Shown in pieces: positions 1 through 64,000 of a stretch of 64,000 bases of DNA. The notes under the pieces are model-generated. The model was not told where the DNA came from and searched no databases. It saw only the letters and a list, made by a program, of their open reading frames with translations. The DNA is from Mesaphorura yosii (taxonomy: Eukaryota > Arthropoda > Collembola > Poduromorpha > Tullbergiidae). Where the stretch lies: contig WIXG01000328.1 in NCBI GenBank assembly GCA_009869945.1, positions 1-64,000 of the forward strand, in the 5' to 3' direction. How positions within the stretch are numbered: the first letter of the stretch is position 1; every line of letters begins with the position of its first letter. The translations under genes were made by a program, and so were the position numbers.

Positions 1-212
1 AAGAAGTGCGGCGCGTCATGAAAAAAGAACTGCGAACGTACGAGGATTTGTTTGATACGCCGAAACCGAAGGCGGAGGCGGACGCGATGCGGAAACTTAC
101 TGAAAGCCGTGAAGGAGACGAAGAGAAAGAGAAAGAAAAGAAGGATCCGGCCGCGAGCCTGAGCCAGTCAACAAGACATGCAAATTCATTTTGCGTCAGA
201 TTTCGTTTATAA
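1..212 (+). CDS. 3' end of an unidentified gene (partial)
   Basis: An open frame enters from the left edge of the window and ends at a TAA at 210-212. About 70 residues are visible. They are highly charged: a Lys/Glu-rich stretch (EEKEKEKKD) follows a YEDLFDTPKPK segment, and the last residues are less charged. No domain is recognisable. The lack of an upstream start in the window fits a terminal exon of a plus-strand gene, but the last part of the frame could also be read-through into an intron, since no polyadenylation signal was noted close behind. The product is unknown, and the call rests only on the open frame and its biased composition. Confidence 0.35.
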   Translation, partial: EVRRVMKKELRTYEDLFDTPKPKAEADAMRKLTESREGDEEKEKEKKDPAASLSQSTRHANSFCVRFRL

Positions 213-1096
213 AATCCTGAAGAAATTATTTGGTATGACAAAACCTTCAATTTTATACGTGCATGTATTTCTGGTGGACAAACCCTTATTTTTCTAGTTT
301 TGATCATCTGTCAGCTTTCCCAGGCACGGTTTCCGGGAAAAGTAAGCAACATACTTTGTGGTCCATATATCTTGAAATCCAACAAACTTAATCCCAAGCG
401 ATTATGACCAATATTGAGGGAGGAGATATTGTTGGCTCAAAGTGGTTCCACGTAGGATCTTTTTCCTTCGATTTGTCCACCTCACTGGCGCTGTATCTAA
501 GGTTATCTGATGGAGGAGCCCCTATAAAACACGCTACCTGACGCCGGCCTTAATTCCCGTAAATTTCCATGCTCGCATATATCATAATAGTTTGGGATAG
601 TGCGCCGTGCAGGATTAAAAGTTCACGCTACAATAAACTTCCATTACGGCTTGCTCATTAAAATGTGGGCTTCTGACGCAATAACGTGCTCAAAAGTAAT
701 TACACTGAAAAATAATTAAATTCCATTGCTTCTGCTTCTTCTTTCTTAATTTTCATTTTCTACGCATGTAATTTATTCCCAGAAATATTTGCAACGATTT
801 TCTCGTGCGCGTGTTAGCCTAGCCTATCCTTTCGCGGTTTCATTTTTCAGACGACACCGCATCTGAAATATTCAATTGCTAGTATGGCCATGGCAGCTGC
901 CGGTCAAGTGCACACCTGCGACACGTACAATTTCAGAAATATAATTGCGAAATAATGACTGCATGTCACATGCACGTGCGCATGATACAGTTTACAAGAA
1001 CTTCCACTTGAGACAGATTGAAAGAGCAGTTCAAGCTGTCCTTCCACTTGAAATCTGAATGTCCTCAAGCACTTTAACAACCACGTACGATGCGAC
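213..1096. other. intergenic, no gene seen
   Basis: AT-rich sequence with frequent stops in all frames. Nothing was recognised apart from the promoter-proximal part of the LPMO gene that follows. Confidence 0.6.
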
Positions 1097-1103
1097 TATA
1101 AAA
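1097..1103 (+). promoter_or_regulatory. TATA box of the first LPMO gene
   Basis: TATAAAA lies 74 bp upstream of the ATG at 1171. This is a core promoter with a short 5' UTR expected, and the same arrangement is seen before the other two LPMO genes. Confidence 0.75.
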
Positions 1104-1170
1104 CCGAGCCCGGCGACTGTCAACAGCATCCAAGTTCAATCTGAGCCTGAACCTAAAAGCACAAGCAAAC

Positions 1171-1869
1171 ATGTCTCTCAAGTTTCTCATTCTCACGGCG
1201 GTCGTGGCACTGGCCAACGGTCACGGTTACCTGAAGGAGCCGATTGCCCGTACTTCCATCCAACTGCGCCCCGAATTCAACACCCAACAACCATACTGGT
1301 GGGACAACTCCGGCGTCTGGTGCGGCAACGTCCAGCAAGACATCAACTACTCAACCTGTGGACGGTGCGGAGACGCGCCAGGCGGTTCGGACGCCAACCA
1401 AGGCGGAATCTACGACAAAGGAGTGATTGTGGCCACCTACCAGGCAGGATCCGTAAGTGGCCAGCATTTTACACGAGCAGAAATGAATTTAGACCTTTCC
1501 TAAGTGCGACCTTTTCTAATTCAGGTTGTGACCATGCACGCCGACTTCCAAGCCGCCCACCACGGCTACTTTGAGATTGAGCTCTGCGCCCAGCAGACAG
1601 AGACTGACGGCTGCTTCCAGAAACTCCCGATCGTCAGCGCCACTGAAGAAGTCCGCAATGGTGACCGCGTCTGCGTGCCCTACGACAACAACGCCCCGGC
1701 CAACGGCATCTCTGCCCAAGTCTGGCTCCCAGCCGGCGTCACCTGTGAGCGCTGCACCATCCGCTGGACCTACCGCACCTCGTACCCCGGACGCCCTGGT
1801 TGGGACTCTTGTGATAATCCAACACCCACGCAGACATTCAGAAACTGCGCCGATGTGAAGATCGTCTAA
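1171..1869 (+). CDS. AA15-type lytic polysaccharide monooxygenase, copy 1
   Basis: Secreted copper enzyme predicted to cleave chitin or cellulose oxidatively. Two exons, 1171-1452 and 1525-1869, are joined through GTAAGT...TTCAG in phase 0 and encode 208 residues. Residues 1-17 form a signal peptide ending in ANG, so the mature protein starts at His18 (HGYLKEPIART). An N-terminal histidine is the defining first ligand of the LPMO histidine brace. The second brace His is probably His106 in AAHHGYFEIELC, just after the exon junction. The CGRCGD and TFRNCADVKIV motifs are typical of arthropod AA15 proteins. Substrate preference cannot be read from sequence. It has its own TATA box and polyadenylation signal, and two close paralogs lie at 4532 and 11020 with the same intron position. 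Confidence 0.93.
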
Positions 1870-1977
1870 GCGCTTAAGTGTTTACCAACAATAAGCTCAG
1901 CAAATGGACACTCGACTCATTTATGTAGCCATAATCAAATTATGACTTGACTGATTATCAAATTCGCACATGGAAAT

Positions 1978-1983
1978 AATAAA
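1978..1983 (+). terminator. polyadenylation signal, LPMO copy 1
   Basis: AATAAA lies 109 bp after the stop codon. Confidence 0.6.
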
Positions 1984-2996
1984 ATTTCAATTCTAATTAA
2001 AGCACACACAAAATGAAGCCGCTAATATTTGCTGTCTTTTTGTTTTCGTTTCATACTCTACCATGTATCAATTTTGAATTGCCCGCAAGCAAAACGCACA
2101 AAGAGTAGAATGCATAGCCTGGCACCACCAAAATCTGTGTCATCGGCTGCCTGCTGCGAGCTAGTTCCTTCATGAATTTGAATTTAAATTGGGTTCTCCA
2201 TGAAGTTGGAAGAACCTCAAAATTGCTGAAAAAATTACCTCCTATCAACTGCCAGTCAATCAATCATTCAACATGATTCTTGCGTCATTCTCGTTGTGCA
2301 AATTTGAGATTCAAGGGCAGCTACGCCATCGGAAGCAAAAGCGCGGCAGAACTGAAATTTGTCAGCGTGTACTGGCAGTCGATGAAACCACTTAGATTCT
2401 CAGTCTCTTTCAGTTCTTTTTACTGTATGGAGCGTGAAGTAAAATTGACACTGACAAGGGCTTTCATTTCCGAGACAGGAAACATCCTCACCGCTTTCTA
2501 ATGAGAATCGTGCAATGGCTGCAGCCCGAAAGCGGCGGACGGCGGTGGTCCCAAAAGCCCCTAACTCGCACTTGCTCATTAGTATTCGTACTTTATCTCA
2601 GCATTGGGAGTAGTAATTTATGACCCATGCGTGTAGAAAAGTGTGAAATTTGACGAACCACGCACGGTTGGGATTAAGATTTCAGTGCGTTGCAACTCGG
2701 TCAGTGCATTAAAGAATTTGCACTCGGTTTTAATTCACGAATCACGGAGTTGAGCAGGCAGCGTCAGAGACGAAAATATGTCGGGCTGCTTATCTCTGGA
2801 ATGGAATGAAATGTCAGCAGTCTCTCAGCTGATTCAAGTGCTGCTGTAGCTGCTGCTTGATTGACGGCTGACCAGGTGCTATCCGCTAATCCGTTATTCG
2901 CTAGCCACGTACGTACGTATGCCAGCTGCCAGCCACAAATTCCATCACTGTCGTGCGCGAATCGCATCGTGTGTGTAACGACTAATTCCATTTCGA
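1984..2996. other. intergenic between LPMO 1 and NPC2-like 1
   Basis: No convincing open frame. The sequence is moderately AT-rich and no repeats or RNA genes were recognised. Confidence 0.6.
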
Positions 2997-3003
2997 TATA
3001 AAA
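2997..3003 (+). promoter_or_regulatory. TATA box of NPC2-like gene 1
   Basis: TATAAAA lies 123 bp upstream of the ATG at 3120. Confidence 0.6.
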
Positions 3004-3119
3004 ACGATATCGAAACTGCTAAGAGACATCATTCCACATTCCACCGTATTCCGCTAACGAACAGCGTGTAGATCTCGAAGCTTCTCCAGCCACAGTCGTC
3101 AGCTCCTCCAAGCTCAAAA

Positions 3120-3723
3120 ATGTACTCCTCCGTCGCCGTTCTCACCCTCGCCTTTGCCCTGTTCGCCAGCGCCCACGGCTACGCCGTGCGCGTCGACGCA
3201 ATGCCGAAGGCCGCCCAGGTCACCAGCGTGAATCTTTTCCACAGAGCCGTCGGACTCAGCGCCCAGCCGAAGGAAGTGGGTGGAATCGTTCCGTGCGGTA
3301 AGTTCGAAAGCCATCTCCGTCGCTGGCAGGTCCGCGCCGGCTTGAATCCACAAATTAATCGTTGTTCTTTTCTTTCAAGGTGCGATTGGCGAAATCGTGG
3401 ACGTGACCTTCACTGGCTGCAACAACGTGCCGTGCGAGACACACGTCGGCAACGCGTACGAGGTGGCGGTCATCTTCAAGCCTTCCACGTCCCACCAAGC
3501 CCTCCGCCTGGAGATCATCGTCCTCCACAATGGAGCAAATAACCCGATTATCGACCAGGAAGTGCCCGACTCTGCCGTTGTCGGCGGACAGCAGTACACG
3601 CTGGGCTACACGATTCGCATGACTGACTTCTTCCTCGGACAAGCCACACTCGCCTTCCGACTGTTCGGTGGGGACATCCAGGAAGTCTGCTTCATCGTCG
3701 GACTGCAGGTCACCCAACCTTGA
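3120..3723 (+). CDS. NPC2-like ML-domain secreted lipid-binding protein, copy 1
   Basis: Two exons, 3120-3297 and 3380-3723 (donor GTAAGT, acceptor TTTCAAG, split Gly codon), give 173 residues. Residues 1-20 or so are a signal peptide ending near ASAHG. The rest matches the MD-2-related lipid recognition (ML) fold seen in NPC2: an early PCG, a GC...PC pair, the core VPDSAVVGG-like turn (EVPDSAVVGGQQYTLGYTI) and a late VCFIV strand. Only four cysteines appear in the mature protein, against six in canonical NPC2. The family binds sterols, fatty acids or small signalling lipids extracellularly or in lysosomes, and many arthropods have expansions used in chemosensation or immunity. The ligand is unknown. 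A paralog lies at 16702. Confidence 0.88.
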
Positions 3724-3782
3724 GCAGTGTTCTAGTGTAGAAATATGAATTAGATACTCTCATTTACGAATTTGACAGATTT

Positions 3783-3788
3783 AATAAA
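3783..3788 (+). terminator. polyadenylation signal, NPC2-like 1
   Basis: AATAAA, overlapping a second AATAAA-like hexamer, lies 60 bp after the stop. Confidence 0.6.
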
Positions 3789-4460
3789 TAAATTCGTCTA
3801 AACAATCAGAAATGGTAATCCATAATATTATTCACATTGCATTCAATCGGGCAGAATGTATTTGAGAACATGTTTCATGAGATGCGGAAGGCGGAATAAA
3901 CAAAGAACGAAACATGATGCATATTTCCATAAGTTCGTAAATTGGTGTTTGCCAAGTTGATGTTGAATCCAGCGTCGCTAAATTTAGACGCGCAGGGCAC
4001 ACACAAATTGCAAGCGCAAATTATATATGCAAGTGTTTCATTTCATTATCGCTATCTTCATCATTGGGCTCTGGTTCGTTGTTGGGGGTGATTGATTGGC
4101 ATCGGCATCCACGAGTTTTCTGACGCTTCGAACATCTACCACGGCAGGTGGCAGGTGTTCAGTGCAAAAATGACGTGATACTAATAAGTGCCCAGCCCGA
4201 AAGCAGCTGCTGCTCTGCTCTATTTAATTACTGCAAGCACTCCGTCACTGCACAGTTTACAAATTCTCAAACAAACGGACGAGTAGCCGAAGTGCAATTG
4301 AGCTTGAAACCACGTTCGGTTCGGTCCAACAAACTTGAAATTCTACATTTGACATGATTAACTGATAAAACATGTGAACTGCCATTTTTCAAATATTTGC
4401 GCCCAGCACCAGCATTTGTTGCCCAACAAGATTCGAAAGATCAAGCCGTGCTCGTGCGGC
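3789..4460. other. intergenic and upstream region of LPMO 2
   Basis: No gene was seen. Positions 4306-4350 share a block (GAAACCACGTTC followed by CTTGAAATTC) with the DNA upstream of LPMO copy 3, which suggests duplicated promoter DNA. Confidence 0.6.
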
Positions 4461-4467
4461 TATAAAA
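4461..4467 (+). promoter_or_regulatory. TATA box of the second LPMO gene
   Basis: TATAAAA lies 71 bp before the ATG at 4532, nearly the same spacing as in copy 1. Confidence 0.75.
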
Positions 4468-4531
4468 ACTGTTCAGGACAGACCAAATCCTCAAGTCACA
4501 AGTGTCAGTCGAATTACGCCCAGTACTCAAA

Positions 4532-5231
4532 ATGTATCTCAAGCTCTTCATCCTCGTCGTGATCGTGGCACTGGCCAACGGTCACGGGTACCTGAAGGAG
4601 CCGATTGCCCGTACCGCCATTCACCTGCGTCCCGAATTCAATACACAGCAACCGTACTGGTGGGACAGCCAAGGCGTCTGGTGCGGAAACGTCGAGCAGG
4701 ACGAGCGGTATTCATCGTGCGGGCGCTGCGGAGACGTGCAAGGCGAAAGCACGGCCAACCAAGGCGGGATTTACGACAAGGGCGTGATTGTTGCCACATA
4801 CCAGGCCGGATCCGTAAGTAATTTGAAACATTTTGTCGAGGGAAAGTTTATTTGAGCAACACGCGGCACTCTTGCAGGTTATCGGCATCGAAGTCGAATT
4901 CGGAGCCTGCCACTACGGCCATTTCGAGGTTGAGCTTTGCCCCCAGCAGCAGGAGACCGACAACTGCTTCCAGAAACTGCCCATCGTCTCGGCGAGCACG
5001 GGAGAAGTACGAGATGGAAACCGAGCCTGCGTCCCACTCGACGGGAATGAGACCAGACTCGTCACAGCTCAGGTTTGGCTTCCCGCTGGCATTCGATGCG
5101 AGCGATGCACTCTCCGCTGGACGTACAGGACGTCGTACCCTCCGCACGGACCGCAGTACGGGCGAGATCTTTGCGACAACCCGCATCCGGCTCAGACTTT
5201 CAGGAACTGTGCTGATGTCAAGATTGTTTGA
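4532..5231 (+). CDS. AA15-type lytic polysaccharide monooxygenase, copy 2
   Basis: Two exons, 4532-4813 and 4878-5231 (GTAAGT/TTGCAG, phase 0), encode 211 residues. The start was chosen at 4532 because it gives a clean 17-residue signal peptide (ending VALANG) followed by the obligatory mature N-terminal histidine, His18; the frame is open 30 bp further upstream without a suitable leader. The second copper ligand is probably His106 in ACHYGHFEVELC. It shares the CGRCGD, WLPAG, CERCTLRWTYRTSYP and FRNCADVKIV segments with copies 1 and 3. It is an extracellular oxidative polysaccharide-cleaving enzyme by family; the substrate is unproven. It has its own TATA box and AATAAA, so it is transcribed separately from its neighbours. 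Confidence 0.93.
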
Positions 5232-5275
5232 GCAATTCGCATACCACAAATACTCGAATACAGCTTGAACAATGA

Positions 5276-5281
5276 AATAAA
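5276..5281 (+). terminator. polyadenylation signal, LPMO copy 2
   Basis: AATAAA lies 45 bp after the stop. Confidence 0.6.
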
Positions 5282-5645
5282 CGTAAAATTTCGGTTTTCA
5301 CATTTTAGCCGCTACAAAGATGGCCGCTTTTAAACAAAGTTCTTGACTTGACTTGACCTTTCCCATACATGAAATGCAAATCATCACAGCAAATGTGATA
5401 AAACTTTGATAAAATTAACAACCAAATAGCCTAACGTGACCCAACATCATTCATTGTGGAATATTCAGAACTGTTTTACAGGTACAGCCGAGTACAACTC
5501 ATCCGACTGCTCCAACGGCGAGCTCACGGACTGGAAATTGAATCCGATTTTGATGTAAGCGGTGAACGTATTTTGTACAAAGTTTATATAAGTATAAAAT
5601 GTGTTTGTACCTTAGGATTCGTCTTCCGCTGCATCTGTAGTACAT

Positions 5646-6016
5646 ACTTCAACTATTTCGGAGAAATCTGCGCTTGTATTTATTCCTGTCAGCGAAGTTA
5701 CAGGCGCCTACGACGCTATTCTGGAGTTTGGCTTTTTCGAAGAAAATGAGAACCGTATGCGGCAATTACTGACTACTTCGAAAGTACTTGGATTGGCTCA
5801 TTTGAGCGACAACACAGGTGCCCACCGTTCCTCGATATTGCACTATGGAACTGTCACCAGTCTGTCTTGGGACAAACCAACAACTGCGAAGGTTTTAACC
5901 GAGCTAAGAACTTGATGCTCAGCGCAGCTCATCCAACAATTTTCAAACTGATCGACTGTTTCAAGAGACATCAAGAACAGACAAAAGTTGCTTTGCTAAT
6001 AAATTCAATAAATTGA
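5646..6016 (+). pseudogene. MULE-type transposase C-terminal remnant
   Basis: Translation from 5646 reads ALVFIPVSEVTGAYDAILE, and a different frame from 5774 to the stop at 6014-6016 reads YFESTWIGSF, then ALWNCHQSVLGQTNNCEGFNR, then HPTIFKLIDCFKRHQEQ. This order (FVP..DV..AF, YFE.TYIG, LWN..... TNN..E..HR, HP.IW.FI..LK.EQ) is the usual C-terminal part of Mutator-like element transposases and of host genes derived from them. The two parts are in different frames, so the copy is broken by at least one frame change. No terminal inverted repeats were found, so it is a degraded fragment between LPMO 2 and the kinase gene. The sequence from about 5480 to 5640 could be an older piece of the same gene but is not recognisable. 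Confidence 0.7.
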
Positions 6017-6086
6017 GAATCATGGTCAAATACAAAAAGGCAAAAGTTCAATTTAACAAGGTAGCATTGGTGAGATAAGCTAGTTC

Positions 6087-9000
6087 TCATTTGCTTGGAT
6101 TCGGGTCCATCAATCGCATTTTGATCCCTTCAAACAAGTTCTTCAGTTCGTAAAACGTTGGGCGTTGATCAGCGTCTGTGTGCCAGCATTGGACCATAAT
6201 GTCATAACTGGACAAAAAAATGCAATACAAACCGAGATTCAGATTAGTCACTTTAGAATTTAAAACTTTAAGGCTTACATTTCCTCTGTCGAATAAAATG
6301 GTTTTGAGAGCCGTAATCCTTGCATGAGTTTCTCCACAAAATCAATGGACCATGACAAGCCCGGGTAAGGCACGGCACCAAGTGAAAAGAGTTCCCACAA
6401 CGTTACACCATACCCCCAAACATCGCTCTGAGTCGAAAAGTTCATTTCCCTTAAAGATTCGAGTGCCATCCATCTCCATGGCAACGGTTCTTGTTCTTTC
6501 TTCATGTAGGCCGCATACGCGTACAATTGGCGCGAGAGTCCAAAGTCTGTAATCTTCACAATGCCATTCTCGTACAAAAGTACATTTCGTGTTGCCAAGT
6601 CTGCATGAATCACTTTTTTACTTTCGAGGTGCATCATTCCATTTGCAATTTGCAGTGACCAGTCGACCAACTCAGCAGTAGAGAAGTTTTGGCTCAATTG
6701 TTGAGGGGTTCTACTTGTTCGTGTCGTCGGGCGGAATAAATTAGCATACAAATCTCGGGCCATCGTAGCCTGTGTATAAATCGTGTCGCCACGAATGAGG
6801 TTAGAAAACTGTTTCTGATGAAAACGTAGATACGTTTCAAGATTTCCGTATGGACTTAACTCTACAACCATGTACAACACACGTTCTTTAATATTGGCAG
6901 TGCAGGCACCAATAAGTTGAACAATATTCTCATGCTTCCCCAGAAAACCCATCACTTTGAGTTCAGACAGCAAAGATTTAAAGTAAGACACTTCACTGAA
7001 GGGTTTAACCGTCTTGATGGCGACTTCATTCGGGAAGTTGGCAAGTCGACCTTTGTAAACCACGCCAAATGCTCCACTGCCAAGTACATTTTGCTCATCA
7101 AAATCAAGCCTTTCCTTCTCAATCTCATACTCAGGATTAAATGGTAAATTGATAATCATTTCATGTGGTTCTTTTGCAGAACGTGCAGCTTCTGGGTTAC
7201 CATATTTGAAATGATTTACTTCCTCATCTGTCAAGTACCGAATGGCATCCTTTGCACGACGCAGTTTCCAATAGAGTACAAGCAAGATGATGATCAGCAA
7301 CACGAGAAGCGTGACTCCAAGTCCAACGTACAGTGTGATATTTGGCGGATCATACGCTTCAGCAATAAACTCACCGATGTCTACACCGCCAATACTTGTC
7401 GCCCAACATTCATACGCACCTGCCAACTCTTGCTTCATCTCAGGAAACTCGAGAACTTGTCCTTCTTCGTTTTGGTACGTCTGGAATGGTGGTGATTGCA
7501 CAGGTTTCCCATTTCGATGCCACGTTAGTATTGGAGTCGGATTACCCTTCGCATGACAGGTCAACGTTTCACCCTTCTTTCCAATCTGCAACTTTCTATG
7601 ATCACCTTTGTTAATAATCGTGGGCTTGGTCGTGTCTTGAATCTGTACGGGTATTGACATGTTGATCCAACGCTTTGAATTCCACTCCGGTACAAAGCAA
7701 AGTAATTCCACGACCTTCTCTTCGAAACGAATATCAGCTTCCCATACGGAGTCACCATTTTTCTTGTAATCGTGAATGGGGCGAACTGCTAACGTCTTGG
7801 GAGTGAACAGTGTACCGTTCTCGTGTCGAGCCTTCCATATAAACTCACCATGTGATAGGAATGATGAAGCCTTGCATTGGTATGTGTTGGTTGTATTGAC
7901 AAAAACGGAGCCTTTGGGCACGGTAATGGCGACTAGGGCTTCTGGTGGAATGTTTTTCAAGTCAGTGTCTATAATTCCAGAAGGCACAGATTAGACATTG
8001 TCTGATTATATATTACAACATTAGTCACTGCCATATTATACAATAATCCTCACATGTTCGCTTATCGTATCCGTTAATGTAATTAATCCCGTATGAAATC
8101 CCTGTGGAGCTCTCGCACTTTAAATGGCCTTTAGCGTATGTAGCGGTTCCAACCATCTGCTCACAACCACCGTCGCACGCTACCCCGCATCGAACTGAGT
8201 CATCCGTGCGCCCACATTGGCCCACCTGCAACAAATTCACAAGTCTTTGCAACCGGATTTCCAAAAGTTCAGCCTATGAAACTTACCCCAAGCAACTCAA
8301 ACTCTTGTTTCTTGCTTCTAGCGTGCACTGAATTTGTACATTCTACATTGTAAAGGGAGACCTTTGCTTGATTCGATTTTGACGACGAACATCGGATGAA
8401 ACCTCCATCATTTGTGAGTTGTAGGACGTCATTGTTGCCAATGTCAAGAATCTCCACACCCCATGTATGTGTTACGGCCTTTTCTTCTTCAGCTGAATCA
8501 TTTCTACATGAAATGCGGAGATTCTCTGCCGGTTGGAACTGCCCAGGCTCGCTTTTAAATTTGCCGACATATTTTAGGAGCAAGGTTTCGTCCTTTGTTA
8601 AGGTGAAGTGAGATTTGGGAATCTCTGTCCCGTTTTTCATGGTACCAGACATTACAATTAGAGTTTTAGACTTGCAGGTGAGTGTCAACGGTTTATCGGA
8701 AAAAGAGTGCACATTTTCAGAAGAAGGAATGGCGATAAAATCTGTGAATACAAATTTCAAATTAGACTTTGGATATATATAGATTACTGTACATAGCATA
8801 GGACACACCTTCAGGCTCTTCCAGATTAAGTTCTAGTTTCTCCAAATTTGACGTTCTTGGACTGGTCGCCTCGCAAGTGTATTTTCCCCACGGAGGAGGA
8901 TCGGCAGTTGTGTCTAGAATGAAGCCAATCATCGGGTCGTACTTTACTGTAGTGTTGTCAACCTTGACTTGTGTTTTCTTAGGCACGTAAGTGATCAGTT

Positions 9001-9668
9001 TGACTAAATTCGAGTCCTTTGGATTGGTCACCGTACATGGTAAAATTGCAAATCTTGTTTCTGCTACTACGGTATTGTCGGGTTGCTTCCCTGATCGCCG
9101 GTCGTATGGCAGTACTCGATCACTTGGTCCTGGGCTATACATATAAAATTCTGTTCGACCATCAGCGCTGTCGTTGAGCCTGCTGACTTTCCACCATCTT
9201 GGAGAATACTTGTTGATAACCAATGGAACTGTGATTGTGTACAGGAACTTGGATGTGTCTGTCAGATCCTCCTTTGAATTGTCAATGAACCCTCTTGTGA
9301 TAAAAACTCCAGGGAATCCTTTCAGCTACGTAATGCAAAAGGCAGGCATATTCATTGAGTCCAAACAGATAAGAATAATTCTCTATAATGCTAACCTTTA
9401 TTCCATCGACCTCCAACTCAATCGGATACGGCGCATAACATTTGATGTGAGTCTGATCTGGTTGAGTGCTCGCGTCAATTTGTGGCCGTTGTACAGAGAT
9501 TTGATTTTTTGCAAGGCAATCGAAATCAAACGTCGTCACTACTTCACATTTTGGATTAATCTGATCCTTCTTGAACTCTTCACCCGTCACACAATTCTTC
9601 AAGAGGCAGAAACTGGCTGGAATTGAAGACAACATAACAAGGAAGATGAGAACCAGGCTGCTATTCAT
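6087..9668 (-). CDS. receptor tyrosine kinase with Ig-like ectodomain (PDGFR/VEGFR-like)
   Basis: Six exons on the minus strand (9668-9396, 9325-8809, 8741-8287, 8225-8054, 7968-6279, 6207-6087) join in consistent phase to give 1,075 residues. Residues 1-25 are a signal peptide. The ectodomain (to about 684) has several Cys pairs and an Ig-like domain near the membrane (GETLTCHAKGNPTPILTWHRNG...AYECWA). A transmembrane helix lies at about 685-706. The kinase has the Gly loop LGSGAFGVVYKG (768 on), VAIK Lys791, a kinase insert of roughly 40 residues, HADLATRN (927-934), DFG (947-949) and the C-lobe motif CWHTDADQRPTF encoded by the last exon. The split kinase and multi-domain ectodomain fit class III/V receptors such as arthropod PVR, although orthology is not shown. 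The HRD arginine is replaced by Ala, but the catalytic Asp is present. Almost all of the transmembrane and kinase region sits in one 1.7-kb exon. Confidence 0.88.
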
Positions 9669-9904
9669 TTTTGAATTCAACGTTCTAAAGTTCTGATCTC
9701 AGGGAGATCAGAATTTTGACGAATTTTAAAGAGTTGATTGTCTTTACGACTGCGCCACTGCGAGTCTCCTCGATACATCAATTGAGACGGAAAAGTTAAG
9801 AAAATGATAGTCAATCCCCTCGACGCCTCGCCCAAAAATAAGCACTTGCATTTCTTGCGGTTTAAGAAGCTTTAAGCTGTGAATGCATCTCTCATACTTT
9901 TCCT

Positions 9905-10298
9905 TCATTGGAATAATACTGCAATATCCTTTCTAATTTCCTCGTGTGGTACTGGTATCTGTCGAAGTGTTCCTTCCTGCAGTCGAAACTTCATACTCCG
10001 CACGTTGACCTGTGACAAAAACTAACGAGAAAATTACCCTTCTTGCTTATTCATGGAAAATTTATTGATTTTTATGAAATTCATACCACTTGGATTCTGT
10101 GAATTGATGAAATTAATTGTGAAGACTTCACACTGAGTCGGATGGTTAAATGACTGGTAAATCCGATCGACAACATGCAATTAATCAAAAATATGAGAAT
10201 CCGCCGTCATAAATCTGCTGCGATGACGAAACGTTTACCTCAAACTTCCGGCGAAGGACCGCCGACTTGCTGAACACAAGTCGACGTCTCCGAGGGCT
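9905..10298 (-). CDS. possible 3' exons of an unidentified minus-strand gene
   Basis: A 34-residue terminal exon (10009-9905) begins after a good acceptor (TTTTTGTCACAG) and ends in TGA. It could be joined in phase 0 to an open frame that ends at a donor (TTTGAG|GTAAAC) at 10239, giving KFEVNVRSMKFRLQEG across the junction. The upstream frame is open only to about 10298, and no start or family match was found. Other acceptors allow different joins. The stretch is listed because the splice signals and composition look gene-like; the product is unknown and the structure uncertain. Confidence 0.22.
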
Positions 10299-10972
10299 TT
10301 AGTACATACGAAATATTCCGAGCCGCTTCGTCTGTCGGAGGGCAAGGCGCTAGAATTCGAAGGTTTCTGGCTGCAGAATCATTTTGCCTTCCTTTCGTGG
10401 TTGGCACGGGACAATGGAAAAGACAATGGGAATTCGGCACAACTTGACGACAAAAAAGAATTAACCGAAGGCGAAGCAAGATTGAAAAGCATTAGTTAAT
10501 TTCCTTGAACGCTAAAGTGGTTAAAGTCTGCATTTAAATTCTTAATTTCAATGCACTGAGTTCTCATTTTGTATGATTCCGCTTGACTCTGAGAATCAGG
10601 ATTCGAAAAGTCACTTTAATTTCTTTCCATGTGAATATTTTAGTTGTTTTTCCACGGGCTTCAATGCACTGAAAGCCAAACCACTCTAAAAAAAATGGAG
10701 TGTGACTCCAAGCGAAAACCATCTGCTGCAAAAAATGCGAATTGTAAATTGACACGCTGTTTGTTAATTAATGCGTTACTGATAAGTGCCAACTACGAAG
10801 CAATTTCGAACTGCTGAATAACCCGACCGCACCAGACAAGTTCAAGTGCCCTTCTCCGCGAAACCACGTTCAGCTCACTTGAAATTCCAACAACATCCAA
10901 TGCAATGTAATTCGGTTTGAATGCAAAAAAGGCAAAATTGCACACGAGACGCACGAAAATCCGACCTACAGG
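10299..10972. other. intergenic and upstream region of LPMO 3
   Basis: No convincing gene. It contains, at 10860-10890, a block shared with the region upstream of LPMO 2 (GAAACCACGTTC and CTTGAAATTC). Confidence 0.55.
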
Positions 10973-10979
10973 TATAAAA
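10973..10979 (+). promoter_or_regulatory. TATA box of the third LPMO gene
   Basis: TATAAAA lies 47 bp before the ATG at 11020. Confidence 0.7.
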
Positions 10980-11019
10980 GTCATTGGGGCGACCATTTGA
11001 ATCACAGTTCAATCACAAA

Positions 11020-11720
11020 ATGTCTGCCAAGTTTATCATTCTCGCTGCCATCGTCGCCCTGGCCAACGGGCACGGATACATGAAGCATCCGCTAGCCCGT
11101 ACGTCCATCCACCTGAGTGACGAGTTCAACCCCGTCTTCAATCCACCATACTGGTACGACAATTCGGGCGTCTGGTGCGGAAATGTACCGCAGGACACGC
11201 GATACTCGACGTGCGGACGTTGTGGAGACCGCCAGGGCGAGACGGGAGCCAATCAGGGCGGAGAATTCGACAAGGGCGTCATCACCGCCACTTACCAGGC
11301 CGGATCGGTAAGAAACGAGCCTACGCTCAAGTCCATGCTGTCATTGTTTTCCTAACCGTTTCTGTTACTCAGATCATCGACATCGTTTCCGACATTAGCG
11401 CTGCGCACTACGGCCACATCGAATTCGAGCTTTGCCCCAGCACGCAGGAGACTGACGGCTGCTTCCAGAAACTGCCCGTCGTCGGCGGCAATCAGGAAGT
11501 ACGCGATGGGAACAGGATTTGTGTAAATGCTGGTGGCTCGCTTAATAATCTCGTCGCTCAAGTCTGGCTGCCGGCGGGCGTTACGTGCAGCAGGTGCACA
11601 ATCCGCTGGACTTACCGCACGTCTTACCCACCGCACGGCCCGCAGTACGGACGCGATTTCTGCGATAACCCCGAGCCCACCCAAACATTCAGAAACTGCG
11701 CAGATGTCAAGATCGTCTGA
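11020..11720 (+). CDS. AA15-type lytic polysaccharide monooxygenase, copy 3
   Basis: Exons 11020-11307 and 11373-11720 (GTAAGA/TTACTCAG, phase 0) give 211 residues. The ATG at 11020 places a 17-residue signal peptide directly before His18 (HGYMKHPLART), the predicted N-terminal copper ligand. The second brace His is probably His108 in SAAHYGHIEFELC. Two extra residues in exon 1 (FNPVFNPPYW region) shift its numbering relative to copies 1 and 2. The C-terminal half (WLPAGVTCSRCTIRWTYRTS, GPQYGRDFCDNP, FRNCADVKIV) is nearly the same as copy 2. It is separated from copies 1-2 by the receptor kinase gene, so the cluster is interrupted. The likely role is extracellular chitin or cellulose oxidation; the substrate cannot be told from sequence. 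Confidence 0.93.
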
Positions 11721-11789
11721 AGTGATGAACTTTGACCACGAAATCTACTAAGACTGTTACTCTTAAATCTGCACGTTTACGCTTGATTT

Positions 11790-11795
11790 ATTAAA
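11790..11795 (+). terminator. variant polyadenylation signal, LPMO copy 3
   Basis: ATTAAA lies 70 bp after the stop; no canonical AATAAA is nearby. Confidence 0.4.
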
Positions 11796-11939
11796 AGTTT
11801 CCAAATGAAATTGGCAACTGTTGCAGTTCGCATTAAAGCGCTGCTTAACTGGAAAATGCTGAATTTCGCTTGCTGCAATGTCACGGTGCGACCAAAGTAC
11901 TGGAATTATTCTCTCAATTTGTGGTGAATTCTGTGCCTG

Positions 11940-12560
11940 CGGCCGAAGGATTTAAAAAGGCGCCCGACGCCGGTGTCAGCTCGCAGTTTCTTGTTTTGCA
12001 TTTCTGGCTTAGAATTCGGATTCGAAAAGGCGACAATGGTTAAAACAGGCTGGCCAGACCAGAACAGTAAACGTATAGAGAATGTCAGTAATTCCAGTGG
12101 CAGTAAGCAAATATTCCATCCACCGTAGTCACCTCCCATTTGCCTGGAAAAAGCAATACTGGCTAGCACCTTACATCGTTTAAAAGATAAAGCCAAGCCA
12201 GTGTTTAGAGACTTAGCTGGAGAAGTTCGTTCACCTGCGTTCCAGGATTGAACAAGTCAGCAACCGTTCTGCCGTTGGAGAAATTGTGCAAGGGAAAAGT
12301 CACACAGCTCGAACTGACGACACTTGCCATGACTTCGAAGCAGGTGACCAATTCATGAGGCTTGTTGTCTGTTAGAAAGAGGCGCCTGAACCCTCGAATG
12401 ACGGAGGCAGCAACTACGATGCTTGTGTTGGGGTGCCACATGACCCACGTCCACCGAGGCTACCGCCAACGTATACGAGCAGCCTTCTCTTCCGGTCCCA
12501 ACGAAATGGGCTGACACCACCTCTCGATACGGAAGCTGCTGCTGTGAAAACTATAACTGC
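11940..12560 (-). pseudogene. gustatory-receptor pseudogene 1
   Basis: Minus-strand translation from about 12,530 reads PFRWDRKRRLLVYVGG, then in another frame WVMWHPNTSIVVAASVIRG and FEVMASVVSSSCVTFPLHNF...TQVNELLQ, and further down ICLLPLELL. The same order of segments is found in the GR copy at 13.1-14.4 kb and, more loosely, in the intact GRs at 39.6 and 42.6 kb. The 5' part changes frame at least once, and the position of the donor used by the 13-kb copy (CAACGTAAGT) reads CAGCTAAGT here, so the splice site is lost. The C-terminal exons are missing. It is therefore a truncated, non-functional seven-helix chemoreceptor copy. Confidence 0.6.
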
Positions 12561-12599
12561 ATCTGCTTCAAAAAAATTCGTTGCTGACCAAGGCATTGT

Positions 12600-13118
12600 A
12601 AGGAAAAATTCGTCCTTGAAATGATGCTTTACATCGTGCTGCGAATTTCAGTTGATAACGGTTCTTTCTCCAGTCGTCAACGTCCCATTGCCAGCCTTTC
12701 CTTCCCCGTTTATGAGTTTATGTCACCGGGGACAGATCAATTTTTATTCCAATGTACGAACACAATTAAATTATTTAGGAAAACGACTCTATTGTACATG
12801 CTTCATTCCGTTGGGCTTTTCGCCTAAATTGAGCAGTTATTTTCTACCGACTGTGTTGAGGTCTCCAAGTCGATAGCCCACTGCATTTTTTTTTCAATAT
12901 TTTAATGGCTCGAATGCGAATGTCCCGTCGTGTTCGCAGGCCGTACCTTTCCATGTTGATGGAAAGAAATGTTGAATGTGTCATGTAAAAAAAATGGCTG
13001 GCCAATTGGATCCTCCGATTTAGTATTCACCTGTTTATTATTGTCAGGTTCTGGGTTCTAATTCTTCTACGTCCTTGATTACCAAGGATCAGGATATTTC
13101 CCTGAAAAACAAATTTGT
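12600..13118. other. no gene seen
   Basis: AT-rich spacer between two gustatory-receptor copies; no feature was recognised. Confidence 0.55.
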
Positions 13119-14440
13119 TCAGGCCGTGACCGATGACGCTTTCGTGGCGCAAAGAAGGGTCACGAGTGCGTCGAGTATCCTGTACAGCAGTTGTAAAGGC
13201 GTGTGCCGTGTAAGTATGAAAAAGTTTCCCATGCTGAATTTCGGTGTGGCACACGTCTTGTAGCATGCCTGAAGGTACTTCCCGTGCGCCTCAACAGTGC
13301 TGGTTCTCTTTTCCTTCAGTCGCAAGATTCTTGAAGAGAGTTCACCCCCACTCATGCTTACAAAAATCAGAGCAACCATAACCACAAGGAGCAAAACTCC
13401 GATTAAGGCACGAAATAGAGGACTGAATTCACCACGAGTCAAGTAGAAGGAGGCCCCAATGATGAGGGCTTCTATTTGAACGCAAACAGCGGGCAGGAGC
13501 GTGTGCAAAAACTCGTTCACTATTTCGATGAGGAAGTACAGGAAACGGCACATGGCTAGAAATGATTCGTGTCGCTGGTACTCTGGCTTCAGTCGCGATT
13601 CTCCATCTTGTAGCCTGGGCGATGTTAACGAAAGCAAAAGTGACCAGATGACATAAAGATTAAGGACCCCCGGGTCGTGGGTACACTTACTCAAGTTCAC
13701 TCACGAACCAGATTCCAATGATGGGTCCCACGATCGAGAGGAACCAGTAAATTAAAAATTGTTGACACATAATGATAAGGCTCCACCATTGAAGTAGGGC
13801 CCAGAATGATACGAACAGAAGTGAGCCATGACGACCGTCAGGTAGGCAGGCGGGGAATACCATCCCAACTATTGACAGATTACATTGAACGAGATAAAAA
13901 AAGTAGGCACAAGATTGAAAAGCAGAAATCAATGAGAGCAAACGCAGCAATTCCGGTCGCAATAAACAAATCTTCAGTCGTGTCAACCTTGGCAGTCACC
14001 ATCCACTCATCTGAAATGAAGGAACAGGAGCACCTATAATAGTTTGGAAAATAGAAAACCATGAAGGCCTTTATAGACTTACGTTGCTGAAGTTCATACA
14101 CTTGAGTCACTGTGTTAAACAAGCGAGCAAATAATCTTGCATTCGAGAAATTGTGCAGGGCGAGAGTCACGTAGACGGCACTGACGAGACTCGTCATTAG
14201 TTCGAAACAGATGATCAATTCATCATTCGCTGAATTCTTCTCATCTTTTAGAAAGAAGTGCCTGAGACCCTGAATCATTGTCGCAATTGCCACGCTAACT
14301 GCGAAACTAGTACTGAGGCGCTACTTGATCCACGTCCAACGCGAGTTCCACCATCTGACATACACGAGCAGCCCCCTCTTCCGGTCCCAAAGAAAGGGGC
14401 TAACCAACAACGTCCGAAACGAGAAGTCCAAAACAAGGTA
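13119..14440 (-). pseudogene. gustatory receptor copy 2, probably a pseudogene
   Basis: Minus-strand pieces in order: an N-terminal segment (RKRGLLVYVRWWNSRWTWIK) followed by an in-frame TAG, then FELMTSLVSAVYVTLALHNFS...TQVYELQQ up to a donor GTAAGT near 14090. Next is a hydrophobic exon ending at a GTAAGT donor at 13691/13690, then a terminal exon 13614-13119 with the conserved C-terminal GR layout (ESFLAMCRFLYFL, LLLVVMVALIF, TPLQLLYRILDALVTLL). The middle exon needs a frame different from the one supplied by its acceptor. With the early stop, this makes an intact receptor unlikely, but an alternative start or unrecognised intron could rescue it. By family it would be a seven-transmembrane ligand-gated chemoreceptor channel. 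Confidence 0.6.
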
Positions 14441-14639
14441 CGTCCATCGCAGCGAAAATTTCTGCTTGGCACGGACGAAGGAGCCAGAAAGTTGAGGACG
14501 GTCAGTGCGAGTTGTTTGATGCGGGTCGGCATTATACGGCTTTCAGAATTTGGAGCCAGAAAGTTGAGAATGCTCAACGTAAGTTTTTTTATGTGTGTCA
14601 GCATTTTTGTTCTTGCAGGATTTCATTTGAACTGATTGC

Positions 14640-15125
14640 CGTCGCGCCCAAAGGATGACTGAAGTCTCAAATACTCTCTTTAGGAAAGTCATATTTAAAG
14701 CTCCGCCCTTTAAAATGGACGCTTCCAACTGTCGTAACATTCCAACGCCGCATTTCATGTAATGAAAAATACATTTGTTTGTCCTTTTATTTTTCTTAAT
14801 GTCCGCAGGAGTTAATAATGGATTTCCAAATCTATCATTTTTTCCATTTCCTGCACGCTGCTTCACCGATTCACCTTTATCAATTTTGTTTTGCCTTTTT
14901 GTAGAAAAAAAGCCTGTCATATTTAGTAGCATTCAATTATTCAGTGAGTGCTGCTCGAATCCACCTTATGCATTTGACATGTAGCTATGCTATTTACTAG
15001 AAGCGAATATTTTATGTGCTAAACTTTGTCACCTCGCTTCTAAAAAAAATAGTGGCTCTTTCTACATCCACTTCTGTGTCCCTGCCTGCTAAGGAGAAGA
15101 ATAGGGCAGTTCACTGAAAGACAAC
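14640..15125. other. no gene seen
   Basis: AT-rich sequence flanking the left end of the inverted-repeat element. Confidence 0.5.
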
Positions 15126-15128
15126 TTA

Positions 15129-15653
15129 AGAGGGAACATTAGTCTTGGATAATCCAAATTATTAAAAAATCGCCCATAACCTGTTAAGTAAAACCACTTT
15201 GGGCCTATGTGTAGAATATTTCCGTCTAATGAGGCCTGGGTACCCTGGGACACCCATATGAAGATGTGGTGTGGGTTTTGCGCGTAGCGTTAACAGGAAA
15301 ACAAACAATTATTTATTACTTATTTATTACTTCCAAATATAAAGGCAGGCATTTTCCCAGTTAACATTCATTAAAGATTATTTTAAAAAATTCAAACTGA
15401 CTTGTATTGCAGTTTTTGAGGCATCTTGAGAACATCAGTTTCAAAAATGTGAGGAAATAATACTTCCAAATGCATCCACACGTAAAATTGCTCACATGTT
15501 TTCCTGACGCGCAAAACCTAAATTTTCATATGGGTGTCCCAGGGCACCCAGGCCTCATTAGACGGAAATACACATCGACTTAAAGTGGCCCAACTTGACG
15601 GATTATGAACGATTTTGAACAATTTTTGATTATTCAAGAATAATGTCCCCTCT
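15129..15653. mobile_element. MITE-like element with about 150-bp terminal inverted repeats
   Basis: The left end (AGAGGGAACATTAGTCTTGG...) and the reverse complement of the right end (AGAGGGGACATTATTCTTGA...) align over roughly 150 bp or more. This includes a very well matched block, TTTCCGTCTAATGAGGCCTG at 15221-15240, with its mirror near 15555-15575, and GTCCCAGGG/CCCTGGGAC blocks. The element is about 525 bp long and has no coding capacity. The trinucleotide TTA occurs directly outside both ends (15126-15128 and 15654-15656). A 3-bp TTA/TAA target duplication is typical of PIF/Harbinger elements, so a non-autonomous Harbinger relative is the best guess. It sits at the 3' edge of a gustatory-receptor pseudogene. 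Confidence 0.75.
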
Positions 15654-15656
15654 TTA

Positions 15657-15888
15657 GTTCAGGCTGTGATCAGCGGTGCTTTCGTGGGGAAAAATGAGGG
15701 TTACAAGTGCGGGAAGTATTCTATTGAAGCATGGCCCAGAAAGGTACGAGGAAAAGTGAGCCATGACGACCGTCAGGTAGGCAGGCGGGGAACACCATCC
15801 CAAGGTCACATTGAACGCATACAAAAGAACAATCAAGATTGGAGCACAGAAGACTAAGAGAGCAAAAGCAAAATCGAATCGTTCAGCA
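15657..15888 (-). pseudogene. gustatory-receptor pseudogene 3 (internally deleted)
   Basis: Minus-strand translation gives FAFALLVFCAPILIVLLYAF, then LGWCSPPAYLTVVMAHFSSY and RILPALVTLIFPHES to a stop. The first two parts match the middle exon, and the last matches the C-terminal exon, of the GR copy at 13.1-14.4 kb; DNA identity is high around 15753-15793 against 13815-13855. The piece joins middle and end with the DNA between them missing, so it is an internally deleted fossil. The MITE-like element borders it at 15653 and a pepsin-like pseudogene starts at 15892. Confidence 0.65.
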
Positions 15889-15891
15889 GCG

Positions 15892-16306
<415 letters not shown>

Positions 16307-16595
16307 GTTGGTTGAGATTTGCCTCGCCGCGGCAACTTGCTTTGAATTCCTTGGATTTCATTGTTTCATTTCTTGAGCATCAATAAACGCTTTCATTGAA
16401 TGCAATGCACGATTTTTTGATTCCGTGACTCCAATCGATAAGTTACTTATCATTCGTCAGCTGTCACTCAGCAACGACGTGACAATGACAAGTAGCACTT
16501 GACAGACATGATTGACGAGAGCACCTGGCGCTGGGTCAATCCATCGACGTAACTCAGCAGCTGCATGTATGCAAAAGTACTACCCGCGAACTCCA

Positions 16596-16602
16596 TATAA
16601 AA
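16596..16602 (+). promoter_or_regulatory. TATA box of NPC2-like gene 2
   Basis: TATAAAA lies 106 bp upstream of the ATG at 16702. Confidence 0.6.
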
Positions 16603-16701
16603 TCATTCGTAGCGGAGCGTCCAATCACCATTTCTCATTTGTAGCGTGCCGTGTGCAGAAGAAACCTTCCCTACGCCGAAGCCTGTCGAGATAACGTTAA
16701 A

Positions 16702-17393
16702 ATGAAGTCCGTCATCATAATCATAATCGCCTGCTTGCTGGTTGCAGCCGCTGTAGCCGAAGCAGCCGTACCAGGATTGGCCGGCTACAGCGTCCGCCGC
16801 AACATGAAACCGCTGCTCGCGTCGGCACCGCTTGCAATCGGCGGCGCCACCGACTGTGGTACGTCCTTTGTCTTCGATTATCAGAAGCGCCTACGGGCCG
16901 TGCACAAAATTTGTTTACATTCGCAATGCGTATATGTAATTCGCCAAGCGATTAACAGGTTCTCTTGGCACCGTCTCCGACCTCCGCCTGACGTCGTGCA
17001 TTCTGGCACCCTGCCAACTGGTCATCGGCTCCACGTACCACTTTGAAGTCGACTTTACGCCCAGCGCCTCCTTTGGCCAGCTGCACCTTTTCATTGAAGC
17101 CCTCCACGACGACCACGGCCATACGATCATCGACCAGAACATCCCCGACTCTGCCGTCGTCGGCGGCCAAAGCTACACTGTCCGGCTCGACATTCCCATC
17201 ACGACTGTGTACGCGGGGGTAAGCGCCTCCAGCTCAACCACTCGCTCGGCTCGGCCCCTGTGACCTCGTTTGACTCGTTATTGCTTATTTATTGTTTTTC
17301 TTGCAGTCTGATACGATTGCCGTCAAGCTGAACGGAGTCGGAGTAACGACGAACCAAGTCTGCCAAAATATTCCTGTCCGAGTCATCAACTAA
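16702..17393 (+). CDS. NPC2-like ML-domain secreted protein, copy 2
   Basis: Three exons, 16702-16858, 16959-17218 and 17307-17393, join in phase and encode 167 residues. The ATG at 16702 begins a strong signal peptide (MKSVIIIIIACLLVAAAVAEA). ML-domain features follow in the same order as in copy 1: DCGSLGTV, TSCILAPC, an IDQNIPDSAVVGGQSYTVRL core that closely matches IDQEVPDSAVVGG in copy 1, and a late VCQ. There are four cysteines in the mature chain rather than the six of canonical NPC2. It has one more intron than copy 1, placed before the last strand. The predicted role is binding a sterol or other lipid in an extracellular or endolysosomal compartment. Confidence 0.86.
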
Positions 17394-17497
17394 GCCTGAG
17401 CAGTTCACGTCGAGGTCAACTCTACCTTAACCAAATTCTTTACACTATCTTTCATGTAATGCTTGATCAATTCCTTAGTCAAGTGAATGAATCAATG

Positions 17498-17503
17498 AAT
17501 AAA
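17498..17503 (+). terminator. polyadenylation signal, NPC2-like 2
   Basis: AATAAA lies 105 bp after the stop. Confidence 0.55.
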
Positions 17504-18107
17504 TCAATGCAGCAATGAATCAGCAGTGTTTAGGAAGAAATTGGGCATATATTCATAAATTCTTACTGGACAATCCAAATCGTATTGCGCTGCGTTCTAT
17601 TGATCACACGTAAAAGTCATGCGACTCTGACTCTGCCTGTTCTGCTATCTTATCTGTACACGAACACAAAATGCGAAACAGAACGAAGCGAAGGCGAGCG
17701 GCGAAGTGAGCTTTAAAATGCCGACTCTTTCCCGTTTCGAGTGGCATCAACATCATGAAATGATGACATGGCTTTCGAAGTCGGCAGTGCGAATGCGAGA
17801 AAGTACTTAACCCAATTATACGTGCGTATTGTCTGCCACATCGTTCGTTATTTTTAACCTTCATCGGTGCACTTTTGCCATTACCATTGATTAATCAGTG
17901 AGGTAAATTAAGCCCGAAAGCCCGTGATCAAGTGTTGCCTAATCAAACCCGTGATTTGTAACAACTTGTGACTTTTATTATCCTCGTCCGCAAGCACATG
18001 ACTCGGTGGGTAAATACTTGGAGTGTTGTGGCACGGCATAGTTGTGTACTAAAGGTGGACAGCACCTGGACAGGAGCTCAGCCGGTCTGTGAAGATCCCG
18101 CAGTGCC
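17504..18107. other. intergenic and ABC transporter 5' region
   Basis: No gene seen and no TATAAAA near the ABC transporter ATG, in contrast with the small secreted-protein genes. Confidence 0.5.
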
Positions 18108-21100
18108 ATGGAGGACTTTTGTGGATCTCCTTTTTGGGTAAGTTTTCTTGTCGACGAGGAGCTTGAACTTGTGGCCGACTTTTCATTAATTTTAACTACG
18201 AATCAGGACACGCAACTGACGTGGAACACGACTGACCCGTACCTGAGCTATTGCTTCGAGGAGACGGCGCTGACGTGGACTCCCTTCGCTTTCCTCCTCC
18301 TCTTTGGCGTCTCCGACGTGTACAACGTCCGTCGGTCGAAGCACCGTCTGAAAGACTCCGTCTCGGGGCTCAACGTGCTCATATGCGCCAAATCGCTCCT
18401 GACAGCTGTCCTGGCCGCAGTATACGTCGCCCACCTTGTCCGTCTCACGACGGAGCTGTCCGACGACGACGACGGCGTCAACGTGCAGGACGTCGACTAC
18501 GTTTCGCCGGCGCTTCAGCTACTCGCCTACATCATCGTCTTTGGGCTTTCTCTGCTGACATACTGGAATGGGATTCGGAGCTCCGGCGTCCAGTTTCTCT
18601 TTTGGCTACTGGCCGTCCTCTGTCAGGGGGTTCTGTTTCGGACGGCCGTGCACCGATATGATGGCGACATCAAAGTAAGCCTGACAAGCTTGAACTGTTA
18701 ACCCGCAATTAATTCGGTAGGTATCTAATCCGTTCAAAATTCTCTGACTTTAGAATAAACTGGAAATTATCTACCTGAGTCGCCTCATCGCAATGCCAAT
18801 CACGTGCGCACGGTTTATCCTCGAGTGCTTTGGAAACGACGCCCTAGACACGAGACAGCGGGTGGGGATCAGACTCGGGGTAAGTCAAAGCTCTTCACTT
18901 TTCTTCGTGCCACGCCAGGGTTTTTAATTCTACGTCGAATTTGGATTTCCATTTCAGAAACCAAGCCCTGACAAAACGAGCACGTTCCTGTCCAAAATCC
19001 TCTTTCTGTGGTACGACTCGCTGGCGTTGACGGGCTACCGCCGCTATCTGACTCGAGATGACCTGTGGGACCTCAACCCGGAAGACACGTCCGAACGTCA
19101 AATCACGAAATTCTCCAAGCACTGGAAACGGGAGGAGGAAAAGGCGGCAGCGTAAGAAAATATCAAATCATGCTTCATGCAGCAATTCTTCTACTTCTTG
19201 CTTGCTAATTGATACGGGCGCCATTTGGGCAATTTGGGGGTTTTCAGGCAAAGTAAGGACGGCAAGCTGGCCCTGGCGAGCATTCTGGGCCCAATGCGCA
19301 AGTGTTTTGGGGCCACCTTCCTCTTCGGGTCTCTTCTCAAGCTGAGCGCCGATCTGCTCGTGTTTGTACAGCCGGAAATGGTTAGGTAAGCTGTCTCTCC
19401 CTCGAAAGAGTGATTCTTCCTTGGTAATTGGCACTGATCTCCTCCCCGCCCGCCCTGATTTCAGGTATCTCGTAGCCCACATCACCACGGACGTGGAACC
19501 CGCCTGGAAAGGCTACCTCTACACGTCGACGATCGCCGTGGGTGCCATCGTGCAGTCGGTTCTCAACGCGGCCAGCAACAAACGCTCGCTCCTCGTTGGC
19601 ATGCGGGTCCGAGCGGCCCTCTCGAACGCCGTCTTCCGCAAAGCCCTCGTCATCTCGAACGAGGCCAAGCGTGAGTCGACCGTCGGCGAAATCGTGAATC
19701 TGATGGCGGTCGATGCTCAGAAATTCATGGAACTGCTCCCGATGATCAACTTTGCGATCGGCTCGCCATTCCAGATCGCCATCTCCATCTGGCTCCTACA
19801 CAACACGCTGAAGGCATCCGTCTTTGCTGGCGTGGGCATTCTGCTCCTCCTGCTGCCCATCAACGGCGTCCTCGCCTCCTTCGCGCGCCGCTTCCAAATG
19901 ACGCAGATGAGCCTGAAGGACGAGCGGATCAAACTGACTTCCGAAGTGCTTGGCGGCATAAAAGTGCTCAAGCTGTACGGCTGGGAGCTGAGCTACCAGG
20001 AGCAGATTGAGGCGATTCGGGCGAAGGAGATTATCTGCCTCCGCAAGATCGCCGTTCTCAACGTCGTGACAATCTTCACGTTCAATTGCGCCCCGGTGCT
20101 CGTGGCGCTTGCGACCTTCGCGACGTACGTCCTCACCGACCCCGACAACAACATCCTCAATGCGGAGAAGACTTTCGTGGCGCTGTCGCTGTTTAACATC
20201 ATCCGCATGCCGATGGTCATCTTGCCGATGGTTATCGCGATGGTCGTCCAAGCGATGGTCTCCGTCAACAGGCTGAACCGCTACCTGAACATGCCCGAGC
20301 TCGACCGGAACGCCGTCACCCACGTCGACGACAACGGGCGGTTCCCCCACCCGATCACCGTTCAGAAAGGGACTTTTTCCTGGACTGACGAGGCCGTGAC
20401 GCTGAAGGACATTGACTTTGTCGTGAAGAAGGGCGAACTCGTCGCCGTCGTGGGAACGATCGGCTCCGGCAAGTCGAGCCTCCTCTGCTCACTGCTTGGA
20501 GACTTGAAGAAGCAGGCCGGCGTCGTCAACACGCTCGGCTCCATCGCGTACGTGGCACAGGGGGCGTGGATCCAGAACGCGACGCTCCGCGACAATATCC
20601 TCTTTGGCGACAAGTTCAATGCAGGGCGCTACGACCGCGTGCTGGAGGCCTGCGCCCTGAAGCCCGACTTGCTCATCCTCGAGGGGGGCGACCAGACGGA
20701 GATTGGCGAGAAGGGCATCAACCTCAGCGGAGGCCAGAAGCAGCGGGTCGCCCTCGCCCGGGCGGCGTACAAACAGTCGTCCATCTACCTTTTCGACGAC
20801 CCCCTCTCGGCTGTCGACGCCCACGTCGGCAAGCACATCTTCGAGAACCTCATCGGGCCGGGTGGGATGCTGGAAAAAACTACGCGTGTCCTCGTCACGC
20901 ACGGCGTGTCTTTTCTTCCGCTCGTAGACCGGATCGTCGTGCTGAAGGGGGGCCGAGTTTCGGAGTCAGGGACTTACAAGGAGCTGCTCCTCAAGCAGGG
21001 CGAGTTTGCTGATTTTCTTTTGCAGCATCTCGGCGTGGAGGAGGGCGACGACGGTGGCGAGATGGACCCAGACAAGCTGTCGCTGATTCATGACTTGGAG

Positions 21101-23089
21101 GAGATGGCGGAGGGGTCAGACGGCGGAGGCGACGAGGAGCGGAAGGAGTCGGTGGGGAATCGCGAGAACCTGATGCGGATCCTCAAGCGGCTCCCTTCGA
21201 AGGAGGAGCGCGAGCAGCGACGGGGGTCGGCCGAGGCTGGAGGTGCCACCGCCAAGCAGAAGGCGGAGGCTGCAAAAGTGGCGCCTCCGTCGAAGGACAA
21301 AAAACTTGTCGAAGAGGAGTCGGTGCAGGAAGGCAACATTCAGCTGAAGGTGTACGTGGAGTACTTCCGGTCGGCAGGCTTCTTCGTCTCATTCATCGCC
21401 ATCTTCTTCACGGCGGCCTCCAACGGCCTCACGGCATACAGCAACGTGTGGCTCTCAAACTGGTCCAACAAGGCCACGCTCGAGGAGATCGAAACGGGCA
21501 CGACGGCCCGCTCGACGACGGACAAGTATCTGATTGGCTACGGAGTCATCGGCGCCGTGCAGGCGGTCGTGACGCTCGTGGGGACGGGTGCCCTCGCCCT
21601 CGTATGCATCTCCGCCACGCAGGCCCTCCACTCGCGCTCCCTCGCGCGCGTCCTCCGAGCCCCCATGTCGTACTTCGACACGACCCTCCTCGGCCGCCTC
21701 ATCAACCGGTTCGCGAAGGACGTCGACACGATCGACAACCTCGTGCCGCTCAACTTTCGCGCCTTCTCCAACATGTTTGCGAACGTTGTGGCCACCTTCG
21801 TCGTAATTTCGTACACGACACCCGTCTTCATCGCCTTCATCGTGCCCATGATCGTCATCTACTTTTTCCTCCAGCGCTTCTACGTCGCGACGAGCCGCCA
21901 GCTGAAGCGCCTTGAATCCGTCACGAGGTCGCCAATCTACTCGCATTTCGGAGAGGTCGTCTCCGGTTCCACGACAATTAGGGCCTTTGCGCTGGAGGGC
22001 GAGTTCGTGACGGAGTCGGAGCGCCGCATCGACCTGAACCAGCAGGCAGGCTTCCCCTTCATAGTGGCCAACATGTGGATCTCTCTCCGCCTTGAGTTTA
22101 TGGGCGCTCTCATCATCTTCGCCACCTGCCTCTTCGTCCTCCTCTCCCGCGACAGCCTCTCCCCGGGCGACGCGGGGCTCGCTATTTCCTACTCGCTGCA
22201 GGTCACCGCCCTCCTCAACTTTCTCGCCCGGCAGGTCTCCGAGCTCGAGACAAACATCGTGTCGGTGGAGCGCATGGGCGAGCTGACGGAGACTCCGCAG
22301 GAGGCCGACTGGGAGACGCCACCGGGCGGTGCCAAGGCGCGCCCGGAGTGGCCAAGCAAGGGCGAAGTCCGCTTCCAAAACTACCAGACACGGTATCGGG
22401 AGGGCCTCGACCTCGTCCTTACGGGCATCAGCTGCACGATCCAGCCGGGGGAGAAGATTGGTGTCGTGGGGCGGACGGGCGCGGGCAAAAGCTCATTCAC
22501 GCTCGCTCTCTTTCGCATAATCGAAGCGGCTGGCGGGACGATTTACGTTGACGGCGTGGACATTTCGACGCTTGGGCTTCACGAGCTCCGGAAGAAAATC
22601 ACAATCATCCCGCAGGACCCCGTCCTCTTTTCTGGGACACTCCGCCTGAATCTAGACCCCTTCAACCAGTTCTCCGACGACCAAGTCTGGAATTGTCTGG
22701 AACTCGCTCACCTCAAGCCGTACGTGTCGACGCTCGCCGAAGGCCTACAGTACGTCGTCGAGGAGGAGGGCAAAAACTTCAGCGTCGGGCAGCGGCAGCT
22801 CATCTGCCTCGCACGCGCCCTGCTACGGAAAACACGGATTCTCGTCCTGGACGAAGCGACAGCTGCCGTCGACTTGGAGACGGACGACCTGATCCAGGCG
22901 ACGATTCGAAAGGAGTTTGCGGACTCGTCAGTCATCACGATCGCCCACAGACTCAATACAATCATGGATTCGAGCAGGGTGATGGTCCTGGACAAGGGAC
23001 AGATCAAAGAGTTCGATACGCCTGAGAATCTTTTGGCGGACACGAGCAGCGTGTTTTGGGGCATGGCACACGACGCCAAATTAGTGTGA
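18108..23089 (+). CDS. multidrug resistance-associated protein, ABCC (MRP1-type)
   Basis: Six exons (18108-18137, 18207-18674, 18754-18879, 18958-19151, 19248-19385, 19465-23089) give 1,526 residues, close to the usual 1,530 of long MRPs. The N-terminus (FCGSPFWD...TWNTTDPYLSYCFEET) aligns with the MRP1 N-terminus, so the TMD0/L0 region is present. The first core membrane domain includes STVGEIVNLMAVDAQKFMEL. NBD1 has Walker A GTIGSGKSS (about residue 649), signature LSGGQKQR and Walker B IYLFDD. A charged linker and TMD2 follow. NBD2 has Walker A GRTGAGKSS (about 1320), signature FSVGQRQ and ILVLDEA. It is an ATP-driven plasma-membrane exporter of glutathione, glucuronide and similar conjugates by family. 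The last exon alone encodes about 1,200 residues, unusual for this intron-rich family. Confidence 0.95.
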
Positions 23090-23146
23090 TTGCATTTTAA
23101 AGTCGTTTTAAGGCAATCACGATGTCGTTAATCAATTTAATTCTGA

Positions 23147-23152
23147 TTTATT
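23147..23152 (-). terminator. polyadenylation signal, acidic secreted protein 1
   Basis: AATAAA on the minus strand, 61 bp after the stop at 23213. Confidence 0.5.
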
Positions 23153-23172
23153 CACGTTTGAAGAGGGCACAA

Positions 23173-23178
23173 AATAAA
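23173..23178 (+). terminator. polyadenylation signal, ABCC gene
   Basis: AATAAA lies 84 bp after the stop, beyond the reverse-strand signal (23147-23152) of the convergent gene; the two 3' UTRs probably overlap. Confidence 0.55.
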
Positions 23179-23212
23179 ATCTGAGTTTCTAGCCGACAAA
23201 TTCAGGTGTAGC

Positions 23213-23947
23213 TTACAGGTTTCCTGTCATCGGTCTCATGACGGCCGTGTCCGGGTTGGCTTCCTGGTACCAGCGGGCAAACTGCTTCGGTCGGTACCAC
23301 CCAACCTTCCGCCAGCGTTGCTTGCCTCTTAACCGGTACTTGGAACGGACCCAAAAGTACTTTGTCGGCCCGTACGTGTAAATGGAGCCCGAACCGAGCA
23401 CGCCCGTAGGGTCCCCGTATATGTCGCCGCTGCCAGGCTTCGGGTCGCACCTCCCCGTGGCACCATCTCGCCTGAATCCCCGGGCGCATTTTACGGGTAC
23501 GCAAAGCCCGCTTCGAAAATACCGGATTTCTTGTGTGCCGCAACCGTCGCGGTCGTCCTCATAGTCATAGTATTCATCAGCGTCGTAGTATTCATCCTCC
23601 GCCTCGGCGTCCTCCGACCTGTCTTCGTCTTCTCCTTCAGCTTCATCCTCCTCCGCGCCTTCCCACTCGCCGGGCACGGACATGCCCTCCAACTCCGGCG
23701 ACCGATTTGATTCTGAGAAGTAGTAAGAGTGATACGCAGCCAGGTGGTGAGAATCCGAATCCGTTATGACAGTTGGCCAGTTTGCTTGTTCAGCGAGTTG
23801 ATTAGCGTCGTGGCCGTTGTCTGCTTTGGCGGGCCCTGCCGGAGCCGGAACTCTCCCTCCAGCTCGTCCAGCCGTAGGTTGAAGGCTCCAAAACGCAAAG
23901 GCCGCCCAGAGGAAGACCGCGAATGTCAGCGTGAATGAAGCTCTCAT
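23213..23947 (-). CDS. acidic secreted protein with four-Cys core, paralog 1
   Basis: Single exon, 244 residues, starting at the ATG at 23947 with a signal peptide (RASFTLTFAVFLWAAFAFWS). After it comes GRAGGRVPAP, then a long acidic stretch of Glu, Asp and Tyr (EDEYYDADEYYDYEDD). A compact core follows, DRDGCG..EIRYFRSGLCVP then KCARGFRRDGATGRCDPKPG, with four cysteines. The basic C-terminal part contains GSIYTYGPTKY and KQFARWYQEANPD. No known domain was recognised. The acidic Tyr-rich segment next to a basic tail suggests an extracellular matrix, mineral-binding or sulfated peptide role, but that is a guess. The tandem neighbour at 24291 shares the leader, the GRAGGRVPAP block and the Cys core. 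Confidence 0.75.
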   Translation of the reverse strand: MRASFTLTFAVFLWAAFAFWSLQPTAGRAGGRVPAPAGPAKADNGHDANQLAEQANWPTVITDSDSHHLAAYHSYYFSESNRSPELEGMSVPGEWEGAEEDEAEGEDEDRSEDAEAEDEYYDADEYYDYEDDRDGCGTQEIRYFRSGLCVPVKCARGFRRDGATGRCDPKPGSGDIYGDPTGVLGSGSIYTYGPTKYFWVRSKYRLRGKQRWRKVGWYRPKQFARWYQEANPDTAVMRPMTGNL

Positions 23948-24254
23948 CTTGCAAAGCAAACCTCAGATGTGCACAAGTTTCAGAGCAGAAATGAATGACA
24001 GACTTGTGGCTTCATTTTATTTAAGCACTCAAAGAAGAAAGAAATGACCTGCTACAAGCATTTGCGTGGCAGCCTTAATTAAGAGTACCTCTCTCGCCCT
24101 TTCGGTCCTGGTACGCGAGCACCCGGGCCCAAATTTTCCAAATGAAGGTCCGAGGACTTTTGTCATAACGCATATCTGGTCAATTAAGTACAATTAATGC
24201 GTCGCATTAAAATATGCAAATATGCTGTCTAAGCCAGTCAACATCGTTAAACAA

Positions 24255-24260
24255 TTTATT
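24255..24260 (-). terminator. polyadenylation signal, acidic secreted protein 2
   Basis: AATAAA on the minus strand, 31 bp after the stop of the gene at 24291. Confidence 0.5.
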
Positions 24261-24290
24261 TTTGGTATTCTGATTCACTATGTTTAGTGT

Positions 24291-25001
24291 CTAGGCCATA
24301 GGTTTCCTACCGGCGACGTCGGGATTTGCTTCTTTGTACCAGCGTGCAAACTTCCTTGGCCTGTCCACTGCAATCTTACGCACACGGTAGCGACCCGTGC
24401 GGATCGTCTTATACTTTGTCCGTCCGTACGTGTAAATAGAGCCCGAACCGGAACCGAGCAAGCCCACACCCACGCCCGCGCCGGTGAGGTAGTCGCCACT
24501 GCCAGGCTTCGGGTCGCACCTCCCCGTGGCACCATCTCGCTTCAGTCCGCGGGGGCACTTTGCAGGCACGCAAAGTCCACTCCGAAAGTAACGGATTTCT
24601 AGCGCGCCGCAACCGTCGCGATCGTCCTCGTCTTCATCATTTTCGTCTTCGCTCTCTTCTTCGTCGTAGTATTCATCCTCCTCCTCCTGGGGTTCGTCCT
24701 CACTTTTGCCTATAACTGCGCCTCCACCAGTGCCAGCGTCTTTCTCATTGACCACTGCCGAGGCGGGTTCCGTCTCAGGTTCAGGCTCGAATTCAAACTC
24801 ACTGGATAAAGAAACTTCCTCTGTCTGTCCTGGAGTCGCCACGAGAAGTTTCGCATTTTCACCGTTGCTGTGGGCCCTCCCTCCTGTTTTGGCGAGGCTT
24901 ACCGGAGCTGGAACTCTCCCTCCAGCTCGTCCTGATGCGGGCTGCGCATTCCAAAAGGCGCAGACAGCAGCCAAGAGGATGAACGTGGATAAGGCTTTCA
25001 T
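24291..25001 (-). CDS. acidic secreted protein with four-Cys core, paralog 2
   Basis: Single exon, 236 residues from the ATG at 25001. The frame is open further upstream, but this ATG gives the signal peptide (MKALSTFILLAAVCAFWNAQ) that lines up with paralog 1. The order is the same: GRAGGRVPAP, a variable acidic region (DEYYDEEESEDENDEDEDD), the core DRDGCGALEIRYFRSGLC...KCPRGLKRDGATGRCDPKP with four Cys, GSIYTYGRTKY, and RKFARWYKEANPD. The variable region differs much more than the core and leader, as expected if length and charge matter there more than exact sequence. No known family was recognised. It is head-to-tail with paralog 1, about 340 bp apart, so it arose by tandem duplication. 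Confidence 0.75.
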   Translation of the reverse strand: MKALSTFILLAAVCAFWNAQPASGRAGGRVPAPVSLAKTGGRAHSNGENAKLLVATPGQTEEVSLSSEFEFEPEPETEPASAVVNEKDAGTGGGAVIGKSEDEPQEEEDEYYDEEESEDENDEDEDDRDGCGALEIRYFRSGLCVPAKCPRGLKRDGATGRCDPKPGSGDYLTGAGVGVGLLGSGSGSIYTYGRTKYKTIRTGRYRVRKIAVDRPRKFARWYKEANPDVAGRKPMA

Positions 25002-25169
25002 CTTGCAGACGTTGGCGGAGATTTGTAGGCTCTGCGTGACCTGTAGAGTAGAAATGCCAGACAGATTCGTTGAAATTTGAACTTTTCTCCTTGAAATTGA
25101 TTTAAATTGAGTATTCAACAAAATGGAAATGGCGCAGTCGACGCTGCATTTGGACTGTAGCTGCAGCAC

Positions 25170-25708
25170 GAAAGTTTTAGTACCTCTTTCATTCTTTTAC
25201 TTCTGGTGACTCAATTGAAAGTCTAAGGATTTTTACATTATGACATGAGCGATGAACGAGTATGTTATTTATAACTCAGAGTTGTGCGTAAGCAGAAACA
25301 GAATAAGGACAGGTCAATTAAATACAATTAATGAGGCTCATCAAAATAAGCACACTCGCTAATCTCTCCCTTCGCCGACACGCGACAAAGACTACGATAA
25401 AGTTACGGTAGACGAAGGATAGCAACGACATCGCTTGTTAGTTGCAAGGATGGGAAAAATGCAAGCAATTCCTGGTTTACTTAGCATGCGCACGTGAGAA
25501 TCAAAAATTACTTGAGTAAAGTATTTTGAGGCTTGGAAGTTTCCTAGTGCTTCTTGCTTTTTCTATGGTCCGACGTCTTTTTGAGCATTTACCTCGACAG
25601 TTTGCAGCTTTTGGTGCAGATTTGGCATTCCATAATTTCCTGCTGCTTGCTGCATGCATTCACAATTCAGGCCTGCATCGCTTCGCTCGTCGTCGATAGG
25701 CACAATAA
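25170..25708. other. divergent intergenic region
   Basis: It separates the minus-strand acidic-protein gene from the plus-strand GPCR gene. No feature was recognised. Confidence 0.5.
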
Positions 25709-26788
25709 ATGGCCACCAAAACGTCGTACCCGGCCTCTCAGTCGCTACTGCTCGTCGCGTATGTGCTCTCCAATCTCATCGCCATACTCGATAACGCGTT
25801 CATCATCCGAACGATTCGCCACCGTCGAATGCGGACGACGACCTTCGCTCTGATCGCCAACCAGGCATTCAGCGATTTGATGTGCGGGCTGCTGTATCTC
25901 AGCCAGCTCTTCCTCTGCTCCACACGCCTGCTCTCCTTCGGCCTTCCGGGTATCGCCGTCTGCGAGGCGTCGTTCACGCTGATGCTCGCCACCTTTCAAG
26001 TGTCGATCCTATCAATGTGCGCCATCTCCATCGAACGATACCTCAAACTTTGTCGCCCGCATGGCGGCTACGTCCTCCAGCCACGGCTGACGATCTTCAG
26101 TATTTGGGGGCTCGCACTCCTCGTCACGATGCTCAACTCCCCTGAGACGAGGTTCTCACAGTTCTTCACGCCCACCCAGATTTTTGGCTGCCGCATTTCG
26201 ATCCCGACGGGCCTCCCCTTCTTCCGGTCGCACTACAACCACGTTTTGCTGCTACTCTTCACGGTTGTCTGTCAGGTCACCGTCCTAAATGTGATGTACT
26301 ACAAAATCATCCGCAAAATCTGGGGAAAGAAACCCGTCGTCGTGCGGTTGGACGTCGCACACGAAGCATTCGACGAGAACAAGCGGCAGATGACGAAGAT
26401 GCTGCTCATAATTCTGGTCTCCTACACCATCTTTTGCGCTCCGCTCTTGTTCACTTTCGCCGTGCACTACTTTGTCGTGGAAATCCTACCTGAGCCCTGC
26501 AACGCGGCGACGGAAGAGGCGTGGTTGTTTCACGTGGCAAGCTTCCTCATACTTGCGAGCGCCGGAGCCAATCCGTTCATTTACTGCAAGTATAATCGCG
26601 TGTTCAGGTCAGAGGCAGAGACGCTCCTGCAGCGGATCAGGCGGACGTGCACGCGTGATCAGGCGGGCGACGGGGGCGATGGCGGAGACGAACTCTGGAT
26701 TTCTTCTAAAAGTGCAACGAATACGAGCAGCACTTCGACTTCGCAATCGTCGGACATTCCAGTCGTACATTTTGCAAGAAGGCCATAA
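25709..26788 (+). CDS. class A (rhodopsin-like) GPCR, copy 1
   Basis: Intronless, 359 residues, seven hydrophobic segments. TM1 starts near residue 13. TM2 is in FALIANQAFSDLMCGLLYLS. ERY (in place of DRY) at the end of TM3 is followed by LKLCRP, and CAPLL lies in TM6. TM7 has the NPxxY-type motif NPFIYCKYN. A Ser/Thr-rich C-tail (SSTSTSQSSD) offers phosphorylation sites. These are hallmarks of a plasma-membrane G-protein-coupled receptor; the ligand and subfamily cannot be assigned by eye. A convergent paralog lies at 26994-27941 with near-identical TM2-TM3 segments. The lack of introns suggests an origin through retrocopying or simple intron loss. Confidence 0.88.
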   Translation: MATKTSYPASQSLLLVAYVLSNLIAILDNAFIIRTIRHRRMRTTTFALIANQAFSDLMCGLLYLSQLFLCSTRLLSFGLPGIAVCEASFTLMLATFQVSILSMCAISIERYLKLCRPHGGYVLQPRLTIFSIWGLALLVTMLNSPETRFSQFFTPTQIFGCRISIPTGLPFFRSHYNHVLLLLFTVVCQVTVLNVMYYKIIRKIWGKKPVVVRLDVAHEAFDENKRQMTKMLLIILVSYTIFCAPLLFTFAVHYFVVEILPEPCNAATEEAWLFHVASFLILASAGANPFIYCKYNRVFRSEAETLLQRIRRTCTRDQAGDGGDGGDELWISSKSATNTSSTSTSQSSDIPVVHFARRP

Positions 26789-26839
26789 AACTTTCAGGTT
26801 GTACTCATTTACTATTTGGGGTTTATTAATTCACACACT

Positions 26840-26845
26840 AATAAA
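26840..26845 (+). terminator. polyadenylation signal, GPCR copy 1
   Basis: AATAAA lies 52 bp after the stop; a minus-strand AATAAA at 26822-26827 may serve the convergent GPCR. Confidence 0.5.
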
Positions 26846-26993
26846 TAAATTAATTTGCGTCACACTAAATTAATGCAATTAAACTGTAAAATATGATTGA
26901 TTCGTAACAATTCGTATAGTGTCAGAAGACTACGAAGTGGTCGCGTCGGTTCCACTAGCACTTTTGCTCAGAGAGAAAAAGACTTTGGTGTTG

Positions 26994-27941
26994 CTAGCGC
27001 GATGGCCTGCGTCTGAGCCAATCGAGGCCCTCCTTCGCTTCCGACCTAATCACTTGATTATATTTGCAGTATATAAATGGGTTCAAGCAAATGCTCGAAA
27101 TGAGGGCAAAGTATGACAGCTGAAACCACCACGGCTCGTCCGTCGCCTCATTGCAGGGCTCCGGGAGGATGTGCACGACGACGTAGTGGAGCGTGTAAAT
27201 GATAAATAGCGGGCTGCACAGGCTGAAGTACAGGACCACAATCACAATCAGCATCTCGGTCATCTGGCGCTTCGACTCCTCAAAAGCCTCCGTCGCTTCC
27301 TCCGACTGGTTGCCCACGGGCGATCGTGCCTGAATCTTCGCGATGACTTTGTAGTACGCGGCGCCCATGACCGCCGCCGGGGCGGAAGCGGCGAGGAGCA
27401 GCACGATGACGTGGTTGTAGTGCGATCGGAAAAAGGTAAGGCCCGTCGGGACGGAGATCCGGCAGCCAAAGATTTGCGTCTCTGTGAAGAATTGCGAGCA
27501 CCTCGTCTCGGGGAGGCTGACGAGCGTGAGCAGGAGCGCCAACCCCCAAATGCTGAACACCGTGCGCCACGGCTGAAGCACGTATCCGCCGTTCGGGCGA
27601 CACAGTTTGAGGTACCGCTCGACGGAAATGGCCGTCATCGTTAGGATGGAGACTTCGAACGTCATCAGCATCAGCGTGAACGACGCCTCGCAGACGACGG
27701 CGCCAGGCAGTCCGAAGGAGAGCAGACGTGTGGAGCAGAGGAAGAGCTGGCTGAGGTACAGCAGCCCGCACATCAGATCACTGAACGCCTGGTTGGCGAT
27801 CAGAGCGAAGGTCGTCGTCCGCATTCGCCGCCGGCGCACCGTACGGATGATGAACGCGTTCCCGGCCGTGGCGACGACGCTCGTTAGGACGTACGCGGAG
27901 AGAAGAAGCCAGTCAGCCCACGAATACGCGTGGGCAACCAT
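26994..27941 (-). CDS. class A (rhodopsin-like) GPCR, copy 2
   Basis: Intronless, 315 residues from the ATG at 27941. It shares RMRTTTFALIANQAFSDLMC and LYLSQLFLCSTRLLSFGLPG with copy 1, ERYLKLCRPNGGYVLQPW after TM3, GCRISVPTGLTFFRSHYNH before TM5, and NPFIYCKYNQVIRSEAK at the end of TM7. The C-tail is short and lacks the Ser/Thr stretch of copy 1. TM4 to TM6 are more diverged than TM1 to TM3. It is a seven-helix receptor with an unknown ligand. The two genes converge tail to tail, about 205 bp apart, so the pair arose by inverted duplication. Confidence 0.88.
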   Translation of the reverse strand: MVAHAYSWADWLLLSAYVLTSVVATAGNAFIIRTVRRRRMRTTTFALIANQAFSDLMCGLLYLSQLFLCSTRLLSFGLPGAVVCEASFTLMLMTFEVSILTMTAISVERYLKLCRPNGGYVLQPWRTVFSIWGLALLLTLVSLPETRCSQFFTETQIFGCRISVPTGLTFFRSHYNHVIVLLLAASAPAAVMGAAYYKVIAKIQARSPVGNQSEEATEAFEESKRQMTEMLIVIVVLYFSLCSPLFIIYTLHYVVVHILPEPCNEATDEPWWFQLSYFALISSICLNPFIYCKYNQVIRSEAKEGLDWLRRRPSR

Positions 27942-29063
27942 TGCAAACGAACGCGGAGCGAAGGAGCTCTCAAATGGAAATGCGGGCTCGCACGTCGCGC
28001 CTGAAATTGCACAAAAGCAAAGACCGCATAGAAAAGAAATCGCGACCTCGCGAATAATTCACTATAATTTTCGAAATCACATGATACAGAATTCATAAAG
28101 AAAATTCCTGTTGTAATTCGAAATTCACAGAATGCTAGTATGCGGTCTCGATTCGGCCAAGGCAGACAGCCAGTCTAACCCGTTATCATCAGAAAGAACA
28201 TGAAAAAGTTGGTAAAACAACGGCAGTCCTACTAATTATGCTAAAAATTACAGGTCCCAGTCTTGAAATTCACGAACCGCCAAATTATGTCCGAATTCAT
28301 CTATGCTGGGACAGCAAAAGAAAGCTCCGTTCATTTCGAAATTCGCAATTCACAGCGAGCGAAATCAATTTGCAAGTCACAAAATGGTTATAACTGACTT
28401 GGAATTTCGCATCTTTGAATTCTATGGCCACCTGGCCGGGTGCACTTTTCCTTTCGCCCTGGAATGGGACCATCAGCAAAAATTCCTGCACACCTGCACT
28501 TCGCGCTCCAAACTAGCGGCGGGAGGCGGTTTCATGACCACCAGTCGTGTACATGGAGAGTCTGGGTAAGGCAGAGAGACCTCCCGACAGGCAGAGTACA
28601 GCCATGCGCACAGGGGGTGCTGAACCAGAAACGTTGTATTTTAAAAATTTTATGGCAAGTTACCCGATTTTAATTAGTGGAGTCTATGTGTACAATTATA
28701 AATTCCATTTAAGTAATTGTTATCATGTTATTAACTGCGAAATGTCAATAAATCCAAGTTTAAATTTTCGGTCAACCTAATTTCGCAGCATTTAGAAGCT
28801 CCTTGTAATGAGTACCAAGTAGTTAGTTTGGACCTACGATTTGCCAACCACCAACGCCTTTTCACTCGACGGCAGAGTTCCGTAGAAGGTCCGTGTAGCT
28901 ACGTCTCTGACCTTCGTAGTTTCGCATTCGGTTGTGCATTAGAAAGTTCTTTGAGACTACGCTGGGGCTACCGGAGACATTTCAGCAACTTCCTGCGGAT
29001 GCTCGCAACTACGCAACTCGAGCTACTTTGTCGGTTCAGTGTGTTCGAGTGCTACATGGGCTA
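27942..29063. other. intergenic, no gene assigned
   Basis: A GC-richer patch at about 28430-28620 keeps a short open frame, but no start, splice context or family match was found. A segment near 28985-29000 on the minus strand reads RSCEHPQEV, which resembles the end of a chitin-binding type-2 domain, but it could not be connected to the gene at 29100-29497. Confidence 0.4.
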
Positions 29064-29497
29064 TTAGCTCACTTGCAATTCTTGAGGGAAAACCTCATAT
29101 CCAATTGGAGGGCAAAAGACGGGCTGAGGCTGCTCGGTTGTCATAGGTGGAATCGTGCTTGGTTCGGCTGCTGGGAGATCTAGATCACAGTAGGCGCCTG
29201 CGACTGGTTTGCGTATCTTGCATCGAATAGTAGCGGAGAGCACGACAAAATCTGAGACACGCCGTGGAAGCATCGAATATACAGCGTACAGTTTCCGGGG
29301 TACGGGAAATTGTAGACGCCTTCTGGTAGGCAAATTTCGGGTAAATCCAGTTCGATAGACGCAATTTCATCTCTGTATCTGCTTGCATCACCGCCGTAAC
29401 TTCCGTATCCGCTCAGAGTGTACATTCTGCTGGCGCGGGCTCCGATGGATTCAACAGCTGCCACTGTCTCGTTCAAGATGTTTGAGTGGTTTGTCAT
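29064..29497 (-). CDS. chitin-binding type-2 (peritrophin-A) domain gene, incomplete or broken
   Basis: From the ATG at 29497 the frame reads a 55-residue lead, then ICLPEGVYNFPYPGNCTLYI and RCFHGVSQILSCSPLLFDAR, the first five-sixths of a CBM14 domain (C-x15-C-x5-C-x9-C-...-FD). The expected continuation to the last Cys (AYCDLDLPAAEPSTIPP) is in another frame, shifted by one base. That frame leads to FCPPIGYEVFP, the start of a second CBM14 domain, up to a possible donor GTGAGC. Either a short unrecognised intron, a sequence error or a real frameshift separates them. No signal peptide is visible, so an upstream exon may be missing. An intact product would bind chitin outside the cell. Confidence 0.5.
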
Positions 29498-29829
29498 TTT
29501 GATGCTTGTGCTTCATTTATGCATCCTCCAGTAATTTAATCGTTTGCACACAAAATTCTCTGTTCATGTCTGTATGATTGATTAAATAGAATCCTAAGTT
29601 CCCCAAGAATGCAATTCCATTCTTTCTCAACTTTTACTTTTCTGCAAGGATTCTTGAGTTTTTGTGGGTGGGACATTTTTCTGCTCGTGTTGATTTGCAC
29701 TTGCACACTTCACTTGCTGATTTTTTAATCGAAGTGAGAGTCAAAATTATTATTCACATTTGACGGTTATTCAGTTACTGATTAGTGATTACCTTACTAG
29801 CTAACCAGCCCTGAGCCATCGCATAGGCA

Positions 29830-30851
29830 ATGAATGCTGGAGCCAGCACCAGCAGCAGTGTAACCGGAGCCGGCAATTCCAATCAAGAATTCGATTCAGG
29901 TAAGGAAGTCGTTAGCCAAAGTCGTCAATTAATAAACTTCCTGCTTGCTTATCTGTTCTAATCGAATGTATTGTTACCACCTGCAATTAATTAGGCCCGG
30001 TGGAGGTCGAGCTTATCGATGGAGTGCCGAAAGTCTTCCTGGAGTGCCTCGAGGACGTATTTGACAATTCAAACAAATTGTATCTGCAGTTAAAACTTCA
30101 ATCAGATGGCCAATGCGCCAGCCCCGCTCCCCTGCACGAGAAATACAACCTGGAGCTGCTGATAAGCGTCTTAGACGATAAAGGCAACGCCAGATTTTCC
30201 GTTTGGCTTCTAAAAAGTTCCCCCGCACCGGCGCCGCCGAAGCAAACTCAATTTCTAGTGGTTACTGATCGTGGTGATGCAATTTTGACAGTCGAGCAAA
30301 CTGGATTCATGGTAAGCACTGCAATTTTGCCAGTTGCCAACTTCAATTACTTGCAAACTTAATGCTGATTCGATTTATTAACAGGCTACTCGGTACGAAA
30401 TTTCAGGAGCTGGAATTTTAGGGTTTAGCCTGCGCCGGACGGCTTTCGGCAACTACGTCGCCTTCGACAAGTGGAAGAACCTGTTTAAAATCCATTCCTG
30501 GTGGCTCCGACTGTCCCCTCTTTGCCTTGCGGGGCCGAGACGCCAGATAATGGTTAATATTCTTAATCTAGACGGCACCTGGACTGGAGCGCTCGCATAC
30601 AACGTCTCGACTGTGCCGCATTCGAGCCCGGATGGAGGAGTAGCTGTAACAAGCCTAGGGGAACAGCTCACCAGCATCAAATTCGCTCCAGGCTTAAATC
30701 GGAAAGCCAAATACATCATGTTTGCAGCCTGCCTGATTCCGGTAAGCCAAAAGGCCCCATACCGAAGAATTTTCATTAATAACTTTAAGCAGATTCCTCC
30801 ATTTATTGCCATTTTTTGCAGTTCTCGTCTCGTTTTCGCAAGAAAAGATGA
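29830..30851 (+). CDS. unrecognised four-exon gene, 257 residues
   Basis: Exons 29830-29899, 29995-30311, 30385-30741 and 30822-30851 join with consistent phase and canonical signals, giving 257 residues from MNAGASTSSS to FSSRFRKKR. There is no signal peptide and no long hydrophobic helix. The middle is made of alternating strands (LYLQLKLQ, YNLELLISVLD, FLVVTDRGDAILTVEQTGF, FGNYVAFDKW), and the end reads AKYIMFAACLIPF. The general layout and the last hydrophobic strand recall Tubby-like or scramblase-type beta-barrels, but no diagnostic motif was seen, so this is speculation. The basic C-terminus (RFRKKR) could be a nuclear or membrane-binding signal. Expression is likely given the clean splice structure. 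Confidence 0.65.
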
Positions 30852-30899
30852 AGGACAACGATTAACCATTAACCAGCGCAGTAATTAGTAACTTGGCCA

Positions 30900-31611
30900 A
30901 ATTAGCAGATAAATAATCTCGAATTCACGAGAATTAGCAATAGCATTAGCACGAAACACGAAACTTTCGCAATAAAACTTGACACCACGGTCGTAAACTT
31001 AAATGTTCATTTGTTCTTTTCCGTCTCATTCATTCCTCCCACAGCACAGCAGCTGTGCTCTCGGTCCTTGTTTTTCTGGATCCTTTCACACTTGATCTCA
31101 AAAACAGCAGCAGCAGAACATCGGCTGGCCGGTCGGCTCGGCGATGTGCGGAAGTGCGGACGACTCTTTCTTTCTTTCTTTCTTCAGAATTTAATAAAGC
31201 AAATCGTCAACGTCATCGATTCTTCAATTATTCATCTCTCAAAGTCAGACTCAGAATGTCATTAAGTTTAGTTAGCTTATAATCTAGTTATTTAATTGTC
31301 TAGTGAACCTACGTGCCTGCCAATTCCACCCGACAATCAATGCGAACAAATAGAAGGTAAGAATTTCGTAATCGTACGAGCACGAGATTGGACCCCGGCC
31401 CGAGCATTTTCATTGATAAGGAATTCAATGAGGCATGCGAGACAGGACAGGAAAGAGCCTAGTGGTTAGTTAGTGTAATAGTGCAGTGATAAGACTTGGG
31501 AATTGTGTAATTTTTCAGTTGAGGTTATGCGTAGTTGTGTTGCTAATTTCAGATTATTGCCATCGCAAATTCCCAACCCAAACCCAATTAACTCGCTCGC
31601 TGTGGAGAAGG
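30900..31611. other. 5' region of the PARP-Deltex gene with a TTTC microsatellite
   Basis: A (TTTC)n tract runs at about 31165-31185. A possible 5' UTR exon ends at a GTAAG near 31354, and an acceptor (CTAATTTCAG) lies near 31552, so a non-coding first exon is likely. Confidence 0.35.
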
Positions 31612-34600
31612 ATGCCGCGGGGAGGGCGATCCCTATCCAACCCGGCGTCGCCTCCGAGCTCCGCCACGACCGCAGTCACGCCCACGCCGAACGGAACCAC
31701 AACCAGCGGCCAGGCTTCTGCGCAACACCAACACAGCGCCCCACAACCACCGTCGGGGTCGGGGCTTCAGTATCCTGTGCGTACACCTGCTGCTAGTGGA
31801 GCCGGCTCCTTCAATCATGCACCTTTGTCTACCATCAACATGACATCAATAATGAATCAACTTTCTCAGCATGCAAGTTATCCAACCTTCGGCAGTGGCG
31901 TCGGGAGTGGAGTCGGCAGTTTGCCACATCAGCCTTGGATTTCCAGCCCCTCTGGTATCGGGTACGTGTATTCATTTTCGTATGCACCGACACATCCTGC
32001 TTATCCTCCAACTCCGTCGACGTCTGCTCCGGCTCCAATGGGCGGGTCAGGTTACCTGTCCTATCCGAGCGGCTCTCAGAATCAAACGACGCAAGCCGCA
32101 GCTTCAAACATCAATGGGGGGCAGGCGCCAAATACAGCCCCAGTCGCGTCGGTCCCGCCACAGCCACAGTCAGCAGCGCCTACGCCGACGATGCCCCCGC
32201 AGACGGCCATCCGTGGAAGAGGGAGAGGACGCGGTCGGGGCGGGGTCGGTCGACCGAGAAAAACTGCTGCCTTGATGCCAACACCAACACTGACTTCATC
32301 CACGGCGGCCGCACCAGCCGCAGCCGCCGGTCTGCAGGGCGGGGGTTCTCAGCCTCCGCCTGCTCATGTGTCTTCAAATGTTCCTGCCGCTGCACCTCTC
32401 GGGCCATTAGGGCCATTACTCGGATTAAGTAGTCGTAACTTAAGTCGTCCTGCGATGCAAAGACATCGATTAGTGCAACATTCGCATCCTTGGTCGAGGC
32501 CACCTTCCGTTCACACTCTCTTTGGACACTCTGCCGCCCAACCACCGCCCGCCTCGCTTCTTCCTCCCACCTTGGCCAAAGCTCCTTGCCCGCCAAACTG
32601 GGCTCAATCGCTTCTTCAAGCCACCGCCCAAGTCACGAGTCCATTTCTGAAGTTTCCCGTCGTCAAAACGTCCGCCGAGTACGCCACCCTCTCGCAGATG
32701 TTTGGGCCCACGATGGGCGACGTGGAGCGGGTCGTGAACCCCGAACTCTGGAAGCGTTTTACCCGTACCCGCGCCGATCTGCTCACGTCAAAGTCTGATG
32801 ACCTTATTCTCCTTGCGTCGCTGGGGCTCAACGAGGCCGAAGTCGCGCAGAGGGCGCACGTGTCCATCAATTTCGACAAGGGTCACCTGAACGGGAGCCC
32901 GTACTGCGACAACGTCGTGCTACTGTTCCATGGCTCCCGTGGCCACGGCTCCGTCGACACGATTCTGAGCCAAGGACTCGATGAGCGGCTGGGAAATACA
33001 GGCGGCCTGATGGGGCGTGGAATCTACTTTTCTGACGAGCCGCAGAAAGCCATGCAATACGACACGAACGGTGTGCTCATTGTCTTCGCCGTCATGCTGG
33101 GCGACTGTCTCGCGATTCCTGGGGGAAGCGGCGGTGCTGTTCGCGAACCGGAGAAGGTCGTGACTCAGAAGAGGAACCATCAAGACCTGTTTTTCGACTC
33201 AGTCGTAGGGTGCCCGACCGCCGTGCACAACGAGTATGTCGTCTTCAACCGGGCGCAGTGCTGCCCACTGTACACGATCTCGTATAATAAATGGGGGCAG
33301 GCCACGCCGACGGTGCCCGCCTGGAATCAGACACCTACCTACGGAGAGCACGTCGAGGCCCGCCAGCGCTTGCCTTCCTTCGCATGGGGTGTAGGCGTCG
33401 GCTCAGCAGCGACGGCCCAGACGCAAAGTCCGTTTTACGCTCGGAAAATATTTTCGGCCATGGCGGCTGATGCTGACGACGTTGGAATGGAAACGGAAGA
33501 CGACGAAGCAGGCTCATCAGCAGTGCGGCGTAACGCAGCCACGACCGCGACTGGAGCACAGCAGTCGGCGATGACGAATCTGAAGACGGCCCAGGAGCTC
33601 GATGAAGAAGAATCGTTGGCCGTTAAGCTCAGCCAGCTCACGGAACTCGGGTTCTTGGACGACGACAAAAATAAGGACCTCCTGGAGCAGTTCGGCGGCA
33701 ACCTCGAGACGACAATCGACTACCTGCTGGAGGAGGCCGCAGGCTCAGGCCCGAGGGCACTCAATACTCAGGCGACGGCGGCCGGTCCGACTCCAGGCAC
33801 GTCCGCTTCTGCGATCGCCGCCATGGCGGCGGTGGCGGCGCTAGCAATTCCATCCACATCCACTTCAAGCTCGGGCTCGAGTCTGACAAGTCCGACCCCA
33901 AAAATATTTTCCCTCTACGATACAATTGACTTGACGGACACCGACGAGGAGCAGGAGACCACCCCAGCTCTGCACTGCAAGCTCCCTCGGCTGGGCAGCC
34001 TCAGTACCGTTACCGTTGCCGTTCCTCAGAATTGCTGTGGAGGTGGAGGGCAAGGGGCAAGCTCCTCAAAAGCGACTGTGACAGCGACAGCAAGCGTGGC
34101 GGGTAAGTAAAAGGCGTAGGCTTAATTTTCAGTCGAGATAAGCCCTACGTTTCGTATCCACACTCACTGACGACTGATTTTTGCCCACTCAGCCGACGGC
34201 GCGATGGAGTGGCTCGACTCTCTTCTGAAAGACTACGACGTTTCGCCGAAGGACATGAGCATGAATGCGGCTGGAGACGAGGAAGGTGACATCGCTGGTG
34301 CTGGCGACGGCGAGGGCAGAGACAAATCAACGGGCGCTGTAAACGAGAATGAAGAAATGGACGCGGAGGAGGAGGAGAACGCGGTGACTCAACCACCACC
34401 AACTCCGCCCCCAACGGAGGAAGAATGTCCCATCTGCTTCGTGGAGTACTCGCTTGGCCCGGAAGGAGCGGCCGACTGGCAGGTATTCGGCATGAACAAA
34501 ATTTCTTGCGGACTTAGCCGTTGTATGGTCTTGGTGGGAATTTAAAATTTGAATTTTTGCCTTTGCCGCTTGCCCTCCAGACACTCCCCTGCGCCCACAA

Positions 34601-35069
34601 AATCTGCACCGCCTGCCACGCTCAAATGCAGAGTTCCGGGACGACTATGTCTGGGCAGTCGCACACGTTCATAAAGTGCCCTTTCTGCCAAGCCTGCGCT
34701 GGGATCCAAATTGGGAGCTGCCCCGACGGCTCCATGACTGTCCTTAAGCTGCCGACTCGGGCAGCCGGCTACCCGACCTGCGGGTCGCTCTCCATTCGCT
34801 ACTACGTGCACTCAGGGCGCTACACCCTCGACCGCACCGCCTACCTGCCCGACAACACCGAGGGACAGCGCATCCTCGCCCTCCTCCGCACCGCGTGGGA
34901 CCGGCGACTCTGCTTCACGATCGGCACGAGCATGACGACCGGCGCGAAGAACGTGCTCGTCTGGAATATACATCACAAGACGGCGCTGGCTGGCGGGACG
35001 CACGGCTACCCCGACCCGACGTACCTCCAGCGGGTTGCTGAGGAGCTGATGCAGTATGGAATTCAGTAA
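31612..35069 (+). CDS. PARP-UBA-SIM-RING-Deltex-C fusion protein
   Basis: Exons 31612-34102, 34193-34482 and 34581-35069 join in phase, 1,089 residues. The ATG at 31612 was chosen because the longer open frame starts with GTG in probable leader sequence. In order: a Pro/Ser-rich low-complexity N-terminus; an RGRGRGRGGVGRPRK patch (AT-hook/RGG-like, about 200-217); a PARP catalytic domain with FHGS (His440), GIYFSD (Tyr472) and NEYVVF (Glu541), the H-Y-E triad; a UBA-like segment (about 668-710, TELGF...GGNLETTIDYLL); IDLTDTDEE (772 on), a SUMO-interaction-like motif; a RING split by an intron (CPIC909...CAHKICTAC...CPFC); and a Deltex C-terminal domain (GIQIGSCPDGSMTV, YLPDNTEGQRILALLRTAWD, FTIGTSMTTG, HHKT, HGYPDPTYL). 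It should bind NAD and ADP-ribose, recruit an E2 and couple ADP-ribosylation with ubiquitin ligation, probably in the nucleus. AATAAA lies at 35296. Confidence 0.93.
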
Positions 35070-35295
35070 CGCAGTATCCAGCCCACAAAAACTCAAAATT
35101 CAAGCCGCCTTTTGCCATTTTGCCTCAGCCAACTTCGAATTATCGTCTTCCAATACCATTCCACGTAATACGCCAATACGCCTATGCCTTCGTTTATACT
35201 TGAATACTTGAGATAGACTGATATACGCCATAAATATTACTTAATTTATAGCGCAATTTAACATAATGCAATCATTACTTTAGTGCAAACGAAAA

Positions 35296-35301
35296 AATAA
35301 A
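35296..35301 (+). terminator. polyadenylation signal, PARP-Deltex gene
   Basis: AATAAA lies 227 bp after the stop. Confidence 0.5.
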
Positions 35302-35790
35302 CGAGAGTTTAGTAATTTTTGGGACGTGTGCGTCTGGCGTAATTTGTTTTGAGCTTTGTGTAAATTTTGATAGGTACACGTGGCCCGGCACTACTACGCA
35401 CTATGACTTGAACTCGAGACATTTTTGACATCCTAGGACACGAGTACTCTAATCCGCAACGTGACAAGTTTCTAAAGCGCAATTGGTGAATATGAGTACA
35501 CCTCCTCCATTTTGGGGTTCTTGTGAGCTGCTTCCACAATTTTAAACCTTATTTGACTTTTCCTCATCTTTTATGTAAATTACTTGCAAGCAAATATTTG
35601 TATGGCACATGACATTTCGAATTTTGGATTTCTCAGGCGGATTATTGTTCTGGACGGACGCCGCTTGAGGATAAGTAAAGCCAAACCAATTTCCATTTTT
35701 ATTAGCCACGAGCCCGACATTTCATTCCCCTGTGAATTGCATGCAAGACTCTTTTGTGACCAAATTTGAAGGCTGATCTTGTCAGTGCTG
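35302..35790. other. intergenic, no gene seen
   Basis: No supported feature; the short minus-strand frames here lack starts and family matches. Confidence 0.5.
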
Positions 35791-35799
35791 AAACCTTGA

Positions 35800-36366
35800 A
35801 ATTGCGAAGATGTTACTTCGGCCCCCACGCAGGTGGCGTTTGCAATTTCATCACAGGGCGTCACCTGGTCGTCTGGCACCGCCCGTCGAGTTCGTGAGTG
35901 ACGTGATCTGCGTAGCCGCTACTGTCGCCGTGGCATATACAGAAGTGCCCCGTCCGCAGATGGTGTGCAGGTGGTCGTCAGTCCATGCTATGGTTCGGGT
36001 GGATCGATGACTACGCGATCACCCCGCGCCCGGGTCGGCCTCGAATTCATCCGTGCAGACGCACGTGAACGTGGCCGAATCGCAGAAAGTATTCTACAGC
36101 GCGGGTTTTCCGTGCACGGCGCCGTGGTCGGCTCGCAGGCGTCGCCTGGCTTGGCTGGCTGGCGGATACAACGGCAGTTGGTCACCCAGCCCGCGTTGCA
36201 CTTGCAGGAGAAAGTCCCGTCTCCGTTTGACCCCGCATTCGGTGTTTGGCACCCCGTTGCAATCTCGATTGATTGGGTCGCAGTCGTCGCCGGGGAAAAC
36301 CGCCATCCCCTGCGCTGACGCCGCCCCAATGCAACCGGCGGCGAACGCCAACGTGAAGAAAATCAT
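35800..36366 (-). pseudogene. secreted EGF-like Cys-rich protein, broken
   Basis: From the ATG at 36366 the minus strand begins with a good signal peptide (IFFTLAFAAGCIGAASAQG), then GDDCDPINRDCNGVPNTECG. The natural continuation, NGDGTFSCKCNAGWVTNC and PGDACEPTTAPCTENPRC, is in a second frame. NTFCDSATFTCVCTDEFEAD is in a third. DDQVTPCDEIANATCVGAE follows nearer 35860. The spacing of cysteines is that of repeated EGF-like units. At least two frame changes break the chain, with no splice signals to explain them, so it is probably a pseudogene; an error-prone assembly is the alternative. The original product would have been extracellular, with an unknown role. Confidence 0.6.
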
Positions 36367-36662
36367 GTAGATTATTTAATCAGCATGTTCGAGTCGTGTT
36401 TTTTAATCGTGCTTTGAAGGCTACTGCAGAATTCGCCCTTGCGTGCCCAATTTAAATAGACGATGAGAATTAGGTTTCGTGCAATCTATTCGTGTCAGTG
36501 TCATGACTTAGCTGACTTGAAATGTTGAGTTGTCATTGCTTCATTGCTCATTGGCTTGAATTCCGCAATTAGCAATTCAACCCGTCAACCGGTCAATCGC
36601 AGTTCAGTTTGAGCTTCCTTCTTCATCGTGCCAAATTAGAGTCAGAGCCACAAGCAAGAAAA

Positions 36663-37328
36663 ATGAATCCTGGTATAAATTTCCCGCTCAGGCTCGCATT
36701 CGCCTTATGCGTTGCCGCCCCCTTTTTCAGCGCTAGAGTGCTTGGACGAGGGTTCAAGACGCTCGGTTCCTTCCCAGCTTCAGCGGAGGGTGCTGGTTCG
36801 GGCACGCAGCAGGTTGCTTTCTACATCAGTGACTATGCCGTAAGTACACCGGCGTTTACTTAGATCTAAATTTAGTTATTAGCACATCATCAGTGGGATC
36901 TCCTCTTTTGCAGCTGGACCAGAATGGAGCCCTCCTGGAGTGCCGCTCCGTCTTCCTCGGCCGGCTTGTGACCATTCTGCTCCCAGAACAGGACGACTAC
37001 ATCCGGACAAGGTTGCAAATCCTCGGATACGGTAAGGCACCCTTGATTTTATACGAGACGATTTAGACGCTAGTTTTTGAATTCATACTATGTCTACGGC
37101 GACATAGGACGTGAACAAGTTCACACGGCGGGTCGTTACAACGGCGACAATTCTACTTGGGAATGGACCACGACGCTACGCCCAATCAACTACACAAACT
37201 GGCGCCCCTCCGAGCCGGCCTCAATGACGGACTCCTGCGTCGATCTCCTCGGTGAATCCTCCAGCTACGGCTGGGTCTCTCGCGCATGCGTCAATCCGCA
37301 TTTCTTTATTTGCGAAGTCACCATGTAG
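36663..37328 (+). CDS. secreted C-type lectin-like protein 1
   Basis: Exons 36663-36839, 36914-37031 and 37108-37328 join in phase, 171 residues. The ATG at 36663 starts a signal peptide (FPLRLAFALCVAAPFFSA). The C-type lectin fold is indicated by CRSVFLGRLVTI, TAGRYNGDNSTWEWTTTLRP, INYTNWRPSEP, SCVDLL and GWVSRACVNPHFFICE. The usual calcium/sugar motifs (EPN or QPD, and WND) are not clear: the first position reads SEPASMTD and WND is replaced by WVS. Sugar binding is therefore uncertain, and the fold may serve protein recognition or innate immunity. A divergent, intronless paralog lies at 37661. Confidence 0.85.
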
Positions 37329-37660
37329 TTTGTAGATGGCGTCGCATGTCGGTGCTTGGCGACTCGGCCCGCCGTGGTTTGCGGTTTGCGAGCTTTTTGA
37401 ATAAATACGAGGACGAAGCTCAGAAGTCGCAACATGATTGGCTGGTCGCTTTCGTTGCTAGCGTGAATATTAGCTTTGGGAGTGCTGAGGATATACTTTT
37501 TTTTTATAAAATGTTAGTTGCAGTTGAAGTTTTTAAATTGGTCAGTCGACCAAAATGAATATTCAAGCTGTTGCCATTGTTTAATAATTTCCAGTAAATT
37601 CAGCAAAGCTGAAGTGTAAGTCTCAAGTCTGACATTGACGGGCGACAAGGACACGGACAA

Positions 37661-38125
37661 TTAATTAATTACAATCTCGCACACAAAGTGATGCTCCTCC
37701 GTGCACGCGTTGCTTCGCCATCTGTTGTCGGGATCGCCAATCTTTGCGCAGCAGTAGCCGTCAGTGCCAGGATTCCACCCGCCCCAGTTTGCGTAGTCGA
37801 AGGGGCGTGCGATGGTCGTCCACTCCCAAGCGAGTGAATCGTACTGGAACTTACCTGACGTCCACACGCGGTCGGGAGCCGCAATGCCTGCGTCCCGCAG
37901 GAGCTCTGTGACTCGTTCGTCTTGCTCGCTGGTAAGAATTGTCAGTAGGCGGCCGCCGAAGACTGACTGACACTCGTGCATGGCGACGGCATGCGGAGCG
38001 GCGTACGGGCTCAGGTAGTAGGCCGTTTGGCGGAGCCGCCCCAGTTCCAAGAAGTTTGCACTCGCAGTTTCAGCCAAACCTAAGCCGAAGATCGAGAAAG
38101 TCAGCGGTATGACAAGCAGCTCCAT
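37661..38125 (-). CDS. secreted C-type lectin-like protein 2
   Basis: Intronless, 154 residues from the ATG at 38125, which begins a signal peptide (MELLVIPLTFSIFGLGLA). CTLD features: AMHECQSVFGGRLLTILTSE, VWTSGKFQYDSLAWEWTTIA, FDYANWGGWNPGTDGYCCAK, NRWRSNACTEEHHFVCE. WNPGTDGYC stands where the EPN/QPD loop usually is, and NRW where WND is expected, so calcium-dependent sugar binding is not assured. It is the tail-to-tail neighbour of lectin 1 and shares the WEWTT...W core, so both come from one ancestral gene although their intron content differs. Confidence 0.85.
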   Translation of the reverse strand: MELLVIPLTFSIFGLGLAETASANFLELGRLRQTAYYLSPYAAPHAVAMHECQSVFGGRLLTILTSEQDERVTELLRDAGIAAPDRVWTSGKFQYDSLAWEWTTIARPFDYANWGGWNPGTDGYCCAKIGDPDNRWRSNACTEEHHFVCEIVIN

Positions 38126-38380
38126 TTTCTCACGAGTATTGAGCACTTGAGTAGAAACCGAAACTGATCGTCGCGTTTATGAGGTTCACAAAAATCGAAC
38201 GTCAGCAATTGTAGAACACGAAATACGATAAGTGTCAAAACCTTGTTGATAAACAGTCAAGTTTTGAGTCCAATTTATATTCAGTATTGAGATAGTAAAA
38301 CAATGATTTCAGAGAGAACAGTTAGTCCTTTCCACAAGGTCGACATTTATTCAGCCCATTCGTTCGTGAATTTGTGAGAA

Positions 38381-38834
38381 ATGATTCGACAACTATCAAG
38401 CAACACGACTGTTATGTTCATCAGTTTGGTCGCTTCTATTGGCATGGACGCCTTTCTCAGGTGCTAATTTTCAAGGAGACGTGACAATGTACATCTACAG
38501 GATACCAGACTTTGGTTGTTTCCACAGCACCATCATTTAAACCAGGAACTCTCTCAGATATTCCGCTGCTGCTGATCCGCAGGTGCCAGCCATTAGCCTT
38601 CATGAGGACACATACCTGGGTGGCGAGGAGTATTTCGTCTCAGGTTTGGCTCGTGCTTACCTCCCGTTCGCACCCAAGCCGTGCGTAAATTCCGGTCGAA
38701 GCTGCTGGACTTTTTTCTCCGACCCGAATTTCAATGGAAATTCAACCTATGTCCAGGCTGGAGTGAATGACATTGACTATTTATATTCTTACACGGGGAA
38801 TCAATTGTGCGTGGGTGCGGCCAGGAAGCCATGA
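38381..38834 (+). CDS. small secreted beta/gamma-crystallin-like protein
   Basis: Exons 38381-38460 and 38558-38834 (CTCAG|GTGCTA ... CTCTCAG|A) join in phase, 118 residues. The first exon encodes a signal peptide (VMFISLVASIGMDAFL). The mature part has two related half-domains, ISLHEDTYLGGEEYFVSGL and SCWTFFSDPNFNGNSTYVQA, each with the aromatic-x-x-x-x-x-G spacing of beta/gamma-crystallin Greek keys. Arthropod proteins of this type are small secreted or cuticular factors of poorly known role. The acceptor at 38557 was preferred over the one at 38582 because only it keeps the frame. Confidence 0.7.
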
Positions 38835-38899
38835 ATAATCTTCAGCAATTTCGACACAAAAATTGAGGCAGGGTTCAAATTACGGTAAGATATTTGAAG

Positions 38900-39143
38900 A
38901 CAAAATCAAAATCATCTAAATGTGCGACTCTGCAAAAAAAAACTACTTGACACTAATCAGCTTAATAAATTTGGTACTTGCACGCATCCATTGAAGTGTT
39001 AACTCGGTCAGTTGGTCAAAACTTGAGGTTGATTTATTGTCAACGAATTCTTAGTCAAAACTCAAGTGAGGTGACAATAATAAATTTCACATCCAACTCA
39101 GTTTCGAGACAAGATTTAATTGTGCAATTTGATTTAATTGCAG
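38900..39143. other. intergenic, no gene seen
   Basis: AT-rich spacer ending in an acceptor-like tract (TTTAATTGCAG) before the orphan exon. Confidence 0.45.
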
Positions 39144-39312
39144 GAGTGGCTCCTCCCAATCCATGCGAGATCTGACGTCCAACGTGCCCGGGTTCCGCCA
39201 GCAGGTCACCGCCGATCCCGGCACGAACATTTTCTTCTCCTCCATCCCACAGCCTGACGCAGCAAGTCGAGTGCTGACGGTGGACGCCGGGAAAATGCTG
39301 GGCGGGTCGTGA
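39144..39312 (+). other. orphan terminal exon
   Basis: After TTTGATTTAATTGCAG a GC-rich open frame runs to TGA at 39310-39312, reading SGSSQSMRDLTSNVPGFRQQ, VTADPGTNIFFSSIPQPDAA, SRVLTVDAGKMLGGS. It stands out from the AT-rich flanks and looks like a 3' exon. No upstream exon or family could be linked. It may be a leftover of a lost gene or the distant end of the crystallin-like gene's transcript. Confidence 0.35.
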
Positions 39313-39551
39313 TAGCGCGCCTTAAATTCCTAAGTGATGATTTAGACTTCTTGGCTAAGAATAGCGGTTAATACTTTTGATTAATTTTGTTAAAAATAGA
39401 TTCGTTGAATTCATTTACACAATATTAATTATTTGTTCGTGCTACTTGACGTGATTCATATGCAACCTTAACTTAACGTTCGGTTTAACTAGTGCAGGCA
39501 AACTAACGCGTACAATTCTTTCGTCTTTCTCCAGTTGATGACATGACAGAT

Positions 39552-40848
39552 TCAGTCGTAGCTTAGAAGCAGTGTCATCAGACCATTTAATGTGAACTCA
39601 TGCATAATCGAGGCAAGGGTGGCTTTATCCAGGGGCAAACCACAAGCAAGGGAAAAGACAAAGGGGCGATAGGAACGAATACGTGCTTTAGCCAAGGGTC
39701 TATCGTCAGTTTTGTTCGGTTCTAGTGAATGTATGAAGACTCTGGACTCATCCGCCATCGACTTACTGAACGCAGCAAGCTTCACAAGCCCGTAGAAAGT
39801 GGCAAATGTGATTACGAGGAGAAGAAGCAGAATTCCGACCTTCACGAGACCACCTTCTGAAGATTTGAGGAGACGCACCATAAAGAAGGATTGTACAATT
39901 ATCATCACGTGCATGCAAGAGTGTACTGCGAGATTCTGCTTTGTGGAGTTCACCTCATCGTTGCACAGCTGGAACAAGAGCTTACGTTGTATGAAAAATG
40001 AGTGGTATGAGGTACTGTTGATCTCTGGATTCCTGCGCAGTGCAAATGCCAGTTTAAATTCTTTATGTGCACGTTCACCCTGCACCTCGTCGCAAAACTT
40101 ACATTTCTTTGTAGTTTTCCAAGCAAAACCTTAGCAAACTCACTATCAGCAGGCAGACTAGAACATAGCTCGTCCACACAATGGCTTCTGCTACGCATAT
40201 GCCCGCTATGGCGGCCGAAATTAGTGCAGTCATCATCAACTCTGAGACCTGAAACAGTGGCGCAGTGGATGAGACAAGCGATGAGACAAGGTGAACGTCG
40301 AGGAGCCACAGGCAGAAGAATAGAATGGGGGTGGCCACAATCAAGAAGAGCATGTAGCACAACCATAAAGCTACACGAAATTTCAGCCACAACGAAGCTG
40401 CTTCAGTCCGGCCCCTGCTTCGGGCATTGATACTTTGAACCCAGTTGAAAGCAGTTGCATAGAATGACGAGCTTCTGATGTATATCTTTTGACATGCCGT
40501 TGTTATGGTGGCTATCACGAAAAATATCCACAGCACACAGAAATTCAGGCGGTTTTCTTCCAGGTCGAGGTGTGCCCTGAAATACCACGCGTAGGTGATG
40601 GCGACAGCGATCCCGGCTTCTCGAGTCAACAAATGTGCGGCACGTGCAGTTTTAAGAAGGTTGCCGTGATCCGTCTCAAATAAACCCAGCTCTGCGTTCC
40701 ATTTTGTTGGCAGAATTCCAAAGGGCATGCGACCCGCTCGGAGCACGCCTCGAATGATGAACAGCACACTTGGCGAGATCAGCCGGGTTCCCTTCCGCTT
40801 CATTCGTGGGTTTAAAGCGTTTGAACTTTCATTGCGAATGCTGAACAT
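39552..40848 (-). CDS. gustatory receptor (seven-transmembrane), intact copy A
   Basis: Exons 40848-40103 and 40032-39552 (GTAAGT donor, CTGCGCAG acceptor, split Met codon) encode 408 residues. Hydrophobic segments include FCVLWIFFVIATITTAC, LCYMLFLIVATPILFFCLWL, WTSYVLVCLLIVSLLRFC and VKVGILLLLLVITFATFYGL, and the last segment ends HEFTLNGLMTLLLSYD. The layout (charged N-terminus inside, conserved intron before the fifth or sixth helix, short C-terminus) fits insect-type GRs, which form cation channels gated by tastants. The classic TYxxxxxQF end motif is not obvious. Exon 2 aligns in order with the terminal exon of the broken copy at 13.1 kb. Confidence 0.8.
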
Positions 40849-40899
40849 GGCGCCGAATCGTCCTCTCTGTTGATGTGACTTAACTGAACTAAATAATGC

Positions 40900-41344
40900 A
40901 GCAAGGTGACCTTCCGGACCTTCTGAAAAATATGGTAGCCTAACGAGTCAACTGTCTACATACGGAGACGGACCAAAATTGGCAATTGGTAATTACCCAA
41001 ATACAAAGAAGTTCATGCAATTTCAGCCTTGCATGGGCGACTCATTTCCCAGTAATACAATTATCGAGGAAAAAGAGCTCTGAAATTAATACGAATATGA
41101 ATATGAATGCGAATACTGTGGTTGTGGACGAGAAGCCAAGGATAACGTGCGCCAATTTCGAACTGATCAGCAAGCTTAATAATTTACTTTTCCCTGCGCT
41201 TGGGCAGCGAAATCACCAATAAAATATTTTGCAGCAAGCGGAGAGCATTTTATTTCAAATCTAATATGTTGTACATTTTCATCATGTTAAATACTAGACA
41301 ACTCAATAAACGTTAAATCAATCTGAGAGGGGCTCCTGTTCATG
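40900..41344. other. intergenic, no gene assigned
   Basis: A short plus-strand frame at 41095-41219 with an AATAAA overlapping its stop is too weak to call. Confidence 0.45.
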
Positions 41345-41566
41345 TTAACGGGTCGATACTGCGTTCGCTACAATCCAATCGTGCATCTGAGCGATTTCCG
41401 TGTACCACCCAGGAAGTTTGTTTCCACCGCCGAATCTGTTATCAAATAGCCAAGCATGGAATTTTCACGAAAGCACTAGCTCAAGTGCACTTTAGCCTCT
41501 TCAGCAATATACCACTTACCCGGACGAAACGACTCCGCAAAGGTCGCATACTCTTGCAGTACACAA
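41345..41566 (-). pseudogene. trypsin-like serine protease, C-terminal exons only
   Basis: Minus-strand exons with good signals read CDLCGVVSSG (ending at GTAAGT, 41520) and, after ATAACAG, FGGGNKLPGWYTEIAQMHDW then IVANAVSTR to TAA at 41345-41347. This is the standard end of S1 proteases (CGVVS.G......PGVYT.V....DWI). The catalytic GDSGGP motif and the rest of the protease were not found within the next 500 bp upstream, so this is either a truncated remnant or the end of a gene whose other exons are far away or unrecognised. Confidence 0.55.
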
Positions 41567-41569
41567 CGT

Positions 41570-42110
41570 AAGCACATAGTATACAAATACATACATACAT
41601 GTACCGGTTACCATAGCAACGGCAACGAACGGCGTGGCTCTGACCTCACTGTTCTCACAGGACCGACATTTCGTGACCAGCTCCAGTTACAAAGTGGAGT
41701 GGATCTTTTTTCACATCTTGGCATGTCTGGGAAAAAAGTGACCAATTCAACTGAGTACAAATTGTTTTGACCTGAGCAAAGCGGACATGAGCAAGGACAT
41801 TGGCTCACCCCAAGTCCACGAACCGTACAGTTATAACATTTGTGTACCAGTCACGAAATTGTAACACATACAATGGTGAGGCAGCCATTTCAGGTGGTTA
41901 TGTGCTTGACTTTGATCATGTATGAGCACGTGGGAGTTTTAGGAACAAGGCAGAAAGTATACGAGTCATTGCATTTGTAAAATGTCCTGAAGTAATTAGT
42001 CCTGATTTTTATCAACGGAATCTGTGAAATGTCGGTTTTATTAACTGAATGAATAAATGAGTGAATAAACAATTAAATCCTAGAAATACTCTTTTTTAAG
42101 GGGTAGAATA
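41570..42110. other. intergenic with a short ATAC repeat
   Basis: A small (ATAC)n run lies near 41586-41600; no gene was recognised. Confidence 0.45.
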
Positions 42111-42124
42111 TTTTTTTGTCATAG

Positions 42125-42386
42125 AAGGTCCACTGCACGTGTGCACGTGCTTCAAAAGAAGCTGACACTAGACAGTCAAATTGAAGCTGAAACTGGCGCA
42201 GATGCGGTTGGTGAAGATGCAGGGGCAGATGTTGGAGCTATTCAAGATGTAGCTGCGGACGAGGACAATGGAACTACTCAAGATGTAGAAGGAGCCACTG
42301 ACAATGAAGATGTTGAAGATGCAGTGGACGACACTACGGCGGGTGAGGTTCAGGATTCGGCTCCAGCCCGTCCTGAAGCACGGTAA
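42125..42386 (+). other. possible acidic terminal exon
   Basis: After a strong acceptor (TTTTTTTGTCATAG) an open frame of about 85 codons runs to TAA at 42384-42386, with a repetitive acidic content (GADAVGEDAGADVGA, DVAADEDNGTTQDV, DVEDAVDDTT). AATAAA follows at 42413-42418. There is no ATG, so it would be a 3' exon; no upstream exon was identified in the window. Confidence 0.35.
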
Positions 42387-42578
42387 TCCTGAACTTCGAA
42401 ATTAGTGTTTGAAATAAATTATATTGCAGCACATTTGATTCACATTCTTGTCAGAATATCCGCTAAGATATTTGAGAACGTTTCCAACTGTATAAGCACA
42501 CTGAAGGCGTGTGGCAATAAATTGGTGCTTAAACAGTTCGATCCCAAATAAATGCTGACTTTTTTCTGCTGTGGAACT

Positions 42579-43835
42579 TTAATTACCGGGGAAAAGGAGT
42601 AAGAGCTCAATCGCGTTGTTCACCACCACGTCCCAGAAAAGTAACACCGTTCTCTCGTCAAGCGTGTACACAAACAGCTTCACCTGGACGGGTTGAGCCA
42701 ACCGTAACGCCCGCCGGCCAACCTCCCACTGGACCCTACTCATCTGGTGCCACTCTCCCTCCTTCGCCCCACACCCGCCCCGGGTGGTCCTCCAGTGCAC
42801 CAGTACGTTCATTGTCTCCCGTACGATAATCCCCGCAATCCGGAGACCCAACGACGTGAAAACTGCTGTCGTGACGAAAACGCCGATGATGAGAATCCGC
42901 ACGAAGAGTGGACCGTCGTAGCTGAGCGCAAAGAAGAAAGTCACTGAGCAGAAGATGAGCGTCCCGACAGCCAGCGCGCTGAGCAACGTGGACGCCCATC
43001 CCACAAATGACTCGATCATAAGGCGCATGATGGTGTACAGCCGGAGCAGGTCCAGGGTCAGTTTCGGGTGCCCCAGAGAAGGAGACCGGAGCTTTGTTCC
43101 AAACATGTAGTAGAGGTACCAGCCAGCGATAGTCAGGAACCCAATCAACATGTGCACCCGAGCACAGAGGAGAATGGACATGTAAGTGAAACCTATGAGG
43201 ACACATATTAAAGCGACGACTAACAGCCAGAATGGAGCTTGAGTGCCGAGGATGAACTCCACAGGGCGCACTGCCTCTCGAATAATCCGTGCGATGCTTT
43301 CCAGGTACAAAAACGCCGCTGCTGTGAACGACACAGGAATGAACAAACGGGCCAGCACGTACTCCAGTCGTAGGACGGCCCGCAGTCTCTGTTCGTACTC
43401 GGCATCCACGCGTTTCTCTTCACGGGTCCATCTGTCTTCAAACGGGGGCTCGCCGCTTAGTCGGTCGCAGACACGCATCATCGAGTTTCCCAACCCCACA
43501 AGGATTCTGGATCGGGCTACGTTCCAAATGAAGAGGTAGTCGTACAGCATGGCGATCATGTGGAATGGATTTGCGAGCTGAATGTAGAGGTTGACCGCCA
43601 CAGGTATGACACCATCCTTGTACAAGTACCATGAGATGAAGCTGAATCCGAGCAGGAAACATTGCATCACGAACGAGGCGATGATCTGGAATCTAGCAAC
43701 CCAGTAAAAGTGTTGGGATTCGTCGCACACTACTCGCCGATTTCGGGCTTGAATAAGAAGCGGAAACAGGCCCAGTTTGTGTGGGCCATGAAGACCGTGG
43801 ACAATGAGCCTGAGGGTGGCCGGTTCGAGGAGCAT
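42579..43835 (-). CDS. gustatory receptor (seven-transmembrane), intact copy B
   Basis: Single exon, 418 residues from the ATG at 43835 (the frame is open further upstream, but without ATG). Seven or so hydrophobic segments, for example FIPVSFTAAAFLYLESIARI, FWLLVVALICVLIGFTYMSI, TLLSALAVGTLIFCSVTFFF and ILIIGVFVTTAVFTSLGLRI, precede a C-terminal stretch LRLAQPVQVKLFVYTLDERT and VVVNNAIELLLLF. That tail, with a helix beginning after a conserved loop, matches the end of arthropod GRs. It is a predicted ligand-gated cation channel or tastant receptor; the ligand is unknown. It lacks introns, unlike copy A. Confidence 0.78.
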   Translation of the reverse strand: MLLEPATLRLIVHGLHGPHKLGLFPLLIQARNRRVVCDESQHFYWVARFQIIASFVMQCFLLGFSFISWYLYKDGVIPVAVNLYIQLANPFHMIAMLYDYLFIWNVARSRILVGLGNSMMRVCDRLSGEPPFEDRWTREEKRVDAEYEQRLRAVLRLEYVLARLFIPVSFTAAAFLYLESIARIIREAVRPVEFILGTQAPFWLLVVALICVLIGFTYMSILLCARVHMLIGFLTIAGWYLYYMFGTKLRSPSLGHPKLTLDLLRLYTIMRLMIESFVGWASTLLSALAVGTLIFCSVTFFFALSYDGPLFVRILIIGVFVTTAVFTSLGLRIAGIIVRETMNVLVHWRTTRGGCGAKEGEWHQMSRVQWEVGRRALRLAQPVQVKLFVYTLDERTVLLFWDVVVNNAIELLLLFPGN

Positions 43836-43907
43836 TGTTTGTGTATCTCTTGGAGATGTTATAATAAGACTGAAATTGCCGCATTGCGACAGCCGCAATA
43901 AAATCAA

Positions 43908-45070
43908 ATATCGGTTCAGATGGAAAATTTCTGGAGAATTTTATTAAGATGCATGAGGTTGGAAAATTCCCGCAGCCTGGCTTGCATGGGTTTCAGCCAG
44001 ATCCCATTAATTTTCATCATTCACACCATGAGCCGAGCATAGCACATGGTGTAAATATTTGATTTCAAATGTGACCTTCTTGGAATTGCCTATTGCTTGT
44101 GTGTGGTTTGAATTATAAATTATACCATAAATATCTCATGGCCAGTTTTCACCACCAAAAATCAGACAGCTTCTTTTGTGAAGTTTCAGGGGCATTAAAT
44201 TGGCCACTATTTTGCGAACAAGCAGCAACGAACAACTTGCACCGTACGTACTGAGTTGAGCGCTGGACTCAAAAACACAAAATGGGCTGACTATCACTGG
44301 TTTATGCGACAAGTTGCGTGATACATATTCCAGACGTGATGATTCCTACTACTTGAAGGCTGCATCATTTATCGAGCTCGACGTGTAGGTGTGTCCTCCG
44401 AATAATTTTTTTGATGACAACTCTGGCATGGGCAAGAGCAAGGATAAGGTGGTGGGCAAGGCAGTCTGAAACCAAAAAGCCTTATCGAAATTTTACAATG
44501 CTGGTTCTTTCGTGCTTGAAAACTTCCCGAGCACCGCTCCGAACATTTGGGTTCCAATAACGGCTCCTTCGATGAGCACAGGTTTCGCCACGGCGCGATC
44601 ACAAAGTCCAAGTTACAAGAAACAATGAAGGACCAGGGGCCAAGATGCACCCAAATCAGTGACCAGGAATGCTAACGGTCGCAATTAACTTTAACCGAGT
44701 TTTTTATTCAGTTAATTGGCAGGAGCAAATCAATTGCACGCCCTCTAGACAAAAAACCAGACGCAGACTCAATTAAACTTCCACTCGAAAACAAAAAAAA
44801 ACCCACGCCACAAAACGCCCTGCGCAAAACAAATTCTCGGTCAAAGCCGCAACGCAAACTTAAGTTCCATTTCATAATCTCAAATATTTACAAACATAGA
44901 ACTTGCAGAAATGCAGGGTTTAGCTGGACACACTCCGCAAGCCCCAACCCCGGCTCCAATCAGCCTGAGAGTAAAGCCTGAGTCGAGTTCTAGAGTTTAA
45001 ATAAATGTGATAACTGTAATTTCGACAAGCACGCAATTTAATAAAATTCACTCTGATAGTTAAGCTTCAT
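43908..45070. other. intergenic, no gene seen
   Basis: AT-rich, no supported coding. A minus-strand frame at 44369-44650 starts with GTG and has no family signal. Confidence 0.5.
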
Positions 45071-47329
45071 TTAAGCTAAGTTTAATTGATAGCATGATTT
45101 AGATTTTGCTGCGGCGAGGCTGAGGCTCGGTCGAGGCGGTTTCGGGATTTTCGCCGTCTGCGTCTTCTTGCATGACGTCGGCGGTACGATTTCCCTTCTT
45201 GCCACTTGCAGCGTAATCGTCCCACATTTGATGGTCTTGAAAATCCCGAGCACCTGCGCGTGCGTGTACTGCGTCAATGGCTGCCCGTTGATTGATAGTA
45301 TTTCGTCACCTGAAATGAGAACATGCAAAATTAATTACTGACAAAAACAACGCCAACGCTTTTCAAGTGCTCTGTTGATCCACACTTTGCAGAGATAGAA
45401 CTTACCTTCGGCTAGAGTTCCGTCCTCCGCCGCCTGACCGTAGTCAAATATGCGCTTGACGAAGACTCCAGGCTGGCCTCCTCCGCCGGTGGCGCTCCTC
45501 GCGCTGGACGTCGACGTCTGCGCTGAGGACGAATCTGCCCCACCAACGAATGTAAAGCCGAGGCTCTTCCGATTCTCGCCCTTGACGAAGCTGATTGTAA
45601 AGATGCAGAGTGATTTCAGGGAGCCGGAGGGCGCGGGCGCCGCCGCCGAGGGAGTCACGTCAGTCACGTTCGTTGCCTTCGACCTGCTGGAAGTCGGACG
45701 CCGGTCCCGAATTTTGTTCCTGAGACGGACTGAGGGAGCTGCAACTGTGGGGGGAGTCGATTGGCTGTCTGGAGTGGATTCCAAGGCGGTGGTGGCCGTG
45801 GCCACGCCTGACGGGACGGGAATCAGGCTGCTTTTTAGTGGTGCTGGCGCAGGGCTCTGTTCTTCATTCACGACGATGGCGGTTTTATACATGCAAAGTG
45901 AAGTTGAGACGATTGATGAGGGCTGGGGTTCGTTTTCGCATTGCATAGTGACAGGATCGGCACCCAAAGGCACCTCGACAAATGGAGCAGGCGACGAATC
46001 ACCATGCCTTCCCGAATCGCTCTCGTAGCCGCTCTCTTCGATCTCCGACGAATTCCTTGACCCCAGCCCAGATTTACGGCTCCTCCTGCGATCTGTATTC
46101 GTGCTCGTGCCTTGACTAGACTGACTGCTGCTCGTACTTACGTTGGAGGACGGATCTTCATCATCCTCTTCGTCTTCTTGGGCCTCCGTCGTGGAGCTCA
46201 GCTGGTGGAGAATGTCGCCGATGCTGCAGCTTCGCTGGCGGGTTTCTGAAAAACTTCGGTGCGGTTCGGGTTTGACGTAAATTGATCGGCTTTCTATTTC
46301 GGCCCCGTTTTCTTCTGCCACCGACTCTGACAACGAACTCAGTTTGCTCCTGATTATGTAATTGTAAGGGAAAGAAGGACGCTTGACGATGGGAGTGATG
46401 GTGACCGATTTTTGGACGTTCGACACTGACGCTGAAAGATGCGGGTCCGCGTTCGACCGTTCCGACGACCCGCCGCTGCTGCACGCCGAAGGGAGGTGCG
46501 TGGTCGAGGCTGCGAAGCGCTGGCGTGGAGTCATCAGGTACGTGTGCAGGTCCTTCAGGTGGTGGTCGAGAAGGGACATGGACGAAAGGTTGTCACAGCT
46601 CGTTGTTTTCGACAAGAAGGAAGCGGCGTGGGTTTCGGACGAAGTCGGTTCCCCAAGGTTGCTGTTGTTTTCGAAGCGAAGCGGCAGGCGCCCATCTTCC
46701 TGCTTTTCTTTTTGCTTGCGCAGATTCGGGCGAAGCAAATTCCGGAGTGACTCCACACGGCTCAGTTTTCTGACGAGGGTCGCCCCCGTTTTGTGTGGCT
46801 TCGAATCAGAATCGGTAGCATTCGTGTTCTTTTCCCCTTCGGGTATAAAGTTCAAAGAATTCCTGCGCGTCGTGGCGAATCCTAGCAACAGAGAAGATCG
46901 ACGGGGAACTCCGTTGAATCGGCTGATACTGGCGCTAGCGCTCATCGAAAGATCCTCCGAAGACGTGGACATTGAAGACGAAGTGCAAAAATCGTCGAAA
47001 CCCTTGCTGTTCGTGCTGTTCTTCGACCGGACGGGGTTCCGATTCCAGGTTCCAATAGAGCTTCTGCTTGCATTTTCATGGCGTTGGCGATTCCACGCGG
47101 AGTGCTGCGGATTTTCAATACAAGCGCCGATGTCGAAATCGACGTCGTCGACTGATTCGGCTCCAAACGAGCTGAATTTTGTGATTCCGACGAGCTGCGG
47201 GTCTTCGAACTCGAGGGAACCGTTTCTGCGCCGGTTGAAGATCCTCATCTTTCCGACGTTGTTCGTCCACTGCCTGCAAAACACAGAATGATCCAAATTA
47301 GTGAACTGTACTCTTAATTCGTCAGCCAT
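45071..47329 (-). CDS. PDZ-domain scaffold protein with long disordered N-terminus
   Basis: Exons 47329-45406 and 45309-45071 (GAAG|GTAAGT ... TTTCAG|GTGACG) join in phase, 720 residues. About 600 residues are Ser/Thr-rich, mostly disordered, with acidic runs (EDEEDDED) and many RRxS-type sites (PRRSS, TRRNS, DRRRSR). The C-terminal part is one PDZ domain: KSLGFTFVGG, GVFVKRIFDYGQAAEDGTL, EGDEILSINGQPLTQYTHAQ, GTITLQVARR. This resembles the PDZ of PDZD2/pro-IL16-type proteins (AAEDG.L.EGDEIL..NG..L). It should bind C-terminal peptides of membrane or signalling partners. The start is uncertain, because a good acceptor (TGTGTTTTGCAG) lies 20 codons after the ATG at 47329 and the true first exon may be further upstream. 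Confidence 0.8.
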
Positions 47330-48289
47330 GCCAAATTGTCAATGCGATGCAGCAGATCAGCAGATGTCGAGCTAATTAATTCTATTCTAGATTATGACAC
47401 TTCATTCGCAATCAGGCAGAAGAAAAACTTTCGCTTGCAATTAAAACCTACCAGAGACCAGAGCCAGACGGAGCCTTGACATGAATTTGCCATTTGCCGT
47501 TTGCTATTTGCGAAAAATATGAATTGCACGCGCAGTCCTCGATTTCCTTATCCACATGCAAATTTTTGCATGTTGACAAACGCATCTTCAATTCGTAATT
47601 TATGAGCTACATTCTGAATTAATTGCAAGCCGCTTTCTACTTTGTGTTTGCATTCATAAATCACGAATCACGCAGATTTCTTTGTTTTGCGATTGCGAAT
47701 TTCAACGGCAAAAATTGCGATTGTGATTCAATGCCAAGTTCAGTTCTTATTCGTACTCGGGCTCGTAATTTCTCCAATTTGAATTTCTTTCTTTGAACCT
47801 TTGTTGATAAATATTTGCATACAGATGCGTTCAGAGAAGAATGCTCGTGAAATGGAGCGAAAAGATTCACATTCACATTCGCATCTTTGGCATCACAAAA
47901 CTCGTTTTAATCCCTTTTCAGAGGTGTTCATGCTGATTAGCAGTAAAGCAACAAAACAAGTTTCGAATTACACGCAGAATTTCAGATGCAGACAAGAATC
48001 CAATTAATGTCCCATTTTATGAGTTTGCACAGTGAGCGATGCAACAAGGAAGTGATTCCCAATTCGTAATTCGCTTTTCGTCGTTCGTACTGTTAAGAAG
48101 ACAGAGTTCAATTTGCAAAGACAAATGGCTTCATTCTCACATCTCGGCCGCGGCTCGGTGGCAATTGCGAATTATACGCGTGTTTCATGATTCAGGCGAC
48201 CTTCGTACCAGCCCACAGCTAATGCTGATCACTGAGTTCAGGTAACACTTGAGAGTCACCACTCGCGAATTTCGGAATTTCGCACTGTC
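47330..48289. other. gene-poor AT-rich DNA
   Basis: No supported gene. Many AATT/AATTCG-rich words fit fast-evolving spacer. Confidence 0.5.
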
Positions 48290-48400
48290 ATCGCATTAGC
48301 AGCCAGCCAAGTCAAAGATTTACTTTCAAAACTCCAAATTCTGCGTAAGCTTATCGTCGCCTTTCACCTTGCAGATTTACAAGATAAAAGCACTCGACTT
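48290..48400 (+). repeat. dispersed repeat, partial copy
   Basis: Contains GATTTACTTTCAAAACTCCA and, further on, TTGCAGATTTACAAGATAAA, matching the longer copies at 49847-50617 and (inverted) 62626-63410. Confidence 0.55.
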
Positions 48401-49846
48401 ATTGCGACTCGACTAAAGTCAGATTGGACTTGAAAATTTGCAAATTGCAATTTTTGCAGGCTGAAACAGAAAATTCCTGATTTCTTAATGATTTGGGTCG
48501 CATAATCGCTAATTATTGAGATTTCTCGAAACGCGAAACTCGCTGCAAATTGCCAATTGCGAGGTAGGTTAATTATTTTGCTACTCTAAATTGTGCATTC
48601 GAACGAACGAATATTGTCGAATTGTGTCAGGAGTTATTGTAATTAACATAATTTATACTAAGACATCGCAAGCTGGTGGCAAAGTAATAAATAATTCGAT
48701 TAATTTTTTGTGATGCAATAATGATTTGTTTTTTATTTACGTGACCGCCATTTGCCATTCATTGCATTGCTTTCGGAAAGACGATGCGAGACTTCTTCAT
48801 CTTTGCTCCATTCATAAAATTGACAAGTAACTCGGCTTCTTTGCGTTTCACATTCGCATTCACTTTCGCGTTTCGTCTTCTTTCATTAAACAAAACGTCA
48901 AACAATAATAAAAACTCGCGAATCCCGATTTCGAAGTTGGCGCGGGGCAAATCGATAATCTGCGAGCAAACTTCGCGCGGCGATGCGCCATGATGACCAA
49001 TTATTCAAGTAATTAAAATCTCATTAACCGTTAGCCTCAGTTCACAATAATGAAGATGATGAAATGTGAACAATTGTCAATTACGTTTGGACGGAACTTT
49101 CATTGTCAGCGATTAATTAATTGGGAGACGAATAAATTGCTCGTAGCAGTGGTTTTTCATTTATTGCATTGCAAATGCCAATTTAAAGTGCCAATCAACA
49201 AATCTGACTTTAATTAAAATTCTTCAGTGATCTCAATTGGAAAGAAATTACATTGAAATGCATTTAAAGTAGATTGAAACTCGTTTCTCGTCTTTTTACA
49301 TCTCGTTTTAGTTTTCGCATCTGTGAAGATGAGCATAAGTTTACACGTAATTTGTAATCGTAATTCGACATGTGTTTTAACAACGTAAAACCTGTTTCGA
49401 ATTTTCACGGTTCAGCGTCCAGCTCGTAGCGTAACAAAGTTCAATTAATGTGTTGCTTTGTTTTTGTTTAATTAGAATCGGGAAGACTGGCAGAAGGCAA
49501 TGTGGAATGACGCCGTTTGAATGAGGAAGTCAAACGGTTCCATTGTTTTGTAATCCATACAATTAAAATCCGGTACGGTTACGGGATTTAATTAATTAAA
49601 CCAATGAAGTTGTTTAACAAGATTCGACTTCAAATAGGGCAATCTTCTGTCACAAAATTTACACTCGCGAATTTAATTCTTTGCAATTTGCTGTTTATGT
49701 CACTGTTACTTGAGATTAGGCTCAAGGACAAGCAATAATTCCAAAATGGGACGTATTGCCAATTGCGACTGCGCTTCCCAAATTGGCACTTCGCAAATAT
49801 TCGCAGGCGATACCCACGCGAATTGTGAAATACGTTCAACAGAATC
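48401..49846. other. gene-poor AT-rich DNA
   Basis: No supported gene, RNA or clear repeat border. Confidence 0.45.
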
Positions 49847-50617
49847 GGAATTGTAACGGAAATGCGCCAATTTAGACACAAACGAACAGCGAACGCCAAA
49901 ATCGTGATCTCGATTTGAGATGCTCATCGAATGTGACTTTTCACATGAGAATGCGATCGTCTTTTGTTAAGAATCCGTCTATCTCGTCGCTTTTCTTCGC
50001 TGAAGCGTGCGACAAATCAGATGAATCCCAGCTCGGCTGTTTCGTTTACTGCACAGCAACAATTAATTACGATTCTACTACGCAAATTTGCATTTCGCAC
50101 CTGCTCCCCTGCCAAAAATCGTAACCTTGTTACTCCTTATCTCAGGCCAAGCAAGTGATAACAAGCCGAGATAAATAAATAGCTCTCATAATTAATCTTT
50201 ATTATCACGACGACAAAGACAAAAGGCGAGTGAAGGCAAAGGAAGGCAGCAATAAAAGGAAACACGCGCACAGCAAAAATGCGCCGTCATCGCGGCATTT
50301 TACGATTTACTTTCAAAACTCCAAATTCGCGTTCGCGCATGTTTATTATTCTAATTCAGATTCATTAGCCCATAATTCTGCTTTGCAGATGTGCAAGATA
50401 AACACATGCATGAATTCAGGGCGGAATCACAATTCAAGATTGAAAGCACATGTATATGGCTTGCCAAGTCATTGTTGGCAATTACGAGCGGACAGGAAAG
50501 GAAACGAAAACGATCCGTGAATTTGCGAGAATAACAAATGCGAATTCGATTACGCAATGAAAGGCGCCTTAATACGCGAATAGAAAGCAAATAATGAGAC
50601 TTGTTACGTGTCAACAA
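49847..50617 (+). repeat. duplicated DNA upstream of IR copy 1
   Basis: Shares ordered blocks with the inverse of 62626-63410: TGTAACGGAAATGCGCCAAT, GAGATGCTCATCG, TAACCTT...CCTTATCTCAGGC, AGCAATAAAAGGAAACA, CGATTTACTTTCAAAACTCC, GATGTGCAAGATAAACA, TTGTTACGTGTCAA. Both copies lie just upstream of an ionotropic receptor gene, so they probably represent the gene's duplicated 5' flank. Confidence 0.7.
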
Positions 50618-50855
50618 TGAACATCAAAACGTGTCAGCCAGCGTGAATTGAGTCTCAACTCAATTTCAATCGCTCACGCTTTTACAACGTGATTCGCTGC
50701 GATTTGAATGACAGCAAGTCCAATTATTGCCAATTTTGTAACAATTCGTTGTTACTTCAAGTGTTTACTTGAACGGCTCCAAGAATTTGACGTGCTTCTG
50801 GAATTTTGGAATTTTACGGTGAATATCGAGATTTTATATTCAGTATGAAAGCAAG

Positions 50856-52301
50856 ATGGGTTACGGCCGCATTCTGTGTACGTTTCTCATTTTAGGGGCT
50901 TTGGCCACGTTTGCAGAAAATTCGACTCTGGCCGTTGTGCCCCATAATTTCTATGGCCAGCCCCTGAAGGTAGTACTCCAGGAATTCTGGTCTAGGCACG
51001 CCCCGGAATTTGGGACCCACACCGCCCTGACCGTGAACGGGAGTGAGTTCCACGCCCTCGGACCTGGCGTGACGCCCTTCTGGGATTTTCAGGACACGCT
51101 GAACTTCAGCTTGCGCGTGCTCGTCAGCAGTCGGACGGTGAGTGAAACCATCAGAGAAGGGAAGAACGGGACGGTAGAGGGTAAAGAAGGACAGTGGCTC
51201 CTATCCGGGGAGGCAGACGTGACCCACACGTACAGCCTCGAACCGTTCATACTCCGTGTGGGGTACTTCACGTATTTGCACCCCGTCCGGACGCAGTGGC
51301 ACTACGTTTTCTTCAGGCAGCCGCCCGTGCTGTTATACAGGTCAATTTACTTGGACCCCTTCACGGCGGCTTTGTGGGTGGCCCTGGTTTACACGTGGAC
51401 GGCGATCATTCTGGCTCTTTTCACCGCAACCGCACGCGCCACGCGCCAGCGAATTGGCGGGGTTGAGATCAGGGTTGGCGCTGGCGCTCGCCTTTACAGG
51501 ATGGCTCTGTGGAATATTTCCACCGTTACAGGAAAGAGTTTTCCAATCACAGAATCACAATCGGAAGAGGATACGCGTTTCTCGACGAAAGTGGTGACTC
51601 TGACGGCCAGTGCTCTCAGCTTTCTCGTCCTCTCCGTCTACACGGCTCTCATCATCTCGACGCTGTCGCTCCGTGTGGATCCTGTAAAGCGGCTGTCCGA
51701 CCTGCTGCAGTACGGCTACAAGGCCGTTGGGGCACCTGGCTACCCCGACCCTCGGGACTTCACGTACGACAGGGCGCTGGGTGACCGGCTGTACGGCATG
51801 ACGAGGCACAATTTTCGGAGCTACGAAGACACCATCGTCAAAGTGCTGACAGGTGCAGACGTCGGCGGCAATCACACCCAGACGCCACGCACGCGTTACG
51901 CGGGCTTCGAAGTCATGCATGGGTTCTGGATGAATGCCAGGCTCGGGAATTTCACAACCTCTCAGATTTGTGGCCTCTCCAATTTTCGGTCGCTCCGTCC
52001 ATTCAAGCACGCGATGATCCTGCGAAAAGACTCGCAGCTGAAAGAAGCCCTGAACCGAAAAATCTTGCAAATCACCGAAAACGGGCTGAATCGGAGACAC
52101 GAGGCTCATTTCCGGCTGACGGTCATCGACGACTGCCCCGCCCCGCCGCGGTACGTGTACGACCCCATCAATCTGACGGATACGTGCGAAGCGTTCTACG
52201 TCATGTTGTTTGGGCTGGGCTGCACTTGTTTTGTGCTTCTGGTAGAAAATCTTGCGAAGCGAACAATGCTGGCCTCGTTGACTAGAAATTGGAGCCGTTA
52301 A
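50856..52301 (+). CDS. ionotropic receptor (iGluR-like chemoreceptor), copy 1
   Basis: Intronless, 481 residues, ATG at 50856 with a leader (ILCTFLILGALATFA). There is no large amino-terminal domain; the protein starts with a short S1 ligand-binding lobe (FYGQPLKVVLQEFW..., EADVTHTYSLEPFILRVGYF), followed by M1 (FTAALWVALVYTWTAIILAL), a pore region (LWNISTVTGKSFP), M3 (SALSFLVLSVYTALIISTLSL, with VYTAL where iGluRs have SYTAN), the S2 lobe (FEVMHGFWMNARLGNFT..) and M4 (FYVMLFGLGCTCFVLLVENL). This domain order is that of divergent arthropod IRs, ligand-gated cation channels of sensory neurons. Copies 2 and 3 lie nearby. Confidence 0.88.
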   Translation: MGYGRILCTFLILGALATFAENSTLAVVPHNFYGQPLKVVLQEFWSRHAPEFGTHTALTVNGSEFHALGPGVTPFWDFQDTLNFSLRVLVSSRTVSETIREGKNGTVEGKEGQWLLSGEADVTHTYSLEPFILRVGYFTYLHPVRTQWHYVFFRQPPVLLYRSIYLDPFTAALWVALVYTWTAIILALFTATARATRQRIGGVEIRVGAGARLYRMALWNISTVTGKSFPITESQSEEDTRFSTKVVTLTASALSFLVLSVYTALIISTLSLRVDPVKRLSDLLQYGYKAVGAPGYPDPRDFTYDRALGDRLYGMTRHNFRSYEDTIVKVLTGADVGGNHTQTPRTRYAGFEVMHGFWMNARLGNFTTSQICGLSNFRSLRPFKHAMILRKDSQLKEALNRKILQITENGLNRRHEAHFRLTVIDDCPAPPRYVYDPINLTDTCEAFYVMLFGLGCTCFVLLVENLAKRTMLASLTRNWSR

Positions 52302-52689
52302 TCGGAACGGAACGATAGTTCTCCAGACGTAGCGTTAATTAAACGTCTGGCTCAGCAAGTTTTCCTTGCCTGAACCGCAAATTAGAAATTATTTTGATAC
52401 GATAAGCGCTTTAATTGAATATATGAACCAAATAATGAGAGAAATGCTTAGCAGCGAATTTTCGAGTTCTCAGCATTGTTTTTCGGTTTTCTGCGGAGTC
52501 ACGCAGCCTTGCGAAAACCGATTATCAGGCTGATTGCGGTTGGCTGACTCGAATTCTAGTTTATTCACGAATCGCCGCGAACCGCAAAAACAAAGAAATA
52601 TTAAAGCCTTTAAAAGACCGCATGCTAATTTCCATAGGACAGTCCAGCTCGAGAGTCTCGCCACACTAGCACGAAAACCCACGCGTAAA
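52302..52689. other. spacer between IR 1 and hydrolase gene
   Basis: No supported feature. Confidence 0.4.
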
Positions 52690-53581
52690 ATGTCGAGCAA
52701 GCAAGCGCCGCAACGACGCCGCAAGGCCAACGAGAACCCCGACGCAGCCGCAGCCTCGGCAACTGGCGCGGCGCCACCAAAACAGCCGTGCTGCACCAAA
52801 GCACCTTCGGTGGTCTCCAACTACAAGCCAAAGGGCAATGAGGTGGTGGGCAAAATCAGGTGGTCACCCGACCTGACAATCTACGAGTCACCATTCGACG
52901 CGAACAGGAAGCCCACAAAACTCATCATTTGTGCGTACGACATTTTCGGGCTGCACCCCAACACGAAGGAGGTTTGCGACAATCTCGCGCTCGCTTCCGG
53001 CGCCCGCGTCATCATGCCCGATTTCTACCGCGGCGATTACTGGAGCGAAGATCGAAAGTAAGTCGGGCGCGAAATTTGTATAACAAGCATGTAATGTGCA
53101 CGTTTTTTCACGCTGTAGTATTCAGTTGATGTTCAGTTGGGTGACGTATCACGGAAGCTGGGACACAATCGTCAAGACGGACATCCACAACATTCTCGAC
53201 GAGTACAAAACGAAAGAGGGCATCACGTCCGTCGGGATCTTCGGCTTCTGCTGGGGCGGGAAGATTTCCGTGCTGGCCGGGATAGAAATTCTCGACATCA
53301 GCGCGGCTGGGCTGATTCACCCGTCAGGAGTCCTCATTCAGGAGGCTGACAAGATCAAGTGCCCAGCTATCGTCTGTCCGAGCGGGGATGAAATCAATTT
53401 TCTACCGTTCAAAGTCAAAGTCGAGGAGCGCCTCGGCCAAGGCAAGGCGGAGCATTACCGTTATGATAACATGCATCACGGGTTTTGTGCGGCTCGCGGG
53501 AAATTCGATGATCCAGCGAACCGCACGGCGGTCGACGAAATTATTGGACACCTGGCGGCATTTTTCAATAAACACCTTTAA
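52690..53581 (+). CDS. dienelactone hydrolase-family protein (carboxymethylenebutenolidase-like)
   Basis: Exons 52690-53057 and 53119-53581 join in phase, 276 residues. A basic and Ala-rich N-terminus (about 50 residues) precedes an alpha/beta-hydrolase core: ICAYDIFGLHPNTKEVCDNL, GARVIMPDFYRGDYW, the nucleophile elbow GFCWGG (Cys in place of Ser, typical of DLH), CPSGDE (Asp) and HHGFCAARG (His). The Cys-Asp-His triad therefore looks complete. The family hydrolyses lactones and esters; animal homologues (CMBL) are cytosolic. A second possible acceptor (GTTCAG, about 28 bp later) is also in frame and would shorten the product by nine residues. Its place between chemoreceptors appears incidental. 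Confidence 0.88.
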
Positions 53582-53643
53582 ACCATGAACCGTGCCATGA
53601 ATTTTGAGAATTTGTGCACGTCTGCATAACCTAAAGTTTATGC

Positions 53644-53649
53644 AATAAA
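53644..53649 (+). terminator. polyadenylation signal, DLH-family gene
   Basis: AATAAA lies 63 bp after the stop. Confidence 0.55.
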
Positions 53650-53799
53650 TATGCACGAATATGCCGCAGTTGCAGTTAATTGGCAGTATTTAAATTGCAA
53701 TTACCAGGACGCAATTGCAATTGCATGATTTGGCAGTGACACAAAAGCAATTTATGAATTCGCGCTCACGTCCTCGAAAGTAAACACAGGCACAAACCG

Positions 53800-54148
53800 T
53801 AACGTGTAATTATGATCTCGAAAATTACTGGGTGGCAATTTATCATTAAAAATCGAGTCAAATCTCAAATTCACGTCACGTGTATGTACTTCAAGAATGC
53901 AAGGCTGGCCCGCCGAGTCGATTATTCGAGATTAAGTCGTTAATTACGGTGATTACAGATTATCTACGTGACCCGTCACCGTAACGTCAAGCACAAAAGC
54001 AGCGAGCAGCGCTGTGCTGCGCTACTGTGCGTTTGCAGAAAATTAGCATAATTTATGCAAGTCATAAGCAGAAGCACCTTCATTAAATTGTGACATCTTT
54101 TTTTATGCCCTCGCGATGCTCCGATTCGCATTTATCTTCATAAATAAA
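53800..54148 (+). repeat. direct repeat upstream of IR copy 2
   Basis: Matches 55997-56330 in the same orientation: GATCTCGAAAATTAC, ATTACAGATTA, GCTACTGTGC, AAATTAGCATAA, CACCTTCATTAAATTGTG, CATCTTT...TGCTCCGATTC. The two copies bracket IR copy 2. Confidence 0.7.
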
Positions 54149-54381
54149 AGAGCCACCGCGACAATTTCGGCAAAAATTGAGTGCCGAGACTTTCGCTTTT
54201 CGATTTTCTGCGGAAACCTCAAATTAGTGAAATTAGAGTCATCTTCACTGCGCTTTCGCGAAGCGAAATTGTCACTTGAGACGCCAGTGTTTATTGCAAT
54301 TCACGTCAAATTGCCGTCTTTGCTCGAGAGCTGCTTGAAAATTTGCAAATTCAGTGTACCTTTTCTTTTGATCACGTTAAC

Positions 54382-55907
54382 ATGACTTTGAAAATCAAAT
54401 ACTTAATTTTCTTGCTTGTGGCTTGGACGCCGACGTACTTGAGCCGCCACGACGTCCAAAATTCTAGCACTGTCCTCCATAATTTTGGCGGTCGCCCACT
54501 TGTCGTCCTGCTGGAAGAATTCTGGACCCGTCCAACCCCCGAGCTCGGAACCCTCACGGCGCTGACGGTTAACGGCAGCGAATTTCACGCGTTTGGATTG
54601 GGCGTGCCGCAATTTTGGGATTTTCAAGATACGCTCAATTTTACGCTACGCATCTTACCAAGCAGCCGGGTCGTATCGGAGCGAATCAGTGAGAGCAGAA
54701 ACAATTCGGCTACGGGGGAAGGAGGGCGTCTGATGCGTGGGGAGGCCGACGTGACTCACATGTACTTGTTCGAGCCTTTTATACTCAGAATCGGCCTTTT
54801 CGAGTATTTGCATCCGATTCAAACGCAGTGGCATTACGTCATCTTCAAACAGCCTCCAGTCGTTCTGTATCGTTCGATATACCTGGACCCGTTCACGCTG
54901 AGTTTGTGGGTGGCCTGGCTCGGAGCGTGCGTGTTGATTACGATCATGCTTTATTTGGCCCGGGGTCTGGCGCTGGAAGCGCTGGAGGCGGAGCATTCAG
55001 GCTCGGGCGAAAGTGCAGCGGGAGGCTTAATTTTGTGGATGATTTCGACGGTTACCGGAGGTTGTAAGCCAGAGATTCTAGATTTTAGTCGGATTTCTGT
55101 CGGTTTTCTTCTTGATTGCCGCCAATCGATTATTCATTTGCAGGCTATTCAATTGGCAGCCAACGCGATGGCCCGTCCGTTAAAATGACGACTTTAACGG
55201 CGAGCGTCCTCAACTTCCTGATGCTCTCAGTTTACATGGCGCTCATCATCTCCGCGCTTTCCCTGCGCGTCGATCCCGTCCGTCACCTGCACGACCTCCT
55301 GGACTACGACTATCAGCTAATTGCCAGTCCCAGCCACTCCGACCCCCACGATTTCACCCTCGACACGGCGCTCGGCGATCGGCTGAACAACGCAATGCTC
55401 AGAGATTTCGGACTTGGGAGTTACGGTGATTTTGTTTCGAAAGTCCTGAAGTCCAGCCCGGCGAACGGATTTTACGCGGCTCTCGAAGTCAGGCACGGCT
55501 TCTGGACGAATGCAAAACTCCAGAATTTTAGCGCTTCTCAAATTTGCGAGTTCGACCAGTCCACTGCGGGCGCCAGCTTCCGGTCGCTGGTGAATTTCAA
55601 GTATGCGATGCTCGTGAGGAAGGGCTCGTCGCTCAAAGAGCCCCTGAACAGGAAGATTCTGCAGATTCTCGAGAGCGGAATCAACCGGAGGCACGATGCC
55701 AGCTTCTTGTGGAGCGTCGTGGAGCGCTGCGAGCCACCCTCGCGCCACATCAAGCACCCAATTAATCTCATCGACACAGCCGACGCGTTTTATGTGCTGA
55801 TTGCTGGCTTGGCGTTTGGGTGCCTTGCCTTGGCGATAGAAAAATGCAAAATGCGTGACAAACTCACGCGCGCGTGTGGACAATTGAAATTGAAAATTAG
55901 GAATTAG
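54382..55907 (+). CDS. ionotropic receptor, copy 2
   Basis: Exons 54382-55063 and 55144-55907 join across GTAAGC...TTGCAG with a split Cys codon and encode 481 residues, the same length as copy 1. The ATG at 54382 gives a leader (KIKYLIFLLVAWTPTYLS). It is collinear with copy 1: TALTVNGSEFHAF, WDFQDTLNFTLRILPSSR, EADVTHMYLFEPFILRIG, YRSIYLDPFTLSLWVAWLG, TLTASVLNFLMLSVYMALII (M3), EVRHGFWTNAKLQNFSASQI, INRRHDASFLWSVVERCEPP, and a C-terminal M4. The intron lies between the pore region and M3; copy 1 has none at that place. It is a predicted ligand-gated cation channel with unknown ligand. Confidence 0.87.
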
Positions 55908-55996
55908 CAAATAATTATGGCAGCTTCAAAGCGAGTAAACGTTAGTGATTGTAATTAGTGTAATCGCGTGATTGCGATTTGAAGAAATCTCTTGAG

Positions 55997-56330
55997 AACG
56001 TAACTGTGATCTCGAAAATTACAGGTTTCGATTCATCGTCATAATCTCAAAGTTGCACAAAGCACGATAACTCACACAATTGTTTGCGTTTATGTTTGTA
56101 GACTGTTCATCGTACGTGATGCGTTCAGTCAATAATCAACAATGAGATGAAAAGTTGTAATCCTTGTGCACAAGATTAAATGTCGCTTATTATAATAATT
56201 ACAGATTACAAATTTGTGCTACTGTGCTACTGTGCTGCGTTGGGCTGAAAAGAAATTAGCATAAACACCTTCATTAAATTGTGGCATCTTTCTTTTTCCT
56301 GCGTTGCTCCGATTCATATTCGAGATGACA
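55997..56330 (+). repeat. direct repeat downstream of IR copy 2 (solo IR 5' flank)
   Basis: A second copy of the 53800-54148 sequence, which lies upstream of IR 2. No IR coding sequence follows it, suggesting the flank of a lost gene copy. Confidence 0.65.
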
Positions 56331-58057
56331 TAAATTCGCAATGTCGCGTTTCGCATTTCGCGAATTGCGAAATTGCGACTTTCGCTTTGCTGCGGAAGGA
56401 AACATTTTTTTGCTCGCGCGATGAGTGTAATTTTAAAATTTGGCATGATTTTAAGCAATTTTGGCTTTGCAGCTCAAAATAACTTGCTGGCAGCCCCAAA
56501 ATGAGTTTATCGCGTGTGGAGGTCGATGCAGCATGCACACGAAACGGATTCCATTTTGGGCGAATTAATTGCCCTGCTAATGAGCTTTTAGCTGTCACTT
56601 TTCTTGTTTTCAAGTCAAGCCAAGCCGTGTAAAGTCAACTCAGCGCTTGTCGTTCACGAATTTAATGAGGCTTGTAAAAGTCATACCACTGCCAAACATT
56701 GCATCGCTTCAAACCAGTTAATTGGACTGTCATTTATGCTAAACGACCAAACGAACGAGAAGAACGGCTCAACGGAACGGTGGTCAAGGCTCACGAATTA
56801 CGAAGGCGATGTGAATTGTGCAATTAGCGTTTAACGGCAGCGATGACTGCTTTGACGGGCAGCCCAAAAGTAGTGTAGTGCGGCGGCAATTGAGAGTTTT
56901 TGTCTCCCACACGCAACTCGAGGACAACTCAAATATGAGAACAAGCACTCATAATTTTTGTTTATTGCGAGTTGCGCAATGCAAATGCAGCGCGAAGAAG
57001 CATAAAAGCTCATCTTCGTTGTTGTGGTTAAACGCAGCCCCAGCTGTCAATCATCTTTTCTGACTTGTCCTGCGGGAGAAGATTACAAAATATGCTTCGA
57101 GATGAAGATTCAAGATTTTGCTGATCGCATTCTAAAAATAGACGCTATGCTATTCCATTTTGACTGACGAAACGATTTGTCTCAATTTCTACGAAAATGA
57201 CACAAAATTTCATCTGCGCGTTTAATTGCATTTGCAATTAAGTGCAATTTACGGAGAAATGAAATAAGAAATCTTTAATTTTACTGCGGCAACGCCGGCG
57301 AACGCAAGATTGCCATAAATCGTAATTACAATTTACAAATCTACGAAGATTTCAAAGTTGGGCTGCAAATTACGGCTATGGCGTTGTGGTGTTTTGATTA
57401 TGTGACGCGACGACGCGACTTTGACGCTTGTCGCTGATAAGCGTCACGTAAGCGCTGGCTCACGTACCATTCATTAAGCGGTACAAATATTAGGTCACGA
57501 CAACAATGGCACGACAATAATAACACGAGCGTTAAGAATAACATCTTTTTCTTCTTCTTCTGACTCGACTTTCGCTTTTACATTCATCTCAAAGCAGAAG
57601 AACAGCAAAATGGAACAATGATGAGTTAACGATTTCGTGCATCTTCGCCGTTGCCGTATGGAATTCGCACTATTTTTAATTACTCGCCTGCCGCTAATTT
57701 TGAGAATGCGAACTCACGTGTTGACAGATGCTGTGATCTATTTTTGTCATCTTCCCGTCTTCGTCGTCACCGCTTCGTGAGACTGACAATTCGAACCTGA
57801 GTCTCGGCTTAATTTAATTTGTGGCTTTTCCGTTATTCGCGAATGACAACCGAGTCGACTCGACTCGAGTCATCTTTTTATTGTTCTCCCACTGCAAAAG
57901 TTCTGAATGCTGTAATCATCTCGAGATTTTTGATCTCGCATAAATTATTATCCTTGCCTGGCTCCGCACGCCGCGCCGTACCGAGCTGAGAAACGAAACC
58001 AGATCATATTCGAGAATTCGAGTACGAGCCGTGCCGAATGACGCGTCAGGCTGTAAT
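56331..58057. other. gene-poor DNA
   Basis: No supported gene. A (TTC)n-like run lies near 57548-57562. Confidence 0.5.
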
Positions 58058-58265
58058 CATTTACCGTTGGATTAAAGTCCTATAAATCATAATTACTGGC
58101 TCACACTCGGATTTTTATTCTCATCGCTACACACAAATTAATGTTACGTAAAGACCCGACTCGCCGACAAAGGCTGTTGCTAATTTGCGTTGCGCAGTGC
58201 ATTAATATTCTGCAAATGGAAGACGACGAAAGAATTTTAATCAAGCGTGCTGGCGCTGCGTCAGC
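58058..58265 (-). repeat. inverted partner of 60323-60540
   Basis: The reverse complement contains GATTAAAATTCTTTCGTC, TTTGCAGAATATTAATGC and TAATCCAACGGTAAATGAT, all present in the same order at 60323-60540. Confidence 0.65.
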
Positions 58266-60322
58266 GTCAAGCAAGTCATGCGAGTGCGAGTAAACTTTGC
58301 GAATGCGAATTTGCTGTTTGAAGGTTAGGCGCGAGTAACGCAGTCTTTCATGCATTAAATTTAAGCAGCATATTTTTAGATTGATTTCAGGAAGTGATTT
58401 CAGGTGTCAAGCGGTTGCGGAAAAATTGCAATTAAAAGTCACAGGCCGTAAATTGGCAAAACGCGAAATCATCGCCAGAAATTGCCTGCGGGCCTTGGCA
58501 ATGATTATTGCCTTTAATTCGTGAGTTTGAAAATGCAAAATTAATCAGAGTACTTAAAATTGCGTCTTAATTAGCGTGCGAACTGTGAATTGGCAAGATC
58601 GCCTTTGGCCCCGGTTCTTAACGATCTTAATTCATTATTAAATTGGCAGCGTGGAGTTAAACAATAAATCTTTGTCGCGGTCGCCGTTTCCGCCGCTCCT
58701 TTTTCGAAGAAATTGCTCAATCATGGGCAATCGCGCTCGCCTTATAAATACATTTTAATTAAATAAATCTCCAGATCAATTTCATAAACACGAACACACA
58801 CGCAGCCGCACGCTGCAATTTTGTGTGCGATTTGAGATTTGTGGAGGCGCTGCTCGTTATTTGAGCCGCGGACACAAGGACAAGTGCCAGCCTGTCATTC
58901 CAAACTTGGAGTCTTAATTTTTATTACTGCTCTGAAGTTATGATCGATCTTCTTTGTTCATGTCTGCATTTAGTTTACGAGTGAATGATTCAAATGTGAA
59001 TTTACAGTCATCCATTTACAGCCAAATCAAGGCAAAAGTTGGCTTGACAGTTTTATTTTAGTGAAATGCTCCAAATTCGGCGTGATGCCATGCGGCATAA
59101 TCAAAATTCGCAATCAAGACCAAAATATTTCCTGATAACGGAAACAACCACATCAGTCAAAGACTGCAACAGAATTGCTAAGCAACAAAATTCTTGTAAT
59201 CTATTTTGTGGTTGTGAATTCAGGCTTGTTGAGACCACAACGCAACACGACCGGGGCGGCCGGCCGTGCTGAATTCCTCATGAACACGGCCGCAGTAAAC
59301 ACGCAGTGAATACGAGATGAAGTTGAAGACGGCGACGACTTGAATTGGGTTAAAATGTAATTAATGAGACGCCTGCGATAATTTATGTGGAGAATTCTTC
59401 AGGCTTTTAGTGTGTCATTAATGCGCGAATGCACCAATGCATTTTTGCATTTTTCATGAGCTGCAGCCTGCAACTGCTTAAACAGCACGTGAAGTTGAAG
59501 TAAAGCGATGTATATGCGCTGCGCAAAGATGAAACGGATCTTAACAAAGGAAAGATGATTTATGCGTCTTCTTCACATGAGACGAGACAACGATTAACGA
59601 GATTCTAATCTAAATGGAGCAGAATGCAATACAATCGGAATTCGATGCGAAAAAGCAACAGGTGCAGTGCACAAAAGTGTCATACTGACATAAATTGAGA
59701 GCAACTTACCTTTAGTTTAAACCTCGCGCTGCCTGGCCGCTACCGTCGCGTTCTTAAAATTCCGACTCTGCAAAACAATAAAATACGCACTCAGTTAAAA
59801 TTTACGATTTTGACCAATCAAGAAAAATAAAGCTGTTCGCCTTGCTTTGGCGTAGCGCTTAAATGGTGCAGATGCAAATCAGCTAACATGCGAAAAAAGG
59901 AGCGAGCGCGACAAAGATTTATCGTCTTTAATTACACATGTAGCCAAATTAATAACTGATTAATTGCTGGCTTGATTAATTCGTTGAAAAGTGAAACCGC
60001 ACTGAATTTGGCCTGCGTTAATTAAGACTTCAAAAATTCGTTTTAAGACGACGTTGTCCCTTTGACTGCGGCCGGCAATTTGTATGCAAAACGAATTAAC
60101 GCGGCCCGCGCGATTACCATTAAAATAGCAATTGCGGAATTACGCTGTTTACTGCAATTACCACTGCCAAGGGCGTCTGGCTACTTTGTGAATTTTAATT
60201 GCAAAATTACAAGTTTGTCAAGTGCGAGCCCGCAATGCAATGCAAAACTGCAATGTTTTTCTTCTTCCTTAATTTAATTTGTACGCGTCCGCGTCGTCGC
60301 ATGAGAATCTGCTCTCCAAATC
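58266..60322. other. gene-poor DNA
   Basis: No supported gene. An acceptor-free AT-rich stretch with no RNA gene recognised. Confidence 0.5.
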
Positions 60323-60540
60323 TTGCATGTCAGCTTGACACTGCACGTCTGATTAAAATTCTTTCGTCACCTCCTCTCATTTGCAGAATATTAATGCTAG
60401 TGCACGGCACACAAATTAGCTACGCGTTTCAAAAACCTGCTTGCCTGAAAAAGTCCTGCCTGCGTGCAATGCAATTCGCATTCACGTAATTCGTAATTAT
60501 GATTTATGTGATTTTAATCCAACGGTAAATGATCACAAAG
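60323..60540 (+). repeat. inverted partner of 58058-58265
   Basis: See the entry at 58058; about 200 bp, function unknown. Confidence 0.65.
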
Positions 60541-60837
60541 TCGTCTGCCTTGTTCGCTCTGCTCCGGTTTCAAGCGTCTCCCTGAAAAACATGAGAACCG
60601 ACGAACATGGGACGACTCACAGCTTGAAGTTTTAAAGAATTGCGATGCAAAATAAAATTAAGCCGGCTCAAATTAGAAATTGCTGCTCACAGCAGGCTAG
60701 CGGCCAAAAAAAATAGAGCAGACTCGGAATTTTGCTCGAGACTGAGCAACAATGCAGAAAGTAAGCGACAGGCGACACGACTTGAACCTACATGCGGAAC
60801 TTTCGCGAAAACTCACAGCGCAGCGTATTTTGACGTT

Positions 60838-61006
60838 GACACGTAACAAGGTAATAATTGCATAACTAGTCTCATTGTTTGCTTTTTGTCAAAATTAACC
60901 ACAACACGGCAATTACGAATGAATCCATCTTTTATTTATTGCATAATGAAAATTCACAGATCACTTTCGCAGCTTAGCCCATGCAAATGACGAATTGTAA
61001 ATTGCG
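60838..61006 (+). repeat. direct repeat downstream of IR pseudogene
   Basis: Shares GACACGTAACAAG, TCATTGTTTGCTTT, CATCTTTTATT, ATCACTTTCG and CGAATTGTAAATTGC with 62626-62825 in the same orientation, so the IR pseudogene is bracketed by it. Confidence 0.6.
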
Positions 61007-61029
61007 CATGCGCACAATAACAACTCTCT

Positions 61030-62416
61030 TTAAAATCTCGCATGTCTTGCGAATTTTTCCACGAGGAGCACAGCGCACGGTTCACAAAGACCAAAGGCCA
61101 TCACGTAAAATGCTTCCATCGTGTCCGTCAGATTGATCGGATCCTTCGAGTACCGCTGCGAGGGTGCACAGCTTTCGACGACTGCGAGCATGAAATGGGC
61201 TTCATTCCGGCGGTTGATTCCGCTTTCGAGTGTTTGAACGATTTTTAAATTGAGCACCTCGCGCAGAGGCGAATCTTTTCTCACGAGCATCGCCTGCTTG
61301 ACTTGGGCGAGTGAGCGGAAGTTGGACAGGCCACAAATTTGATGGGCCGTGAAATTGAGAATTATTGCATTTGTCCAAAAGCCGTGCATGACTTCGAATG
61401 CTGCGTAATGCGTGTGTGGTGCTGTCGAGTCGCCCGCGAGCGCTTTGATGATAGTCTCATGATACGACAGAAAATTCTTATGAGTCATATTGTACAGTGT
61501 GTCACTCAACCCCCAGTCAAGAGTGAAGCCCTGAGGGTCGGGAGCACCCGGCAACTCAATTCCCTCGTAGCCGTATTCTAGTAGGCCTGGAAAGCGCTTA
61601 ATTGGATCCGCTTGCACTGACAGCGTCGACACAATGAGGCCCGTGTAAATTGGGAGAACCACGAAGCTGAGCATGCCAGCTGTCAATGTTAATAGCTTAA
61701 CTGAGAGCGGGAATTTGGAATCGTGAGCTGCTGCCTGGGTCAAGGGAAATCCTTTCCCGCTGATGGTGCAAATCATCCACAAGGCCACTCTGCAGACGCG
61801 TCCGATGTTTCCATCTTTTCGGCGTCTTCGACTTTGATAGCAGAAATCGTCAGAATTATCAACACCCATGTAAACACCAACACAAGCCACAACGGACCCG
61901 AGAAGGGGTCAAAGAGAATTGACCTAAACAGTACGACGGACGGTTGCCTGAAGAAGACGTAATGATACTGCGTACGGACGGGATGCAAATATGCAAAGTG
62001 CCCCAGTTCCAGGACAAACTGCTCTAGATTATACGTGTGGATCACGTCAGCCTCCTGGAAAATAGCAGCGCTCCAGCACTCGTCGCCGTATTGTTTCTGT
62101 CTTTTGAGATTTGCTGGTTTTCAGCCAGTTTACTGACAATCACTCTCAGGCTGAAGTTAAGCATATCCTGAAAATCCCAGAAGGGCGCCAGCCCCGGGCC
62201 CAACGCGTGGAATTCACTGCCGTTCACAATCAGAGCGGTCTTCGTCCCGAATTGAGGGGTTTCCTTGGACCAGAATCTTTGTAGAATTATTTTGAGAGGT
62301 CGGCCATTAAAATTTATGGGTACAGGGATGGAATTATTTGGGAGTTCGCAGGTTAGAGAGAGCGTGGGCAAAGGCGCCAGAGAAAGAAATGCAAATTGAA
62401 CGAGCGTGCGAGCCAT
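61030..62416 (-). pseudogene. ionotropic receptor, copy 3 (frame-disrupted)
   Basis: The minus strand from the ATG at 62416 gives a leader and S1 start (ARTLVQFAFLSLAPLPTL; ALIVNGSEFHALGPGLAPFW). Near 62055 the reading frame changes by one base before EADVIHTYNLEQFVLELGHF, and near 61790 it changes again before RVALWMICTISGKGFPLT, M3 (AGMLSFVVLPIYTGLIVSTL), S2 (FEVMHGFWTNAIILNFT) and M4. The whole chain is collinear with copies 1 and 2, so it was once a full receptor of about 480 residues. A TTTTCCAG at the first break could be read as a splice acceptor, but skipping the preceding conserved stretch makes that unlikely. Two frame breaks imply a recent pseudogene, unless they are assembly errors. 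Confidence 0.75.
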
Positions 62417-62625
62417 TCTGAAATAAAACTGAATTCTATCCCATGAAATCTCAAATTGCGGAACATTTTCCTTATGTATTACAAATTAACGGAACTGCTG
62501 CCCAGGCCAAGAAAAGACGAATTATGACATAATTAGACTAACCGTCGCTCAAAGCGCCAAATACAAGCTGTGAAGGATTGACTTAAGATCTCACTTGAAG
62601 AAATTTCGTTATTCGTCTCGAATTT

Positions 62626-63410
62626 GACACGTAACAAGTTAATAATGGCGTTAACAAGTGCCATTGTTTGCTTTGTGTAGAATGTATACAGAAACTGACG
62701 TGGATTCGCGAAAGCGAATTCATTCATCTTTTATTGCAAAATTGCATAATGCCTCTCATAATACAAATATGAATGGAAAATCCACGTATCACTTTCGTAG
62801 TGCAGTGCGAATTGTAAATTGCAAACAATGACGAGGCGCTTTCGAGGCAATGTTGCTTCAATTTCGCCCTGAATTTGAGAGCATTTTGTTTATCTTGTAC
62901 ATCTTCACAGACGTAGTAGAATTGCTGACGCTAAATTACAGCGCTGAATTGAAATAATAAACACGGCCGGATTTGGAGTTTTGAAAGTACATCGTAAATC
63001 GCCGTCACATTTTCTGTTTCCTTTTATTGCTGTCATCGTGATAATAAATATTAAATACGAGGGTCTGCCAATATTTATTTCGACTTGTTATCTCTTCAGC
63101 TTGCCTGAGATAAGGTGCAAGAAGGTTACGACTTTTGACAGGAGTGGAGAGCAGGCGCGAGTTGCAAATCAGAATTTACGGCGAGTTTACGTGTATTTTA
63201 TTGTTGCTGTGCAACAGACAAAATCCGAGCCGAACCTATCCGTGCTAGGAATTTGTCACACGCTTCAATGAAGAGTGACGCGACGGATTCCGAACAAAAG
63301 GATGACGACGAACAGTGAACATGTGAGAAACCCCAAAGCCATAGCAACGATCAACGATGAGCATCTCGAATCACGATTTGTGGCTGAATTGGCGTATTTC
63401 CGTTACAAGT
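62626..63410 (-). repeat. duplicated DNA upstream of IR copy 3, inverted relative to 49847-50617
   Basis: The reverse complement aligns block by block with the 5' flank of IR copy 1 (see 49847). Its proximal 200 bp also recurs at 60838-61006. Confidence 0.7.
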
Positions 63411-64000
63411 CAAGCCAAGCAGTACGGATGCGAATTTGTAGCGAACATGTGAATGTGAACATGAATGTCTGACACTCGAAATTATGATTCAGTCGAATGC
63501 ATTTCACCATTTGAATACGTTTAGCGTGGGTGCTCTTTTCTTTTCAAGGCCTCACTGCTCTGCTCATTTGTGCATGTAATTAAACGTGCTCGCTCGTCCT
63601 AATTTTGTCGTCGCATTTTTGGTTCTGCTTTTTTGTAAGCGTATGATCTTGACTGCCAAAAATTCTCAACACGAGACGAAGATTTTGATTGAGCAATTGA
63701 GCTAAGCATAGGAACCTGTAACGAAGATACGCAGCGAGTTTTGATTAAAATGGTCAAAAAAGGCAAGTTTAAATTGCAATTTGATATGTTTAACGTTGAC
63801 CAACTGCATTTAAAATGGAAGCGTAAACGTCATAGATTTATGAGGCATGCTCGTTTCTGTCATGTCAAGCGTGCATTGAGAGTGAAAACGCGAGGCGCGG
63901 AGGTCTTCACTTCTGTCTCGACTTCGCCTCGTGCATTAATTAAGTTCTCAAGCATGCAATTGGCAATTAAAAATCTGCCAGACGCAGACGTAATAAATCT
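63411..64000. other. gene-poor DNA at window end
   Basis: No supported feature. Confidence 0.45.

Follow-up and report, generated by a model that had tools for sequence, protein, structure and literature searches.

Deltex (DTX) E3 ligases attach ubiquitin to ADP-ribose on proteins, at its 3' hydroxyl (PMC7615817), and two systems are described in which a PARP supplies or accompanies that mark. In MARUbylation, PARP7 writes ADP-ribose and DTX2, whose RING is followed by a Deltex C-terminal (DTC) domain, then ubiquitylates it (PMC12583694, PMC12402299). DTX2 does this in human cells on the ADP-ribose of PARP7 itself, with PARP7 activity required (PMC12583694), so the PARP and DTX steps already pair in trans; ADP-ribose on the androgen receptor is likewise made by PARP7 and read by DTX2 via the DTC domain (PMC12402299). 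In the second system, PARP9 binds DTX3L tightly and PARP14 associates with the two less firmly (PMC13224862), which again keeps PARPs beside a RING-DTC ligase; these are products of separate genes that meet via KH domains, and macrodomains are present.

Fusions of a PARP to other ubiquitin-pathway domains are also on record. UBCc-PARP fusions occur in fungi, moss and a green alga (PMC2964712, PMC4245714, PMC1266365); the fungal ones (Citarelli clade 6A) carry an E2-like domain rather than a RING-DTC ligase. PARP6/8 homologues with a UBA are described from Acanthamoeba and Trichomonas, and a PARP with a U-box, i.e. a RING-like E3 domain, from Dictyostelium (PMC4245714, PMC2964712). A DTC domain is not named for any of these proteins in the available excerpts.

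We describe a predicted gene in a 64-kb window (the whole stretch of Mesaphorura yosii DNA analysed) that places a PARP catalytic domain and a RING-DTC module in one chain, whereas PARP7 and DTX2 are two separate human proteins.

A three-exon gene model

Exons at 31612-34102, 34193-34482 and 34581-35069 on the forward strand, spliced in silico, give one open frame of 1089 residues without a frameshift, in a window free of N letters. Exon 1 holds the start codon, a low-complexity N-terminus and the PARP, UBA-like and SUMO-interaction (SIM)-like elements, and ends in phase 1; exon 2 encodes an acidic linker and then the first half of the RING; exon 3 encodes the second half, the DTC domain and the stop. 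Intron 1 (34103-34192, 90 nt, GTAAGT...CAG) brings in an in-frame stop if retained, and intron 2 (34483-34580, 98 nt, GT...AG, phase 0) interrupts the RING. Both joins, phase 1 between exons 1 and 2 and phase 0 between exons 2 and 3, keep the frame. The sole A[AT]TAAA hexamer in 33901-35700 is an AATAAA located after the DTC domain (35296-35301, forward strand). Reading of the sequence upstream of the start codon gives a putative intron in the 5' untranslated region (31357-31552, forward strand, GTAAGA...TTTCAG).

The open run of exon 1 is 830 codons, against a longest run of 328 (mean 153) in 500 mononucleotide shuffles of that exon, and the stop that closes it sits inside GTAAGTAA, which contains the full GTAAGT donor motif (13 copies on the forward strand of the 64 kb). 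Codon usage was scored after training on seven further long frames from the window. In the coding frame the score is 0.267 over the PARP part, 0.143 over the remainder of exon 1, 0.223 over exon 2 and 0.256 over exon 3; every sense frame of the two introns and of the 3' flank scores below zero. The start of exon 1, a low-complexity third, runs against this pattern: there the coding frame has the poorest score (-0.187; the other two sense frames -0.043 and -0.003), though it is the only one without a stop, and the low-complexity sequence may explain this score. An alternative acceptor for intron 1 at 34132/34133 was rejected, as it reaches a stop after 12 codons, and a sigma-70 promoter and terminator scan of 34000-34300 was set aside as uninformative for an animal genome.

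Because of the coding signal and the GTAAGT donor we favour one cis-spliced gene, predicted from the sequence, with the join of exons 1 and 2 as its weakest point. The single-polypeptide, three-exon model proposed in the first-pass annotation is borne out to this extent, short of RNA proof: its 1089-residue frame is intact, and codon signal and donor agree with it.

A PARP domain with a complete triad

The PARP catalytic domain (32707-33285, forward strand; residues 366-558) matches Pfam PF00644 with E 4.2e-13 and 49.7 bits in the whole protein, against a curated cut-off of 26.7, and its core fragment scanned alone reaches 54.6 bits. The H-Y-E triad is complete (H440, Y472, E541), exactly at the positions read by eye in the first-pass annotation. 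Among the best 60 of 72 sequences matched, the closest solved structure is tankyrase-2 (E 1.3e-7), followed by tankyrase-1, PARP12 (3.3e-4), and PARP2 and PARP1 (0.0035 to 0.012). H440 and Y472 fall inside the tankyrase-2 alignment and the E541 stretch aligns weakly. The C-terminal half of the domain, searched alone, gave no PARP match in the PDB and matched PF00644 (positions 175-198) at an E of only 0.046. Since this half is weak on its own, E541 is assigned from three things: the match of the domain as a whole to the profile, the weak match of the local stretch to it, and the motif NEYVVF.

At one site in the pocket, tankyrase-2 has Ser and this protein Ala (A480). The triad Glu leaves synthesis of poly-ADP-ribose (PAR) possible and differs from PARP7, which has a residue other than Glu at the third triad position. 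Tankyrase identity was rejected, with no ankyrin or SAM match in Pfam at E <= 1, and we see none of the Cys-rich zinc stretch of tankyrase. A match of the PARP core to ART-PolyVal (E 0.016, 16.4 bits against a cut-off of 31.2) was set aside as below cut-off.

The RING and DTC domains

The RING is encoded in two parts on the forward strand, 34426-34482 (C909, C912) and 34581-34688 (C931, H933, C936, C939, C960, C963). All eight ligands are present, spread over the intron at 34483-34580, in agreement with the earlier call of a RING split by a phase-0 intron. Scanned within the full-length protein, the domain clears none of the Pfam cut-offs; it passes those of PF13445 and PF00097 only as an isolated fragment. 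It directly precedes the DTC domain, as in Deltex E3 ligases.

The DTC domain (34713-35063, forward strand; residues 972-1088), also called from the letters alone at first, is confirmed by PF18102 at E 3e-36 and 125 bits (cut-off 25). Against solved structures, the RING-DTC segment matches DTX2 (2.7e-29), DTX3L (6e-27) and DTX1 (2e-26), with 42 to 48% identity to these three over the aligned part. An alignment of the protein with DTX2, DTX3L, DTX1 and one bacterial DTC places H1058, H1068 and E1082 at DTX2 H582, H594 and E608, which are reported to be catalytic or ADP-ribose-binding residues (PMC11460948). H1058 and E1082 thereby take the places of the catalytic His and Glu of the DTC domain, and H1068 that of its ADP-ribose-binding His/Tyr.

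The protein departs from the Deltex family in several respects. It has an N-terminal PARP and UBA-like segment, and its DTC domain lacks two stretches: the residue between WN and IHHKT that adjoins the catalytic His (WN[E/D]IHHKT in the three human rows), and, from a loop (IQGPEHPNPGK...) that all four other rows of the alignment contain, 12 to 14 residues. WN[E/D]IHHKT and the IQ..EHPNPGK loop are common to the three human rows compared, which does not establish them as Deltex-defining. Pfam found no WWE domain at E <= 1 in the 1089 residues, which sets the protein apart from the PARP7/DTX2 pair and from the DTX1/2/4 subgroup with its N-terminal WWE domains. Unlike the PARP14/PARP9/DTX3L set, the protein has no macrodomain match in Pfam. 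Drosophila Dx, for its part, bears N-terminal WWE domains (PMC8424196). Single-sequence AlphaFold2 models were unusable (mean pLDDT 35.2 for 162 residues of exon 3 and 30.7 for 236 residues around the PARP).

Accessory elements

Three smaller elements lie in exon 1. A UBA-like segment (33598-33732, forward strand; residues 663-707) stays under the Pfam cut-offs (22.2 bits against 27 for UBA_NBR1_C) and finds the Dsk2 UBA as its best match in a phmmer search of the PDB (E 2.6e-4). The motif IDLTDTDEE, noted at first sight, is present at residues 772-780 (33925-33951, forward strand); a pattern tailored to it occurred in 0 of 5000 protein shuffles, and as a SIM it is a short motif only. Of the AT-hook/RGG patch suggested initially (32212-32262, forward strand; residues 201-217), the RG repeat stands, at residues 201-211, and the AT-hook was rejected at 11.2 bits against a cut-off of 17.4 (E 0.39). 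A chromatin or DNA-damage role, for which the basis is the short SIM-like motif and the RG repeat, may be entertained as putative.

Relatives and neighbouring genes

A PARP-Deltex fusion was not found in the literature searched, including under compound names (PARP-Deltex, PARP-DTC), which is weak evidence because most lists of papers were cut short; nor does one appear in the available excerpts of PMC10450202, PMC10810221, PMC12687431 and PMC8424196. The PARP-RING-DTC fusion may thus join, in a way not described in the papers listed, enzymes that are known individually and already work as partners in trans; this is a weak judgement, since the comparison was with those lists of papers and not with eukaryotic sequence collections.

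Searches of viral contigs gave three stretches with the RING-DTC query, 13 with the RING-DTC alignment query and nine with the PARP query, none of them confirmed. Phages searched with the PARP query and plasmids searched with the DTC query gave no match. Among genome contigs, the RING-DTC alignment query returned 40 stretches and one confirmed locus, in Endozoicomonas elysicola; of 369 genomes drawn from the class of that bacterium, it alone has a DTC. The bacterial DTC domain (L001:4054-5567; PF18102, E 2.7e-40) lies in one frame, and an overlapping upstream frame of 332 residues, without a Pfam match, ends just inside the start of the DTC frame, which suggests a gene divided between two frames.

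Ten neighbouring frames in the window include, by Pfam, a tyrosine kinase with Ig domains, a rhodopsin-type receptor, parts of an ABC transporter with TMD0, and a C-type lectin, a content that marks the genome as animal. We also note some families: (i) Related receptor-like genes lie at 50823-52298 (forward), 54280-55904 (forward) and 61033-61908 (reverse), 49 to 57% identical in matching pairs; three frames scanned, which did not include 54280-55185, had no Pfam match above cut-off, and the family appears to resemble divergent ionotropic receptors; such chemoreceptor-like genes would fit an arthropod or other invertebrate. (ii) A rhodopsin-type GPCR (Pfam) at 25709-26785 (forward) adjoins 26997-28058 (reverse) in opposite orientation, and their products are 65% identical over 311 residues. 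(iii) Tandem paralogues at 23216-23962 and 24294-25196 (both reverse) are 45 to 47% identical, acidic and possibly secreted; the former has no Pfam match.

Proposed activity and competing readings

We read the locus as one gene for a bifunctional enzyme, a probable single-chain writer of ADP-ribose-linked ubiquitin, and put the probability of this reading at roughly 0.6. The PARP domain would move ADP-ribose from NAD+ onto a target or onto the protein itself; the RING-DTC module would read that mark and ubiquitylate it on the same target, with self-modification a likely mode. The UBA would then hold the attached ubiquitin, and localisation of the protein would be helped by the SIM-like motif and the RG patch. 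This write, read and ubiquitylate scheme on one target is the most economical. The fusion puts a pair like PARP7/DTX2 or PARP14/DTX3L in one chain. That one protein might both write ADP-ribose and ubiquitylate was already suggested in the first-pass annotation, and the presence of PARP and RING-DTC domains in one chain supports the idea at the level of domain content. From the observed reading frame, domains and conserved catalytic residues we infer that one mRNA contains all three exons, that each activity is functional, and that the two act sequentially on the same target; the identities of the targets are likewise conjectural. Several features weigh against this reading: the gap beside the catalytic His and the shortened loop of the DTC domain, A480 in the PARP pocket, the weakness of the C-terminal half of the PARP domain, and the low codon score at the start of exon 1. 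The fullest form of the scheme, a self-contained enzyme of an animal lineage that adds ADP-ribose, couples ubiquitin to it by an ester bond and retains the product via its UBA, we put forward tentatively, at somewhat under even odds.

A special case of this reading is a self-limiting PARP, whose auto-ADP-ribosylation would serve as its own degron once ubiquitylated by its own RING-DTC. PARP7 offers a parallel, as it is a target of ADP-ribose-ubiquitin made by DTX2 and rises upon DTX2 knockdown (PMC12583694), and having both modules in one chain fits; the UBA, SIM-like and RG elements point to partners other than the protein itself, and we hold this special case to be somewhat unlikely. Unlikely, too, is a weak or dead PARP domain that serves for docking, as PARP9 does for DTX3L, in an otherwise ordinary Deltex ligase acting on the ADP-ribose of other PARPs. 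Such a protein would account for A480 in place of the tankyrase-2 Ser and for the divergent C-terminal half of the domain, and PARP9 is reported to lack activity and to bind DTX3L tightly (PMC13224862); against it, a dead domain would not need kept catalytic residues, and here the triad is complete and the core scores twice its cut-off (54.6 bits against 26.7).

The remaining readings question the gene rather than the enzyme, and we give them little credence. The locus could hold two genes or transcripts, e.g. an operon with trans-splicing: a PARP-UBA protein ending at TAA 34108-34110 and a 255-residue RING-DTC protein starting at an in-frame ATG in exon 2 (34204). Read-through of exon 1 does meet a stop at most 8 nt past the splice point, but that stop falls within GTAAGTAA, a full GTAAGT donor that is one of only 13 on the forward strand of the 64 kb; moreover the frames join in phase, the gap is only 90 nt, and the two parts have neither AATAAA nor ATTAAA between them. 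This makes two genes very improbable. Least probable is a decaying pseudogene or an assembly join, which is raised by the fact that a single genome is the source of the architecture; it has against it the N-free window, 1089 codons without a frameshift, a codon signal retained outside the low-complexity N-terminus, and retained catalytic residues.

If the single-chain writer is real, its triad Glu could even permit the building of PAR and the ubiquitylation of chain ends. The fusion would offer a single-protein reagent with which to make and study the ADP-ribose-ubiquitin mark, and a route to asking which lineage gave rise to the link. That the ADP-ribose writer is covalently tied to the ubiquitylating step speaks for a functional pairing, and the protein would then be a natural fusion showing PARP and Deltex as functional partners.
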